Part shown: positions 1-51,556 of the stretch, piece by piece | Numbering within the stretch: position 1 is the stretch's first letter | Layout of the letters: each line of letters starts with the position of its first letter | IMG/VR virus record: IMGVR_UViG_3300048778_000586 | Location: 1-51,556 of that record | Strand: one strand, 5' to 3' | Source of the DNA: a virus | Length of the DNA stretch: 51,556 bases | Translations under genes and position numbers: made by a program | Notes under the pieces: model-generated | The model's input: the letters and a program-made list of their open reading frames with translations, nothing else | Databases searched by the model: none | Told to the model about the DNA's origin: nothing

Positions 1-114
1 GAAACTGCCGAAGCTATCGGCGCTCACAAAGCCATCAAGCACCGGAAAGAAGAAACGCCCGGCGCAGATATATCAATACAGGCAACAGGCTCGAAGGAAG
101 TGCCTAACAGGTAA
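1..114 (+). CDS. C-terminal end of an unidentified protein (partial)
   Basis: Frame 1 is open from the window edge to a TAA at 112-114 and gives the last 37 residues of a charged, hydrophilic protein ending in KEVPNR. I recognise no domain. The stop codon lies just after a GCCTAACA motif, which is also the left arm of an attC-like inverted repeat placed just before the integrase gene. A gene whose end overlaps such a site would fit an integron cassette, but this is weak. It may equally be the tail of an ordinary host or phage gene. Confidence 0.4.
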   Translation, partial: ETAEAIGAHKAIKHRKEETPGADISIQATGSKEVPNR

Positions 115-145
115 TTCAACCAACCTAGTTGGCATAATCACATGA
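103..145. other. attC-like imperfect inverted repeat upstream of the integrase
   Basis: GCCTAACA at about 103-110 is followed by an imperfect stem that closes on CCAAC-CTA-GTTGG at 120-132. The left arm (GCCTAACA, then TTCAACCAAC) resembles the left arm of integron attC sites. The matching right-hand GTTAGGC is not present, so at best this is a degenerate or half site. It could instead be a promoter or operator palindrome for the integrase, whose ATG is at 142. Confidence 0.25.
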
Positions 146-1110
146 CACTTACCCAAAGATTTGAGGATGCGATGATCGAGCAGAGTTGCCTGCCTAATAC
201 CCGCGCCACTTACCATCTTTGGGTAAAACATTTTTATCGTTTTTTTAAAAAGCCAGCTTCGTCATGGATGCCTCAGGATGTTCGCCAATGGATGTTGTAT
301 CTCCATGCTCAAAAGTATTCACCCACATCCCGAAAGCAGGCGCTCTGCGCCGTTAAATTCGTCTTTGACCATGTTCTAAAATTGAATCTTGGCCAGCTTG
401 AGCTGCCGCCAATGCCGCGTGTGCGTCAAACTCTGCGCACTATTCCAACCATCGAGGAAATTGGGCGCATTTTTTCAGGGATGCGTGGGCTTTCAAAAAC
501 AATGGCACAGGTGATGTTCGGTTCGGGATTGCGCGTCAATGAATGTTGCCATTTGCGTGTGCAGGATATTGATTTTGCGGCACTCACGGTCCGTGTTCAT
601 TGCGGTAAGGGATTCAAGTCGAGACTCACTGTATTGCCGGTGTCTCTAGTCCCAGTATTGCAACGGCATTTGGCATTACGAAAGGCATTACATGATTGCG
701 ACCTGGCCGCAGGTTATGGTTTGGTGGAATTACCAGGGCGACTTGCCGTGAAATATAAAAACTCCAGCCGTGAATTTAGATGGCAGTGGCTTTTTCCTTC
801 TACACAAATCCGGGGTCAATATCGCTGGCACGCCACGGATGAATGTGTGGCCAAGGCAATGCGCAAAGCTGTGGCCGCCGCAGGAATAATAAAGCGCATC
901 ACACCTCATACGCTGCGTCATGCCTTTGTTACCTACGGTCTGCGCTGCGGCAATGACATCAAGACGATGATGGACATGGTTGGCCATGAAGACGCGAATA
1001 CAACGATGATTTACGATCATTGTGATGCTGCTCAGGGTGTCAGCCCAATGGATTGTGTTTCTACACCACGATTATTGCCGTCTATTCAAACTCAAAATCT
1101 GATTACATGA
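142..1110 (+). CDS. IntI-like tyrosine recombinase (site-specific integrase)
   Basis: 322 aa, normal length for the family. It would catalyse site-specific DNA strand exchange through a 3'-phosphotyrosine intermediate. The N-terminal SAM-like core-binding domain covers about residues 5-90. The catalytic set is intact: R131 (GSGLRVNE), K156 (GKGFKSR), H256 and R259 (TPHTLRH), H282 (VGHEDANTT) and nucleophile Y291 (MIYDH). Residues about 195-220 (ending WQWLFPS) look like the additional segment that separates integron integrases from XerC/D and ordinary phage integrases. It lies next to the packaging genes and could be the prophage integrase or the edge of a chromosomal integron. A 22-codon ORF (1107-1175) overlaps its stop as ATGA; I cannot say whether that is translated. 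Confidence 0.88.
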   Translation: MTLTQRFEDAMIEQSCLPNTRATYHLWVKHFYRFFKKPASSWMPQDVRQWMLYLHAQKYSPTSRKQALCAVKFVFDHVLKLNLGQLELPPMPRVRQTLRTIPTIEEIGRIFSGMRGLSKTMAQVMFGSGLRVNECCHLRVQDIDFAALTVRVHCGKGFKSRLTVLPVSLVPVLQRHLALRKALHDCDLAAGYGLVELPGRLAVKYKNSSREFRWQWLFPSTQIRGQYRWHATDECVAKAMRKAVAAAGIIKRITPHTLRHAFVTYGLRCGNDIKTMMDMVGHEDANTTMIYDHCDAAQGVSPMDCVSTPRLLPSIQTQNLIT

Positions 1111-1177
1111 ATCTTGATAAGCATGAATTGAAGCTGCTGGCGGCTGTGCCAAAGAACCTGCCGACACCAATCTAAAA

Positions 1178-1750
1178 ATGGTCATAAAACAAACACGCGC
1201 GTTGGGCGACACGGCTTTTGCCGATGGCGATTTGCAGCCGGTCACGGACCGCCGCGGTTCGCTGGCCGCTGATTCGGCTGATACCTCCGCCCTGGTCGGC
1301 GATAGTTCATTCTCGGAACTCGTCGGGCGGATGCGCCGCGAGTTCGATGATCTGTCCGTGCCGCTGTGCGAGGAAGTCCTTGACTGGCTCAAGGGTGAAG
1401 GGTTGCTCGCCATCGGCGCCCATGCACACCATTCGATGCGACCGGCAAAATGGAAGGTGGGTGTCCTCATGGTTTTGGAATACGTTTTCAAACACCCGGC
1501 CATGACGGACATCTTCGCCGCGCTCTATATCTGGGATGAACCGTTGCTGGACGATATCCTCGGACACCTGAACCCCGCCCAGTTCGCCGCCAGGATCGGG
1601 GTGACGCGCGAGGCGGTCAATAAAGCGGTCCTACGCGCGCAATTGTATTTCAAACTGCCGCCGCGAAGGGGTCAGAGGCATCCGCAGGCGCGAGCTAATA
1701 TGAAACAGGCGAGGATGAAACAGTTGAAACGGTTGAAAGTTGAGGGTTGA
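1178..1750 (+). CDS. Helix-turn-helix protein, possible packaging or regulatory protein
   Basis: 190 aa. The middle (about 60-140) is helical and acidic. Residues about 142-165 (QFAARIGVTREAVNKAVLRA) form a good helix-turn-helix, and the C-terminus is strongly basic (RGQRHPQARANMKQARMKQ), which suggests DNA binding. The last residues (LKRLKVEG) are encoded by GTTGAAA/GTTGAGG heptad repeats running into the stop, so the natural C-terminus may have been altered by the repeat. Its position upstream of the terminase genes allows a small-terminase or regulator role, but no family is recognised with certainty. Confidence 0.6.
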   Translation: MVIKQTRALGDTAFADGDLQPVTDRRGSLAADSADTSALVGDSSFSELVGRMRREFDDLSVPLCEEVLDWLKGEGLLAIGAHAHHSMRPAKWKVGVLMVLEYVFKHPAMTDIFAALYIWDEPLLDDILGHLNPAQFAARIGVTREAVNKAVLRAQLYFKLPPRRGQRHPQARANMKQARMKQLKRLKVEG

Positions 1751-1794
1751 AAGTTAAAAAAAAAGGCAATTAAAAAACAAAGAACACAAAGTTT

Positions 1795-2541
1795 ATGACA
1801 AAAAAAATCAAGAAATCAAATCATGGAACCGGACATCCCACATTGGTCGAATCCGGCGGAAGCCGGAATACGCGCAACCTTAAGGTTGCGGCTACAGTTG
1901 CTTTCACCGGCGCTCGCGCGGAGTTCCTGGCCGGCAATCCCAAGGCGAAGAAGCTCCAAAAGGCGCATCTCCACGAAATCACCACCCGCATCGGCCGCTA
2001 TCGCCATGATATCCTGAGCTGGGCCACCCATGGCGTCAAACTCGCCAATGAAGCGCGCGAGATCGGCCTGCTCATCGTATCATACCTCGACACTTTGCCA
2101 GGCAAACAGATGACGCTCGACCTCTGGATGCAGTTGCAAAACCTGTTCATTGACCAGTACGGCAACCGCATCACCCAGGAAACGCTCAAGTGGTTCGTCA
2201 AAATCGCCAAGGCCAACCCGGACCCGTTTGACAGCATCCTCGACGTGCTGCAATGGCGCCAGCCGCTATTGCTCGCCAGCGGCGATGAGACGTTCCAGTT
2301 GACCGGCGAACGCCCGCAACAAGTCTTGCATGCCCCCGCCAATCCCATGAGCTTGCTCAAGGATTATTTCAACCCTGACCTGGAGGCCATCGTGACCGAG
2401 CTGCGCGCCAATATAAATTATTGCCCGGATGGCGAGCATTTCCGGCCCGACCTGTGCGAAACGCTGCGCGTGGAAATGGAACCCAAACTCAAACGCTATG
2501 ATAGCGCCCGGCTGTGGCTCCGGGGGGAGTTGGGAATTTGA
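1795..2541 (+). CDS. Conserved-looking phage protein of unknown function with an in-frame REP insert
   Basis: 248 aa, mostly alpha-helical, no catalytic motif seen. Residues 27-34 read RNLKVAAT and are the translation of a palindromic repeat at 1873-1896; the repeat is 24 bp, so the frame is kept. After it, a basic stretch (AKKLQKAHLHEITTRIGRYRHDIL) and long helices resemble small terminase or DNA-binding oligomerisation proteins, but this is only an impression. ATG at 1795 is the first start after the upstream gene. The insert sits in a hydrophilic N-terminal region, where it would be tolerated. Confidence 0.6.
   Translation: MTKKIKKSNHGTGHPTLVESGGSRNTRNLKVAATVAFTGARAEFLAGNPKAKKLQKAHLHEITTRIGRYRHDILSWATHGVKLANEAREIGLLIVSYLDTLPGKQMTLDLWMQLQNLFIDQYGNRITQETLKWFVKIAKANPDPFDSILDVLQWRQPLLLASGDETFQLTGERPQQVLHAPANPMSLLKDYFNPDLEAIVTELRANINYCPDGEHFRPDLCETLRVEMEPKLKRYDSARLWLRGELGI
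1873..1896 (+). repeat. REP-type palindrome inside a coding region (RNLKVAAT copy)
   Basis: A perfect 18-bp palindrome, CGCAACCTTAAGGTTGCG, followed by GCTACA. Read on the minus strand it is TGTAGC followed by the hairpin, so GTAG lies at the 5' foot as in REP elements. Further copies seen: 3254-3277, 11089-11112, 37456-37479, 41051-41085, about 47010-47036 and about 47690-47710, plus variants with other stems near 8093, 14377, 24371, 25363, 31446, 35753 and 36781. Confidence 0.85.
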
Positions 2542-2613
2542 AAATGGTTGAAGGTTGATCCCTGCGTCGCCGTGGGCTATGCAGGACAAGGGGTTGAAAG
2601 TTGAGGGTTAAAA
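2542..2613. repeat. Heptad repeats plus CGTCGCC...GGACAAG element between genes
   Basis: GGTTGAAGGTTG heptads flank a CGTCGCC..GGGCTATGCAGGACAAG element at about 2565-2590. The same element recurs at 42617-42643 and 49601-49627, and relatives (ATGCTTCG..CTACGCAGGGCA) occur at about 23509, 26817, 34710 and 48076. No gene is seen here. Confidence 0.7.
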
Positions 2614-2931
2614 ATGAAATTGAAACGGATACAGCTTAGGCGCACGCGCGGATGGCGGATGCCGGCTAATACGGTGAAGGTGGACCGCACCACGCCGTTC
2701 GGCAATCCGTTCAAGACGGGCGAGAAGTTTTTTGATTATGTCATCGGTTCCGTCCAGGTCGTCAGGAACAACCGCCACGCCGTCGCCCTTTTTCGACAGC
2801 ATCTGATTATGTTTCCCAATCTCCGCGCGCGGATCAAACGCGAGTTGCGCGGGAAAAATCTGGCGTGCTGGTGCGAACCCGGCGCACCATGCCATGCGGA
2901 TGTGCTGATGAAAGTTGCGAATCAAGAATGA
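2614..2931 (+). CDS. DUF4326-like phage protein
   Basis: 105 aa. The pattern VDRTTPFGNPF near residue 24, followed near the C-terminus by LRGKNLACWC and GAPCHADVL, matches the DUF4326 family of small phage and plasmid proteins. The conserved Cys pair and His (CWCEPGAPCHAD) may bind metal. The biochemical role of the family is not established to my knowledge. The ATG at 2614 follows directly on heptad repeats, so the leader is repeat-derived. Confidence 0.8.
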   Translation: MKLKRIQLRRTRGWRMPANTVKVDRTTPFGNPFKTGEKFFDYVIGSVQVVRNNRHAVALFRQHLIMFPNLRARIKRELRGKNLACWCEPGAPCHADVLMKVANQE

Positions 2932-2949
2932 AGAAACTTTATCCGCAGA

Positions 2950-4026
2950 TTGCGCGGATTAACGCAGATTATTGTGGCGAAACCTTCAACCCTCAACCTT
3001 CAACCTGCAACCCGCTTTTGCCGGAATGCCCAAGCGGTCGCCCGGGCGTGGGGTGTGCGCATCCTGAAACAGCGCCAGCGCCGCAAAGCTCAGCTCGAGG
3101 CCGTCCGCACCGCCATGGAGCACCCGGATTTCCCCAAGAAACAACGCCAGGGCTGGCCCGCCGCAGAAATCGTCCTGTGGGGAAAATGTTATGTGGAGTT
3201 GAATAAGAAAGGGAATGAGTTTGAAGTCAATACGGTATCTGCCCATGCTAAAACGCAACCTGAAGGTTGCGGCTACAATGGTGATTCACAGCAGTTTTCC
3301 CTGGAGGTTGATCCGAAGGAGGCGGCTGAGAATCGCAAACGGGCCATCTGGGTGCGGTTTCAAAAGGGCGAGCGCGTCTCGAACGAGGATAAACGGTTCG
3401 CCGGCATCCCGAGTTATGAGGCCGCCGAGGACGATGGACGCGATGAGATAGCCGGGCAGGAGGGCGTGGCCAATCATATCCGGCGCCATTACAATTATCC
3501 CTGCACGAAGATGGACATCAGCCGGTGGCTGCGCGGCCGGAACCTGCCGCCCAATTGCGCGGAGCATTTTCCGCAATCGTTTTTGTCCGGGCGCTGGCGT
3601 AAATCAATGGTGGATGCGTGGGCGAAAAAATACATGGTCAAGTGGTCTGGCACACCGGATTTGGTACAGATGGATTCCCGCAGCAAACTGGAAACGGTGA
3701 CTTTTGAGCGGGCAAATCTGGAATTCGAGCTTTTCAAGAAGGCGCATGATGGTCAATACATCCTGAAGACCGAGCATGAGAATGCAATGCGCAGCGCGGG
3801 CGCCATTGTTTGGGCGCGGTTATGCCGGTGCATCGAAACGGAACTCATCAAGGGGCTGGAGGAATTCCTAAAAATCCAGAAGCCAGAAGTCAGGAGCCAG
3901 AAGCCAGAAGATAAATGGCAGAAGACAGCGCAGTCCATTCTGGATGATGCGCGGGCGCGGCATCGTGCGGCGGTGGATGCCATGCAGAAGGAATTTGCGG
4001 GACAAATGGCGACAGTTGAGAGTTGA
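2950..4026 (+). CDS. Candidate small terminase subunit / DNA-recognition protein with repeat-derived inserts
   Basis: 358 aa. A central segment (about 178-225, with HIRRHYNYPCTKMDISRWLRG) looks like a helix-turn-helix guide domain, and the C-terminal part is long and helical. Its position shortly before the GpA-type large terminase suggests the Nu1-like small subunit, which binds the packaging site; this is inference. Three parts come from dispersed repeats: the N-terminus (GLTQIIVAKPSTLNLQPAT, from CGCAGATTA and reversed heptad elements), KTQPEGCGYN at about 100-110 (palindrome at 3254-3277 read in another frame than RNLKVAAT) and QKPEVRSQKPE at about 313-323. The repeat-made N-terminus makes the true start uncertain. 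Confidence 0.55.
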   Translation: MRGLTQIIVAKPSTLNLQPATRFCRNAQAVARAWGVRILKQRQRRKAQLEAVRTAMEHPDFPKKQRQGWPAAEIVLWGKCYVELNKKGNEFEVNTVSAHAKTQPEGCGYNGDSQQFSLEVDPKEAAENRKRAIWVRFQKGERVSNEDKRFAGIPSYEAAEDDGRDEIAGQEGVANHIRRHYNYPCTKMDISRWLRGRNLPPNCAEHFPQSFLSGRWRKSMVDAWAKKYMVKWSGTPDLVQMDSRSKLETVTFERANLEFELFKKAHDGQYILKTEHENAMRSAGAIVWARLCRCIETELIKGLEEFLKIQKPEVRSQKPEDKWQKTAQSILDDARARHRAAVDAMQKEFAGQMATVES

Positions 4027-4087
4027 GAAATGGTTGAGAGTTGAAGGTTGGGAAGTTTTTAATTTTTAATTTTGAGTTTTGAATTAT

Positions 4088-4451
4088 ATGAGTGTCAGTA
4101 AACTTGAATTTGAACGGATGAGAGATCGGGTTTCCGGCATAAAAACTGACCAGCCGGTGTTGCGAGAGTCCGATCTTCACACCGATATTCGTGAGTATTG
4201 CGACAAGCAATGGCCGCGCTGGAAATTCATCGAGGCCAGATTCGGTCAGCGTTCAACTATTGCCATTGGCTTTCAGGATTTCACCATATTCCTTCCAAAC
4301 GGCAAAGTCTTGTGCGTGGAGTGCAAACGTAAAGGCCAAAAAGCCAGACAAAGACCAGCAATCATGGCACTTCGAGATGGGCAGGCTCGGTCATAAGGTG
4401 TTAGTGGTTCACAACATTTCAGAATTTATCGCTGAAACAAAACTACTCTGA
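4088..4451 (+). pseudogene. VRR-NUC-type nuclease, frameshifted
   Basis: The first frame from ATG 4088 gives a small PD-(D/E)XK fold: FQDFTIFLPNGKVLCVECKRKG has the DxxxxxP...ECK pattern of VRR-NUC nucleases, which cut DNA and often accompany phage replication or packaging genes. In this frame the protein ends aberrantly at 4396. The expected C-terminus (WHFEMGRLGHKVLVVHNISE) continues in the next frame to a stop at 4449-4451. Removing one A from the A5 run at about 4340-4345 restores a continuous protein of about 120 aa. Either the gene is mutated or the run is a sequencing error; the required shift is +1, not a normal -1 slippery site. Confidence 0.7.
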
Positions 4452-4454
4452 AAT

Positions 4455-6527
4455 ATGACCAGCACTGAAATCAAAGCAAACTCAGGCCACCTCACCCCGA
4501 CCCTCTCCCCCAAGGGTGGAGAGGAGGACAAGTTGCAGAGGCCGTTTTTTGAGGCGTTCATGCCGCGATACCGCGGCACGGTCTGGGAAAATGCCCGGCG
4601 CTTCCGGCTCATTGGTAAAGCCTATGAATCCATGCCGCCCGAACAGAACGGCTATTTCAATATCGCCACCTGCCGCCATCTGACCGGTCCGCTAACTGCC
4701 TGGCAACATCCCGATATCCGAAAAATTCTCGTCCGCAAAGCCATCCAGTCGCAAGGGTCGCTCGTCATTGATCTGGTCATTCCCTACATCATCGAGCATG
4801 ACCCGCGCAATACCTTGCTGCTGTTCGAGACTGACCCCAAGGCGATGGATTATTGCAGCATCCGGCTCATGGACACGCTCAAACAGCATCCGGTCATCGG
4901 CAACATGATCCTGGACGTGCAAAAGGTTGATCGTAATAACGTGACCACGACGTTCATCAAGTTCCCCGCCATGACGCTCTTGGTGGGCGGCTTAAACGAC
5001 AGCAACACGGCGTCGCTGGCGTGGCCGAACGTGCTCATAAGCGAGGCGTGGTTCCACAAGGCCGACGGGTTGCTGTTCAAGGCGTTTGGACGCACGGCGC
5101 AGTTCGAGCATACCTGCAAGATTCTGGTTGAATCCCAGGCGGGAATGGAGGGAGAGGATTTCGCGCGCGAATGCGACCTGGCCGTGCGCGTGCCGCTGAC
5201 CTGGGCGTGCCCGCATTGCGGCGGTCGGCAGGAATGGGAGTTCTCACAAAAAAGGGCGGAAGAGTTCAAATGCAGAATGCAGAATGCAGAATGCAGAATG
5301 CAGAATGAGAAACCAAAACCCGGCACCTATGCGGGCATGATCATACCGCACTCGACCCGGATGGCGGATGGCGCGGAAATCGAGGTCAGCGCGGATGAAC
5401 GGGCACTCGGCGCCGAGTGGGAATGTTATTGGTGCGGAGCGCGGCTTGCCGACACGCCACCATTACGCCGGCAGTTGATGGACAGTTATCAGCAGATCAT
5501 CCCATCACCGGCGCCGCGCGCGGTTGTGTTCGACTGGCCTGAAGAGGCGAGCCTTGGTATATCCTTTGCCGAGAGCGTCCGGCATTTTCTCACCGCCGAT
5601 GCCGCGCAAAAGGCCGGTAACATCATCCCGAAACAGGATTGGTATATGCAACGGCGCGCACGGACATGGAACCCAGCCCTGACAAGGCCGCAGATTGATA
5701 TTGCGCCCGGCAGTTATGATCCGAACCAGATCGTCCCCGATGAGCATTCGCGTAACATGGCCGTGGATTGCCAGCAGGATCAGGTGGTCATGGACAAGAC
5801 AGGCAAATCCGTCACCGGCTGGTTCTGGTACATCGTCCGGGTGGTGGACAAGTTCGGCAATAGCAAACAACTGGCGCGCGGCTATGTAAAATCGTGGGAG
5901 GAATGGATCGCCGTCCAGAAAAAGTGGAAGGTGCCGAATGACCGTGTGGTGATTGATATAGGGCAATGGCCAGGGCAGATTACCCAGCGCGCGGCGGATG
6001 AACGCGAAACCGTGGCCGTCAACAAGATGACGATGCTCGGCTTTATGAAGGACCGAACGGTGACGTGGTATTTGCTGGCCGCGGAACTAATGCGCCGCCA
6101 GTTCAAACATCGGGACGGCCAGATACGGCCGTGGTCGCCGCCGCAACCCATCCCCGCCACAGTGTTCGACAATGACGGGCGCCGGCAGGTGATTCATCTC
6201 AAGAAAATACGGTGGGACAACATGACGTTCAGGCTACAAGTGGACGCCCTGCGCAGCGGCGCACCGGGTATGCCGAAGATGGAAGTGCTGGGCAGGGAAT
6301 TCCTGGACGCGCAGACACAGGCCATGGAGCGCGGCGACCTGACTTATGAGCGGCAGATGGACGCGCAGTATTACATCCCGGAGAAAAGACAGTTCAAAGA
6401 ATTGCGACCGAATGACCATTACATGGCGTGCGAGGCGATGCTGCTGGTGCGGCAGGCCATGGACGGCATGATGGGGCATTTGGCCATTGCAGAAGATAGT
6501 AGTCAGGAGTCAGTAGTCAGGAGTTAA
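4455..6527 (+). CDS. Terminase large subunit, GpA family (divergent)
   Basis: 690 aa, usual length for GpA-type terminases, which pump DNA into the prohead and cut it. The ATPase region lies at about 85-215: the Walker A position is degenerate (RKAIQSQGSLVID at about 94-106), and the Walker B-like VLISEAWF at about 193-200 keeps the Glu. Two Cys pairs (CPHCG at 252-256 and CYWCG further on) form the zinc element typical of GpA. Candidate nuclease residues are in MAVDCQQDQ, VVIDIGQW and NDHYMACE. Repeats contribute residues about 11-24 (HLTPTLSPKGGEE), an insert at about 271-285 between the Cys pairs (CRMQNAECRMQNE) and the C-terminal SQESVVRS. Confidence 0.8.
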   Translation: MTSTEIKANSGHLTPTLSPKGGEEDKLQRPFFEAFMPRYRGTVWENARRFRLIGKAYESMPPEQNGYFNIATCRHLTGPLTAWQHPDIRKILVRKAIQSQGSLVIDLVIPYIIEHDPRNTLLLFETDPKAMDYCSIRLMDTLKQHPVIGNMILDVQKVDRNNVTTTFIKFPAMTLLVGGLNDSNTASLAWPNVLISEAWFHKADGLLFKAFGRTAQFEHTCKILVESQAGMEGEDFARECDLAVRVPLTWACPHCGGRQEWEFSQKRAEEFKCRMQNAECRMQNEKPKPGTYAGMIIPHSTRMADGAEIEVSADERALGAEWECYWCGARLADTPPLRRQLMDSYQQIIPSPAPRAVVFDWPEEASLGISFAESVRHFLTADAAQKAGNIIPKQDWYMQRRARTWNPALTRPQIDIAPGSYDPNQIVPDEHSRNMAVDCQQDQVVMDKTGKSVTGWFWYIVRVVDKFGNSKQLARGYVKSWEEWIAVQKKWKVPNDRVVIDIGQWPGQITQRAADERETVAVNKMTMLGFMKDRTVTWYLLAAELMRRQFKHRDGQIRPWSPPQPIPATVFDNDGRRQVIHLKKIRWDNMTFRLQVDALRSGAPGMPKMEVLGREFLDAQTQAMERGDLTYERQMDAQYYIPEKRQFKELRPNDHYMACEAMLLVRQAMDGMMGHLAIAEDSSQESVVRS

Positions 6528-6555
6528 AACAGGAGTTAAAAAAAATCACAAAATT

Positions 6556-7116
6556 ATGAAAACCCCAAAATTCCAATTCGGTGACATGGTTCGCATCGCC
6601 AAAGACCTTGGTTCGACAATGAGTCATTTTGAGGCAGACCAAGATGCCATCGTCATTGAAAACAACTTTTACGAGGGATATGGAAATAATGAGCGTGAAT
6701 CCAGCTATTCGTTACTGCTTTGCAAGGATGGTAATCAATGCTCATGGTATAACGAACATCAATTAACTTTTTTGCGCCGATCCAGCCTGGAAGAAATCCA
6801 GAAAATAAAATCCGATGCGGAAGCGCGCCATGTCCTCGAATCCGATATCCATTATATTCTTAAGAACTGGAAAAAACTCCGCTTTGGAGTTCCGGGTGCA
6901 ACAATGGGAAGACTCATGGAACTTATCGGCATCACGAATCCTTGGGGAGACCATGGCGAAGCATATCACTATTATGTGAACGCATTGGCAACAGCCAGAT
7001 TGCTTGATGCTGCACTCTTGACCGGCGATATTGTGAAGTTGAATAAAAGACTCAAACAATTAGGAAGACCGGAGGTGGCGGGGGAAGTGGTTGGGGGGGT
7101 GAGGAAAAAGTTTTAA
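6556..7116 (+). CDS. Unknown phage protein with SH3/KOW-like N-terminus
   Basis: 186 aa. Residues 5-60 (FQFGDMVRIAKD... then DAIVIE) have the look of a small beta-barrel of the KOW/SH3 type; the rest is helical. No enzyme motif was seen. The C-terminal half (WKKLRFGVPGATMGRLMELIG) is regular and hydrophilic. It is transcribed with the packaging genes between the large terminase and the connector genes. The ATG has little Shine-Dalgarno sequence. The function cannot be named. Confidence 0.55.
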   Translation: MKTPKFQFGDMVRIAKDLGSTMSHFEADQDAIVIENNFYEGYGNNERESSYSLLLCKDGNQCSWYNEHQLTFLRRSSLEEIQKIKSDAEARHVLESDIHYILKNWKKLRFGVPGATMGRLMELIGITNPWGDHGEAYHYYVNALATARLLDAALLTGDIVKLNKRLKQLGRPEVAGEVVGGVRKKF

Positions 7117-7152
7117 TTTTGAATTTTGAATTTTAAGTTATCCATTACAAAA

Positions 7153-7188
7153 GAAGGGCTGGGTGACTTTATGGTGTTTCTGTAATGC
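7153..7188 (+). promoter_or_regulatory. 36-bp box repeated before two virion genes
   Basis: GAAGGGCTGGGTGACTT, then YATGGYGTTTYYGTA and ATGCC, occurs here directly in front of ATG 7185 and again at 11816-11852 in front of ATG 11847. The shared placement suggests a leader or translation-initiation element, or a further repeat family. It supports 7185 and 11847 as the real starts. No known regulator site is recognised. Confidence 0.4.
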
Positions 7189-7769
7189 CGGACATACAGC
7201 ATCGTGAGCCAATCGTCATCGCCGCAGGGGATTCTCTGATTTTCAGGCGCCGGCTCCCCGAGTTCCCCGCCGCCGCCGGTTGGTCGCTCACTTACTCGCT
7301 GTTCGCCAGCAACGGCCAAGCCACCGATGTTTCCATTGACAGCACACCCGTCACCGGCACCGTCTATGATTATTTGATGACAGAGAACAATTTCGCCGCC
7401 ACACTGCCCGCCGGCATTTATGTCCTCGTTGGCTATGCCGAAAATAACAACGGCGAAAAACACCAGATTTATCGCGCGAACCTGACCTTGACGGAAAATC
7501 TTTCAGCCGGCAAACCCGTCAAGAATCTGCTCTGGTTCGAGCAGCAAATGGTGAACGATTTGCAGGAGAGCCTGCGCCGCAGTGTCAGGAATGAATTGCA
7601 GGAAACGGATGTGCAGCGCGTCCGTATTTTGCGCAAGCGAACAGTCGAAATCCGAACGGAACTGGCGTTCTGGGAGGAACGGCTGCATCATCGCCAGCAA
7701 ATGGAGCAGATGCGCAATACCGGGCGCAACCCGAATAGCATCGGGATGCTGCTGGGCGGGGGATGGTAA
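7185..7769 (+). CDS. Unknown virion-module protein, possible connector protein
   Basis: 194 aa with a beta-rich N-terminal domain (about 10-110, immunoglobulin-like pattern) and a charged helical C-terminal domain (about 120-190; LLWFEQQMVNDLQESLRR, then ELAFWEERLHHRQQM). It lies between large terminase and portal, where lambdoid phages have the gpW joining protein, but it is three times as long and shows no clear gpW match. It is followed by a tandem repeat. The start is chosen because the repeated box at 7153-7188 ends exactly on this ATG. Confidence 0.5.
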   Translation: MPDIQHREPIVIAAGDSLIFRRRLPEFPAAAGWSLTYSLFASNGQATDVSIDSTPVTGTVYDYLMTENNFAATLPAGIYVLVGYAENNNGEKHQIYRANLTLTENLSAGKPVKNLLWFEQQMVNDLQESLRRSVRNELQETDVQRVRILRKRTVEIRTELAFWEERLHHRQQMEQMRNTGRNPNSIGMLLGGGW

Positions 7770-7770
7770 A

Positions 7771-7881
7771 TAAATGGTTGAGAGTTGGAAAATGGTTGAG
7801 AGTTGGAAAATGGTTGAGAGTTGGAAAATGGTTGAGAGTTGGAAAATGGTTGAGAGTTGAAAGTTGAAGGTTGAAAGTTAA
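7771..7881 (+). repeat. Tandem 18-bp repeat (five copies) with heptad tail
   Basis: Five head-to-tail copies of AAAATGGTTGAGAGTTGG, then GTTGAAAGTTGAAGG heptads. The unit is 18 bp, so a reverse ORF through it reads NSQPFS repeats, which I take as an artefact. It is a local expansion of the most common intergenic repeat of the window. Confidence 0.9.
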
Positions 7882-7902
7882 ACACGAAGACACGAATAAT
7901 TT

Positions 7903-8067
7903 ATGAAAATCACTTGCACGACATCAAAAGAAGTCCAGGGCGTGAAAACCGATAAAACCGCCTCGGTCGAGTTGCCCGATAATGCCTTTGAAAAACCCAA
8001 GGACGCAACCGAGGAACAAATTACGGTCACGGATTTCATCAAGTCGGTTTTTGACGGATTGAAATGA
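7903..8067 (+). CDS. Small unknown protein before the portal gene
   Basis: 54 aa, ATG 7903 to TGA 8065-8067, starting MKITCTTSKEVQGVKTDKTA and ending FIKSVFDGLK. It is acidic and soluble with no domain recognised. Codon use and amino-acid composition look like a real gene, and it sits in the gap between the connector-like gene and the portal. The leader contains an ACACGAAGACACGAA repeat. A similar place is often used by small head or connector proteins, but nothing in the sequence proves that. Confidence 0.55.
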   Translation: MKITCTTSKEVQGVKTDKTASVELPDNAFEKPKDATEEQITVTDFIKSVFDGLK

Positions 8068-8148
8068 TGAAATGGTTTAGGGATGAAGGTAGGCGCAACC
8101 TTAAGGTTGCGGTTACGGGTTGAGAGTTGAATATGGATAAAATTTGAA

Positions 8149-10818
8149 ATGAAGCTTTTACTGCATAACGGCGCTCGAGCGGTTGCGCGGCCTGATACTG
8201 GACGGCTCGGCGAGTCGTCCCTACCTATTGAATGGCAGGGCGCATTGCGGCCGGATGTGACACAGGGCGAGATCGAACGCGCTAATAATCAGATTCAGCG
8301 TTTCGCGCGGCTCCATGAGCAGATGCGCACGTTATTCGATTCCAATGACCGGATGCAGCGCAGTTACGACAGCTCGACCACCACCCAGTTCAATGCGGAC
8401 ATGAGGGGTACGTTCGGCAGCGCCAATGCCGAAATAATGACGAGCGATTATTCGACGCGCGCGCGCTCCCGCACCATCGCCAAGGACACACCCCAGGGCA
8501 AAGCCGTCATCCGCACGTTCCAAAACAATGTCGTGGGCGATGACCCGTTCAAGCTCGACATGCGGTTCGGCACTTGGACGAAGAAAAAAAATGCCGTGAG
8601 CGGCCAGTCCGAACGCCAGTTCGTCGAGGACGAAGAGGTCAATGCCGCCATCGAGGCTGAATGGGAAATTGCCGGCCAGCCGGAAAATTTCACGGTTAAA
8701 ATGAACATGAGCCGGATGGAGGCGGAACGCATCATGGAGGCCAGTGCTGTGCGCGATGGATTCATTTTAATGCGCCATCAGCGCGGCTTCCCACGCAATC
8801 CCTTCAGGTACGCCGTGGAACTACTCGAGTGCGACCGTCTTCAGAGCGCTTTCATGGGAAAATCCGATACCGGAAATCCCATCCGGTTCAGCATCGAGTA
8901 TGACAAACAATGGAATTATCCGGTGGCTTACTGGATTTTGACGCGGCACCCGGGCGACATCTTCGGACAGTCCACCATGGCCGGCTCGGTCGCCGGCGGC
9001 AATGGCTATGGCGGATCAGACAGCCAGGGACAATTGTTCCGAGAGCGCATTGACGCCGGGGACATCGTGATGTTCAATAATCTCCGCGACCGGGCGGAAC
9101 AAGATATCGGATTTACCGAACTCGACGCCAGTGTGCAATCGCTCTGGCGGCTGTTCCAATACGAAAAGGCGCTCACCTACGCGGCCATTGCGAGTTGCAT
9201 GAAGCCGTTCTGGATCAAAAAGAATTTCCCGACCGGGATGCAGTTTACCACGGAGGAGATTGAAACCTTCCTCAAGAACGCCAATGTGGGCACCGAAGGC
9301 GGCGCGGGCGCGGCGGCGGACGGCGCGCCGGGCAACAGCGGGGCGACCTCGCGCCAGCAACGCATCGCCCAGCGCGTCAGCGCGGATGTGCCGGGATCCA
9401 CCCTCGACCTACCTTGGGGTCTGGAATTGATGCAGACCGACCCGAAGTTCCCCATCGAAGCGGCCCACGAATTTCGGCAGGATAATCAGCGCGACATCGC
9501 CGTGGCCACCGGCACGTCGTATCAGGACGTTTCCGGCGATTTCCAGAACCTCGGCTTTGCCGCGGCGCTCATGTGCCAGACGCCCAAGCAGGATTATTGC
9601 AAAATACGGCAGCGGAATTTCATTGATTGCGCCGTGCGCCCCGTGTTCAGAGAATGGCTGCGCGCAACGATTTTATCCGGCCGGTTCGATGAAAAATATC
9701 CCGATATCGTCGTCTCCATCACGAAGATCGAGGATTATGTGCAGGCGGCCAAGTTCAAAGGCAAACGCTGGGCTTTCGTCAATCCGCTCGTGCAGGCGCA
9801 GACGCTCATCATTATGATGGAGGCCGAAATCCTCTCGCCGCAACAGGTGCAGGATCAGTTGCCCGATGGCGTCAGCATCGAGACTCTTTACACGCTCATC
9901 GCCGAGGCCAAGGCCGAACACACAAAACACGGATTGGATGTCGAGGATGCTTCAAACATGGACGTGACACGACCCACCATCAGCAAGGGCGAACCAGGCG
10001 AAATCAGGCCCGCCCCGAAGGAATTAGGCGCTGGCGGTGCTGCGCAACCCATTCCCGCACGCCGACCGGCCAATCCTGTCAGAAGCCAATTGGGCCGCAA
10101 CCTGGACACCTCGGATTCCGTGCTCTATCTCGTCCGGCACGGTGAGACTCAGTTGAATGCGGACGGCATGACTCGCGGCTGGGCCAACCCGCCTCTGAAT
10201 GATGCCGGCCGGAAAGAGGCGGCCGATGCCGCCGACGAACTGGCGAACCGCGGCATCACCCTTATCGTCACATCCGACCTGACGCGCGCGGTTGAAACCG
10301 CCACCATTATCGGCGAGAAAATAAACGCGCAGGTCGTCGTTGATCCCGGATTGCGGCCGTGGGGATTCGGGCCGGAGATTGAAGGCAAAAATTCCGTTGA
10401 GGTCGCCCCGCAGATCGAGCATTACGCACGCAACCCCGATGAACGCCCCGCCGGCAGTTATCCCGATGGGCAATTGCCCGAGACATTCAATCAATACCGT
10501 AAGCGGATTTTCACGGCCATTGAGAAAATCCAGAACACATATCCGTCCGGTGCCACTGCCATCGTCACCCATTACCGCACGTTCAAGGCGCTGGAATCAC
10601 GCACGGAAGGCCATGATGTGGACGTGGACACGTTCATCGCGCGCGCACCGGACAATCCCGGGTCGGTCTATGTGCTCGAAAATGGGGAGCTGTCGGAGAA
10701 GCTACCTGAGAAATCCAGCCCCGAAAGCGTTCGGGGTTCAAGCCGGAAAAGAAAACCGCGTGGCATCTCGAAACAGACGATGGCGCTGATACAAGGGCAA
10801 GGGGATGGGAAATCGTAG
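8149..10818 (+). CDS. Lambda-family portal protein fused to a C-terminal histidine phosphatase
   Basis: 889 aa; ordinary lambda-type portals have about 500-560. Residues about 35-620 match the portal pattern: early RARSRTIAKDTPQGKAVIR and NVVGDD, then LLECDRLQ, DAGDIVMFNNLRDRAEQDIGFTELDASV, and SYQDVSGDFQNLGFAAAL, the conserved region before the clip. Portals form the dodecameric DNA channel at one capsid vertex. From about 655 a complete phosphoglycerate-mutase-like domain follows: LVRHGET with H664 as phosphoacceptor, SDLTRAVETA, PWGFGPEIEGK as candidate acid and VTHYRT with H808. The N-terminus (GRLGESSLP) is encoded by a palindromic repeat at 8200-8225. The phosphatase substrate is unknown. 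Confidence 0.85.
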   Translation: MKLLLHNGARAVARPDTGRLGESSLPIEWQGALRPDVTQGEIERANNQIQRFARLHEQMRTLFDSNDRMQRSYDSSTTTQFNADMRGTFGSANAEIMTSDYSTRARSRTIAKDTPQGKAVIRTFQNNVVGDDPFKLDMRFGTWTKKKNAVSGQSERQFVEDEEVNAAIEAEWEIAGQPENFTVKMNMSRMEAERIMEASAVRDGFILMRHQRGFPRNPFRYAVELLECDRLQSAFMGKSDTGNPIRFSIEYDKQWNYPVAYWILTRHPGDIFGQSTMAGSVAGGNGYGGSDSQGQLFRERIDAGDIVMFNNLRDRAEQDIGFTELDASVQSLWRLFQYEKALTYAAIASCMKPFWIKKNFPTGMQFTTEEIETFLKNANVGTEGGAGAAADGAPGNSGATSRQQRIAQRVSADVPGSTLDLPWGLELMQTDPKFPIEAAHEFRQDNQRDIAVATGTSYQDVSGDFQNLGFAAALMCQTPKQDYCKIRQRNFIDCAVRPVFREWLRATILSGRFDEKYPDIVVSITKIEDYVQAAKFKGKRWAFVNPLVQAQTLIIMMEAEILSPQQVQDQLPDGVSIETLYTLIAEAKAEHTKHGLDVEDASNMDVTRPTISKGEPGEIRPAPKELGAGGAAQPIPARRPANPVRSQLGRNLDTSDSVLYLVRHGETQLNADGMTRGWANPPLNDAGRKEAADAADELANRGITLIVTSDLTRAVETATIIGEKINAQVVVDPGLRPWGFGPEIEGKNSVEVAPQIEHYARNPDERPAGSYPDGQLPETFNQYRKRIFTAIEKIQNTYPSGATAIVTHYRTFKALESRTEGHDVDVDTFIARAPDNPGSVYVLENGELSEKLPEKSSPESVRGSSRKRKPRGISKQTMALIQGQGDGKS
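8200..8225 (+). repeat. REP-type palindrome in the portal N-terminus
   Basis: GGACGGCTCG-G-CGAGTCGTCC pairs over ten positions with one G.T pair and is followed by CTACC. Relatives with other stems are at 11008-11028, about 25488-25515, about 29898-29925, 17477-17503 and 18422-18446. The copy here is translated within the first 25 residues of the portal protein. Confidence 0.75.
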
Positions 10819-10878
10819 TTTTTAGTTTTTAATTTTTAATTTTAAGTTTAACCACAAAGACACGAAGAACACGAAGTT

Positions 10879-11379
10879 ATGAAAGATCACATTGCCAAAA
10901 CCATTGCCGACCTGAAATCCGAACGTGCCAAGCTGGACGAAATCATCGCCACGCTTGAACGGTATGGCGCCGCCACAAGTGATGCGCCGGAAGTAGCCGT
11001 TCCCGCCGAACGGCTCGGCGAGCCGTTCTTATCTAAAACAAGAAAATACACCCGCCGCGCGGTAAGGCCGATTTCTACAACAGCCACACGCAACCTGAAG
11101 GTTGCGGCTACAAAAGTTACGGGTATGGATTTGGACAAGCCGACCACGGTTGGCGGGGCAATGAAGTTGATCTGCAAGGCGTACGTCAAAAAATCCTTTA
11201 CGATGCAGGATGTGATCGCGGCACTCGAAGCGGACAAGGATTACAATAAATTCTATCAGGAATCAAGCGGTGTCTCGACGGTCTATGCGAATCTGGCTTA
11301 TTGGAGCAAGACCGGAAAATTGGAAAAGATCGGCGAAGGCGCGGATGCGACCTATAAGGTTTTGGATTTGGATTTTTAA
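10879..11379 (+). CDS. Coiled-coil plus winged-helix-like protein with two repeat inserts
   Basis: 166 aa. Residues 1-30 form an amphipathic helix or coiled coil (IADLKSERAKLDEIIATLERY). Residues about 90-165 look like a winged-helix fold (GGAMKLICKAYVKKSFTMQ, YANLAYWSKTGKLEKIG) similar to domains that sense or bind nucleic acid. The linker between them is largely made of repeats: ERLGEPF from the palindrome at 11008-11028 and RNLKVAAT from 11089-11112. The role is unknown; its position between portal and capsid would suit an accessory head or regulatory protein. Confidence 0.6.
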   Translation: MKDHIAKTIADLKSERAKLDEIIATLERYGAATSDAPEVAVPAERLGEPFLSKTRKYTRRAVRPISTTATRNLKVAATKVTGMDLDKPTTVGGAMKLICKAYVKKSFTMQDVIAALEADKDYNKFYQESSGVSTVYANLAYWSKTGKLEKIGEGADATYKVLDLDF

Positions 11380-11417
11380 GAATTTACCGCAATATCGCGG
11401 TGAAAAAAAAAGGAAAT

Positions 11418-11588
11418 ATGGTAAAAAATACAACACAAAAAACCACGGTCACGAAAACCCCCGCCGCAACGACCGGCACCGAACACATCGTTGCGCCCGC
11501 CAAGTCGGTGGTCGGTGAACAAACGATAACTCACCCGGTCAGCAAGCCGATCCCGGGCGCTACGAAAACCGTAGCCGAGACGAAGTAA
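11418..11588 (+). CDS. Small Thr/Val/Pro-rich protein
   Basis: 56 aa from ATG 11418, chosen over an upstream GTG at 11400 because AGGA lies seven bases before the ATG. Low-complexity, rich in Thr, Val, Lys and Pro (TTQKTTVTKTPAATTG), without hydrophobic segments. No family recognised. Small Thr/Pro-rich proteins occur in phage head operons as decoration or scaffold proteins, but nothing here shows that role. Confidence 0.4.
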   Translation: MVKNTTQKTTVTKTPAATTGTEHIVAPAKSVVGEQTITHPVSKPIPGATKTVAETK

Positions 11589-11720
11589 TCTCTCACGGAC
11601 TCACAGCCACACAGCAAGTTGCTGTGTGGCCTAACACGGATGAATTTGGCGGGGGCGTGCATGTCAGGCGCGGAATACTTTTTCCAGCCCCAAGTGTGCG
11701 CCCTACGCCGCTTCTGAAGG

Positions 11721-11805
11721 AGTTGAAGGTTGAAAGTTGAGGGTTGAGAGAAGGAAAATGCCACCTCACCCCTTCCCTCTCCCCCCAAGGCGGAGAGGGA
11801 GAAGA
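11721..11805 (+). repeat. Heptad repeats followed by CTCACCCC/GAGAGGGAG element
   Basis: GTTGAAGGTTGAAAGTTGAGG heptads are followed by CCACCTCACCCC..CCCTCTCCCCCCAAGG..GGAGAGGGAGAAG. The second element forms a hairpin (CCCTCTCC pairing with GGAGAGGG) and recurs at about 4489, 27449, 30899, 34482, 34572, 35412, 35489, 35566, 37382 and 48051. Confidence 0.85.
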
Positions 11806-11846
11806 TGGTAAAGTTGAAGGGCTGGGTGACTTCATGGCGTTTTCGT

Positions 11847-14360
11847 ATGCCAGTGAAACATTCCCGCGCCGCTTCCCACGCCGTCCATCTCTATCGTTAC
11901 GCCAAGGTGGATCCCACCAGCGGCGATGAAAAGGAACGCACGTTCCAAGTCGCTTTCTCTTCCGAACATCCCGTCCCGCGCAAGGCCAATGACTTGGATG
12001 TCGAACTCGGCGCCTGTTCACGGAAGGGTGAGAAATACCTGGAAGTCTTGAGCCATGCCGCCGGTGATTATGATATCTCGCCCATGAACAATTCCGGCGC
12101 CCTGCTCGACGAGCACCAGGAACAATTCCATTTGGGCAACATCAAACACGCCGAAGTCTCCACCGACTTGTTGGGTCGCGCCATGATCTGGTATGACGGT
12201 ATCACCGACCTTTCCAAAACCCGCGCCGAACAGATGCGCTCCGGGTCGCGGCCGCATGTCTCTTTTGGCTATTTCCATACCCGCTTTTTGGGCGACATGA
12301 AGTTGCCCGATGGCCGCTCCGCAAAACGGTTCGCGTGGCTCGGAGATGAAATTTCCAGCGTGTCCAGTCCCGCCGATCCCAAAGCCGGCAAACACCGCAG
12401 CGCCGGCGATCTGCCGCATTGCCTTCATTGCGGCCAGGAATTTGATGATGACGATCTGGACAAGGACGGCCGCTGCGCCGATTGCGGGCCGGTCGCGCGC
12501 GCGCTCAAAGACCGCATTATCCGCGCCGCTGACAAGGACGTTTCCGCCAATGACCTCGGAACCAAAGTGGCCACTGCCGCGGAGCAGGATGATCGCTTCA
12601 CCGGCAGGGACGACAAAGGCACACGCACCGGCTGGGTGCAAGTCCAGGACTTGACCCATGACGGCACGAACTGGTCGGCCACTCTTAATTGCTCCAAGGA
12701 CGGTAAAAAATACGAGGTGCCCGTCGCCGTTGCCGATGATGGCGCGGTCAAACTCGGCGCCGAAAAACGCAGCGAAGTTGACTTGAATAAATTTGTATCC
12801 GAACCCGGACCAGAAAAGAAAAACAATTTACGAACCAAGCCTATGGAACTCGACGAAAAATCAATTCGTGCCAACGAACGCGCTACCGCCGTGGCTGAAC
12901 TCACTCCCGAGATTCAAAAAACCACGCGCGCCACTGTCGTTGCGGAATTCCAAACTCAAAGCGCCGCCCAGAAAACCAAGCGCACCACCCTTCGTAACGA
13001 GCTTCATCCGCTGGCGGATGCCTTTATCAAGGACCACGGCACCAAATGGGTTGGCGACACCGGCAATGTCCAGGTCTTGGGTGAGCGCATCCGCGCTCTC
13101 GAGCAGGAAGCCTATGACGCGCCGGAAGATCATACCCTCCCGGAAATCCGCACCGATTTCAAAGTCAAGGTTCAAGACCTCATCTCCCGGTCCCGTGCTC
13201 CCAAAAAACAGGAGGAAGCCGCCATGCTGCCGGATAAATTGGCCAGCCGTTGCTCGCTGGGTAATGTTTTCAGAGCGGCCAGTGAAGCCTCTCAAAAAGG
13301 AAATCGCAGCTCTTGTTTCATACCCACAAGTGGTGCTGAAAAAGAGGCGAATGATGAACTTCGTCGCGCTGCCGCCGACTTCCCGGGCGGTTTGAACATT
13401 TTCGGCGAAGGCGGACTGCATTTGCCCATGAACATGCCGTCCGGCCTGTTCCGCAAGGACGGCCGCAGCGGACGCATGACCCGCGATGCCCTGGCCACTG
13501 ATTTCCCGACCGCCGGCGCCTTGATTACACCCCAGTTTATCTGGCCCATGATTGATTTGCTCCGCAACATGCCCGCGCTTTCCCGTCTTGGCATGGTCTG
13601 GTTGAGTGGTGTGGTTGGCAATCTCGTTCTACCCCGACAGGAAGCTGCCACCATCGCACAATGGCTTCCTGAAGGTGCACAATTGACAGCTTACGACCAG
13701 GTGCTCGGCCAGATCAAGATGTCACCGCACCGCGTCGGCAGCCGCCAGAATTATTCACGGCTTGCACTCATTCAAACCACCCCCGATTTCGAGGCCATGG
13801 TCATACGCGACCACATGGCCGTCATCGCCCTCGCCATTGATGAAGCGGGAATCAACGGCCAAGGCGCCGCCGACCAGCCGCTGGGCATCCTGAACCAGCC
13901 CGGCATCGGTTCGGTTGCCTTTGGCGGCGCGGCTGCCACTGCTTATGCCCGAATGGTGGCCATGGAAACCGCCATCCGTAAATCCAACATTTACGATCCG
14001 GTTTCGTTCCTCTCCACCAGTGTCGTGCGCGGCACGTTGCGCGTCACGCCCGCCACTCTCACCGGTTCAACCGTTGTCAGCGGCTCAACCAACTCCGTCT
14101 GGACGACCGAGAACGGCGAGGAAAATGTCATCGGCCGGCCCGCCGTGGACAGCCAACAAGTGCCCGGCGATATTATGATCGCCATTGCCGCCAATCATCT
14201 CATTGGTGCACAATGGGGCGGACTGGCCGTGGTGCTCGATACTTTGTCACGCGCGGATTTCGACGAATATAAACTGTCCATCAACACTTATGTGGACTTT
14301 GCACTGCGCCACCCGCAGGCCGTCTGCCGCAGCGCGGATTCTCTGGCTGTACTCACTTAA
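11847..14360 (+). CDS. Prohead protease - zinc ribbon - HK97-type major capsid fusion protein
   Basis: 837 aa from ATG 11847; this start follows the box shared with gene 7185. Residues about 25-180 match the HK97 prohead protease: LLDEH (H90), HVSFGY (S139), and E168 in DEISSVSSPADP, the usual catalytic triad. A zinc ribbon with CLHCG and CADCG follows at about 192-214, then a beta-rich segment and a helical, charged region at about 330-460 that could serve as the scaffold delta domain. From about 541 the HK97 capsid fold begins (ITPQFIWPMIDLLRNMPALS, NYSRLAL, GINGQG, PLGIL). Protease, scaffold and shell in one chain imply that the protein cuts itself during maturation. A further in-frame ATG lies upstream in repeat DNA. 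Confidence 0.85.
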   Translation: MPVKHSRAASHAVHLYRYAKVDPTSGDEKERTFQVAFSSEHPVPRKANDLDVELGACSRKGEKYLEVLSHAAGDYDISPMNNSGALLDEHQEQFHLGNIKHAEVSTDLLGRAMIWYDGITDLSKTRAEQMRSGSRPHVSFGYFHTRFLGDMKLPDGRSAKRFAWLGDEISSVSSPADPKAGKHRSAGDLPHCLHCGQEFDDDDLDKDGRCADCGPVARALKDRIIRAADKDVSANDLGTKVATAAEQDDRFTGRDDKGTRTGWVQVQDLTHDGTNWSATLNCSKDGKKYEVPVAVADDGAVKLGAEKRSEVDLNKFVSEPGPEKKNNLRTKPMELDEKSIRANERATAVAELTPEIQKTTRATVVAEFQTQSAAQKTKRTTLRNELHPLADAFIKDHGTKWVGDTGNVQVLGERIRALEQEAYDAPEDHTLPEIRTDFKVKVQDLISRSRAPKKQEEAAMLPDKLASRCSLGNVFRAASEASQKGNRSSCFIPTSGAEKEANDELRRAAADFPGGLNIFGEGGLHLPMNMPSGLFRKDGRSGRMTRDALATDFPTAGALITPQFIWPMIDLLRNMPALSRLGMVWLSGVVGNLVLPRQEAATIAQWLPEGAQLTAYDQVLGQIKMSPHRVGSRQNYSRLALIQTTPDFEAMVIRDHMAVIALAIDEAGINGQGAADQPLGILNQPGIGSVAFGGAAATAYARMVAMETAIRKSNIYDPVSFLSTSVVRGTLRVTPATLTGSTVVSGSTNSVWTTENGEENVIGRPAVDSQQVPGDIMIAIAANHLIGAQWGGLAVVLDTLSRADFDEYKLSINTYVDFALRHPQAVCRSADSLAVLT

Positions 14361-14428
14361 ACAATTTGACGAATACGCAACCTCAAGGTTGCGGTTACAT
14401 AAATACGAATTTTAACGAACAAAAAACT

Positions 14429-15052
14429 ATGAAATTCAACAAATGGTTTGTCGGACTCGCAACCTCCGCCGCAGTCATGTTGGCCTGCTCCGCGCGCGCC
14501 GTAATCGGTTTTGATGCGTTCGCCAATACGCGCACCGCCGTTCTGGTTGCCCCCACCAACTTCGCCGCCGGCACCGCTTTCTCGAACGCCCCCATTGACC
14601 ATATCGGTTTGATTGGCCGCGGTGTTGTGACCATCTTTTCCGGCAAAGGCGCGGCCAATCCCACCGGCACGCTCACCGCACAAGTGGTGACATCGCCCGA
14701 TATGACGAATTGGTTCGTTCTCACCAATTTCGCCCTCATCACCACCCCCACCGCCTTTCCTATTACCAACGGCTTTTATGGCGGAACAAATCTGGCCACG
14801 ACCAACAATATCCTTCTGCCCGGCACCGTCACCACACCCGTTGGCAGCACTGCGGGTTGGGTCACTCCTTATCTGGCTCCCTTGGCATTCACCAATGGTG
14901 GTCCCGTTACCATCACCACGCCCGGAGTTTATCAATTGGCGTTCAACTTGGACGACCAGTATCGCTATATTGGCATCCAGTTCGTCCCGTCTGCCACCAG
15001 CGGCACGAACTTTGTCGGGAGCGCCACTTTGACCGCGCCGAACATTTATTGA
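14429..15052 (+). CDS. Exported Asn/Thr-rich protein next to the capsid gene
   Basis: 207 aa from ATG 14429; an upstream in-frame start would translate a REP element (TQPQGCGY) and is unlikely. Residues 1-24 are a Sec-type signal peptide (MKFNKW, hydrophobic core, ACSARA cleavage). The mature part is beta-rich (TLTAQVVTSPDMTNWFVLTN, PGVYQLAFNLDDQYRYIGIQF), like immunoglobulin-like or sheath proteins. It is clearly paralogous to 15596-16564: IDHIGLIGRGVVTIFS against IDTHGYIGVGTVLLTS, and YLAPLAF against VLAPALF. In other phages this position holds decoration proteins, yet a signal peptide would send it out of the cytoplasm. Confidence 0.7.
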   Translation: MKFNKWFVGLATSAAVMLACSARAVIGFDAFANTRTAVLVAPTNFAAGTAFSNAPIDHIGLIGRGVVTIFSGKGAANPTGTLTAQVVTSPDMTNWFVLTNFALITTPTAFPITNGFYGGTNLATTNNILLPGTVTTPVGSTAGWVTPYLAPLAFTNGGPVTITTPGVYQLAFNLDDQYRYIGIQFVPSATSGTNFVGSATLTAPNIY

Positions 15053-15091
15053 CCCATTTCAAACCAAACACCACAACCGTTTACAAAAACT

Positions 15092-15508
15092 ATGAAACTC
15101 GTCGCTTGCAAAAATTTCGCCAATGTTCCCTCATTGGGCTTGAAAGTGAATCCCGAAGACGTTGGCTTCGTGCACCCACTCCATGTCCATAAGGGCTATC
15201 GCTTTGATATCGGCACCGGCAAGATTTACGGCGATTCCAAGACCCAAACCGATCTGACCCAGCCCGAACGCACCCTCATCGCCCAACTAATCGTCTCGAA
15301 GAGCGCCGTCATTGATGACGGCTCTTCCGAGAGCAAGGCCGTCATCGCCCGGATTGATGCCGAAGTGGCTGTGGAACGCAAAGCTGATGCCGCCGCCGCC
15401 AAGGTCCTCAGCCAGCCTGAAATGATTGCGGCCGCCGTCGCCAGTGCCCTGACTCCCTATTTCAAGGGCGGTAAATTGAAGCCCGCGGCGGATGCTGAAA
15501 TCAGTTGA
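15092..15508 (+). CDS. Unknown head-module protein
   Basis: 138 aa. The N-terminal half is beta-rich (KNFANVPSLGLKVNPEDVG, HPLHVHKGYRFDIG); the C-terminal half is an Ala-rich helix (VERKADAAAAKVLSQ). No signal peptide. It lies between the two paralogous exported proteins and ends just before a strong terminator, so it seems to be the last gene of the capsid transcript. Possibly a head-completion or head-fibre protein; not recognised. Confidence 0.55.
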   Translation: MKLVACKNFANVPSLGLKVNPEDVGFVHPLHVHKGYRFDIGTGKIYGDSKTQTDLTQPERTLIAQLIVSKSAVIDDGSSESKAVIARIDAEVAVERKADAAAAKVLSQPEMIAAAVASALTPYFKGGKLKPAADAEIS

Positions 15509-15530
15509 TCGCAGATTTGATTTTCTCAAC

Positions 15531-15563
15531 CCAGCTCCTGTTCGCAGGGGCTGGTTTTTTTTT
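15531..15563 (+). terminator. Rho-independent terminator
   Basis: CCAGCTCCTG-TTCG-CAGGGGCTGG forms a ten-pair stem with one G.T pair and a stable TTCG tetraloop, followed by nine Ts. It lies 23 bases after the stop of the 15092-15508 gene and ends the capsid transcription unit. The next gene, 15596, must therefore have its own promoter or depend on read-through. Confidence 0.93.
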
Positions 15564-15595
15564 GACTCAGGAAACTTAATGAGAACCTTGACCTT

Positions 15596-16564
15596 ATGAA
15601 ACGAACCATTCCAGCACTCGCCCTGTTGATCGGGATTTTTTTCCTGACACTTCCCGCCACCGCCCAATTCGGTTTGGATCAGTTTGCCGTGCCGCGTCCC
15701 ATTGTCCTGGCATCGCCGCAATCTCTGACGACCGCATTGACCACCAACGGGCCGATTGATACCCATGGTTATATCGGCGTGGGCACCGTGTTATTGACCA
15801 GCTCCACCAATCCTTATCCCGCCGCCGTCACCAACCTGTCCGGCCTGTTGCCTCTGACGACCATCGGCATCACCAATCTACCCGCCACAGGCAATACCCT
15901 CACCATCACTCTGGATGCCACCAACCAGGTCTTTATCTGGACGAATAATACTACGGTAGGCCCCGTAATGGTCCGCATCGGCGCCAGCACCGCCGTTTCC
16001 GCCACGAACCTTAACACCGTCCTTACCACCGGTGGTTATACCGTCGCCCAAGCCAGCCCGACCGTTCTTTTACTCACCGGCTCGACCAATGACACGTTGC
16101 TGACCGCCATCAATTCGCTCGGCTGGGGCACCAACCAGAATACCACGATTTATTCCGTCACCAATGTTGTGACCGCAGGCGCCGGCACACTCACAGCGAC
16201 TCTTGAAGTTTCAAGCAATACCACGGATTGGACCGCCCTCAATAATTACGCCGAGGGTGTTCCGACAATTCTTGTGCGCACTAATCTTTCATCCGGCTCC
16301 GCAGTCCTGGCGACCAACCTATCCCTTGTGCCCGGCGTTCTGACGGTGCCCAATGCCGCCCTCTACGGTTATGCCACGCCGGTTCTGGCGCCGGCGTTGT
16401 TCAATAATTCCGGCGCAATCACCATGGGCGGCTTGAATGTCACGGAAATTGCCTATCAAGTGTCGCCAACACTCGGTTATCTGCACGTCATCTGGACGGC
16501 CACCGGTCCCCTCACCACCAATGCCGCCGTTTCTGCCACGTTCAACGGAGTCAAAAGCCAGTAA
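15596..16564 (+). CDS. Exported Asn/Thr-rich protein, paralogue of 14429-15052
   Basis: 322 aa. Signal peptide MKRTIPALALLIGIFFLTLP-ATAQ with predicted cleavage after about residue 24. The mature chain is very rich in Thr, Asn, Leu and Val and should form beta-sandwich domains; the N- and C-terminal parts align with the 14429 protein, while about 100-220 is an extra insert (LTITLDATNQVFIWTNN). It starts after a terminator. No catalytic motif. Possible roles are a surface-exposed virion protein or a host-surface protein carried by the prophage. Confidence 0.7.
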   Translation: MKRTIPALALLIGIFFLTLPATAQFGLDQFAVPRPIVLASPQSLTTALTTNGPIDTHGYIGVGTVLLTSSTNPYPAAVTNLSGLLPLTTIGITNLPATGNTLTITLDATNQVFIWTNNTTVGPVMVRIGASTAVSATNLNTVLTTGGYTVAQASPTVLLLTGSTNDTLLTAINSLGWGTNQNTTIYSVTNVVTAGAGTLTATLEVSSNTTDWTALNNYAEGVPTILVRTNLSSGSAVLATNLSLVPGVLTVPNAALYGYATPVLAPALFNNSGAITMGGLNVTEIAYQVSPTLGYLHVIWTATGPLTTNAAVSATFNGVKSQ

Positions 16565-16565
16565 T

Positions 16566-17060
16566 ATGATTCGACTCTCCGCCATCCTGTTATGCTTTAC
16601 AGCGTCCCTCTATGCCGCTGATCCCATCCTGCCCGACCCGAAATTAACCCCCGGCGATGTGCTCACGAACGTCACCGTCGAGCAAATCACACAGAAAGGC
16701 TACGCCAATGTCATCAATGGCGGCGACCGGGATGTGCCGGAAAGTGAGAAACGCCAAGTCTTCATCGAATACTTCAGTGCCGTTCCCACCAACCATGGCC
16801 AATACGAGGTTGACCACCTGATTTCACTCGAGCTGGGCGGCAGCAATGATCCTAAAAATCTCTGGCCGCAGAGTTATGTCACCCTGCCGTTCAATGCCCA
16901 CGTCAAGGACAAGCTCGAGGACAGGATGGCCGCTCTGGTCCGGCAAGACCTCGCCAATAACGGACATGATTCGGCTACTGCGCTGCTCAAACAGTTCCAG
17001 ACAGAGATCGCCACCAACTGGATCGTGGCCTATCATAAATACGTCTCAACCAATCCGTGA
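16566..17060 (+). CDS. Exported HNH-type nuclease
   Basis: 164 aa from ATG 16566, two bases after the previous stop. Signal peptide MIRLSAILLCFTASLYA, then a domain with YEVDHLISLELGGSNDPKNL and later NAHVKDKLEDRMAALV. The DH pair (D83, H84), N98 and H112 fit the beta-beta-alpha metal (HNH) nuclease pattern of a known family of small secreted proteins with the EVDHLIxLELGGSNDxxNLWP motif. Export would place it in the periplasm or outside, where it could degrade foreign DNA. Its place inside a head operon is unusual, since phage HNH proteins normally act with the terminase in the cytoplasm. Confidence 0.8.
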   Translation: MIRLSAILLCFTASLYAADPILPDPKLTPGDVLTNVTVEQITQKGYANVINGGDRDVPESEKRQVFIEYFSAVPTNHGQYEVDHLISLELGGSNDPKNLWPQSYVTLPFNAHVKDKLEDRMAALVRQDLANNGHDSATALLKQFQTEIATNWIVAYHKYVSTNP

Positions 17061-17425
17061 ACCCCTTTGACGCCCATGCCGAATCGCTCGCCCAGCTCCA
17101 GGAAGAACTGGGCACGCCCATCAATGGCAAGGCCGGCGGACAGATCATTTATCCCGCGCCCGGCGGCAAGGTGCTCGCCGCCATCGTCGGCGTGTTCGAG
17201 GCGCAGCAACGGTTGCGACCCGATGGCACCGGCTTTTCACCCTTCGTGAGCGGCACCGTATGGCTCCTGAAATCCTTGTGCGATCCGAACTGGACGTTCA
17301 AGAGCGGACAGTTTATGACCGTGACCGCCCCTGGCGGCGCCGCGCGCAACTGCAAAATCTTCACCGTCGAGGATAAATTCACCTTCTGGCAGATCGCCGT
17401 GGATGACCAAAGCCAGGCGGCGTGA
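17057..17425 (+). CDS. Head-tail joining protein candidate
   Basis: 122 aa. A GTG start at 17057 overlaps the stop of the HNH gene (GTGA), showing translational coupling. Length, beta-rich composition and position after the capsid genes are like the lambda FII or phage attachment proteins (about 117 aa): an N-terminal FDAHAESLAQLQEELG, a middle VLAAIVGVFE, and FKSGQFMTVTAPGG..CKIFTVED. Assignment is by size, position and vague similarity only. Confidence 0.5.
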   Translation: MNPFDAHAESLAQLQEELGTPINGKAGGQIIYPAPGGKVLAAIVGVFEAQQRLRPDGTGFSPFVSGTVWLLKSLCDPNWTFKSGQFMTVTAPGGAARNCKIFTVEDKFTFWQIAVDDQSQAA

Positions 17426-17580
17426 CGAAATGGTTGAGAGTTGAGGGTTGAATGTTGAGAGCCTGAATTTTCCCACCAGGTAGGTACGCATCGGCGATGC
17501 GTACGAATTCCCCACCAACTTTTCCCACCAAATCGCGCCGTTCAACCTTCAACTTTCAACTCTCAACCTTCAACCGTTTA
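17426..17580. repeat. Repeat block between head genes and the minus-strand operon
   Basis: Forward heptads (about 17429-17460), a GGTAGG-plus-palindrome element with arms TACGCATCG and CGATGCGTA at 17477-17503, two exact copies of TTTCCCACC (17468, 17521) and one near copy (17508), then reversed heptads (TTCAACCTTCAAC) to 17578. The heptads face each other at the junction of the plus- and minus-strand genes. No gene seen. Confidence 0.8.
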
Positions 17581-17793
17581 TCACGCCTTTCCCGCCGCCC
17601 GCCGCTTCCGCATCAACGCCGCCTGCTGCGGCCGGATCACATCCCGGCACCCCTCACAATGACCATACGGCTTGCCTGTGCGCTTGTTGAAATCGCGCGG
17701 ATCCCCACAGATGGGGCAGTTTCCCACCTCACGCTGCCGCGCCGCCCAATTCGCCTGCGGCGACCTCTTCTCGACTTGTTTTCTTTTTTTCAT
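17581..17793 (-). CDS. Small zinc-ribbon protein
   Basis: 70 aa, very basic, with one four-Cys zinc site: CPICG and CEGC separated by about 17 residues (NKRTGKPYGHCEGC). The flanks are rich in Arg and Lys (MKKRKQVEKRSPQANWAARQ), which suggests nucleic-acid binding. It is the last gene of the minus-strand accessory operon, downstream of the ligase gene. No precise family. Confidence 0.65.
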   Translation of the reverse strand: MKKRKQVEKRSPQANWAARQREVGNCPICGDPRDFNKRTGKPYGHCEGCRDVIRPQQAALMRKRRAAGKA

Positions 17794-17865
17794 TTAATAG
17801 TTGAATGTTGAATGTTGAATGTTGAGCGTTTTAGGTCTTTCAACCCTCAACCCCTCAACCCTCAT

Positions 17866-18693
17866 CTAATACTTCACCAGCCAGCTTGTCGCCGTGTCCC
17901 GACACACCCTCGGCTCCCTGATTTTCCCACCCGCCGTCAACCCGAACCCCTCCACCTTGATGATCGAACCCACCCGCACACGGTCGCATTTCCCACCGAG
18001 CAACGGCACCGACCCGCAATCACTGACGTGAATGTCAGGCCCTATTTTCCCACTCGGCGCGTAATCATGCAAAATCCCAATTTTTACCGATTGCGTCCCG
18101 CCGTTGAATCCCGTCACCACGCAATAAAACGTCTGCAACCGCTTGCAGGCCCACATTGGCGCGCCCCACGGCGCATCCCACGCCTTTGCCACCACCCCTT
18201 CGCCGCCGTCCGCCAGAACCGCCTCCAGGAATTCACCGCCATTTCCCATTTCCGCCAATATAATGGTAGGGCGCGATGTCCCTATCGCGCCGTCAGTCCC
18301 TCCAAAACACGCGCTCAACGCGCACAGTTGCGCCCAGCGCTCGCGCAACGGCCTCTCCCGCATGTCCACGCCACCCAGCGCCAATAAGTCAAAGGCGGCA
18401 TCGAAGCACGATTTCCCACCAGGTAGGGACGCATCGCCGATGCGGCCGAGCATTTTCAAGTCCCTTGGCGTAAAACTTCCCCCCGATTTCCAGCGCATCC
18501 GCTCAACCGCCAGCACCGCTGAAATTCCCACCACCGGCGCGAACTCACGCACCGCAAACTCGCCATCATACTTGCGCGTGAATTGGAAATTCCCACCACC
18601 GCGCCAGGCCAATCCCTCCGCCAGCGACACCATGATCTTCGGAGGCTTCTGGATTCTGACTTCTGGATTCTGACTTCTGGATTCAGTTTTCAT
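17866..18693 (-). CDS. ATP-dependent DNA ligase (phage-type) with three repeat-derived segments
   Basis: 275 aa from ATG 18693, chosen because GGTGGGA lies just upstream. It would seal nicks through a ligase-AMP intermediate. Motif I is KYDGE with nucleophile K41, FDLLAL at 101-106 is motif III, EGVVAK at 165-170 is motif IV and the motif V lysine is near K184 (ACKRLQTF). The C-terminal OB part ends with VGSIIKVEG and AGGKIREPR. Length is normal for minimal phage ligases. Repeats encode the start (RSQNPEVRIQK), RIGDASLPG at about 84-92 and GAIGTSRPT at 135-143 (palindrome at 18265-18291, exactly 27 bp). An alternative start is ATG 18633. The inserts lie in loops away from the motifs, so activity is plausible. 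Confidence 0.8.
   Translation of the reverse strand: MKTESRSQNPEVRIQKPPKIMVSLAEGLAWRGGGNFQFTRKYDGEFAVREFAPVVGISAVLAVERMRWKSGGSFTPRDLKMLGRIGDASLPGGKSCFDAAFDLLALGGVDMRERPLRERWAQLCALSACFGGTDGAIGTSRPTIILAEMGNGGEFLEAVLADGGEGVVAKAWDAPWGAPMWACKRLQTFYCVVTGFNGGTQSVKIGILHDYAPSGKIGPDIHVSDCGSVPLLGGKCDRVRVGSIIKVEGFGLTAGGKIREPRVCRDTATSWLVKY
18265..18291 (-). repeat. REP-type palindrome inside the ligase gene
   Basis: On the minus strand GGCGCGAT-AGGGAC-ATCGCGCC followed by CTACC; on the plus strand GGTAGG precedes the hairpin. 27 bp, in frame, read as GAIGTSRPT. Other copies: 26905-26931, 27657-27683, 27723-27749, 30944-30970, 34654-34682, 35651-35678, 50392-50418, a split copy at 49585-49641, and a variant at 41741-41768 where both arms changed together (GGAGCGAT with ATCGCTCC). 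Confidence 0.88.
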
Positions 18694-18806
18694 AATTTTC
18701 CCACCACCATTTAACCATTTAACCATTTAACAATTCACGAACCCATTTTCCCACCGTCAATATATTAGGCGACTATCCCCTGACGGCAAGTAGCCGCCAA
18801 ACAATC

Positions 18807-18896
18807 CTAACCCATCCGCGCCCGAAAGATGAAGTCCAGACAGGCCGCGTCGTCAGGGAATTGAGCGTCAAAATCCTTGAAATTATACGCGCTCAT
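18807..18896 (-). pseudogene. IS1595-family transposase remnant (N-terminal fragment)
   Basis: The 29-aa reading frame starting MSAYNFKDFDAQFPDDAACL, then DFIFRAR, matches the start of IS1595-type transposases, where FpdEeaCleyLfrxRWPxGfxCPxC is expected. The frame stops directly after FRARMG, and the zinc ribbon and catalytic domain are absent. It is therefore a truncated relic. The breakpoint sequence (18802-18823) is shared with the third promoter copy at 20968-20989, with one difference in 22 bases. Confidence 0.7.
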
Positions 18897-19098
18897 TTTG
18901 ACCTTTCGGCGGGTAGCTTGATGATTTGTCACACTCTTGCTGCATCCACTCCGCGAGCGTCTGATTGTGGAGTCGCGCCGTGCGGACATACCAGCCTTTG
19001 CGAGCCAGCGTTACCCGCAAGTGAATGTGGCCAGTGGCCGCCACGCCGTCTGTCAGGGGGCGGCCAACTGGATTGGTCGTTTTGGGCAAGTCGCTCAT
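18883..19098 (-). CDS. Small ribbon-helix-helix-like protein
   Basis: 71 aa. The stretch HIHLRVTLARKGWYVRTARL followed by QTLAEWMQQECDKSS has the strand-helix-helix pattern of small regulators (hydrophobic strand, then two helices with a central Trp). Such proteins repress promoters as dimers or tetramers; it could control the duplicated promoter upstream, but no evidence beyond proximity exists. The 3' end overlaps the IS1595 remnant by 14 bases. Confidence 0.5.
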   Translation of the reverse strand: MSDLPKTTNPVGRPLTDGVAATGHIHLRVTLARKGWYVRTARLHNQTLAEWMQQECDKSSSYPPKGQNERV

Positions 19099-19099
19099 G

Positions 19100-19297
19100 T
19101 TATTCGATTTCCTTGTATGATTTCACGTCGGACATCTTCATGCCCAATTTCCCCACGGCCTGCTCGATTGTTTTGCCCTCGGAAAAGTCCGTGAAATTTT
19201 GGTTGAACTCAATCCAAAATGTCATGGTGTCTCGGTCTTGGTTGAGTGCGCGGCAACAGGCCGTTCCTACCCGGTGGATTTGGTTTTCGATTGACAT
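19100..19297 (-). CDS. Small unknown protein
   Basis: 65 aa from ATG 19297 (the longer in-frame extension overlaps the upstream gene and is ignored). Contains MTFWIEFNQNFTDFSEGKTI, a short beta-hairpin-like start followed by a helix and KLGMKMSDVKSYKEIE. Starts four bases after the stop of the upstream gene and ends just before the next, so it is co-transcribed in the minus-strand operon. The pattern resembles small phage proteins of the replication or anti-host class; function unknown. Confidence 0.5.
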   Translation of the reverse strand: MSIENQIHRVGTACCRALNQDRDTMTFWIEFNQNFTDFSEGKTIEQAVGKLGMKMSDVKSYKEIE

Positions 19298-19301
19298 AAA
19301 T

Positions 19302-19997
19302 TTACTCCATTTCGGCGAGCAATTGAGAGGCCAAGCACATCGTGGACGGGTCGTCACCGTGATCGGTCTCAAGGCTCCGAGCGTTTCGGAGCGCCTCAAC
19401 ACATGCCGCGAGGTCTCCATCCGCTGCCGCCATGGAAGCCTCCTCAAGCACCTCGTCAATCTCGTCCATGTCGCGGCGGATACGCCTAGCCAAGGCCACC
19501 AGCCCCTCGCATTCATCCCACGACAGCTTGCCCTCGCCGTGCAGCATCAGGATGGCGTAATCATCGGTTTTTTCCGCGCAATGATTGATTTCCCTAACCT
19601 GCTCAAGGATGGACTCGATTTCGTCGGCCAAGGCGTCGCTCATGTCTTGCAGCCCCTCTTTTGAATCATCCTCGCTGCGCAGATAATCTATCCACGCCTG
19701 TATGTCCTCCTCGTCGCCTCGCGCCAGCGCGTCTGCGAGATCGTTAGGCTTGTCGTCGCAGCCGCCGAAATCGCCTTCGGACGGTCTATCCAGCGCGGCA
19801 AGCTGCTCTGTGCGCCATGTGCCAGAGTCGTTGCCGGCGTCCATCCAATCATAGTCCACGGCCTGCACGCAGATGTCGCCGTGCTCCTCGGTGCTGATGT
19901 GCGCGCCATAGCAGCTATACATTTCCGCCCCATCATCATGCGACACGTTGGGATTTTCGTGGAGTTTGAGCGTTTTGGAATCAAGGTCAATTTTCAT
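19302..19997 (-). CDS. Acidic unknown protein, first gene behind promoter copy 1
   Basis: 231 aa from ATG 19997. Strongly acidic (many Asp and Glu), helical in the C-terminal two thirds (DMSDALADEIESILEQVREI, RIRRDMDEIDEVLEEASMA). The N-terminus looks beta-rich (MKIDLDSKTLKLHENPN). High acidity could suggest DNA mimicry or protein inhibition, but no motif supports it. It lies directly downstream of a sigma70-like promoter with a hairpin leader. The role is unknown. Confidence 0.6.
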   Translation of the reverse strand: MKIDLDSKTLKLHENPNVSHDDGAEMYSCYGAHISTEEHGDICVQAVDYDWMDAGNDSGTWRTEQLAALDRPSEGDFGGCDDKPNDLADALARGDEEDIQAWIDYLRSEDDSKEGLQDMSDALADEIESILEQVREINHCAEKTDDYAILMLHGEGKLSWDECEGLVALARRIRRDMDEIDEVLEEASMAAADGDLAACVEALRNARSLETDHGDDPSTMCLASQLLAEME

Positions 19998-20156
19998 AAT
20001 TTTGCCTGTGTTATTTTCACTTCCCGGTTTCGCCGGGGCGATTGTCACTCTCTTGTGACTATGGACACGATACCCGATGGACTTGATTTTGTCAATCCTA
20101 ACACAGTATATTTATTTAACAAAAAGCATCAGCAAAATTGAACCATGGCACGCTCT
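19998..20156 (-). promoter_or_regulatory. Promoter cassette, copy 1
   Basis: On the minus strand: -35 TTGACA (20095-20090), 17-base spacer, -10 TATCGT (20072-20067). The leader contains a CCCGG-CGAAA-CCGGG hairpin (plus strand CCCGGTTTCGCCGGG) and then ACAGGCAAAATT before ATG 19997. Upstream of -35 lies a conserved block, TACTGTGTTAGGA and an AT-rich part, present in copies 2 and 3 as well. The conserved block may be an operator. Confidence 0.75.
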
Positions 20157-20188
20157 ATGCTTTGGGCAATGGACACCCCATTTCTTAT

Positions 20189-20449
20189 TTAGTCTTGCGG
20201 ATATGGGTCGAGTCCCGCTTCAATTGCTTCGGCTTCGGCGTTGGCTGCGGCGAGCGAAAGGGTGCCGGTCTGCTGGTAGTGACTGACGCCATCCGCAGCA
20301 TAGCCGGCACAATACCATCCGCCACCGTGCCAATATACGCCGACTTTTGCGCCTCGGAACGGTTTCTCATTTTTCGCGGTCGCCGGGGTTTGCGGTTTAA
20401 TTCCAAGCGGTGTCATTCCCGCCATTGCTTCAATTTGTGGTGTTTTCAT
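20189..20449 (-). CDS. Small unknown protein
   Basis: 86 aa, ATG at 20449. Aromatic and Gly-rich middle (GVYWHGGGWYCAGYAADGV) and Ala-rich end (AAANAEAEAIEAGLDPY). No known domain. It follows the gene at 20477-20803 by 27 bases and is probably expressed with it from promoter copy 2. Confidence 0.5.
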   Translation of the reverse strand: MKTPQIEAMAGMTPLGIKPQTPATAKNEKPFRGAKVGVYWHGGGWYCAGYAADGVSHYQQTGTLSLAAANAEAEAIEAGLDPYPQD

Positions 20450-20476
20450 ATTTTTTGGTTGTTGAATTTTGCGGGG

Positions 20477-20803
20477 TCAGTAATCGTGCTGGCATTGGGC
20501 ACAATCACTGGAGCGCGGATGCCCCTCAATGCTACCGCAGGAGCAGCCAGTCCATCCAGTGCGGCGCATCCGCTCATTGGTGCGCTGGCCAATAGTCGCA
20601 TAGCTGCCATATCGGCTCGCGCCGCCGGAGTATGCTTGTTTCGGGCCTGCTCCCGCTACGATTTTGCGGGCTTCATCGGCTTTTTCGGGGGCAACCATCC
20701 ATGCTTTTTCGTCGCCATTCCAGCGCGCTCCAATGGCTTTGAGCTGCTCTTTTACGGGGTAGGTATTTCCGGTGATTGCTACCAGATTTTCTGTCGTTGT
20801 CAT
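20477..20803 (-). CDS. Small plasmid/phage-type protein with Cys-rich end
   Basis: 108 aa. VAITGNTYPVKEQLKAIGAR followed by WNGDEKAWMV is a recurrent pattern in plasmid and phage proteins (ITGxTYPVKxxLKxxGGRWxxxxKxW), seen alone or attached to larger DNA-metabolism proteins. The C-terminus has CSCG and CAQC pairs that could bind zinc. The pattern is probably a small binding domain; precise function unknown. First gene of the minus-strand operon, directly behind promoter copy 2. Confidence 0.6.
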   Translation of the reverse strand: MTTTENLVAITGNTYPVKEQLKAIGARWNGDEKAWMVAPEKADEARKIVAGAGPKQAYSGGASRYGSYATIGQRTNERMRRTGWTGCSCGSIEGHPRSSDCAQCQHDY

Positions 20804-21060
20804 AATTTTGCCTGTGTTATTTTCACTTCCCGGTTTCGCCGGGGCGATGTCAACGTCTCATTGACTATGGACACGATACCCGATGGATGGATTTTGTCAA
20901 TCCTAACACAGTATATTTATTTAACAAAAAGCATCAGCAAAATTGAACCATGGCACGCGCAATGCTTCAATCCTAACCCATCCACGCCCTTTGTCAATCC
21001 TAACACAGTATATTTATTTAACAAAAAGCATCAGCAAAATTGAACCATGGCACGCGCAAT
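20804..21060 (-). promoter_or_regulatory. Promoter cassette, copy 2 and partial copy 3
   Basis: Copy 2: -35 TTGACA (20900-20895), 16-base spacer, -10 TATCGT (20878-20873), and the same leader hairpin and ACAGGCAAAATT before ATG 20803. A third copy of the upstream block with another TTGACA (20997-20992) follows; its -10 is weak (TAGGAT). The block from the -35 outwards is nearly identical in all three copies over roughly 65-70 bases. Confidence 0.7.
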
Positions 21061-21427
21061 GCTTCAATAAGGATTCTTTTTGCCAAAATCGTCCCGAAGG
21101 TAGTTACCGAACACCTACAATCAGGCGTGAATGCAGTGCGAAAAGCGTGTTACACAATTTTTAGGGTGATGAAAAACCAATAAAATCAACGGTTTAATGA
21201 TTGCTTTTCACTAAATTTGGATACGAACAGAAAAATAAGTGTGGTTTTGTTCAATGTTTACAATGGGTTTGTGATGGTTCGGTGAAATTAAAAGCGTGAA
21301 ACATGGTGATGATTTTGAGCAAAATTCGATTTGAAAAAAAGCAGTGCGATTTATTGAAAAAGGTTGTTGACTGGAAAATAAGTTTGTGTAGAATGGCTGC
21401 GCCGATTGGAAACCGGCACAAGTAGCG
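21061..21427 (+). promoter_or_regulatory. AT-rich intergenic region with a forward promoter
   Basis: About 370 bases without a gene, clearly more AT-rich than the rest, separating the minus-strand operon from plus-strand genes. A promoter can be read at TTGACT (21367-21372), 16-base spacer, TAGAAT (21389-21394). A ten-codon ORF (MAAPIGNRHK) follows and stops six bases before the next ATG, so a leader peptide is possible. The rest shows no repeats of the families seen elsewhere. Confidence 0.6.
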
Positions 21428-21571
21428 ATGAACCAAAATCATCCAATCAACCGAAATCTCAGTGCGTCTGCGGCTGCTCCGATGGGTTCACTTCACGTCC
21501 GTAAGGATGGCGTCGCTACGCCCGTTTCCACGGCCGCCGGCGCACTGAGATTTTGGAACGGCTTATCGTGA
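21428..21571 (+). other. 47-codon ORF over a long hairpin (structured RNA or small protein)
   Basis: ATG 21428 to TGA 21571 encodes MNQNHPINRNLSASAAAPMG and further, without a known domain. Within it a perfect 13-base inverted repeat, AAATCTCAGTGCG at 21454-21466 and its complement at 21541-21553, extends imperfectly inwards (GCGGC with GCCGC). The region begins about 30 bases after a good -10 box. A regulatory RNA, an attenuator-like leader or a small gene are all possible. Confidence 0.45.
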
Positions 21572-21584
21572 ATAAAAATTGAAT

Positions 21585-21863
21585 ATGGGATGGATATCAC
21601 AAAGAGCAAGAGTGAGGGGAACATCTCTCTATGACGAAGGCCCAAAGCGCAAAGGGCCGCTCCGTAAAATCGTTGAGCGCGTTTTTGTCGGCACAACTGA
21701 TTTTTTCGGGAATGATGTGGGATGGCTTGAATGCGGACACTTTTGCGAACGGATGTATGGAAACCAAAGAGCAATCTGCACGAAATGTAAGTTAGGTGCT
21801 CCAAAAGATGCGCGCGGCAAGGATGGATGGCCGAAATCCACCAAACGGCGCGTGAAGAAATAG
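21585..21863 (+). CDS. Small zinc-binding protein
   Basis: 92 aa from ATG 21585. Basic, with WLECGHFCERM and ICTKCKLG providing Cys/His ligands for one zinc ion. The ends are rich in Arg and Lys (KDGWPKSTKRRVKK). Co-directional with the metallopeptidase gene that starts 13 bases later. No specific family. Confidence 0.6.
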   Translation: MGWISQRARVRGTSLYDEGPKRKGPLRKIVERVFVGTTDFFGNDVGWLECGHFCERMYGNQRAICTKCKLGAPKDARGKDGWPKSTKRRVKK

Positions 21864-21875
21864 GTTCTCAAATTT

Positions 21876-22418
21876 ATGGCGACATTCAAATTGTGCGACG
21901 GATCGGTGCAGAAGATGGCCAATTCCATCCTCTGCGAGTTTGAACCTCACAAGCCCCTGCTCCAACACCGGGTCAAAATCGAATTCATTTTCGCCTACGC
22001 CTCGGTCAACGAGAAGAGTGCCAAGATCAGCAACGCCATCACCCGTAACGGTGTCCGGTGCCTGGGCATCTCCAGGATCATTCCGACGAAGGACCGGATC
22101 GCCGGGCGCGGCGATGCCGAGGTGACGTTGGACGGCGATTGGTGGAAAGACGCCAATAACCAAAAGCGTCGCGCGTTGCTGGACCATGAACTTCATCATG
22201 TGGCCATACAGCTCAAGGGCGGATTGCCCGTGACCGATGACGCGGGCCGTCCCAAGCTGACCATGCGGAGACATGATTACGATTTCGGCTGGTTCACGAT
22301 CATCGCCCAGCGTCATGGGAATTTCAGCATCGAGGTGGAACAGGCCAATAGAATTCTCATGGAACAGGGTGAATTTTATTTTCCGAAATTAAACCGGAAG
22401 CAATCCAACAAAGGTTGA
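21876..22418 (+). CDS. Putative phage metallopeptidase
   Basis: 180 aa. LLDHELHHVAIQ provides an HExxH zinc-peptidase site (H104, E105, H108) with candidate third ligands in RRHDYDFGWF (H133/D134). The arrangement (Arg/Lys-rich helix, DHELHH about residue 103, RHDYxF about 130) matches the putative phage metallopeptidase family found in early phage regions. The natural substrate is unknown; it could process a host or phage protein. Length is normal for the family. Confidence 0.82.
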   Translation: MATFKLCDGSVQKMANSILCEFEPHKPLLQHRVKIEFIFAYASVNEKSAKISNAITRNGVRCLGISRIIPTKDRIAGRGDAEVTLDGDWWKDANNQKRRALLDHELHHVAIQLKGGLPVTDDAGRPKLTMRRHDYDFGWFTIIAQRHGNFSIEVEQANRILMEQGEFYFPKLNRKQSNKG

Positions 22419-22435
22419 ACCGTTAAGACGATAGG

Positions 22436-22678
22436 ATGAATGAGAATGTTCCATCGCTGGAGAGTAGCAATACCATCTCTTCAGGAGTTGCGGCCGGATG
22501 TGAGGCAGAACCCGTTCAAGTTCATCCAGCGATGGTCACATGCCTTGATTGTGGCGTTGAACATCAGGCGGACAAGGAATGTTGGATTTGTGGGCCGGTG
22601 TCCCGAGCGTTTGTCAACTTCCGTAAAAATAAACGCGAATATGCCATGACAATGTCGGCAAGCCGCGAAGAAGGATAA
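22436..22678 (+). CDS. Small zinc-ribbon protein
   Basis: 80 aa. CLDCG and CWICGP form a four-Cys zinc site, followed by a basic helix (FRKNKREYAM). The CGPVSRAF end is similar to CGPVARAL in the capsid fusion protein (CADCGPVARAL) and to CGP in the 31481 protein, so a related ribbon recurs in this phage. The stop TAA touches the ATG of the next gene, showing coupling. Confidence 0.62.
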   Translation: MNENVPSLESSNTISSGVAAGCEAEPVQVHPAMVTCLDCGVEHQADKECWICGPVSRAFVNFRKNKREYAMTMSASREEG

Positions 22679-23275
22679 ATGCCAAACCCATTTTTAATGC
22701 GGGATTGGACGGACAGCATACCGGTCAACGATCTGGATGCCCTGGCCGAGCGATTTTTTTGCAGGTTGATGATGAAGGCTGATGATTACGGAAGATTCCA
22801 TGCGGAACCGCGTTTGCTGAAGTCCGCCCTCTTCCCTCTGTTGGCTCAAATACGCGACACCGACATACCCCGCTGGATCGCTGCGTGCGAGAAGGCCGGA
22901 TTGGTTCGTTGTTACGTTGCGGCCAATGGCCGGAAATTCATTGAGGTGCTGAGGTTCGGGCAGCGGCGAAAGTGGATGAAGTCCGAGCATCCACCTCCTG
23001 AAGAACAACAAATTCTCCTGCTCCAAAAATCTGATGAAAATAAATATAGAAGTAGAAGAGGGGTAGAAGAGAAGGCGAAGCAGGACGCTTCGCCCCCCCT
23101 TTCCATAATGATAAGAGCAGAAAAGGCATTAGACCGCGTGGAGTCCAGGATGAAACAAATCCGGGTGTTGAAACCTGCCAATGGATGGGAGGCTGGCAGC
23201 GGTTTGCTTGCTGAATTGAAACTGCTCAAGGCGGAGCGAATAAAACTTTTGGATAAACTGGGGTTTCCAGCGTGA
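22679..23275 (+). CDS. Replication-type winged-helix protein
   Basis: 198 aa. The N-terminal 100 residues (FLMRDWTDSIPVND..AERFFCRLMMKADDYGRFHAEPRLL) follow the pattern of phage replication initiator or replisome-organiser N-terminal domains, which start with a decision about size, DDYGR and a winged helix that binds DNA. The second half is charged and helical (MIRAEKALDRVESRMKQIRV) and may bind a helicase loader. It starts directly on the previous stop. The replication role is inferred from the pattern. Confidence 0.6.
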   Translation: MPNPFLMRDWTDSIPVNDLDALAERFFCRLMMKADDYGRFHAEPRLLKSALFPLLAQIRDTDIPRWIAACEKAGLVRCYVAANGRKFIEVLRFGQRRKWMKSEHPPPEEQQILLLQKSDENKYRSRRGVEEKAKQDASPPLSIMIRAEKALDRVESRMKQIRVLKPANGWEAGSGLLAELKLLKAERIKLLDKLGFPA

Positions 23276-23281
23276 AAACGG

Positions 23282-23470
23282 ATGAATAAACCACATGTAT
23301 TTGGTAGAATATCGTCCGGGGCCACGCCATTTGAGCGCGTGGCGGCTGGCGCCGGCAGTGCTGCGGACTGGGAACTTGTCGAGCAACAAAATCGGCAGCA
23401 TCAGCAATGGCTCAAATCAAAGGCTGGCAAGAGATGGTTAAAATCTCAACGGCGGGAATTAAAGGCGTGA
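23282..23470 (+). CDS. Small basic protein
   Basis: 62 aa, hydrophilic and basic, helical C-terminus (QQNRQHQQWLKSKAGKRWL). No family. It is seven bases after the replication-type gene and probably translated from the same message. A CATGCTTCG..CTACGCAGGG element at about 23509-23532 follows it. Confidence 0.5.
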   Translation: MNKPHVFGRISSGATPFERVAAGAGSAADWELVEQQNRQHQQWLKSKAGKRWLKSQRRELKA

Positions 23471-23538
23471 ACAACAGCCACCTTTGACTGAGGGGAGTTT
23501 TTGCCCATGCTTCGTTCTGAACTACGCAGGGTAAATTT

Positions 23539-24363
23539 ATGATTTCAGGGCTTTCAGTGACGATTGATGCGAGCGGACTTAATGCCGCCATCGCCGCGGC
23601 CCAGGTCTATTCCAAACGCACGCCGGCTGTCGCCGTCAACACCGCCGCCTACGTTGTTGCCAAGTTCGCATGGTCGAAAATGCCGGTGACGAACATCGGA
23701 CGGATTGATTCAGAGTTGGGAGTGATCGTTACGCCAATTGTTCCGACTATGGGAGTGCGCAAGGGGTCAACAAATATCACCATGTCATGGGGAATTCGCG
23801 GCGAGAGTTCACCAAGATCACTGGCCATGATGATTGCGATTGCACGGATGCACCCTGGTTCAAAATATAGCCAGCTTACGGGAAATTACTGGCCTGTGGA
23901 GAAACCAGCTACAAAAGGCGTGATTGCTTTTTTGAATTTCATGGAGCAGGTAGCCGAACGTATGGTGAAGGCGAGGCATAGTTCGACGCATTTCATACAA
24001 TCGTGCTGGATCCCGGCCATCCGCGACATGGAGCCGTTTGCGGACCGCAGCGCGGTGCGTGGGCGTGCGGCGGCGGCGGGACCGCGCGGCAGTGATAAAT
24101 TCGTTCCTGATTCTGGGTCGGGTGTGCCGGCGACCGAGGGCGCGATTTATGCCGTGGCCGAAATCACGAATGCGGCCGGCGTTAAGGGTCACAACGATGT
24201 GTTGGACCGGAAGCATAACGAGGCGTTGTGGCTTTATGGCGGTCCGGCGTTGCAGGAGGCCATGGATGATGAGGCCCGCAACGTGATGGAGTATGTGAAT
24301 GACCATGAGTTTGAAAGGGCGTTTGGGCCGTTGAGGGCGAAAGGGTTTGTGGTGAGTGTTTAA
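23539..24363 (+). CDS. Neck or tail-completion protein candidate
   Basis: 274 aa. The beginning (LSVTIDASGLNAAIAAAQVYS then VNTAAYVVAKFAWSKMPV) has the layout of gpZ/HK97 gp10-type proteins, which bind the head-tail interface in siphoviruses: a beta strand, then a long helix, with a C-terminal part that contains ALQEAMDDEARNVMEYV. It is the first gene of the tail module, as expected. No catalytic motif. Longer than lambda Z (about 190 aa). Confidence 0.5.
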   Translation: MISGLSVTIDASGLNAAIAAAQVYSKRTPAVAVNTAAYVVAKFAWSKMPVTNIGRIDSELGVIVTPIVPTMGVRKGSTNITMSWGIRGESSPRSLAMMIAIARMHPGSKYSQLTGNYWPVEKPATKGVIAFLNFMEQVAERMVKARHSSTHFIQSCWIPAIRDMEPFADRSAVRGRAAAAGPRGSDKFVPDSGSGVPATEGAIYAVAEITNAAGVKGHNDVLDRKHNEALWLYGGPALQEAMDDEARNVMEYVNDHEFERAFGPLRAKGFVVSV

Positions 24364-24425
24364 CCACGAAGGCGCAACCTAAAGGTTTCGGTTACAAGGA
24401 AGATTTGACTGAAGGATGTTTCTGA

Positions 24426-25046
24426 ATGGCGAATGTCATACCGAATGTCGGCTCGCAGATTGATCGCGCACTACGCGCGTTGTTCATCAAAAATGGCGCG
24501 GCACCCCAATCTACCAAAGGAAATGGCGGCATTTTCCTGACACTGGACGGCGGGGACCGGTCTAATCCGCTGCGCACGGTTTTTGCGCATGACGGCCAGG
24601 AGAGCGTCAAGTTCACCGGCAGCGAGGAATTCACGGTCTTGATCACCGATCAGTTCGACGCGGTGAACCAGCCGAGCCAGACCAACCTTGGATTCAATCG
24701 CGTGGCCATTGACGCACAGGTCGGCGCCATGATGTGGCTTATGATGCAATCGTCCAATGGTGTTGATTTGGACCAGACGGTCAAGGACATCACCGATGCC
24801 GGGCGCGCGCTGGCGGTTTTGAAGTCGGCCGGAGGCTTGGCGCCGGATGCGCAGTTCGCCGCCAATAATGCCGACATGGCGGATTTCACCTGCCTGTTTG
24901 TGGAGCCGGCCGGCCAGAAACGCGGGCATCCGGTCAACGATGAGCATGGCGGTATCGAGCGGACGTTCTGGGTGGAAGCGAGGTCGTTCAGGATCACGGC
25001 GGCGCCGAGTGCGATTGTTGGTTACTCGAATGATCCGAACCAGTAG
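24426..25046 (+). CDS. Unknown tail-module protein
   Basis: 206 aa, beta-rich with alternating hydrophobic strands (GGIFLTLDGGDRSNPLRTVFA, EEFTVLITDQF). No signal peptide and no enzymatic motif. Its place between the neck candidate and the tube candidate suggests a tail terminator or a tail-tube component. The upstream leader carries a degenerate palindrome with CGCAACCTAAAGG. Confidence 0.5.
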   Translation: MANVIPNVGSQIDRALRALFIKNGAAPQSTKGNGGIFLTLDGGDRSNPLRTVFAHDGQESVKFTGSEEFTVLITDQFDAVNQPSQTNLGFNRVAIDAQVGAMMWLMMQSSNGVDLDQTVKDITDAGRALAVLKSAGGLAPDAQFAANNADMADFTCLFVEPAGQKRGHPVNDEHGGIERTFWVEARSFRITAAPSAIVGYSNDPNQ

Positions 25047-25081
25047 CATCCGCAGATTACGCAGATTAACGCAGATTTTTT

Positions 25082-25405
25082 ATGGAACTTAAAACAGCAA
25101 GACAAATGAACGCGCAGCTTACTGGAGAATCTGAATCTTTTCCAAGAGTTCCGGCTGGACGATCATTGCCTAACATCAGAGGAATAAACGTGGTTTATGG
25201 GATTCGAGAGCCGAAGCTGATTGTGGGCGCACCTGAAGGCCGACAGCGATTACGGATGCGAAATAATTCTCCCGCGAAGTTGTTTGTGCGGACCGCCGAT
25301 GGAATACGGCAATTCGTTTTGCAGGATTTGGGTGACAGATGGTTTTGTTATTGTGAACAAGGACGCAACCTGAAGTTTGCGGTTACGGCTACAATGTCCA
25401 CCTGA
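25082..25405 (+). CDS. Small unknown protein ending in a translated repeat
   Basis: 107 aa, basic with alternating strands (GINVVYGIREPKLIVGAPEGR). The last residues (GRNLKFAVTATM) are encoded by a mutated copy of the CGCAACCT palindrome at about 25363-25390, so the natural end of the protein has been replaced or extended by the repeat. Function unknown. A CGCAGATTACGCAGATTAA element lies directly in front of the ATG. Confidence 0.5.
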   Translation: MELKTARQMNAQLTGESESFPRVPAGRSLPNIRGINVVYGIREPKLIVGAPEGRQRLRMRNNSPAKLFVRTADGIRQFVLQDLGDRWFCYCEQGRNLKFAVTATMST

Positions 25406-25411
25406 GAATTT

Positions 25412-25744
25412 ATGAGTGAAATTGGTAAAAAGACAGAGACGGTAAAAACACAAAACGGACGCCCCGGCGGTGCGCCCTCGTCCGTTCGGACGGCTGGGCC
25501 AGCCGTCCCTACCTTACCTGCTTTGAATAAGAACTGGAACCTGCGGGATTTGCACCTGGCGCGCGCGGAGGCGATTGAGGCTGTCGCCGGGGCACAATCC
25601 ACGCCGGATGAGGCCAAAGCCATCCTCAAGGCCATGGTGAACGCGCTGGATGCCAGCGTGACGCTGGTGCGTCTGGATGCCCATGGGTTTATGTCTCAAA
25701 AGGGGGATTTGATCAGTTTGCATTTGACGGTGGGGAAGTTGTAA
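25412..25744 (+). CDS. Small helical protein with repeat-derived N-terminal segment
   Basis: 110 aa. Residues 18-33 (GGAPSSVRTAGPAVPT) are the translation of a GGACGGCTGG..CCAGCCGTCC palindrome with CTACC tail (about 25488-25515). The rest is helical (HLARAEAIEAVAGAQ, AKAILKAMVNALDASV) and looks like small tail-assembly proteins, but no family is recognised. It starts seven bases after the previous stop. Confidence 0.5.
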   Translation: MSEIGKKTETVKTQNGRPGGAPSSVRTAGPAVPTLPALNKNWNLRDLHLARAEAIEAVAGAQSTPDEAKAILKAMVNALDASVTLVRLDAHGFMSQKGDLISLHLTVGKL

Positions 25745-25804
25745 AACAGAAGTCAGAAGCCAGAAGTCAGAATTTGAATGGTTGACTTGTGTGGATTTTT
25801 AGCT

Positions 25805-26368
25805 ATGGCTGACGATAAAAAACCTGTTTCCACTGATTCTGTCCCGGAAAAAGATAATCGCGCTCCGCATGTTGCGGCCTGGCATGATGCCAAGAATGAT
25901 GATGAACGCCGGGCGGCTGTGAAGAAGCACCCAAAGCTGGCCGATATTTATTCCGAGGCCGGAAAATTCCTGGCAGTTGTCATTTGCATTTTGGCCTTGG
26001 GTTTTGGATTTCAGGCGCAGGCGCAGGTCCAGTTGTTTGGGAATCTCTCGACCATCACCGGTACGGCCGCCTCTCCATTCACAACCAATAGCGCGGTTTG
26101 CGATACCAATACCGCCCGGGTTTCCATTGGGACCATTCAGCTTACCACCGGCGGATTGACGACAATTGGTTCGCTTGCAGGTTATGAGCAGATTTCACTG
26201 GATGGAACGAATTTTATCAATGTGGGTACTTATAATCCGACGAACACCTCCGCCGGGACCGTCACGATTCAACAAACGACCACCAACATTACCATCTATA
26301 TCCGGTTACAGGCGGTCGTGACCAATGCTGTCAATATCGGCGCTAATTATACTCCTTACAAACCTTAA
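25805..26368 (+). CDS. Membrane-anchored or exported beta-rich protein with cytoplasmic leader
   Basis: 187 aa from ATG 25805. A hydrophilic 53-residue start (VPEKDNRAPHVAAWHDAKND) precedes a hydrophobic segment at about 54-70 (FLAVVICILALGFGFQAQAQ) that ends in a signal-peptidase-like AQAQ. After it comes a Thr/Asn-rich beta domain similar in style to the 14429 and 15596 proteins. It may be a signal peptide with a long n-region, a type II membrane protein or a fusion of a small soluble gene with an exported one. It lies among tail genes, just before the tube candidate. Confidence 0.6.
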   Translation: MADDKKPVSTDSVPEKDNRAPHVAAWHDAKNDDERRAAVKKHPKLADIYSEAGKFLAVVICILALGFGFQAQAQVQLFGNLSTITGTAASPFTTNSAVCDTNTARVSIGTIQLTTGGLTTIGSLAGYEQISLDGTNFINVGTYNPTNTSAGTVTIQQTTTNITIYIRLQAVVTNAVNIGANYTPYKP

Positions 26369-26373
26369 AAATT

Positions 26374-26796
26374 ATGGCTACTCAAACCAAACGCGGCGTG
26401 GCACAGGTAACGGGTTGCCCGATCAGCTTTGATGTCATTGTTTATCCCTATCCGCAAAGCGTCAAGGCGTCGCACGAATTCGAGCTGGAGAAAGTCGCCG
26501 ATGTCCAAGGCCAGGAGTGCGGTTGGTGGACACGGAATGAATCCATCAACGGCGACATCGCCATGAAGCTCGTGGGCGACACTTCGGCTCATGCGCAGGC
26601 TGCCGCGGCTTTTCTGGCGCCGCTCGCCGTGGTGACAATTAGTGCCTGCCAAGTTTCTTTATGGAACACGACTTGGGTGCTCGTCAACGGGAGCGACATT
26701 GATATTGCCAACACGAAGGTCGGGGACATGACGTTCAAGTTCAAACGGTTTGTGGATCCGACGCAGAACGCGCTGTTTGCGACGACGCCGGCTTGA
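26374..26796 (+). CDS. Tail tube protein candidate
   Basis: 140 aa with a regular beta pattern (FDVIVYPYPQSVKASHEFEL, TWVLVNGSDIDIANTKVGDM, FKFKRFVDP) as in tail-tube proteins, which stack as hexameric rings. The position before the tape-measure gene and a candidate chaperone supports it. No signal peptide. The assignment is by size, secondary-structure impression and gene order. Confidence 0.45.
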   Translation: MATQTKRGVAQVTGCPISFDVIVYPYPQSVKASHEFELEKVADVQGQECGWWTRNESINGDIAMKLVGDTSAHAQAAAAFLAPLAVVTISACQVSLWNTTWVLVNGSDIDIANTKVGDMTFKFKRFVDPTQNALFATTPA

Positions 26797-26963
26797 TGGT
26801 TGAGGGTTAGGGTTTGACCCGTGCTTCGCTGACAGCTTCGCAGGGCAGGAAGTTGAAGGCTGTCCGCAGATTGGTGCAGATTTTTTAACCACGAAGATAC
26901 AAAGCGGCGCGATAGGGACATCGCGCCCTACCTTTTTTGTAGATTTGACTTACAACGGTTTTT
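26797..26963. repeat. Repeat block between tail genes
   Basis: Heptads at the start, a GTGCTTCG..GCAGGGCAGG element at about 26817-26850, a short CGCAGATTGGTGCAGATTTT element, AACCACGAAGATAC, and a full GGCGCGAT..ATCGCGCC palindrome with CTACC tail at 26905-26931. No gene is seen in these 167 bases. Confidence 0.85.
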
Positions 26964-27758
26964 GTGCATGAAATTTCCTTTTCCGATGCGGTATGTCCAA
27001 CGCCGGTCGTGGTTTTGAAACTTCCGCTCCGGCCTTATTCACTTGGACATGAGGCTCTTCTGTGGCGTTTGCATAATCCTCTCCTGACGCTTACCTGGTC
27101 GCAGTTCAACGCACTTTCGTTGCAGCAGCAAATTCATGCCGTGCTTGATGCGGTCTGGATTTGTGCGAACACATGGAAACAAAACCAGGGTGAACCGTTC
27201 AGGCGATTGAAACTTAAAATCTGGCGCTGGCGGCTTGAGGGCGATAATTTTCCGCTGGGGATCGCCGAGTTTAGGAATTATCTCATCGCCGGACGGAAAC
27301 TTCCCAATGGTCCCACTGAACACGCGCTCAACGTGCTTTATCCCAAAGACGAGGTTCGCGGGCGCGCGCCCGGGTCGGCATTGCTGGCGCAGTTTTATAG
27401 TTTTGCGTGTTCGCCGGCGATGGAGACACAGAGGGAGGAATTTGGAATCCACCTCTCCCCGTCCCTCTCCCCCAAAAATCGGCGGAGAGGGAGAATAAGC
27501 GTTTGGGACATGCCGTATTCAATGGTTGGGCACTTGTATTTCACGGCTATGGAGATGGAGGGGAACGCGCGCATCGAGAATGACCAGGAACACGAGGAAC
27601 AGGCGGAGTTGGACAGGATTGAGAGGGAAATTGCGGAGGAAAAGAAAACCAAACACGGCGCGAAAGGGACTTCGCGCCCTACCAATTTAGCGACGCAAAT
27701 ACCAGAAGAACTTTTGAAAGATGGCGCGAAAGGGACTTCGCGCCCTACCACTGAATAA
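26964..27758 (+). CDS. Tail assembly protein candidate with C-terminus made of REP copies
   Basis: 264 aa from a GTG start. It begins with LRPYSLGHEALLWRLHNPLL and a helical body, then an acidic coiled coil (EEQAELDRIEREIAEEKKT). In siphoviruses the gene before the tape measure encodes an assembly chaperone; I saw no slippery frameshift, only this continuous frame. Repeats are read in frame three times: HLSPSLSPKNRRRGR at about 164-178 and GAKGTSRPT twice near the end (27657-27683 and 27723-27749), the second forming the last residues before TTE and the stop. Confidence 0.5.
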   Translation: MHEISFSDAVCPTPVVVLKLPLRPYSLGHEALLWRLHNPLLTLTWSQFNALSLQQQIHAVLDAVWICANTWKQNQGEPFRRLKLKIWRWRLEGDNFPLGIAEFRNYLIAGRKLPNGPTEHALNVLYPKDEVRGRAPGSALLAQFYSFACSPAMETQREEFGIHLSPSLSPKNRRRGRISVWDMPYSMVGHLYFTAMEMEGNARIENDQEHEEQAELDRIEREIAEEKKTKHGAKGTSRPTNLATQIPEELLKDGAKGTSRPTTE

Positions 27759-27760
27759 AT

Positions 27761-29776
27761 ATGCCAGCTTTGACGGCCATCATCGGTGCGAACGCCACGC
27801 AGTATAAAGCTGTGATGGGCGAGGTGGCGGCCATCTCTGAACGCTCGGCGGCGGCCACTCTTGCGGCGTTCAAGACGGTTGAAACCCAGTTGAAGGCGCA
27901 GATGCTCACGGTGGACACAGCCACCACCCAATGGGAGATGTATGCGTCGTCGCTGGCGTCCGTGCAGGCGGCCATGACGCGGACGAGCGTGGCATTGACC
28001 ATGGGTGGCACGTTACCGGATCTTTCCACGGTTTTTGCGGCGGCTCCAAACTTGTCGGCGGAGGAAAAATACATCGGAGAATATAAACGGTTGCTGGAGG
28101 AAAAGGACGCGGCCATAAAAGCATCTCGGGTGGCGAATATAGCCACGGCGTTAAGTGTGGCATCAATGGGCGGCATGGCATCGTCCTTTGGGGCTGGCGG
28201 CGGGCCGGGTGGCGGGTTGAGCGGTATCATGCGTGAAGTTTTTGTGATTGGCCGTGAATTCCTGAAGGGGAATTGGTCGCGCATCCCAGGTTCTGTCGTT
28301 TTGCTGGCGCAATACATGGGTGTATTGGGCGTGATGATCAAAAGCACGGCGCAAGCTGCTATTTTCCATGCCGCGGCGGAAAATAAACTCTCGGCGAGCA
28401 TGGCCAATACATTTTTAGCCGCCAATGCAAAGGCGCAGGCTTCAATGACCGCAGCGGAGGCAGAAAATTTTGACAATGCGGCGGCAAATGCTCTGGCAGA
28501 AGCCAATGAACGGGAGGCGGCAACGGCAGAAATGGCGATGCTGGCTCAGAATGAAAAGGCTCTGGCTGCGACCAATGCCGCCAAAGTAGAGTCGGCAGGT
28601 GCGATTACCAGCATTGGGCTATGGGGTTATGTGGCGGCGGCGGTGATTATGGTCGGCGTTGCAGCGTATTTAACGTGGCGACATTTCCGGGCGCTTGCTG
28701 TTGAGGCTAGGAACCTGGCTAATTTAATGAATCCGCTCAAGACAAGTATGAAATCGGCGACGGACGCTGAATTGGAAGCCGCCAAGGCGCATCAGGAATA
28801 CCTGGACAAGATGAAAAAGATTTCATCGGAAACAGAATCATTCATCGAAATTATTGACAAGGAAATCAAGGCATTTAGCGCATTGTCGAAGGCACAGCAG
28901 GAATTGGCACGGGCGCGCGGGGCAAGCGGGGTTGAAATTGAACGGATGGAAGAGGCGGAACTGGCGGCCGAACTTGAGATGTTAAAAGCCGCCAAAGCGA
29001 ATGCCGAGGTAAAAAGGGATGAAGCGAAGGCATCGGCGGATGCCGCACAGGCTGCGGTGGATCAATTTGACGTGGTGGATATGACTCAGAAAAAAGGCGT
29101 GGCCGAGAATGCAGGGCAAGTGTTGGAGGCCGTTCAACTAGCTGCGCAAACCGGCAATACGGGAGTTTGGCTGGATTTCTTCAAAAAAATTCAAACAGAA
29201 GGCGGCGGTGACAAGCCTATATCCACATTGGCACCAGCATTTAAGAATGCAGATTTTTTCAAAGGTATTGGATTAACAGGTACAGAGACTGTCAATCAAG
29301 CAGTTCAGAACTTCCCCATTTCCGGTGCAAAGGTTGGAGGTCAAGAACTACCAACGATGACTATTGGCGCAGCAGAGGCGGCTTACAAATCCGCCGAGAC
29401 GGAGGCGATCAATTTGGAACGCCAATACAAAGGGTTGGGCGATGCGACGAGTGAAGCTGTTGATGTCTATAAAAAAGCCAATGGTGAAGTCCTAAAGTTT
29501 GGAGATCAAGTGGATGAAACAGCACAGGAACTTGGCATCAAACAGAAATATGGCAGGGAGATTGCCGCGCTGCAAAAGGGCGGTGGCGGCGGACGCACTG
29601 AGGCGACGGCGCGCGAGCGGGTGGGCGTGGGCGCACCTCAGGTTGCGCTGCTGAACGTGGCGCAGCAGCAGTTGAGCGCCACGCGCGAGACGAACAGGAT
29701 TTTGCAGATCCACGCGCTGACCAGGGAAACCGCTGTCCATCGAGGAGAATCTGTGCGTGGTGAGGTGATTTTTTAA
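27761..29776 (+). CDS. Tail tape-measure protein
   Basis: 671 aa, starts two bases after the previous stop. Long helical Ala-rich chain, with a hydrophobic segment near residues 285-305 (GYVAAAVIMVGVAAYLTW) and coiled-coil stretches at about 325-440 (ETESFIEIIDKEIKAFSALS, RMEEAELAAELEML). These are hallmarks of tape-measure proteins, which set tail length and pass into the host membrane on infection. It is the longest helical tail gene and is directly downstream of tube and chaperone candidates. No hydrolase domain was found. Confidence 0.78.
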   Translation: MPALTAIIGANATQYKAVMGEVAAISERSAAATLAAFKTVETQLKAQMLTVDTATTQWEMYASSLASVQAAMTRTSVALTMGGTLPDLSTVFAAAPNLSAEEKYIGEYKRLLEEKDAAIKASRVANIATALSVASMGGMASSFGAGGGPGGGLSGIMREVFVIGREFLKGNWSRIPGSVVLLAQYMGVLGVMIKSTAQAAIFHAAAENKLSASMANTFLAANAKAQASMTAAEAENFDNAAANALAEANEREAATAEMAMLAQNEKALAATNAAKVESAGAITSIGLWGYVAAAVIMVGVAAYLTWRHFRALAVEARNLANLMNPLKTSMKSATDAELEAAKAHQEYLDKMKKISSETESFIEIIDKEIKAFSALSKAQQELARARGASGVEIERMEEAELAAELEMLKAAKANAEVKRDEAKASADAAQAAVDQFDVVDMTQKKGVAENAGQVLEAVQLAAQTGNTGVWLDFFKKIQTEGGGDKPISTLAPAFKNADFFKGIGLTGTETVNQAVQNFPISGAKVGGQELPTMTIGAAEAAYKSAETEAINLERQYKGLGDATSEAVDVYKKANGEVLKFGDQVDETAQELGIKQKYGREIAALQKGGGGGRTEATARERVGVGAPQVALLNVAQQQLSATRETNRILQIHALTRETAVHRGESVRGEVIF

Positions 29777-29937
29777 TTATGACCCCAATTTTTCATCCGC
29801 AGATTACGCAGATTAACGCAGATTTTTGATAAGGAAAACAGGAAGATATGAAAAAAAATGAATAGTGCGGCGCGCAGCGGAGTGCGCGCCCTACCGCGGA
29901 CGCATGAGCCATGCGTCCCTACCTATAAAATTTGATT
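29777..29937. repeat. Repeat block after the tape-measure gene
   Basis: A CGCAGATTACGCAGATTAA element (about 29801-29828), a GGCGCGCAGCGGAGTGCGCGCC-like palindrome with CTACC (imperfect) at about 29870-29896, and a perfect GGACGCATG-AGC-CATGCGTCC with CTACC directly after it. No gene. Confidence 0.8.
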
Positions 29938-30870
29938 ATGCCGAGCCAAGTTTATCGCGGTCTCAGTGTGCCGGTCCTGAAATCCCAAGACTGGGATTGG
30001 GATCAGTCCAGCGGTTATACGATGGACCAACAGTATGATGGTTTCGATGTCAGTGCCATGGTGCGGCTGGCAAACTGGTATAATTCCTACGGTGTCACCA
30101 GCCACTTACACCTTGAAGGCGGTCGCGCAACACTGATCACCAAGGACGCCACCGGGAATTACACAATTGACAAGTGGGAGATGGCCGTGGATCAGAGCCA
30201 GCCGAGCATCTTTGAAAATACCTTATTCAACACGCTCATCAGCGATGGAACCGGCACCGCCGCAGCGACCGTCACGGACAAAAGCAAGGTGATCACCATG
30301 CTACGGATTGCCCTGGAAAACAGCAACCCCACCAATAGCGCAAGCGCGTGGAATGGGTTGACCCAAAATCCCCTGATTACTTACGAAACCGATGGTGATG
30401 GGAATGTCACAACGTCTTCAGCCGGAAATACCGAGGCCGCTGAATTTCTTGCGGCGCTGGGCGCGGATTTTACCGGCAATACCGCCAAGATGAAGCAGTT
30501 GAAACAGTATTTTGACGATTACAATCTCGGCGTGACCAACTTCATCAGCGGCCGTTATACGCTGCGCCATACGACGAATGCTCCTAACCGGTGGTCTGCG
30601 AATGTAGCGGATTTTAATGTGGAAAAGGTTTATACCATCGCTCAATTATTGAGCGAGGTGCAAAACGCCAATCTCTGGGTTTTGCCGCTGCCGGGGTATC
30701 TGGCCTATAAAATCGCCAATTATTTCATCCCGAACCTGCGCGGGAAGAATTACGTATGGGGCGCACTCAAGGAACGGAGCAGCGCGGTCACAGCGGCCAA
30801 TAACCGCATCGAGATCACCACGGAATACCTGATTGACCAGATCAATACGAATCTTTATCCGATGATTTAA
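29938..30870 (+). CDS. Unknown distal tail protein
   Basis: 310 aa from ATG 29938. Mixed alpha/beta (FDVSAMVRLANWYNSYGVTS, TLITKDATGNYTIDKWEM) with aromatic residues; no signal peptide, no catalytic motif. Directly after the tape measure, where distal tail or baseplate proteins are usually coded. The 3' part (VYTIAQLLSEVQNANLWVLP) is helical. I cannot assign a family. Confidence 0.5.
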   Translation: MPSQVYRGLSVPVLKSQDWDWDQSSGYTMDQQYDGFDVSAMVRLANWYNSYGVTSHLHLEGGRATLITKDATGNYTIDKWEMAVDQSQPSIFENTLFNTLISDGTGTAAATVTDKSKVITMLRIALENSNPTNSASAWNGLTQNPLITYETDGDGNVTTSSAGNTEAAEFLAALGADFTGNTAKMKQLKQYFDDYNLGVTNFISGRYTLRHTTNAPNRWSANVADFNVEKVYTIAQLLSEVQNANLWVLPLPGYLAYKIANYFIPNLRGKNYVWGALKERSSAVTAANNRIEITTEYLIDQINTNLYPMI

Positions 30871-30974
30871 GCCACAGATGAATATAGATTTTACGAACAC
30901 CTCACCCCGACCCTCTCCCCGCATGGCGTGGAGAGGGAGAAGCGGCGCGATAGGGACATCGCGCCCTACCTAAA

Positions 30975-31367
30975 ATGGGTGGTTATATTCCAAGAAAACC
31001 ATCGGGCAGGAACATCAACAGTGCGGCGGTGATGTTCATGCGCGCGGTTTGGGATTATTTGTGGGGTGGAAAATTCCCGTTCATTGACACGGACACGGTG
31101 AAATGGGACAGGTCGAGCAGAGGATATGCCGCCCATGCCAAGCAAGGTCGCGGCGGCGGCACTTCCTCGCCGGCGACATTGGACATCACCGGGGAATGGG
31201 ACCCGACACGGACGTATAGCTTGAACCAGATCGCTGTCATCAGCATGGGCAGCAATGCCGGCACTTATGTCTATATCAATGCCACAGCTTCAAGCGGCCA
31301 TGCGCCCTACGCCGGCGGCGGCTGGTGGATGCAGTTGCCCATGGGGCAGTTGGGGACGTGGATGTAA
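30975..31367 (+). CDS. Small unknown tail-module protein
   Basis: 130 aa. Begins MGGYIPRKPSGRNINSAAVM, Gly- and aromatic-rich, with a C-terminal part of beta character (AVISMGSNAGTYVYINAT). The ITGEWDPTRTYSLNQIAVIS stretch resembles carbohydrate-binding or tail-fibre connection motifs (xWDxxxxYxxGDxVxx, like chitin-binding type 3 modules), but this is a weak similarity. A block with heptads and hairpins flanks it on both sides. Confidence 0.5.
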   Translation: MGGYIPRKPSGRNINSAAVMFMRAVWDYLWGGKFPFIDTDTVKWDRSSRGYAAHAKQGRGGGTSSPATLDITGEWDPTRTYSLNQIAVISMGSNAGTYVYINATASSGHAPYAGGGWWMQLPMGQLGTWM

Positions 31368-31480
31368 ATGGTTGAGGGTTGAAGGTTGAGAGTTGAGAAA
31401 TGGTTGAGGGTTGAAGGTTGAAGGTTGATAGAATAAAAAATAAAGTCTCAACCTAAAGGTTGAGGTTACAAGGAAAAAAT
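31368..31480. repeat. Heptad block and CTCAACC palindrome
   Basis: Two runs of GGTTGAGGGTTGAAGGTTG heptads, then CTCAACCTAAAGGTTGAG with a GTTACA tail. This is a stem variant of the CGCAACC palindrome in which both arms changed together. Confidence 0.85.
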
Positions 31481-31756
31481 ATGAGCGATGTTGTAACTCA
31501 AAAATGCGCGGTGTGCGGGGTGCTTAAAACGCCCGATAATTGCACCGATGCCATGCCATGGACACGGATTTTCGGGGCGACCACCGGAAATTCGGCACAG
31601 CCCATTCAGGTGTTTCGTCCGCAGGTTCCGGGTCAGCCGGCCCGACCTGGAAATTTGAACAGCCAAGCGCTTGATTTTTGTTTTGTGTGCGGCCCGAAGA
31701 CGACGGTGGATCAATTGCCGGGATTAGTTGGAAAGTCAGTAGAAAGTAGTCAGTAG
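31481..31756 (+). CDS. Small two-knuckle zinc protein
   Basis: 91 aa from ATG 31481. CAVCGVLKTPDNC and later CFVCGP give four Cys for a zinc ion, about 50 residues apart, with a Pro- and Arg-rich loop between. The C-terminal knuckle (CFVCGPKTT) resembles the CGP ribbons in the 22436 and capsid proteins. Repeats (GTAGTCAGTAGAAAG) run into the stop. Function unknown. Confidence 0.55.
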   Translation: MSDVVTQKCAVCGVLKTPDNCTDAMPWTRIFGATTGNSAQPIQVFRPQVPGQPARPGNLNSQALDFCFVCGPKTTVDQLPGLVGKSVESSQ

Positions 31757-31785
31757 AAAGTAGTCAGCAGCAAACAATATAAATC

Positions 31786-34431
31786 GTGCCAACAAGAAGT
31801 GCGAAAATAATACAGGCCGACATGGACGCACTGGCCACGCTGGCCAACACGAATCTTCTGCCTCTAGTCAATGCGAGCGTGGCGGCGTCAACGTGGCCTG
31901 CTCATGCTTACAGTGTTTATTCTTCTGGAGTTTACCCAACAGGCACACTCGCCAATCCACAACCGCCTTATGATTTCAGCGGTTCATCGGCAAACTGGTT
32001 GAGCACGTTGAACCGGATTCGAGGGGATTATTGGAATCTGGTCTTTGGGACATCAGGTTCTCCACCGACGCCAATCAATGCCGATTTATATTTGAGTCCA
32101 GACAACATCGTAAGCGGGCCATGGGTGGTGGGCGTGAATGACCCTGATATTTTTCCTCCTAATCCAATCGGCATAGCGCTTGATTATATTAGTGGTGAAT
32201 CCAATTTTGTTGGTGTGTTCATTCGTTCTTCGTTACAAGGGGTTTTATTTGGATTTAAAACAGCAGACACATACGGAACAGGCGGTCTTTTTACATTTCA
32301 AGCAATGCCCGCTTTTAAGAATGTAAAATTTTACTTTGCGGATACCGATGTTAATTCTAGTTTTTCAGTTCAAACAGGGCGGCGCATAGGCCTTGTAATA
32401 GCAAATGGAACCAGCAGCGACGCCGAAGGATTCACAATTCCCTTTACAGCCAATGTCGCCGGTCACCTTAATGCCACATTGCAAACATCATTCAGCGGTA
32501 GTACAACTCCTCCCAATGTCTCGGATTTTACTTTTACCGATACATCGTCGGTGGCAATTACTTGGTCGGTCGTGAACGGAACAAGTCCGGGGAATTATTT
32601 TCTATTCGGTGTCATCAATGAGGACGTTCCGACAGGGGATGGCACAATCAATTTTTCAGTAACCGCGCCGGGCGGATTTTCATTTCCCGGCGCACCAGGA
32701 GAGGAGCCGACTTTCAATCTTATTACAATTGCGGCTGAAATTATCTTTTCCGCCGTGAGCGCATCGTCTGACGCTACCGTAATCCATCCAACAAAGTCCG
32801 GAAAATCCATTGCAGCAAATGACATGCCAGTTAATTCAGATTTCTTAGTAAATGGAATTTATTCCATCTCAATCTGGAAAATATCAGACCCGACCGTCCA
32901 CGGAGTATGGGTGGCCAACACACTGCCGGTGCCGGGGAACAATGTGTTCATTGACCAGGACATCCCGCCGTATGTTGGCGAATACGGTGAATCGGAAGAT
33001 TCAAGTCCCATCGCGGTTTCCGGCAGCATTGTTGGAGGTGAGGGTGGCGGTCCTGGTGGATTAGCCATGTATTTCCTTGATAATCCGCCCATCGGACAGT
33101 TGGATAACACAGGACCAACCCTGGCGAGTTCGATGCGGCAACAGGCGTTGCTGCGGCATGGCGATAAGATGCAGTATGAATGGATCCTCCTTGATCTCGG
33201 CCCGAAATATAATCTCATCGGCCAGTCCGTCCAGTGCCAGCCCGCTCAATGGGCGGTGAAACGGAACATGGATTTCGTGCCGTTCAATTACGGGTTTAAT
33301 AATTCGTCCGAGAACACTTGGACAGATCAGGTTGCGACCAAGGACGGTTCGCTGAATTATTACAACATTTATTTGGGCGGTGGCGGTGCGGCCGCAATCA
33401 AAATCCGGCTGGTCGCCGCCGGCAGCACGAATGTCGGCTGGACAAACGGCGTCATCGGTTACGGCGATGTGCCGCCGGACGGGTTGAAGATTGTTGTCAC
33501 GAAAAGCCCCAATTATCCCAGCGCGTCTGTCTATGATTTTGAGAAGGACGATAACAGCGTCACGATTTTGTTGAACAGCCGGCTATCCGATGGCGGGATG
33601 GCGTATCTGGCGGCGGCCATTGCGGACGGTGGCATCAATTTTGCCGTTCTGAACACAAACCCGGATGCGGATGCGGAGTATGACCTGTTCATCGAGATTG
33701 ATTTTGAGCCGAACCTGCAACGGCGATATTTTCCGTCGCCGGGCACGAAGGAATGTTTCAGCCATTGCATTGACGGGACACCGCCGGGCAACTTGGATTC
33801 CTTTGCGGTCAACAAACCCATCCCACAGAACGGTTATTGCATTTTCAAGGTGCGCGCGACGCGGATGCCGGTGGCGAATAGCGCAGGCAAGATGATCACG
33901 CCGTCGAGCGGCGATGAAATCAATATCGTGCTCGGCCAAAATAAATTGCAGCCGGATGGGACGCTGAAGTTCGCGCCATTCCTGACCGGCCAGCAGGACA
34001 TCGGAGCTGGCGATGCCGGCACCGGTGCCGGAGACGGCGGCGCGGGTGCGGGCGGCGCGGCCGGGCTTTCGACCATCACCATACCCGCCGATGCGCGTGA
34101 TAGCGGCGATGTGGAGGTGTTCATCCCCGTGCTGGGCGGCAACGAACTTGTCTGGCAGTGCGATGAGATGGTGATCGTGGAGGCATGGGCGAACTGGCAA
34201 CCGGTGTTTTTTGCGCCGATTTATGGGTATTACGAGAATGAGGATACCAGCTTGGCGTCTTTTGATGCCACGGCGTTTCAGTATTGCTCCGCATTCTCGA
34301 ATTGGTTCGTGACCTGGCTGTCAAATAACACGGGGTACGGTGGATACGGAGGGTTGCCGGCTACGCGCACGCAGTTTCCGATGGGGGTGGAGATTTTCAA
34401 TGACCTTGAAGCATGTTTAAACCTGATTTGA
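31786..34431 (+). CDS. Large tail protein, probably a tail tip or fibre protein
   Basis: 881 aa from GTG 31786. Begins with a helix (KIIQADMDALATLANTNLLP) and continues as a Gly/Ser/Asn-rich beta protein (VSDFTFTDTSSVAITWSVVN). Around 780-800 there is a Gly/Ala/Asp-rich linker (GAGDAGTGAGDGGAGAGGAA), then a further compact domain with EMVIVEAWANWQPVFFAPIY. No signal peptide and no repeats inside, unlike its neighbours. Position and size indicate a distal tail or receptor-binding protein. Confidence 0.6.
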   Translation: MPTRSAKIIQADMDALATLANTNLLPLVNASVAASTWPAHAYSVYSSGVYPTGTLANPQPPYDFSGSSANWLSTLNRIRGDYWNLVFGTSGSPPTPINADLYLSPDNIVSGPWVVGVNDPDIFPPNPIGIALDYISGESNFVGVFIRSSLQGVLFGFKTADTYGTGGLFTFQAMPAFKNVKFYFADTDVNSSFSVQTGRRIGLVIANGTSSDAEGFTIPFTANVAGHLNATLQTSFSGSTTPPNVSDFTFTDTSSVAITWSVVNGTSPGNYFLFGVINEDVPTGDGTINFSVTAPGGFSFPGAPGEEPTFNLITIAAEIIFSAVSASSDATVIHPTKSGKSIAANDMPVNSDFLVNGIYSISIWKISDPTVHGVWVANTLPVPGNNVFIDQDIPPYVGEYGESEDSSPIAVSGSIVGGEGGGPGGLAMYFLDNPPIGQLDNTGPTLASSMRQQALLRHGDKMQYEWILLDLGPKYNLIGQSVQCQPAQWAVKRNMDFVPFNYGFNNSSENTWTDQVATKDGSLNYYNIYLGGGGAAAIKIRLVAAGSTNVGWTNGVIGYGDVPPDGLKIVVTKSPNYPSASVYDFEKDDNSVTILLNSRLSDGGMAYLAAAIADGGINFAVLNTNPDADAEYDLFIEIDFEPNLQRRYFPSPGTKECFSHCIDGTPPGNLDSFAVNKPIPQNGYCIFKVRATRMPVANSAGKMITPSSGDEINIVLGQNKLQPDGTLKFAPFLTGQQDIGAGDAGTGAGDGGAGAGGAAGLSTITIPADARDSGDVEVFIPVLGGNELVWQCDEMVIVEAWANWQPVFFAPIYGYYENEDTSLASFDATAFQYCSAFSNWFVTWLSNNTGYGGYGGLPATRTQFPMGVEIFNDLEACLNLI

Positions 34432-34751
34432 ATAGTTGAAAGTTGAGGGTTGCAGGTTGAGGGTTAATAGAAGGAAACGGCCACCTCACCCCGGCCCTCT
34501 CCCCCATGGGTGGAGAGGGAGAAGTCAGCAGGGTGTTGAGGGTTGAAAGTTGAGGGATAAATAAGAAAAAAGGCCACCTCACCCCCGCCCTCTCCCCGCC
34601 GGGCGCGGAGAGGGAGAAAATTTTAACCACGGATGGACACGGATATACACGAAGCGGCGCGATAGGGACATCGCGCCCTACCTACCTTTGACTTTAGAGC
34701 GTTTCTGACCCATGCTTCGTCCCGCATTGCGGGACTACGCAGGGCAAGACT
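34432..34751. repeat. 320-base intergenic block composed of repeats
   Basis: Heptads (34433-34467), CTCACCCC/GAGAGGGAG element (34482-34524), heptads, a second such element with CCCGCCGGGCGC centre (34572-34618), TTAACCACGGATGGACACGG (about 34624), GGCGCGAT..ATCGCGCC with CTACC (34654-34682) and a CATGCTTCG..CTACGCAGGGCA element (about 34710-34750) with an inserted CCCGCATTGCGGG hairpin. No gene seen. Confidence 0.88.
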
Positions 34752-35363
34752 ATGGCTGCCACACAAATCACTCTCGTTATTGACCGCCAAAATCGCGTGC
34801 TGGTCCAGTCCGGCGCCAGCGTAGCGCAGTTGCCCGCACTCTCCCAACGCGATGCCGTGGCGTTGCTCATCCAGATCGCCGACCCGGCCACCGGCGTCGG
34901 CAGCGCCGTCAACATCCTCGCCACTGATGATATCAGCACGGGCAGCCTGCGCGTGACGGTATCGCAAAAGGCCACAGGAACCGCCGGTGACGAAAATGAA
35001 TGGCTGCTCGCCAAGTTGCGCGAGGCGGATTTTACCTGGGACGCCGCACAATCCGGTTTCACCGCTGTCTTGAACCTGAACACGGTGCAAATGCAGAATT
35101 ATATCGCCGCGGCGGAATCGTGCCAGGCCGAGTTCGAGGTGCGCTATTCCAAGGGCGGTGCTTTATCCACGCTCCTTCCCGGGCCGAAAAACAAGGTCAC
35201 GATCTGGGCGAATGACGATGAAGGCGCGGACGTGGCCGTGGACATCTTACTGGGCGTGCCGACGTTCACGCTGCCAGTGCAGTTCCGGGATCCGGCCAGC
35301 GGCGAACTTTACGCGCTCACTCGGACGGCGCCGGGCATGGTGGCGTTTGATTTGGTGCCGTGA
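34752..35363 (+). CDS. Unknown tail-fibre-region protein, paralogue of 41775-42497
   Basis: 203 aa. TLVIDRQNRVLVQSGASVAQ, QLPALSQRDAVALLIQIADP and EADFTWDAAQSGFTAVLNLN have close counterparts in the 41775 protein. Both are beta-rich and lack signal peptides, in contrast to the exported proteins between them. A duplicated structural unit at two places of the fibre region suggests that it forms part of a tail fibre or its chaperone. No known domain. Confidence 0.55.
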   Translation: MAATQITLVIDRQNRVLVQSGASVAQLPALSQRDAVALLIQIADPATGVGSAVNILATDDISTGSLRVTVSQKATGTAGDENEWLLAKLREADFTWDAAQSGFTAVLNLNTVQMQNYIAAAESCQAEFEVRYSKGGALSTLLPGPKNKVTIWANDDEGADVAVDILLGVPTFTLPVQFRDPASGELYALTRTAPGMVAFDLVP

Positions 35364-35792
35364 AATGGTTGAGAGTTGAAGGTTGAGGGTTGAGAGTTGA
35401 AGAAGGGAAAGGCCACCTCACCCCGGCCCTCTCCCCCAGAGGTGGAGAGGGAGTTGAAGGTTGAGGGTTGAGAGTTGAAGAAGGGAAAGGCCACCTCACC
35501 CCGGCCCTCTCCCCCAAAGGTGGAGAGGGAGTTGAAGGTTGAGGGTTGAGAGTTGAAGAAGGGAAAGTCCACCTCACCCCGGCCCTCTCCCCCAGAGGTG
35601 GAGAGGGAGTTGAAGGTTGGTAAATGGTTGAATGTTGAATGTTGAAAGTTCGGCGCGATAGGGACATCGCGCCCTACCTTGAATGGTTGAAGGAAGAAAC
35701 TTAATCCGCAGATTACACAGATTAACGCAGATTTTGAATAAGGAAAGCAGACTCAGCCTAAAGGCTGAGGCTACAAGGATACACACGAATTT
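35364..35792. repeat. 430-base intergenic array with three 77-bp units
   Basis: From about 35378 to 35610 a composite unit, heptads plus CACCTCACCCC..GGAGAGGGAG, is present three times head to tail with few differences (AGAGG, AAAGG, AGAGG in the loop). Then heptads, GGCGCGAT..ATCGCGCC with CTACC (35651-35678), CGCAGATTACACAGATTAA (about 35702-35735) and CTCAGCCTAAAGGCTGAG with GCTACA (35753-35777). No gene. Confidence 0.9.
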
Positions 35793-36668
35793 ATGAAAAG
35801 ATTATTTTTGACGCTGGGTTTGGGGGTCGGACTTTCAATCCTCAATTCTCAATTCTCGACCGCTTTTGCCATCGGCACGAACCAGACGGTTTCGGCGACC
35901 ATCACCATAACCAACCCACCGACCGGTATGCTCGGGGAATGGATTTCTATTCAGGGAAATGTTTATACATGGACGAATGCCGCTCCCACTTACGGCCAGA
36001 TTCAAAGCGTTTCCAACGTATTGAGTTGCAGCATTTCACCCACGAATTCCTGGTTACTCACCAACGCGCCCATTGGCAATACCAACCTCAACGGTTGGTG
36101 GAACCTCTGGTTCACCAATTCCAACGGCGATATTTATCTAACGAATAAACTGCACACGACCACTAATTTTTTGTATTTGGTTAATTATATTAACATCGGA
36201 ATCCCTGAAAGTGAATGGATTATTGATCCTATCACGAACGATGTGCCTGATTATTTTCAAAGTCTATTTTACGCATCCCCCGTAAATTATCTTTGCAATT
36301 CAGATATAACCAATTGGTTTGACAATAATACTGAAAATCGAGTGCCGATTGTCCTTAAAAATTTCCGGTCATCCATAAATTCCGCAGTAATCCCCAGCAC
36401 CGTCAACCTATTTAATCAATTGACCAATGACTGGTCCACGAGTCTGCGATTTGCTTACACAAGCGGCACGAGCTTTACGATTTCCACGTTTGTCAATAAA
36501 TCCCTGAGCATCAGTAATTCACCCGGATGGATGACGCTGACGCTGACGAATAATATCATCACCGGCGGCAATACTCCGGCTACGATGACCGTTTCCAATT
36601 TGTCGGTGCATTCGCTCACGTTGCTGGATAATACCAACGGGCCGAATACGATCACGAGTTGGCCGTAA
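35793..36668 (+). CDS. Exported fibre-like protein sharing its C-terminal domain with the S53 peptidase
   Basis: 291 aa. Signal peptide of 26 residues (MKRLFLTLGLGVGLSILNSQ ending FSTAFA); the SILNSQFST part is encoded by reversed heptad repeats (CTCAATTCTCAATTCTC). The mature protein is beta-rich. Residues 38-65 (LGEWISIQGNVYTWTN) and the last 85 (NLFNQLTNDWSTSLRF, SNSPGWM, TLLDNTNGPNT) match the C-terminus of the peptidase coded next. No catalytic motif. Shared domains in neighbouring genes suggest a common attachment site or a duplication. Confidence 0.65.
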   Translation: MKRLFLTLGLGVGLSILNSQFSTAFAIGTNQTVSATITITNPPTGMLGEWISIQGNVYTWTNAAPTYGQIQSVSNVLSCSISPTNSWLLTNAPIGNTNLNGWWNLWFTNSNGDIYLTNKLHTTTNFLYLVNYINIGIPESEWIIDPITNDVPDYFQSLFYASPVNYLCNSDITNWFDNNTENRVPIVLKNFRSSINSAVIPSTVNLFNQLTNDWSTSLRFAYTSGTSFTISTFVNKSLSISNSPGWMTLTLTNNIITGGNTPATMTVSNLSVHSLTLLDNTNGPNTITSWP

Positions 36669-36732
36669 AATGGTTGAGAGTTGAAGGTTGAATGTTGAGA
36701 GATTTACCACAAAGACACGAAGACACAAAGAC

Positions 36733-38988
36733 ATGAGTCATTTTAACGCAGAAGGCGTAGAGAAGCGCAGATTAAAGAAACGCAGCCTAAAGGCTGCGAC
36801 TACAATTTCGGTTACTTTGTGCCTTTGTGTCTTGGTGGTTAATTCCGCTTTTGCCCAAAGCGGGCGCCAGATGTTGCACGGTCATGTGCCAAAGGCCATC
36901 GCGCGATTGCATCTGCAATCCGTCGGGCTGCTCACCAATACCGCGCGCCTGAACCTCGCCATCAGCCTGCCGTTGCGCAACCCGGCCGCCCTTGATGATT
37001 TGCTCCGCCAAATCCAAGACCCGACGAGCACGAATTATCATCGGTACCTGACCCCGGGGCAGTTCGCAGCGCAGTTCGGACCGTCGGAACAGGATTATCA
37101 GGCGGTCATCGCCTGGGCGCGCACAAATGGGTTTGCGGTGAACGCAAGGCACGGCAGCCGGCTTGTCGTGGACGTGAATGGCGCGGTACCGGACATCAAC
37201 AGAACGTTTGGAGTGACACTGCGGACGTATCAGCATCCGATCGAGCACAGGACGTTTTATGCGCCGGATACCGATCCGTCCGCGAACCTGCCGGTTTCCA
37301 TTTTGCACATCGGCGGGTTGGATAATTACTCAAGAATGCGGGCGAATTTAACAATTCAGCCGATTACGAATGGAATTACAACACCTCTCCCCAGCCCTCT
37401 CCCCGCGGGGCGCGGAGAGGGAGAAGACGGACGGCTTTCGGCTGGGACAGTAATGCGCAACCTCAAGGTTGCGGCTACAACGAATAATGCGATTCCGAAT
37501 GCAGGGTCGGGACCGGGCGGGACGTATCGCGGCACGGATTTCCGCGCGGCATACGCCCCGAATGTCACACTGACCGGGTTAGGCCAGAAGATTGGGCTGC
37601 TCGAGTATGACGGTTATTACGTTAATGACATCACAAATTACGAAGGTCAGGCCGGGTTGCCGGCCGTTACGTTGATCAACGTGGCCGTGAACGGCGGCGT
37701 GAGCAGTCCGGGCGTCAACAATATGGAGGTTGCACTGGACATCGAGATGGCGATTTCCATGGCGCCGGGCGCGTCACAAATCATCGTCTATGAAGCGCCC
37801 AATGGCAGCACGTCCTGGGAAACCATCCTCTCCCAAATGGCCGATGATGATCTAGCTGCACAATTGAGCTGTTCGTGGTTCGATATGTCCCTGGGCGCAC
37901 CAGACCTGTCGTCCGAGGCGATTTTCAAACAGATGGCCGCGCAGGGACAATCGTTCTTTTGTTCGTCCGGCGACAGCGATGCGTTTATCAATGGGATCCC
38001 GTTTCCCGAGGAAAGCACCAATGTCACTCAAGTCGGCGGCACGGCCTTGACGACCACCGGTGCCGGCGGAACGTATGTTTCGGAAACGGTCTGGAACGCC
38101 GGTGGCGGCGAGGGCAGCAGCGGCGGCACGAGCACTAATTTTTCCATCCCTATCTGGCAACGGACGATTTCCATGACCACCAATCATGGCTCGACTACGA
38201 TGCGGAACACGCCTGACGTGGCACTGACCGCGAGTAACATTTATGTCGTCTATAACAACGGCAGCAGCGGCAACGCCTCCGGGACGAGCGCGAGTGCGCC
38301 GTTGTGGGCGGGGTTCATGGCGTTGGTGAATGAACAGGCGGCCATTGGCGGGCATCCGGCCATTGGATTTGCCAACCCGGCCATCTACGCGATCTGCACC
38401 AACGGGAATTATAGCGCCGATTTCCATGACATCATCACCGGCAGCAATACCTGGAGTGCCAGCCTGACGAATTATCAGGCCGTGCCGGGTTACGATCTCT
38501 GCACGGGCTGGGGCACGCCCGCCGGCCAAAGCTTGATTGATGACCTGGCGGGGCCTCTGCTTGAATCGGTCAGCAGCGTCACCAACCCTAATTCGGCCAC
38601 TATCATCATTATTGTGCCGCCCACAGGCACCAATGGCGAGTGGATTGCCGTTCAGGGCAGCACTTATACATGGACGACCTCGCCGACCGGCGCGGGCCAG
38701 ATTCAAAGCACGAACAGCGCGGCACAGAGCGCCACGAACTTGTTTACCGCGCTGACCAATGATTTTCCGAGCAGTCTGCGGTTCAAGTTCAATGGCAGCA
38801 CGAATTTCACGATTTCAACTTATTTACGGGGCGTGTTGAGCGTCAGTAATTCTCCGGGCTGGATGCGCGTGGCCATCAATACAAATGTCGTGGCGGGCGG
38901 CAATCTGACTGTATCGAATTTTATGGCGCAGACGATCACGTTGCTGGATAATACCAACGGGCCGAATACGCGCACCAACTGGTGGTGA
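36733..38988 (+). CDS. Secreted sedolisin (S53) peptidase with pro-domain and fibre-type C-terminal domain
   Basis: 751 aa from ATG 36733. The signal peptide (residues 1-41) ends VTLCLCVLVVNSAFA. A pro-kumamolisin-type pro-domain spans about 45-210 (TNYHRYLTPGQFAAQFGPSE). The catalytic domain at about 265-635 keeps E332 and D336 (NNMEVALDIE), D414 (SSGDSD) and S519 (GTSASAP); GYDLCTGWGTP belongs to the calcium site. Sedolisins are acid serine-carboxyl peptidases. The linker between pro- and catalytic domains is made of two repeats (TPLPSPLPAGRGEGE and RNLKVAAT). The last 130 residues are the domain shared with 35793-36668. A secreted peptidase within tail genes is unusual. Confidence 0.88.
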   Translation: MSHFNAEGVEKRRLKKRSLKAATTISVTLCLCVLVVNSAFAQSGRQMLHGHVPKAIARLHLQSVGLLTNTARLNLAISLPLRNPAALDDLLRQIQDPTSTNYHRYLTPGQFAAQFGPSEQDYQAVIAWARTNGFAVNARHGSRLVVDVNGAVPDINRTFGVTLRTYQHPIEHRTFYAPDTDPSANLPVSILHIGGLDNYSRMRANLTIQPITNGITTPLPSPLPAGRGEGEDGRLSAGTVMRNLKVAATTNNAIPNAGSGPGGTYRGTDFRAAYAPNVTLTGLGQKIGLLEYDGYYVNDITNYEGQAGLPAVTLINVAVNGGVSSPGVNNMEVALDIEMAISMAPGASQIIVYEAPNGSTSWETILSQMADDDLAAQLSCSWFDMSLGAPDLSSEAIFKQMAAQGQSFFCSSGDSDAFINGIPFPEESTNVTQVGGTALTTTGAGGTYVSETVWNAGGGEGSSGGTSTNFSIPIWQRTISMTTNHGSTTMRNTPDVALTASNIYVVYNNGSSGNASGTSASAPLWAGFMALVNEQAAIGGHPAIGFANPAIYAICTNGNYSADFHDIITGSNTWSASLTNYQAVPGYDLCTGWGTPAGQSLIDDLAGPLLESVSSVTNPNSATIIIIVPPTGTNGEWIAVQGSTYTWTTSPTGAGQIQSTNSAAQSATNLFTALTNDFPSSLRFKFNGSTNFTISTYLRGVLSVSNSPGWMRVAINTNVVAGGNLTVSNFMAQTITLLDNTNGPNTRTNWW
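36781..36842 (+). repeat. Two repeats encoding the signal peptide of the S53 peptidase
   Basis: CGCAGCCTAAAGGCTGCG with ACTACA (36781-36804) gives RSLKAATT, the basic n-region. It is followed by GTGCCTTTGTGTCTTGGTGG and TTAA, the reverse of the window's AACCACCAAGACACAAAGGC repeats, which gives LCLCVLVVN, the hydrophobic core. Confidence 0.75.
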
Positions 38989-39060
38989 AAAAAATAGTTG
39001 AAGGTTGAAAGTTGAAGGTTGAAGGGAAAAACAACCACAAAGAAACTCAAGTCGAATTTT

Positions 39061-41013
39061 ATGAGATGGATTTTCAAATTACTTTTGATGGCGGTTGTGC
39101 TCTCAACTCTCAACTCTCAACTCTCAACTACTTGCCATGCCCAATTGTCTTATGTGGACACGACCACGCCGTCCGCCAATAACCCGACGAATTGGGGAAC
39201 CATCACCATCCCCGGCGTGGCGACCAATGCACCGTTTTCGACGGTCAATACGAGTGTCTTCGTCATCGGCACTCCGACTCCCACGGCGTTCAACATGATC
39301 AATGGGAATTTTTTGTGGATTTACGATTATCTGATGACAAATAGTTTTTTCAACGGGGGGTATGGGACATCCACAAATCTTGCCGGTGGCGCGCTCGATC
39401 AGGTCACGAACATCGCTGAAAATGTCAGCGGGAATGGCACAGACACCAACGCCGTCAGAATCATGTCCGGGAGCGCATTCAACCTGACTGCCACCAATCC
39501 GGTCACGCTCTACAACCCGACGCCGTATTACACCAGCACGAGCTTTAACCCTACGAATTTTCCGCCAGACACCAACGGCATTGTCTGGTGCGATGGAACG
39601 CTCATCACCAACGCCATCACCGGCACGAACATGGCTGGGCCGTATTATTTCGACTCCACATTGTGCGCGGGCGCGATGACGAATGGCAGTGATTACATGA
39701 TTGTGAGCTTGTTTCCGCCAGCGAACACAAATTCAGCCGGGCCGTTCAATGCGAACACGAATTATCCGATTTCTGTGTTGACGAACGCCAGCGGTTTCAC
39801 GGTTTTATCGGGTTACACGGGGACGAATTATCTGGATGGGTATTACCCGGACGCCGCTTTGGGGCCGGGTGTTTATACCAATGACAACTGGTTTGTGGTG
39901 TTCACGACCGGCATTTGCCCGAACCAGAACGGGCCATATTACATCGCCCCGGCGTATGGCGCGGGTGCGATGACGAACAGTTGCGGGGAGATTACTTATG
40001 TCTATTCGAGCACCCCATCCAGTAATCAGATTTACGGGGTCACTTCCATTGACGTGACGAATGCCCCGGCGCAGCACTATACAAATCTGGACGCGGCGAA
40101 TCTGATTTTTGCGGAAAATTATACGCATCCCGGCATCACAACTAATCTTCTTGTATTCGGGTCTTCTCAAGATGGAATTTATTTCGTTTCTCCTCCTTAT
40201 GATTGGTTTAACCAAGCAGGACAAAACATCAACGTAGCAAGTGGTTCTCCTACTTATTGGGATTTGTCGGTGGCTGGTGGTTACTTCTACGCTCCCAACC
40301 CACCAATCCCTCCGTCATCTTATACAATTTACCCTGGCGGAACCGCTCTGTTTAGAACAAATAATCCGACGTGCTGGTCTCTCTACCAATCAAACGCATG
40401 GCGGTTTTACATGGCCACGAATGTTGCGCTCGCGCCATTCCCGTTCGAGACGATTACCACGACCGGCCTCGTCAGCCAGATGTTTTATGTCACGAATGTG
40501 TCGGTGTTCCCGAACTCGAACACGGTCTATACCGCCAGTGACGGCAGTTCGGTGGTTTTCAATGAAGCTCCGGTTGGTTTTACAACCATTCTTGGCGTGA
40601 CTTGGAATCAGATTCCTGCGCCAACAAACATAATATACGTCGTTACACCTCCCATGTCGGCACCACCAACCCCACCAACGACGCCGACGCCATCGCCAAT
40701 AGGAGGGGGGAATCATTATGTCATGGCCCAAGTAAGCGGTGTTTGGAAGTATCTCCCTGAAGGTAATGAATATATTACCCAAGTTGGGAATATGAATTTG
40801 GACCAGGGCAGATTATCCATTCCTCCAAAATATCCCCTGTCATATTTGCTCATTGATAGTGGAGGAAATGCCTCTTTAATCATTAAAGGTAGAACCTCAG
40901 CTTACCTTTCGTGGTTAGATTGGAATCCACAGATTCCATCAGATGCGTTTTACCCTTATGTGAACTCTGCACCATCAATCAATACCGGAGTACGTGGTCT
41001 TTATTCTAATTAA
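39061..41013 (+). CDS. Large exported Asn/Thr/Tyr-rich fibre-like protein
   Basis: 650 aa from ATG 39061. Signal peptide MRWIFKLLLMAVVLSTLNSQ ending TTCHAQ; the segment STLNSQLST comes from four CTCTCAA-type heptads (39099-39131). The mature chain is highly repetitive in style (SGYTGTNYLDGYYPD, GPYYIAPAYGAGAMTNS; the motif GPYY..AGAMTN occurs twice), suggesting tandem beta modules. A Pro-rich hinge (SAPPTPPTTPTPSPIGGG) precedes a short final domain. It resembles tail fibres or cell-surface stalk proteins. No enzymatic motif. Confidence 0.65.
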   Translation: MRWIFKLLLMAVVLSTLNSQLSTTCHAQLSYVDTTTPSANNPTNWGTITIPGVATNAPFSTVNTSVFVIGTPTPTAFNMINGNFLWIYDYLMTNSFFNGGYGTSTNLAGGALDQVTNIAENVSGNGTDTNAVRIMSGSAFNLTATNPVTLYNPTPYYTSTSFNPTNFPPDTNGIVWCDGTLITNAITGTNMAGPYYFDSTLCAGAMTNGSDYMIVSLFPPANTNSAGPFNANTNYPISVLTNASGFTVLSGYTGTNYLDGYYPDAALGPGVYTNDNWFVVFTTGICPNQNGPYYIAPAYGAGAMTNSCGEITYVYSSTPSSNQIYGVTSIDVTNAPAQHYTNLDAANLIFAENYTHPGITTNLLVFGSSQDGIYFVSPPYDWFNQAGQNINVASGSPTYWDLSVAGGYFYAPNPPIPPSSYTIYPGGTALFRTNNPTCWSLYQSNAWRFYMATNVALAPFPFETITTTGLVSQMFYVTNVSVFPNSNTVYTASDGSSVVFNEAPVGFTTILGVTWNQIPAPTNIIYVVTPPMSAPPTPPTTPTPSPIGGGNHYVMAQVSGVWKYLPEGNEYITQVGNMNLDQGRLSIPPKYPLSYLLIDSGGNASLIIKGRTSAYLSWLDWNPQIPSDAFYPYVNSAPSINTGVRGLYSN

Positions 41014-41017
41014 CGAC

Positions 41018-41668
41018 ATGAAAATGCGACACGGATTTACACAGACGCAGCGCAACCTGAAGGTTGCGGCTACGGTTGCGGCTACGGTTTTTGGCTTGGG
41101 ACTCTCATCTCTCGTCTTCCAACCTCTAACCGCTTTTTGCCAAGGCACCACGGTGGCAACCAATTATCCTGTGACCGTTCTGACTGCGGGCAGCGATTCG
41201 CAATTGAACGCCAATGGGCAGGAGTTCGACCCGGCGGGCGCGGCGTTCTACGTCTGGTCAAACCTCGGCAACGGCGGCGTGGCAACCATGCTGAATCCGG
41301 CCAATACATTTTATGGTGGGTTTAATGGCAATTTCACCGGTAGCTTTGCCAGCAACGCCGCGCCTTATACCGTCACGGCCAACCAAATCACGTTGAACGT
41401 TCCGTTCACGAACTCCTACGGCTCGCGCTTAGCTGTTTGGGTGGATTGTTATCTAACAAATGGCGTGACCGGCGACGCAAGCGTGGAGATGACGAACCTA
41501 ACCACGGTGTATCCGGCGCATTTCGCCGACCTGCCAAACGGTCTGGCCTCTGCCAATGGCATCGTGACGCTGTTTGATATGATTTCGACAAACGACGTTC
41601 TGATCGTCACCAACATCAGCACTAGCGGCGGGACTGTGAGAATAACAAGCTCGGTGAAACAGGAATGA
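41018..41668 (+). CDS. Exported beta-rich protein with REP-encoded signal peptide n-region
   Basis: 216 aa from ATG 41018, starting four bases after the previous stop. The N-terminus MKMRHGFTQTQRNLKVAATV is largely the translation of the palindrome at 41051-41068 and its direct GCTACGGTTGCGGCTACGG extension; then follows the hydrophobic core VFGLGLSSLVF and a probable cleavage after FCQG. The mature domain is a beta-sandwich-like chain (YTVTANQITLNVPFTNSYGS). It lies in the fibre region; function unknown. Confidence 0.6.
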   Translation: MKMRHGFTQTQRNLKVAATVAATVFGLGLSSLVFQPLTAFCQGTTVATNYPVTVLTAGSDSQLNANGQEFDPAGAAFYVWSNLGNGGVATMLNPANTFYGGFNGNFTGSFASNAAPYTVTANQITLNVPFTNSYGSRLAVWVDCYLTNGVTGDASVEMTNLTTVYPAHFADLPNGLASANGIVTLFDMISTNDVLIVTNISTSGGTVRITSSVKQE

Positions 41669-41774
41669 ATAAATGGTTGAGGGTTGAAAGTTGAGGGTTG
41701 AGGATTTACGGAGAATTTGACTTGGGTAGATTTTTGATTGCGGAGCGATAGGGACATCGCTCCCTACCTGATTT
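41669..41774. repeat. Heptads and the covariant GGAGCGAT palindrome
   Basis: GGTTGAGGGTTGAAAGTTGAG heptads, then GGAGCGATAGGGACATCGCT and CC with CTACC at 41741-41768. In this copy one pair of the stem changed from C-G to A-T compared with the GGCGCGAT form, and both arms agree. Confidence 0.9.
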
Positions 41775-42497
41775 ATGTTGTATTTGGTCATTGATCGCCA
41801 GACTGGCGCGCTCGTTTCGTTTAACGGCAGCGCCACGAAGTTGCCCACCCTTTTTCAAACCAATTCCGTTGAGCTTCAGCTCCAGTTCGTGGATGTGGAT
41901 CCGTCCTCAGGCACAAACAGCATCACGGTGGCCGATGTCCATGCCCAGGCACCCGCCGTAACCATCGCGTCGCAATTGACCGGCGTGGAGGCCAATGAAG
42001 CCACCTACACTCTCGCCCAGGCCGTTGAAGGTGATTTTACATGGGACGCCGAGAATCTGTGGTTCACCGGCACACTCGAGCTGAACACGACCGCCATGGC
42101 CGCGTGGATAGGCGCCAATTCGTCCGCGACGGGCACGCTCGAGATTGATCTGATGACCGGCGGCTCGGACCCGGTAACGCTGTTCCAAGGCGCTGTGACC
42201 GTGAATGCCAATGCGTTCTTCGCCGGCACGCAGTTGAATGTGCTCGGCACCGGCGGCACGCTGCCGCTCGTGAACGGCGCCGGCGTGGCCATAGCCGGAA
42301 ATACGGTGACTGTGACGGGTCTGAATTGGGCGACGGCGCCAAGCCAGGTGATTGTGCTCGTCAATGTGCCGGCGGGCGCGGGGCTGATCCAGGGGAATTA
42401 TGTCATCGGCAGCGCGACGGCGGCCGGATTCCAGTTCGCGTTGAGCGGGTTGCCGGATAACGCGGGTTATACGTTCACTTACATTCCCATACTTTAA
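41775..42497 (+). CDS. Unknown tail-fibre-region protein, paralogue of 34752-35363
   Basis: 240 aa. LVIDRQTGALVSFNGSATKL, FQTNSVELQLQFVDVDP and EGDFTWDAENLWFTGTLELN align with the 34752 protein; the C-terminal 70 residues (VTGLNWATAPSQVIVLVNVP) are specific. Beta-rich, no signal peptide, no enzyme motif. It lies between two exported proteins. The two paralogues may be structural modules with different C-terminal heads. Confidence 0.55.
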   Translation: MLYLVIDRQTGALVSFNGSATKLPTLFQTNSVELQLQFVDVDPSSGTNSITVADVHAQAPAVTIASQLTGVEANEATYTLAQAVEGDFTWDAENLWFTGTLELNTTAMAAWIGANSSATGTLEIDLMTGGSDPVTLFQGAVTVNANAFFAGTQLNVLGTGGTLPLVNGAGVAIAGNTVTVTGLNWATAPSQVIVLVNVPAGAGLIQGNYVIGSATAAGFQFALSGLPDNAGYTFTYIPIL

Positions 42498-42584
42498 CCA
42501 CAGATGAACACGGATGAACCAATTCACCGCAGAGGCGCAGAGGCGCAGAGATTTTTCTTATTATGAAATCAGGAAAATAGGAAT
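42498..42584. repeat. CACAGATGAACACGG and GCAGAGGCGCAGAGG repeats
   Basis: AACCACAGATGAACACGGATG and CGCAGAGGCGCAGAGGCGC-type repeats, relatives of blocks at about 34624, 48669 and 50049. A GATATGA-type leader precedes the next gene. No gene. Confidence 0.7.
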
Positions 42585-44900
42585 ATGAAAAATAAAAAAC
42601 AGTTTATCCGCATCCGCCGTCGCCAAGGCTATGGCGGACAAGGATTACGCCGATTAACGCAGATTTGTGCGATAGGATTGGGACTCTCAACTCTCATCTC
42701 TCAATTCTCAACTACTTGTCAGGCTCAACAGAACATTTATCACGGGAAATTGCAGGGCGATCTGAATGGAGGCGGCAATAGCATCACGAATGCGGGAACT
42801 GTGAGCGCCACCAATCTTGTTGGTAATTTGAGCGGCACGAACCTCATCCCCGGCACGGTCAGCAGCAATGCGTTTGATGCGCCAACCAAGGCGATGCTGG
42901 GCGGTGGCGGTGGCAATCCAGCGGCGGCTGTCACCAACCAGTTCAATGAGTTCACCGGGCCGAGTAATAAATTTGACGGGCCGATCTACGGTTCGCTCAT
43001 CGGGAATTCGTCCAGCGCAACCCACCTTGCCAGCGGCGACACGGTAACAAACTTGACCGTCACCAACTTGACCGCGACTGGCGCGAACTTGACGGGTAAC
43101 ATCAATCCGACTAACAAGGTTTCAGCAGCAACCAACGCTGACAACGCGACCACGGCGGGGATGGCAACCACGGCATCAAACTTGATTGGAGGAGGCTCGG
43201 TCATTCAACCGTTGAACTTCACGAATTTTACCACAACGACGAATTGGGATATGCAGGGCTGGCTAAATTCTCTGCCGACAGTCGCGAATGACGCATCTGG
43301 TGTTGGTGGCGGCACAATAAAGTTACCGGCGGGAATTTTCTTAATCAGCACAAATTCACTCTTTGTAAGCGCACCGTTTCATCTTGAAGTGGATGGAGCG
43401 GGTAGAGGGTTGACGTGGCTTGTCGTAACTAACATGAACGGAACTACGCCGGGCATGAGTTACGGCAGCACAAGCGGAAATTTCATGTCGGCCACATTTA
43501 AGGACTTTAACGTCGTCAGCATGAATGACGTGACGAACAGTATTTTATTTCTTTACCAATTATCGGACGGCCAACTGGATAACGTGTTCTTTAGTTATTG
43601 GCAATACGCCACGAACGCGCATGGTGAGTTTGGAGGTGGTTACGGAATGAACGCAACCAACCTTGTCGGATTCAACATCCGGTCAATAGCCGGACAGATA
43701 GGAGCAAACTTGCACAATGTTGCAGTCGGTGGATTGCTCGATGGCGGCGAGTTCGCGGCTGACCATGTGCGGATTGACGGCTATTTCGGGATTGAAGATT
43801 GCGGCATGAACAGCACGTTTTCTGGCGGCACTTCTTCTGGATGGGGGACAAACATTGAAAGTTTGGGGGGCGGTTTGCTTTTTAATAACAGTGACCCCCT
43901 TAACATACCGATTGGCGACATCTTGATACACGGGATGCACTCCTACCATTGTGCGCTACCCATAATCAGGAATTGCCCGGATAATCCCGGCACGTTCGGA
44001 CAATTCACTGTCGAGGCCGGAGATTTTGGTGAAGGCGGCGGAGCGAGAAGTGCAACGGTCTATACCAACTCATTCGCAATGGTGTTTAATTTCAACAACC
44101 AATGTCAATCTAGTGTATTCAATGGCTTTCCAGAACGTGACCAGACTTTAATTTTTACTGGCAGCGCATGGAATCTATTAACGAATCCACCGCCCAATGT
44201 GGTAGAGGAAAGAATGGGAACAAACAACGCAATCATATTCAGCATAGCGGACGTGGACACGTTGATTGTGTCCAACAAAGCCGTGATTGCCCTTGCACCT
44301 GTGATTGCGCCGAGTTTTGCAGTGGGGGGAACGAATCTGACATTGATTCTCACTAATTACCAATCCCTGTCAATCGCCGCGCCGAACACGAACCTCTATT
44401 ACTTCACCACCACAGGCGGCACGCAATTGTTTGGAACTACCAACGGAAATCTGGGTGGTTTTGCTTATGATAGTCTCATTAACCAATACACGAATGGCTA
44501 CATCTATATCTATCTGGATACGGGTCTGGGTTACATTGTGGCGACAAACTCGTTTTATCCAGTTAATACTTCGCCTTTGGCTAATTGTAGTGTCACAGGC
44601 GCGTCTAATAAGACGAACTGGCTTTCAACAGCTTGGAGAAACTCTTCCTCCATAACTGTGTTGGGTGTATCACCAACTTGGGGCACTAACACAGTTCCCA
44701 AAATCTTTTCAACCAATAATCTACCGGGTGGTTTGGCTCAGGTTTCCATCGGTAACAGCGGTAGTCAGACAAACATCTTTCACACAAACACCGCTCCTAC
44801 TACCGTAACGATTGGTGTAACCGCGCCAGATTTATGGGAAAATGCCTATGACATAAACGGCAACCCGGTTGGTTGGATGCCAGTCTGGACGAATCATTGA
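42585..44900 (+). CDS. Exported tailspike-like beta-helix protein
   Basis: 771 aa. The first 48 residues form an unusual signal peptide: basic RIRRRQGYGGQGLRRLTQI, derived from a CGTCGCC..GGACAAG element (42617-42643) and a CGCAGATTA element, then GLGLSTLISQFSTTCQAQ from reversed heptads. After it, LNGGGNSITNAGTVSATNLV is the usual phage-fibre start. From about 220 (DASGVGGGTIKLPAGIFLIS, LEVDGAGRGLTWL) the pattern of pectate-lyase-type beta-helix tailspikes appears, which bind or cleave surface sugars. The C-terminus is Asn/Thr-rich. Signal peptides are not normal for tailspikes. Confidence 0.72.
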   Translation: MKNKKQFIRIRRRQGYGGQGLRRLTQICAIGLGLSTLISQFSTTCQAQQNIYHGKLQGDLNGGGNSITNAGTVSATNLVGNLSGTNLIPGTVSSNAFDAPTKAMLGGGGGNPAAAVTNQFNEFTGPSNKFDGPIYGSLIGNSSSATHLASGDTVTNLTVTNLTATGANLTGNINPTNKVSAATNADNATTAGMATTASNLIGGGSVIQPLNFTNFTTTTNWDMQGWLNSLPTVANDASGVGGGTIKLPAGIFLISTNSLFVSAPFHLEVDGAGRGLTWLVVTNMNGTTPGMSYGSTSGNFMSATFKDFNVVSMNDVTNSILFLYQLSDGQLDNVFFSYWQYATNAHGEFGGGYGMNATNLVGFNIRSIAGQIGANLHNVAVGGLLDGGEFAADHVRIDGYFGIEDCGMNSTFSGGTSSGWGTNIESLGGGLLFNNSDPLNIPIGDILIHGMHSYHCALPIIRNCPDNPGTFGQFTVEAGDFGEGGGARSATVYTNSFAMVFNFNNQCQSSVFNGFPERDQTLIFTGSAWNLLTNPPPNVVEERMGTNNAIIFSIADVDTLIVSNKAVIALAPVIAPSFAVGGTNLTLILTNYQSLSIAAPNTNLYYFTTTGGTQLFGTTNGNLGGFAYDSLINQYTNGYIYIYLDTGLGYIVATNSFYPVNTSPLANCSVTGASNKTNWLSTAWRNSSSITVLGVSPTWGTNTVPKIFSTNNLPGGLAQVSIGNSGSQTNIFHTNTAPTTVTIGVTAPDLWENAYDINGNPVGWMPVWTNH

Positions 44901-44944
44901 CCAATGACCACCACACAAAACCATAACGAAAAGGGGTAGTCCTA

Positions 44945-45109
44945 TGAAACAACAGAAATACATTCACCAATACGGAGCAGAGAAATTCTCAACAGAAGTT
45001 AACCGTTTGATGGCAGAGGGTTGGTCAATGGTCGCGGGCACAGAGAACCACGACTATCATTTATACGACCATTGCGGCCTATTCTCGTGCGTATTGGAGA
45101 AAACATTAG
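44945..45109 (+). CDS. Small DUF1737-like protein
   Basis: 54 aa, ATG 44945 to TAG 45109 with AAGGGG upstream. FSTEVNRLMAEGWSMVAGTE is the pattern of the small DUF1737 family (xLexxVNxLLxxGWxPxGG), which has no known biochemical role. It is often found in phage and bacterial genomes next to unrelated genes. First of a run of small genes after the tailspike. Confidence 0.6.
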
Positions 45110-45134
45110 GGGGTTAAGAGGGAGATAAATTGAA

Positions 45135-45350
45135 ATGAACGAACTTAATAAATGCCGTTGCGGACAAACTCCTGTGGTGAACGAAAAACAGACTCCACTT
45201 GGCCTCGGTCAGCGTTTAACGCTATGGGAAATTGAGTGCAATGTCTGTGGCGTGAAGGTATGCGCCAGAGAGCGAGAGAAAGCAGTTGAGCTTTGGAACA
45301 TGGCTAACCATAACGAAAGGGTAAGGGCGGTGGGAATAGTTGAAGGTTGA
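45135..45350 (+). CDS. Lar-type restriction-alleviation-like zinc protein
   Basis: 71 aa. CRCGQTP at residues 8-14 and CNVCGVKVCAREREKAVELW form two Cys pairs followed by a helix with the WN ending (AVELWNMAN), the layout of Lar/restriction-alleviation family proteins of phages. In lambdoid phages Lar relieves type I restriction; family membership does not prove that activity here. The C-terminus (VRAVGIVEG) merges into heptad repeats, so its last residues are repeat-encoded. Confidence 0.65.
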   Translation: MNELNKCRCGQTPVVNEKQTPLGLGQRLTLWEIECNVCGVKVCAREREKAVELWNMANHNERVRAVGIVEG

Positions 45351-45380
45351 AGGTTGAAGGTTGGGAAAAAGAAAAGCGAT

Positions 45381-45731
45381 ATGAGCGAAACTACTTTGCT
45401 TTACATTTTCAGCGCGATTGCAATTTGCATTGCCGCCGCTACTGGCCTTGCAATCAATATTGCACAACGCCTTACACGAATTGAGACTTGGATGGAAATT
45501 ATTGGAATGAAGACGGCGAAGATTCTGCATAGTGATGGGGATGTTCTTGGGATAGACGCTTATCTTGATAAATACTTGAAGCAGAGTCAGAAATTATCTT
45601 ACAAAGATTGGACTTCGCTCAAGATAGCCTGCGAGAAGGTGGAATCTAATCCAAAAGTTCACGAGGGTAAAAGGCTGATGGCAGGATTTGTTGCCGCAGT
45701 AGCAATCCACAACATGCAAAAGTTATTATGA
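45381..45731 (+). CDS. Single-span membrane protein of the lysis region
   Basis: 116 aa from ATG 45381. One N-terminal transmembrane segment (LLYIFSAIAICIAAATGLAI) followed by a soluble part with IETWMEIIGMKTAKILHSD. Its stop overlaps the ATG of the next gene (ATGA). Because the next gene looks like a holin, this may be an antiholin or a membrane accessory. No family recognised. Confidence 0.55.
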   Translation: MSETTLLYIFSAIAICIAAATGLAINIAQRLTRIETWMEIIGMKTAKILHSDGDVLGIDAYLDKYLKQSQKLSYKDWTSLKIACEKVESNPKVHEGKRLMAGFVAAVAIHNMQKLL

Positions 45732-46123
45732 CCAACGCAATTCCAGTCTTGGTTACGACGGACACGGTTGACGGCCTGACAAATTGGCTACTGTCTCTCG
45801 GCGCAGTGCCGACCACAATGTTTGCCGTTATCATCTTCGGTTACGTTCTACGCGCCATGCCAATCTTCCCGATGAAGTGGATGTTCTTCGCGTGTGCCAT
45901 CGCTGGCGCGGCAATCTTCCCATTTGTGGCTCACTATCACATCAGCGCGGAATCATGGGCTTACATTGGCAAGACGATATTCGCCGGGGCAGCAATTGGG
46001 ATGGGTGCATGGGCATCGCACGATCAGTTCTTGAACAAATTCGAGGACAAGATTCCGATTCTGAAAAATATCGTGGTGGGGATTGATGCAATTCGCAGTT
46101 CAACACCAACGAAACAAAACTGA
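45728..46123 (+). CDS. Holin candidate
   Basis: 131 aa, three hydrophobic segments at about 30-45 (TTMFAVIIFGYVLRAM), 50-68 (MKWMFFACAIAGAAIFPFV) and 80-95 (YIGKTIFAGAAIGMGAW), then a charged tail. Small size, three spans, basic end and position after the tail genes fit a phage holin, which makes membrane holes to release the lysin. It overlaps the previous gene by four bases. Confidence 0.6.
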   Translation: MTNAIPVLVTTDTVDGLTNWLLSLGAVPTTMFAVIIFGYVLRAMPIFPMKWMFFACAIAGAAIFPFVAHYHISAESWAYIGKTIFAGAAIGMGAWASHDQFLNKFEDKIPILKNIVVGIDAIRSSTPTKQN

Positions 46124-46298
46124 ATAAATAGTTGAAAGTTGAAGGTTGAGGATTGTCCACAGATTGCGCAGATTAACGCAGATTTTTTAACATGAGCAGG
46201 TCGCTCCGGCGGGATAAAAGGATTTAGAGTCGAGGGTTGAGAGAAGCGATTGACACGAATCGGTTTATGAAGCTAAACAACAATCAAAAATCATAATT
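46124..46298. repeat. Heptads and CGCAGATTGCGCAGATTAA element
   Basis: GTTGAAAGTTGAAGGTTGAGG heptads, then CACAGATTGCGCAGATTAAC and GCAGATTTTTT, then further heptad fragments. No gene. Confidence 0.75.
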
Positions 46299-46949
46299 AT
46301 GAAAACAAGAATTACAGGAATTGGCCTCGCGGCACTGATCATGCTCGCGGGGATAACGGTACAGGCGCAAACCACTACTACCACGGTAACAAATGTCGTC
46401 AACGGAACAAACGTCACAATCACCACCACGACCACGCAAATTCAACAGATGGTGAATCAGGCGATTCAATTGCCCGCTGGCGTTAATCTGCCAGCCATGA
46501 GCAGCACAGGGTTGTGTTTCACCAACGTCACCTACAAAGTCGCAACAGGTCTGGAATATGAATCATCCGGTGGCACGATGTCTTATATTCAAGGCGATGC
46601 CGACCTTTACAAAACAAGCCTCGTTGACCTCGGTGCTGGCGCGGAGATGACATTAAACGGCACAGGCGCGGGTCTTTACAGCGCGGCGGCGGATGTCGAG
46701 TTCATCAAGAACTTGTCCAACTTCCAAGTCGTCGGGAAAGTGGGGGCTGGTGGTGTATTTGAAGGTAAGCACGGCGCATTCTTTGAGGTCGGCGGGGACA
46801 TCAACTATAATCTTGCACAGGGGACAGGCTCAACCTTCCTCGGTGGCCAGAGTTGGTTCACTTACGTCTTTGGCGGAATAGACCTTCGGTTTCATAACGC
46901 CGGGGTGATTGAGAAATTATTCCGGGTTGGTGCTGGTGTTGCGTTCTAA
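46299..46949 (+). CDS. Exported outer-membrane beta-barrel-like protein
   Basis: 216 aa. Signal peptide MKTRITGIGLAALIMLAGIT-VQAQ, a Thr/Asn-rich and Gln-rich stretch, then alternating strands from about 75 (VATGLEYESSGGTMSYIQGD, FQVVGKVGAGGVFEGKHGAF, SWFTYVFGGIDLRFH) and a C-terminal Phe (FRVGAGVAF), the classic outer-membrane barrel signature. A prophage-coded barrel could alter the host surface, for example to block superinfection, as Lom-type proteins do. The role is inferred only from features. Confidence 0.7.
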   Translation: MKTRITGIGLAALIMLAGITVQAQTTTTTVTNVVNGTNVTITTTTTQIQQMVNQAIQLPAGVNLPAMSSTGLCFTNVTYKVATGLEYESSGGTMSYIQGDADLYKTSLVDLGAGAEMTLNGTGAGLYSAAADVEFIKNLSNFQVVGKVGAGGVFEGKHGAFFEVGGDINYNLAQGTGSTFLGGQSWFTYVFGGIDLRFHNAGVIEKLFRVGAGVAF

Positions 46950-46957
46950 TTATTGAC

Positions 46958-47005
46958 ACCGCGCCGGTTTTAATCCTAATAAGTCGAGGACGAGACCGGC
47001 GCGGT
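46958..47005. terminator. Hairpin after the barrel gene, possible terminator
   Basis: ACCGCGCCGGT (46958-46968) and ACCGGCGCGGT (46995-47005) pair perfectly over 11 bases around a 26-base loop. No T tract follows, so it is not a classical intrinsic terminator, but it could protect the 3' end of the message. It is not a tRNA. Confidence 0.45.
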
Positions 47006-47057
47006 TGTCGGCGCAACCTGAAGGTTGCGCTTACGGTTGCGGCGCGCAAGGTACAGA

Positions 47058-47672
47058 ATGAAGCGCAGGATTTATATTTTTGTCAACGGCATCCAGGACT
47101 GGCCGGGCAATAGCCGGCTCTGGAATAAACGGGCCGTCACTTGGATTCATCTGCACACCGATAGCCGCGCCCAAACGGATGAGTATTTCACCACGGCTCT
47201 CACGGTCTGGATCCATGAACGCGACCGGGCAAGGGAGATGGCCGATTTACTGCGGCGTTTCACAGGTTGGGAAATCATCATCGTGGCGCACAGCAACGGC
47301 GCGCGCGTGTCGCTCGGAGCCTTAAAAATCTGCGAGGTGCGGATCGAGGCACTGCACCTCGTCAGCGGCGCTTGTGACGCGGATTTCAACCGTAATGGCC
47401 TCAATTCCGCGCTCAGATCATACCGGGTTGGCCGTGTGTTTGTGTATGTGGCGGAAAAGGACTGGGCGATGGGGTTTGAGGACACGCTTGCCGGCAAGGC
47501 GTTGTTCGGCCTGTATGCCAGCGATCAGCCACTTGGATTGAGTGGTCCCAGGAATGTGGAGTCCCGCATGTATAGCCGCATCAAACAAGTGAATGAACGG
47601 CATTACGGACATTCAAGTTGGTGGGCGCCGGTAAATTTTGAGCGGACCATGCGCGGGTTTGTTTTGATTTAA
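47058..47672 (+). CDS. Alpha/beta hydrolase of the lysis region
   Basis: 204 aa from ATG 47058. Short alpha/beta fold: IYIFVNGIQDWPGNSRLW, the nucleophile elbow VAHSNGARVSLGAL with S79, acid candidate D135 (VAEKDWAMGF) and His in HYGHSSWW. The elbow has Ala instead of the first Gly of GxSxG. In mycobacteriophages the LysB esterase next to lysins cleaves outer-envelope lipids; placement near a holin candidate allows a similar envelope-lipid role here, but this is inference. The start overlaps a REP copy upstream (RLRLRRARYR frame ignored). Confidence 0.68.
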   Translation: MKRRIYIFVNGIQDWPGNSRLWNKRAVTWIHLHTDSRAQTDEYFTTALTVWIHERDRAREMADLLRRFTGWEIIIVAHSNGARVSLGALKICEVRIEALHLVSGACDADFNRNGLNSALRSYRVGRVFVYVAEKDWAMGFEDTLAGKALFGLYASDQPLGLSGPRNVESRMYSRIKQVNERHYGHSSWWAPVNFERTMRGFVLI

Positions 47673-47723
47673 GACGCAACCTGAAGCGCAGCCTAAAGGC
47701 TGCGGCTACAATTACGGTTACAA

Positions 47724-47981
47724 ATGAAAACCATTCATTGCGAAATCTTCACGCTCGATTCACAAGGCCGGCGACAGAACATCATCACGCCGATGGTCGC
47801 GCCGCTGCCGGACAAGATGACGGAGAATGAGGCTGCGCGGTTCATCCTGGTGGCAGCAGCGGAACAGGTGGGAAGCCGGAGATCGGAAGCCAGAATCCAT
47901 CTGCCTACGCATAAAGCTACGGCAAGACTTCGGAATCCAGAAGCCAAAAAGGAAAAGGGCATCCGCAGATTACGCCGATGA
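47724..47981 (+). CDS. Small protein with C-terminus built from repeats
   Basis: 85 aa. The first 50 residues (HCEIFTLDSQGRRQNIITPM, EAARFILVAAAEQ) look like a normal small fold. Thereafter VGSRRSEARIHL and RNPEAKKEKGIRRLRR are encoded by GGAAGCCGGAGATCGG, CCAGAAGCC and CGCAGATTACGCCGATGA elements. The native end was probably lost. Function unknown. Confidence 0.45.
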   Translation: MKTIHCEIFTLDSQGRRQNIITPMVAPLPDKMTENEAARFILVAAAEQVGSRRSEARIHLPTHKATARLRNPEAKKEKGIRRLRR

Positions 47982-48050
47982 ACGCAGATTTTTAATAAGG
48001 AAATCAGGAAATCTGGAAGGCACAAAAAGGGTTAAAAGTTGAATTTGACC

Positions 48051-48122
48051 ACCTCAACCCGACCCTCTCCCCCACCCATGCTTCGCCCAAGGGCTACGCA
48101 GGGCAGGCTGATGGAGAGGGAG
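48051..48122 (+). repeat. CTCACCCC/GAGAGGGAG element with a second element inserted
   Basis: CACCTCAACCCGACCCTCTC and GGAGAGGGAG form the outer repeat. Between them lies a CATGCTTCGCCCAAGGGC and TACGCAGGGCAGG element (48076-48108), where other copies have only a few loop bases. This is a nested insertion. Confidence 0.75.
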
Positions 48123-48129
48123 AAAAAGA

Positions 48130-48573
48130 TTATTTTGGAAGGGACTGCCATGCACCGTTCTTCTGAAGTTCGTTGTTGACGGTGGCAACCGCGGCGTCAA
48201 CGGCGTCATCGTAGGATTTCCACGGATTGGCCCGCCCTTCTCCGACTCCCGCCGTGGCTCCCAGCCGTATCGCCGATTGTATGCAGCGCTGATCGGCAGC
48301 ATGAAGATCGTCCTTGGCCACCGCCAGGTCTTGCAGGCTGTGGACCGCCTCGCCGAATTTACCGACCAGCTCCTGATAACTGCCCACCACTTTTGTCCTT
48401 AACTCCGCATCCGCCACCGCATTGGATTCCAGCACGGAAATTTGAATCTTTTGATCGGCGATCAGTTTGTTTTTGAAACCTATAATATGCGCCTGCTGCC
48501 ACACGCAAAGACATGACAGACAGAGTGCGAGCAATACGCCAATCAGAACCAACAGACTAATTTTAGATTTCAT
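48130..48573 (-). CDS. Spanin-like (Rz-type) membrane-anchored coiled-coil protein
   Basis: 147 aa. N-terminal anchor (SLLVLIGVLLALCLSCLCV), then a periplasmic coiled coil (FKNKLIADQKIQISVLESNA, ELVGKFGEAVHSLQDLAVAK). Type, length and position near holin, hydrolase and transglycosylase genes match inner-membrane spanins, which link inner and outer membrane in the last lysis step. It is the only minus-strand gene of the right-hand part. Cys residues in the anchor could also be a lipid site, but no clear lipobox is seen. Confidence 0.55.
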   Translation of the reverse strand: MKSKISLLVLIGVLLALCLSCLCVWQQAHIIGFKNKLIADQKIQISVLESNAVADAELRTKVVGSYQELVGKFGEAVHSLQDLAVAKDDLHAADQRCIQSAIRLGATAGVGEGRANPWKSYDDAVDAAVATVNNELQKNGAWQSLPK

Positions 48574-48723
48574 AGATTTTCCTTTGTTTTACCTGAATTT
48601 ACAGGGTTTTTGTGCAATGTCAAGTTTTTTGCAAATAAATGTTGACTCTTACTGGAAAATCTGTAAATTTAACCACAGATGGACACGAGCCACAGATTGC
48701 ACAGATAAAACACAGATAAGAAT

Positions 48724-48921
48724 ATGCCGAAGAAAAGCAAAAACAGTGAACCGGTAAAAACGCTGCAAATCCGGTCAAACGATTTAGTAGGCCAGGTTGA
48801 AGGCATTGCCGAGAAAAGCGGATTGAGCAGCGCGGCGGTTTTCAAACTTGTGGTGCAGCACGGATTGCCCATTGTGGCAAATAAACTGACAGTGTTGGCG
48901 GTTGATATGGATAAAAAATGA
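48724..48921 (+). CDS. Small ribbon-helix-helix-like protein
   Basis: 65 aa. TLQIRSNDLVGQVEGIAEKS followed by SSAAVFKLVVQHGLPIV has the beta-alpha-alpha layout of Arc/MetJ-type repressors or phage small DNA-binding proteins. Its stop overlaps the next ATG (ATGA). Preceded by CACAGATGGACACG and CACAGATTGCACAGAT repeats. Confidence 0.5.
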   Translation: MPKKSKNSEPVKTLQIRSNDLVGQVEGIAEKSGLSSAAVFKLVVQHGLPIVANKLTVLAVDMDKK

Positions 48922-49133
48922 ATGCAGATGAATTCATCGAGCAAGTGCACGCGGCGTGGACGCCGACTGAGGTCCACAGGCTGATGAGTTGTCATTTCCA
49001 GTTCGTGACCGGAACTCCCAAGCAGTTGGAGGCGTGCATCAATGCCGCCGATGCCAAACTTGAACGGCTGTGTGAGAATGGCATGGAACTCGGGACGCGG
49101 GGAGGAAGAGCCATGGAGGAAATGACGGCGTGA
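48918..49133 (+). CDS. Small unknown protein coupled to the previous gene
   Basis: 71 aa, acidic and helical (EFIEQVHAAWTPTEVHRLMS), no motif. Starts inside the previous stop (ATGA), so both are translated together; a toxin-antitoxin pair was considered but the second protein shows no toxin family. After the gene comes a GCGAATTGCGCGAATGAAC repeat. Confidence 0.45.
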   Translation: MNADEFIEQVHAAWTPTEVHRLMSCHFQFVTGTPKQLEACINAADAKLERLCENGMELGTRGGRAMEEMTA

Positions 49134-49256
49134 ACTTTTGTCTCGCGAAGAACGTGAAGGATGTTTGACGCGAATTGCGCGAATGAACACTAATTTTTGG
49201 GAATAAAAATAGAAATCAATTGGCGGAAATTAGCAAAATTAGCGTAAAAATGTTTT

Positions 49257-49517
49257 ATGAATGCGATTGAAAAGGCAAAACAGTTTCACGAAGAGTTAAG
49301 CGGCTTGATTAACCGATCACTCAAGGACGGGGCACCTCTGCCGAGCATGGTCTTTGCCATGAGCGAGGAATATCTTGACCTGCAATTGTTAATGCGCGAC
49401 ATACGCATGGAACGCGCACAGCGGGAATTGGCGGGCAAGATCGTGGCCGCCCATGCCATTCCTCCAATCAATCTCATCGGGCCACACCAGAAACCGCTAA
49501 AACCACCGGGAACGTAA
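49257..49517 (+). CDS. Small helical unknown protein
   Basis: 86 aa, helical, with AKQFHEELSGLINRSLKDGA and MRDIRMERAQRELAGKIVAA. No known domain or signal. Preceded by AATTGGCGGAAATTAGC and AAAATTAGCG repeats. Found just before the nested-repeat gene. Confidence 0.5.
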   Translation: MNAIEKAKQFHEELSGLINRSLKDGAPLPSMVFAMSEEYLDLQLLMRDIRMERAQRELAGKIVAAHAIPPINLIGPHQKPLKPPGT

Positions 49518-49521
49518 TAGA

Positions 49522-50049
49522 ATGACGAATTCAAAATTCACCGGTCTTCGCCAGGCTTCTACCCGGCAAGGAATTCAGAATAGCGGCGCGAAAGGGATCC
49601 CGCGTCGCCAAGGCTATGCAGGACAAGCTGCGCGTCCTACCACGGATGGCGTGCGTCCCCACCAGACGGAGTTGTTTGAGCCGACCATTGCGCAGCAGTT
49701 TGAGGCGTGGAAGGCCACGCCCGGCGGCGCCCAGGTCATGCGCATCGCTTACGCCGTTGCCGCCCGCTACGGCCGCCGTTATATCGAACGCGGCCGGCGC
49801 GTGAGCGTGCGCCTCATCTGGGAGATGTTGCGCGATAATATCACGTTCATCCGCGCCCGGATGAAGGCCAAGGGCATCATGCTCGAGAAGCTGGACGGGT
49901 TCGCGTTGAACGATCATTTCCACGCGCATGTGGCACGGCATATCATGGGGCACCGACCGGAATGGCAGGGGATGTTTGAATTGCGCGAGCTGGGCGCGGC
50001 CAGAAATAAACGGAAGGTAACGATCATTAAAATTGACCAGCCGGTTTAA
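49522..50049 (+). CDS. Unknown phage protein with nested repeats in its N-terminus
   Basis: 175 aa. Residues about 17-48 (SGAKGIPRRQGYAGQAARPT) come from two repeats nested in each other. The remaining part from about 50 is an intact domain: FEAWKATPGGAQVMRIAYAV, RVSVRLIWEMLRDN, and FALNDHFHAHVARHIMGHRP with FELREL at the end, a pattern known from small phage proteins of unknown role. The domain probably begins near LFEPTIAQQ, so the native start may have been displaced. Confidence 0.6.
   Translation: MTNSKFTGLRQASTRQGIQNSGAKGIPRRQGYAGQAARPTTDGVRPHQTELFEPTIAQQFEAWKATPGGAQVMRIAYAVAARYGRRYIERGRRVSVRLIWEMLRDNITFIRARMKAKGIMLEKLDGFALNDHFHAHVARHIMGHRPEWQGMFELRELGAARNKRKVTIIKIDQPV
49585..49641 (+). 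repeat. Repeat inserted inside another repeat
   Basis: Outer element: GGCGCGAAAGGGATC at 49585-49599 and GCGCGTCCTACC at the end, together a GGCGCGA..GCGCCCTACC palindrome. Inner element: CGCGTCGCCAAGGCTATGCA and GGACAAG at 49601-49627. The whole segment is translated in frame. Confidence 0.75.
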
Positions 50050-50112
50050 CCGCAGAGGCGCAGAGGCGCAGAAGAATAAGAAAACCAATAAGGAAAGCAG
50101 GAAATCAGGAAG

Positions 50113-50523
50113 ATGAAGGATAGAATTGTTATTTTGGGAATTATTGGGGTGCTTTGCGCCTTGACGGTTAATTCCTCGGCGATGGACCGGTGGGAGGCAT
50201 TGTCTCAAATCGAGTCCGGCGATTGCGATACTTGCATTGGCCCGTCGGGTGAAGTATCTCGATATCAGATTTTGCCCTGCGTCTGGCGGGAATATACGAA
50301 ACTGCCGTTGAGCGCGGCTACCAACCCATTCACCGCTCGGAATGTCGCGGAGACAATCATGGCGGCGCGCATTCGTTATTTTTATCAAATCGGCGCGCAA
50401 GGGACCTCGCGCCCTACCGATCAGGAATTGTATCTGCTCTGGCACCGGCCGGCGCGGGTGCTGCGTCCTAAACCCGCCGAACGCGAACGCGCGGAACGAT
50501 TTGAGAATTTGTGCAGGAAATGA
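50113..50523 (+). CDS. Lytic transglycosylase-type endolysin with signal sequence
   Basis: 136 aa. Signal or signal-arrest segment MKDRIVILGIIGVLCALTVN, then WEALSQIESGDCD with catalytic E34 and GEVSRYQILPCVW, the SLT-like motif that cleaves peptidoglycan glycan strands. The family with QIESGxxD and GExSRYQI occurs in verrucomicrobial genomes and their phages. A repeat is translated at about 95-103 (GAQGTSRPT, 50392-50418), in a loop near the C-terminus. It could be the phage lysin. Confidence 0.75.
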   Translation: MKDRIVILGIIGVLCALTVNSSAMDRWEALSQIESGDCDTCIGPSGEVSRYQILPCVWREYTKLPLSAATNPFTARNVAETIMAARIRYFYQIGAQGTSRPTDQELYLLWHRPARVLRPKPAERERAERFENLCRK

Positions 50524-50579
50524 TGAAAGGCGCAATCTACGGCGCGACATAAATGTCGCGGCTACATGGATGAATATAA

Positions 50580-50822
50580 ATGAGCAGGACGTTTCATAAA
50601 GAACATGAGACTGTGGATCGTCAAACGCCGCGGCGCCGGCGGTTTTATTGTGGCGTTGCGCGCAAGATGATTTTTCCGTCGCATGACGCGGCCATTCAGG
50701 CCGTCGCCGGCTTTGAGCCTTCGGTGCGGACGGCCATGGAGTATAGGGCGTATCATTGCAAGTTTTGCGGCGGGTGGCATCTGACAAGCCAACCGTGGAA
50801 ACCGAAAATAGTTGAAGGTTGA
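50580..50822 (+). CDS. Small zinc-binding phage protein
   Basis: 80 aa. Basic N-terminus and the C-terminal YHCKFCGGWHLTSQP, a one-knuckle zinc motif typical of small phage proteins with the YxCxxCxxWHLT sequence, and an upstream FYCGVARKM. Function unknown. The end (KPKIVEG) runs into heptad repeats. Confidence 0.6.
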   Translation: MSRTFHKEHETVDRQTPRRRRFYCGVARKMIFPSHDAAIQAVAGFEPSVRTAMEYRAYHCKFCGGWHLTSQPWKPKIVEG

Positions 50823-50846
50823 AGGTTGAAGGTAAAAAACACGAAG

Positions 50847-50963
50847 ATGAAACTTTGTTTCCCAACTGAAATTTTGAAGCAGCACCTGGTCGTGCTCGGC
50901 AAGACCGACGCTGGCAATAAAACACTTTTACGCGAATTACACGAATTGCCGCTAATTATTTAA
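50847..50963 (+). pseudogene. Truncated HerA/FtsK-like ATPase (N-terminal remnant)
   Basis: ATG 50847 opens a 38-codon frame: FPTEILKQHLVVLGKTDAGN followed by KTLLRELHE. The usual family start is QHLxVLGKTGAGKSS, a Walker A motif. Here the P-loop reads GKTDAGNKT, and the frame then runs into an ACGCGAATTACACGAATTG repeat and stops. The ATPase body is missing, so this is a relic cut by a repeat or deletion. Confidence 0.55.
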
Positions 50964-50974
50964 CCAGAAACCGA

Positions 50975-51190
50975 ATGAACAAGGCGAATGACATTCTGGA
51001 AATGGTCAAGATGGGAGTCTGTGGCGCACAAGCCAGCCTCGTCGTCGCGGAAGAATTGTCGGCGCCGGAACGCCGGCTGTCCCTGCAACATACCATTGAT
51101 CAGTTGATGCCGTTGCGCGGATTGCTATTAACGGCAGCGGGAGAAATCAATCTAGAACTTTACGTAGAGCCAAGCAACAGCCGCGAATGA
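50975..51190 (+). CDS. Small unknown helical protein
   Basis: 71 aa, helical (ILEMVKMGVCGAQASLVVAE, LSLQHTIDQLMPLRGLLL), no known domain. Overlaps the next gene start by four bases (ATGA). Starts behind the truncated ATPase relic. Repeat-free. Confidence 0.5.
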   Translation: MNKANDILEMVKMGVCGAQASLVVAEELSAPERRLSLQHTIDQLMPLRGLLLTAAGEINLELYVEPSNSRE

Positions 51191-51432
51191 AAACAACGCT
51201 TGACCAATCTGCCGCGTTCAACGAAGTCAGCGACTCCCGAAAACTGGAAGCGCAAGGGCTGTTGGCTGCGACGGCTTGTTATGCCACAGGCCAGCACGTC
51301 GCTAACCTCACAATGCCGTATGTGTTCTGGCGATTTCAATACTGGCTCAAGGTGAAGGACATGACATACACCCAAATTGATGAAGCCGTGAATCGAGGAA
51401 AACTCGTCCCATGTGACTGCATGGTGGCATAA
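51187..51432 (+). CDS. Small unknown protein
   Basis: 81 aa, starts in the stop of the gene before it. Contains YVFWRFQYWLKVKDMTYTQI, an aromatic helical segment, and ends CDCMVA. No family recognised. Part of a run of small co-directional genes continuing beyond the window edge. Confidence 0.5.
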   Translation: MKTTLDQSAAFNEVSDSRKLEAQGLLAATACYATGQHVANLTMPYVFWRFQYWLKVKDMTYTQIDEAVNRGKLVPCDCMVA

Positions 51433-51468
51433 CGGCATAGTTGAGCAGCCCCGCACCAAAGACAAAAC

Positions 51469-51556
51469 ATGAAAACATTTTTAATAATCGGAGTTCAAAC
51501 GATATGGGCAATCGGAATATGGGAATTGCTATTTCGCCGTTTTGTCTTTGGTAAGG
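51469..51556 (+). CDS. N-terminus of a membrane or exported protein (partial)
   Basis: ATG 51469 opens MKTFLIIGVQTIWAIGIWEL and continues FRRFVFGK to the window edge. The first 22 residues form a hydrophobic span with a positive flank, either a signal anchor or the first transmembrane helix. Cut off by the window end. Confidence 0.45.
   Translation, partial: MKTFLIIGVQTIWAIGIWELLFRRFVFGK

Follow-up and report, generated by a model that had tools for sequence, protein, structure and literature searches.

The DNA analysed here, called the window throughout, is a virus record of 51,556 bases that encodes prophage genes. Its phage-type genes, with the positions at which they were located, are:

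142: integrase
4455: terminase large subunit
8149: portal
11805: major head protein
22679: replication initiation protein
27761: tape-measure protein (weak match)

As integrase, terminase, portal and head genes are all present, the window represents either a prophage or a phage contig. The host probably lies near the Verrucomicrobiota, judging by the homologues of an S53 peptidase encoded in the window and by repeat types in common. A single related viral locus was found, L024, which encodes a homologue of the protein at 42585 (94% identical over residues 190–735). Single-protein searches of IMG/VR with the capsid, S53, 39061 and 35793 proteins gave no relatives, and the protein of a further phage, L309, matched its own contig only. 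The S53 protein had no match among named phages, and the portal matched these at 22–27% identity only. Several genes of the head/tail region carry Sec-type leaders (14429, 15596, 16566 and 42585 in the window, 1543 in L309, 8502 and 9833 in L024), which is unexpected, since virion proteins are assembled in the cytoplasm. A repeat of approximately 97 bp is also present at 20088, 20893 and 20990, as two tandem copies and one partial copy nearby.

Five adjacent ORFs (35793, 36733, 39061, 41018 and 42585) start with Sec-type leaders that contain repeat-derived stretches. The leaders were judged on n-, h- and c-region anatomy together with AxA-like cleavage sites, and it is from this anatomy that their function is predicted. 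Each stretch was scored by local alignment against the remaining sequence of the window, and the score was compared with a null of random CDS segments, 25 draws per length class. Null scores had a median of 13.5–14, with maxima of 16–16.5 for most lengths and 20 for 40–49 nt. The features are as follows:

35793–36668, + strand: ORF, predicted exported, function unassigned, no Pfam match; leader MKRLFLTLGLGVGLSILNSQFSTAFA^I
35832–35859, + strand: reversed heptads (SILNSQFST), c-region of the 35793 leader; score 19 against a null maximum of 16.5
36733–38988, + strand: S53 (pro-kumamolisin-type) peptidase, ATG start (Pfam PF09286, 4e-25); leader MSHFNAEGVEKRRLKKRSLKAATTISVTLCLCVLVVNSAFA^Q
36779–36804, + strand: GTAG-tagged REP with the tag at its 3' end (RSLKAATT), S53 n-region; score 26
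36812–36843, + strand: reverse complement of the CCACxAAGACACAAAGG repeat (VTLCLCVLVVN), S53 hydrophobic core; score 21, to 36702–36730 on the minus strand
37382–37478, + strand: two more in-frame repeats (TPLPSPLPAGRGEGE...RNLKVAAT), linker between the S53 pro-domain and catalytic domain; score 38
39061–41013, + strand: ORF, predicted exported, function unassigned; leader MRWIFKLLLMAVVLSTLNSQLSTTCHA^Q
39100–39129, + strand: reversed heptads (LSTLNSQLST), c-region of the 39061 leader, 4.3 perfect copies by TRF; score 26
41018–41668, + strand: ORF, predicted exported, function unassigned; leader includes RNLKVAATVAAT
41050–41089, + strand: GTAG-REP and 12-nt tandem GGTTGCGGCTAC, together giving RNLKVAATVAAT, the n-region and start of the core of the 41018 leader; score 29
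42585–44900, + strand: ORF with a GGGTIKLPAG motif, predicted exported, tail-spike-like by motif only
42613–42683, + strand: two repeat stretches (RRRQGYGGQG; GLRRLTQI), n-region of the 42585 leader; scores 23 and 23.5
42684–42713, + strand: reversed heptads (LSTLISQFST), c-region of the 42585 leader; score 35, to 39100–39144, with the flank common to 39061

The peptides quoted in the initial annotation (SILNSQFST, VLSTLNSQLST, LSTLISQFST, LCLCVLVVN, RSLKAATT, RNLKVAAT and RRRQGYGGQG) are all encoded where it placed them. Its statement that repeats supply residues of the n-, h- or c-region in five leaders also holds, as the stretches match other copies in the window above the null: scores are 19–35 for the heptads, the REPs, the S53 core and the n-region of 42585, and the 41018 n-region is likewise above null. 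At the S53 REP, 36777–36815 matches 47683–47721 at 92% over 39 nt. The leader DNA that 39061 and 42585 have in common extends past the heptads. The stretch MSHFNAEGVEKRR of the S53 leader (15.5 against a null maximum of 16.5) does not rise above the null, and 35793 and 39061 have hydrophobic cores of unique sequence (14.0 and 11.5). No repeat scoring above the null is present in the leaders of 14429, 15596, 46299 and 50113, and roughly half of the window's signal-peptide genes are repeat-free. The S53 core (LCLCVLVVN) is the sole hydrophobic core made wholly of repeat, and the S53 leader is mostly repeat-made. Two further observations concern the proteins themselves. The 35793 protein (36400–36668) and the S53 protein, in its C-terminal part (38650–38985), carry a duplicated domain ending TLLDNTNGPNT, and an AlphaFold model of 42585 built from two sequences (pLDDT 26) was uninformative.

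The palindromes belong to the GTAG-REP type. Their reverse complements, GTAGCCGCAACCTTNAGGTTGCGC and GTAGGGCGCGATGTCCCTATCGCGCC, have a terminal GTAG beside a palindromic stem, and they are dispersed, multi-copy and mainly intergenic, with 11–13 copies of REP1 and nine of REP2 in the window. The REP2 pattern occurs in two of 145 sampled Verrucomicrobiota genomes, and the core repeat of the S53 leader, CACAAAGG, in two of 388 and on one other viral contig, where the copy lies in a doubtful ORF without a leader. The Y1 transposase family (PF01797) is encoded in all five Verrucomicrobiota genomes searched (G001, G003, G096, G107 and G353) and is absent from the window and L024. The exact palindrome GCGCAACCTNAAGGTTGCGGCTAC is found in assemblies labelled with approximately ten phyla, including Aerophobetes, Chloroflexi, Planctomycetes, Nitrospirae, Verrucomicrobia, WOR-3 and Omnitrophica. 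All repeats together make up 9% of the window, 21% of its intergenic DNA and 4.6% of its coding DNA.

The GTTGARR heptads follow a simple reading rule. One strand has stops in all three frames, and the other has none and yields the same heptapeptide (STLNSQL and variants) in each frame. Only the readable orientation can therefore persist within genes, and the 'reversed' heptads of the leaders, being a product of survivorship, require no special mechanism. The same reasoning has been published for TAACTGA repeats (PMC4679880). The heptad peptide is polar (mean Kyte–Doolittle −0.24) and forms the c-region. The notion in the initial annotation of a repeat that is hydrophobic when translated in reverse is correct for the reversed CACAAAGG repeat of S53 (hydropathy 2.6), the strongly hydrophobic one among the repeats tested, and wrong for the heptad. 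Forward heptads follow stop codons, for example:

31367–31428, + strand: forward heptads right behind a stop codon, with stops in all frames

Such arrays start shortly after the stops of upstream genes at 1733, 17434, 31370, 36674, 41677 and other positions in the window, and often read stop-AAATGGTTGAG. A strand polarity was also observed in cellular arrays (loci L163–L220), where the readable strand has negative local GC skew in 26 of 26 cases in G096 and 39 of 43 in G107; among the intergenic arrays of G107, 16 of 18 have the readable strand on the negative-skew side. This polarity suggests an insertion or expansion linked to replication.

The same set of repeat families is read in-frame in proteins that are not exported, three of which are:

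1872–1895, + strand: GTAG-REP, in-frame (RNLKVAAT), in the non-exported ORF at 1795
4488–4531, + strand: another repeat family, in-frame at the N-terminus of the terminase large subunit (GHLTPTLSPKGGEED), a cytoplasmic control
8200–8226, + strand: GTAG-REP, in-frame at the N-terminus of the portal, a cytoplasmic control

Further in-frame copies lie in ORFs 10879 and 49522 and, outside the leader, in the S53 linker. In the Verrucomicrobiota genomes G096, G107, G001 and G003 readable heptads within genes, here longest-ORF calls of which some are spurious, are mostly internal and at linker-like positions. An aminotransferase-like enzyme found in the related genomes G001 (L332) and G003 (L346) has one loop with differently expanded in-frame repeat peptides. 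At least 20 nt of repeat sequence occurs within the first 50 codons of five of the ten signal-peptide genes and of four of the 29 others (Fisher P = 0.03, on a hand-made gene list). As the five genes are adjacent and partly have leader DNA in common, they do not represent five independent events. Reversed heptads, tested on a hand-made gene list as well, show an N-terminal preference (5/5 within the first 50 codons, P = 9e-5), with two of the five arrays in ORFs that are possibly not genes. Given an N-terminal location, signal-peptide genes are not significantly favoured (3/5, P = 0.11).

Homologues of the repeat-bearing proteins indicate which came first, the leader or the repeat. S53 homologues from four Verrucomicrobiota genomes, 45–51% identical, have hydrophobic, repeat-free leaders, and the repeat-made linker is missing from them. 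The only cellular heptad-bearing signal peptide found belongs to a collagen-like gene of G002 (L392), with the c-region VNTKRIVLLVWLCVSTLNPQLSTAFAQ. None of its 14 other copies, from five genomes, has the heptad, and all have an ordinary leader except one, whose frame shows no obvious leader. Export is therefore ancestral in these two families, and most simply the repeat would have replaced part of a pre-existing leader in each.

Taken together, the repeats are very probably small mobile elements tolerated within existing leaders of a prophage of verrucomicrobial type. GTAG-REP palindromes, arrays of GTTGARR heptads and some further families would have spread in the prophage as they do in the chromosomes of that phylum, the REPs perhaps mobilised by RAYT/Y1-type transposases and the heptads expanded by replication slippage. 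Copies within genes would survive only where they are stop-free and the extra residues are tolerated, namely at gene ends, in linkers and in signal peptides. As a signal peptide needs no more than charge, hydrophobicity and a cleavage site with small residues, repeat residues can substitute for its parts. Some neighbouring leaders also have flanks in common, and duplication of leaders or recombination between them therefore probably helped to spread the pattern.

The recurrence of the heptad c-region could also be taken to mean that LSTLNSQLST is favoured there, for instance for cleavage, and kept or copied by recombination between leaders. Heptad c-regions are found on four replicons, a modestly new observation: the window (three leaders), the phages L024 and L309, and the cellular genome G002. 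Flanks are common to 39061 and 42585 and to 35793 and L392 (TCTCGACCGCNTTTGCC). Such selection is nevertheless unlikely, as homologues without the heptad appear equally normal, half of the window's signal-peptide genes have no repeats, and heptads elsewhere occupy many non-leader positions. The related idea that the heptad c-region is an actively recycled module, passed from one exported gene to another through recombination at the repeats, with repeats serving as a shuffling point for signal peptides in this lineage and its phages, is doubtful, if slightly less so; tolerance combined with leader duplication is a far likelier cause of the recurrence. In the phage records the clear heptads of verrucomicrobial-type genes occupy signal-peptide c-regions (window, L024 and L309), as opposed to the internal positions of cellular copies. 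This difference counts against tolerance and makes a specific recruitment of heptads to phage leader c-regions a possible alternative reading, although small numbers and common descent may account for it.

The initial annotation had proposed that a cytoplasmic protein becomes an exported one when a repeat hydrophobic in reverse is inserted at its start codon. The S53 leader speaks for the idea, since it is built from a REP and the reversed CACAAAGG repeat, the latter truly hydrophobic once translated. Repeat-free homologues are moreover known for none of 35793, 39061 and 41018, the searches having covered 35793 and 39061 and found no homologue of either. Even so, conversion is improbable. The comparison with homologues that the initial annotation had called for uncovered repeat-free leaders in the S53 and L392 families and no cytoplasmic homologues, which largely refutes conversion for S53. 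The heptad peptide is polar, the core-repeat pattern is as rare as described above, and the same repeats stand in-frame in the terminase, the portal and other non-exported proteins, and elsewhere mainly in internal positions.

It could alternatively be argued that the repeats are 5' untranslated DNA and that the true starts lie downstream, and a caution of this sort about N-terminal REPs is known (PMC3733652). This is very unlikely here, as the repeats are placed between start and cleavage site. In S53 any in-frame start past the n-region would leave at most approximately 14 leader residues and no n-region, and export is expected from the S53 homologues. Least probable of all is phase variation, by which gain or loss of one 7-nt unit would shift the frame and toggle an exported protein: the unit has a length not divisible by three, lies near exported-type gene starts and reaches 4.3 perfect copies at 39100–39129, but the arrays hold few copies, most of them imperfect (35832, 42684), comparable arrays lie within enzyme-like genes of other genomes, and no length variants were seen.

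The tolerated-repeat reading makes the window a worked case of mobile non-coding repeats becoming protein on a prophage, with one leader mostly repeat-made, and illustrates the tolerance of the Sec signal peptide. It also carries a caution for annotation, as domain-less stretches of predicted proteins that read NSQLSTLNS, RNLKVAAT, RRDRDIAPY or LTPTLSPKGGE, among others, come from repeat DNA.

Several known systems resemble the one described here. The Rickettsia palindromic elements (RPE), approximately 100–150 bp in length, are inserted in-frame in many protein genes and tolerated. The window repeats are likewise inserted in-frame and tolerated, but they differ in size from RPE, being arrays of 7-nt units and REPs of approximately 25–30 bp.

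GTAG-REPs, in the sections of PMC3733652 that describe their location, lie close to gene 3' ends and within ORFs, and Opitutus terrae, a verrucomicrobium, has the highest count of intragenic copies. The palindromes of the window agree with that account of GTAG-REPs and RAYTs in the GTAG end (read as CTAC), the palindromic stem, the many copies and the location within ORFs, including N-termini. They differ from the elements described there in lying on a prophage that encodes no RAYT of its own, and within signal peptides; those sections of PMC3733652 mention neither phage nor signal peptide. The TAACTGA heptads of Beggiatoaceae stop all frames in one orientation and give a repeated heptapeptide in the other, chiefly at protein peripheries (PMC4679880). 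The heptads of the window, also direct repeats of 7 nt, likewise carry stops in all frames when read one way and none when read the other. Their unit, however, is GTTGARR, and forward arrays follow stops, whereas TAACTGA precedes starts; PMC4679880 does not mention signal peptides.

A literature search on signal peptides with Verrucomicrobia repeats found nothing relevant. The closest precedent comes from Yersinia, where Delihas (2007) described a YPAL/RU-2 repeat that makes part of the predicted signal peptide of YPO1552 (PMC2759123, PMC2229807). As this case is published, the statement in the initial annotation that no such system had been described is wrong. In YPO1552-like sequences of other genera the predicted signal peptides are located outside the repeat (PMC2759123, PMC2229807), and the repeat-free homologues of S53 and the collagen-like L392 similarly carry predicted leaders. 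In both systems a mobile repeat would encode part of a leader, here in five leaders predicted by anatomy. The difference is one of scale and kind: one gene with a 168-bp element in Yersinia, as against five neighbouring leaders with short heptads, REPs and further repeat families in the window.
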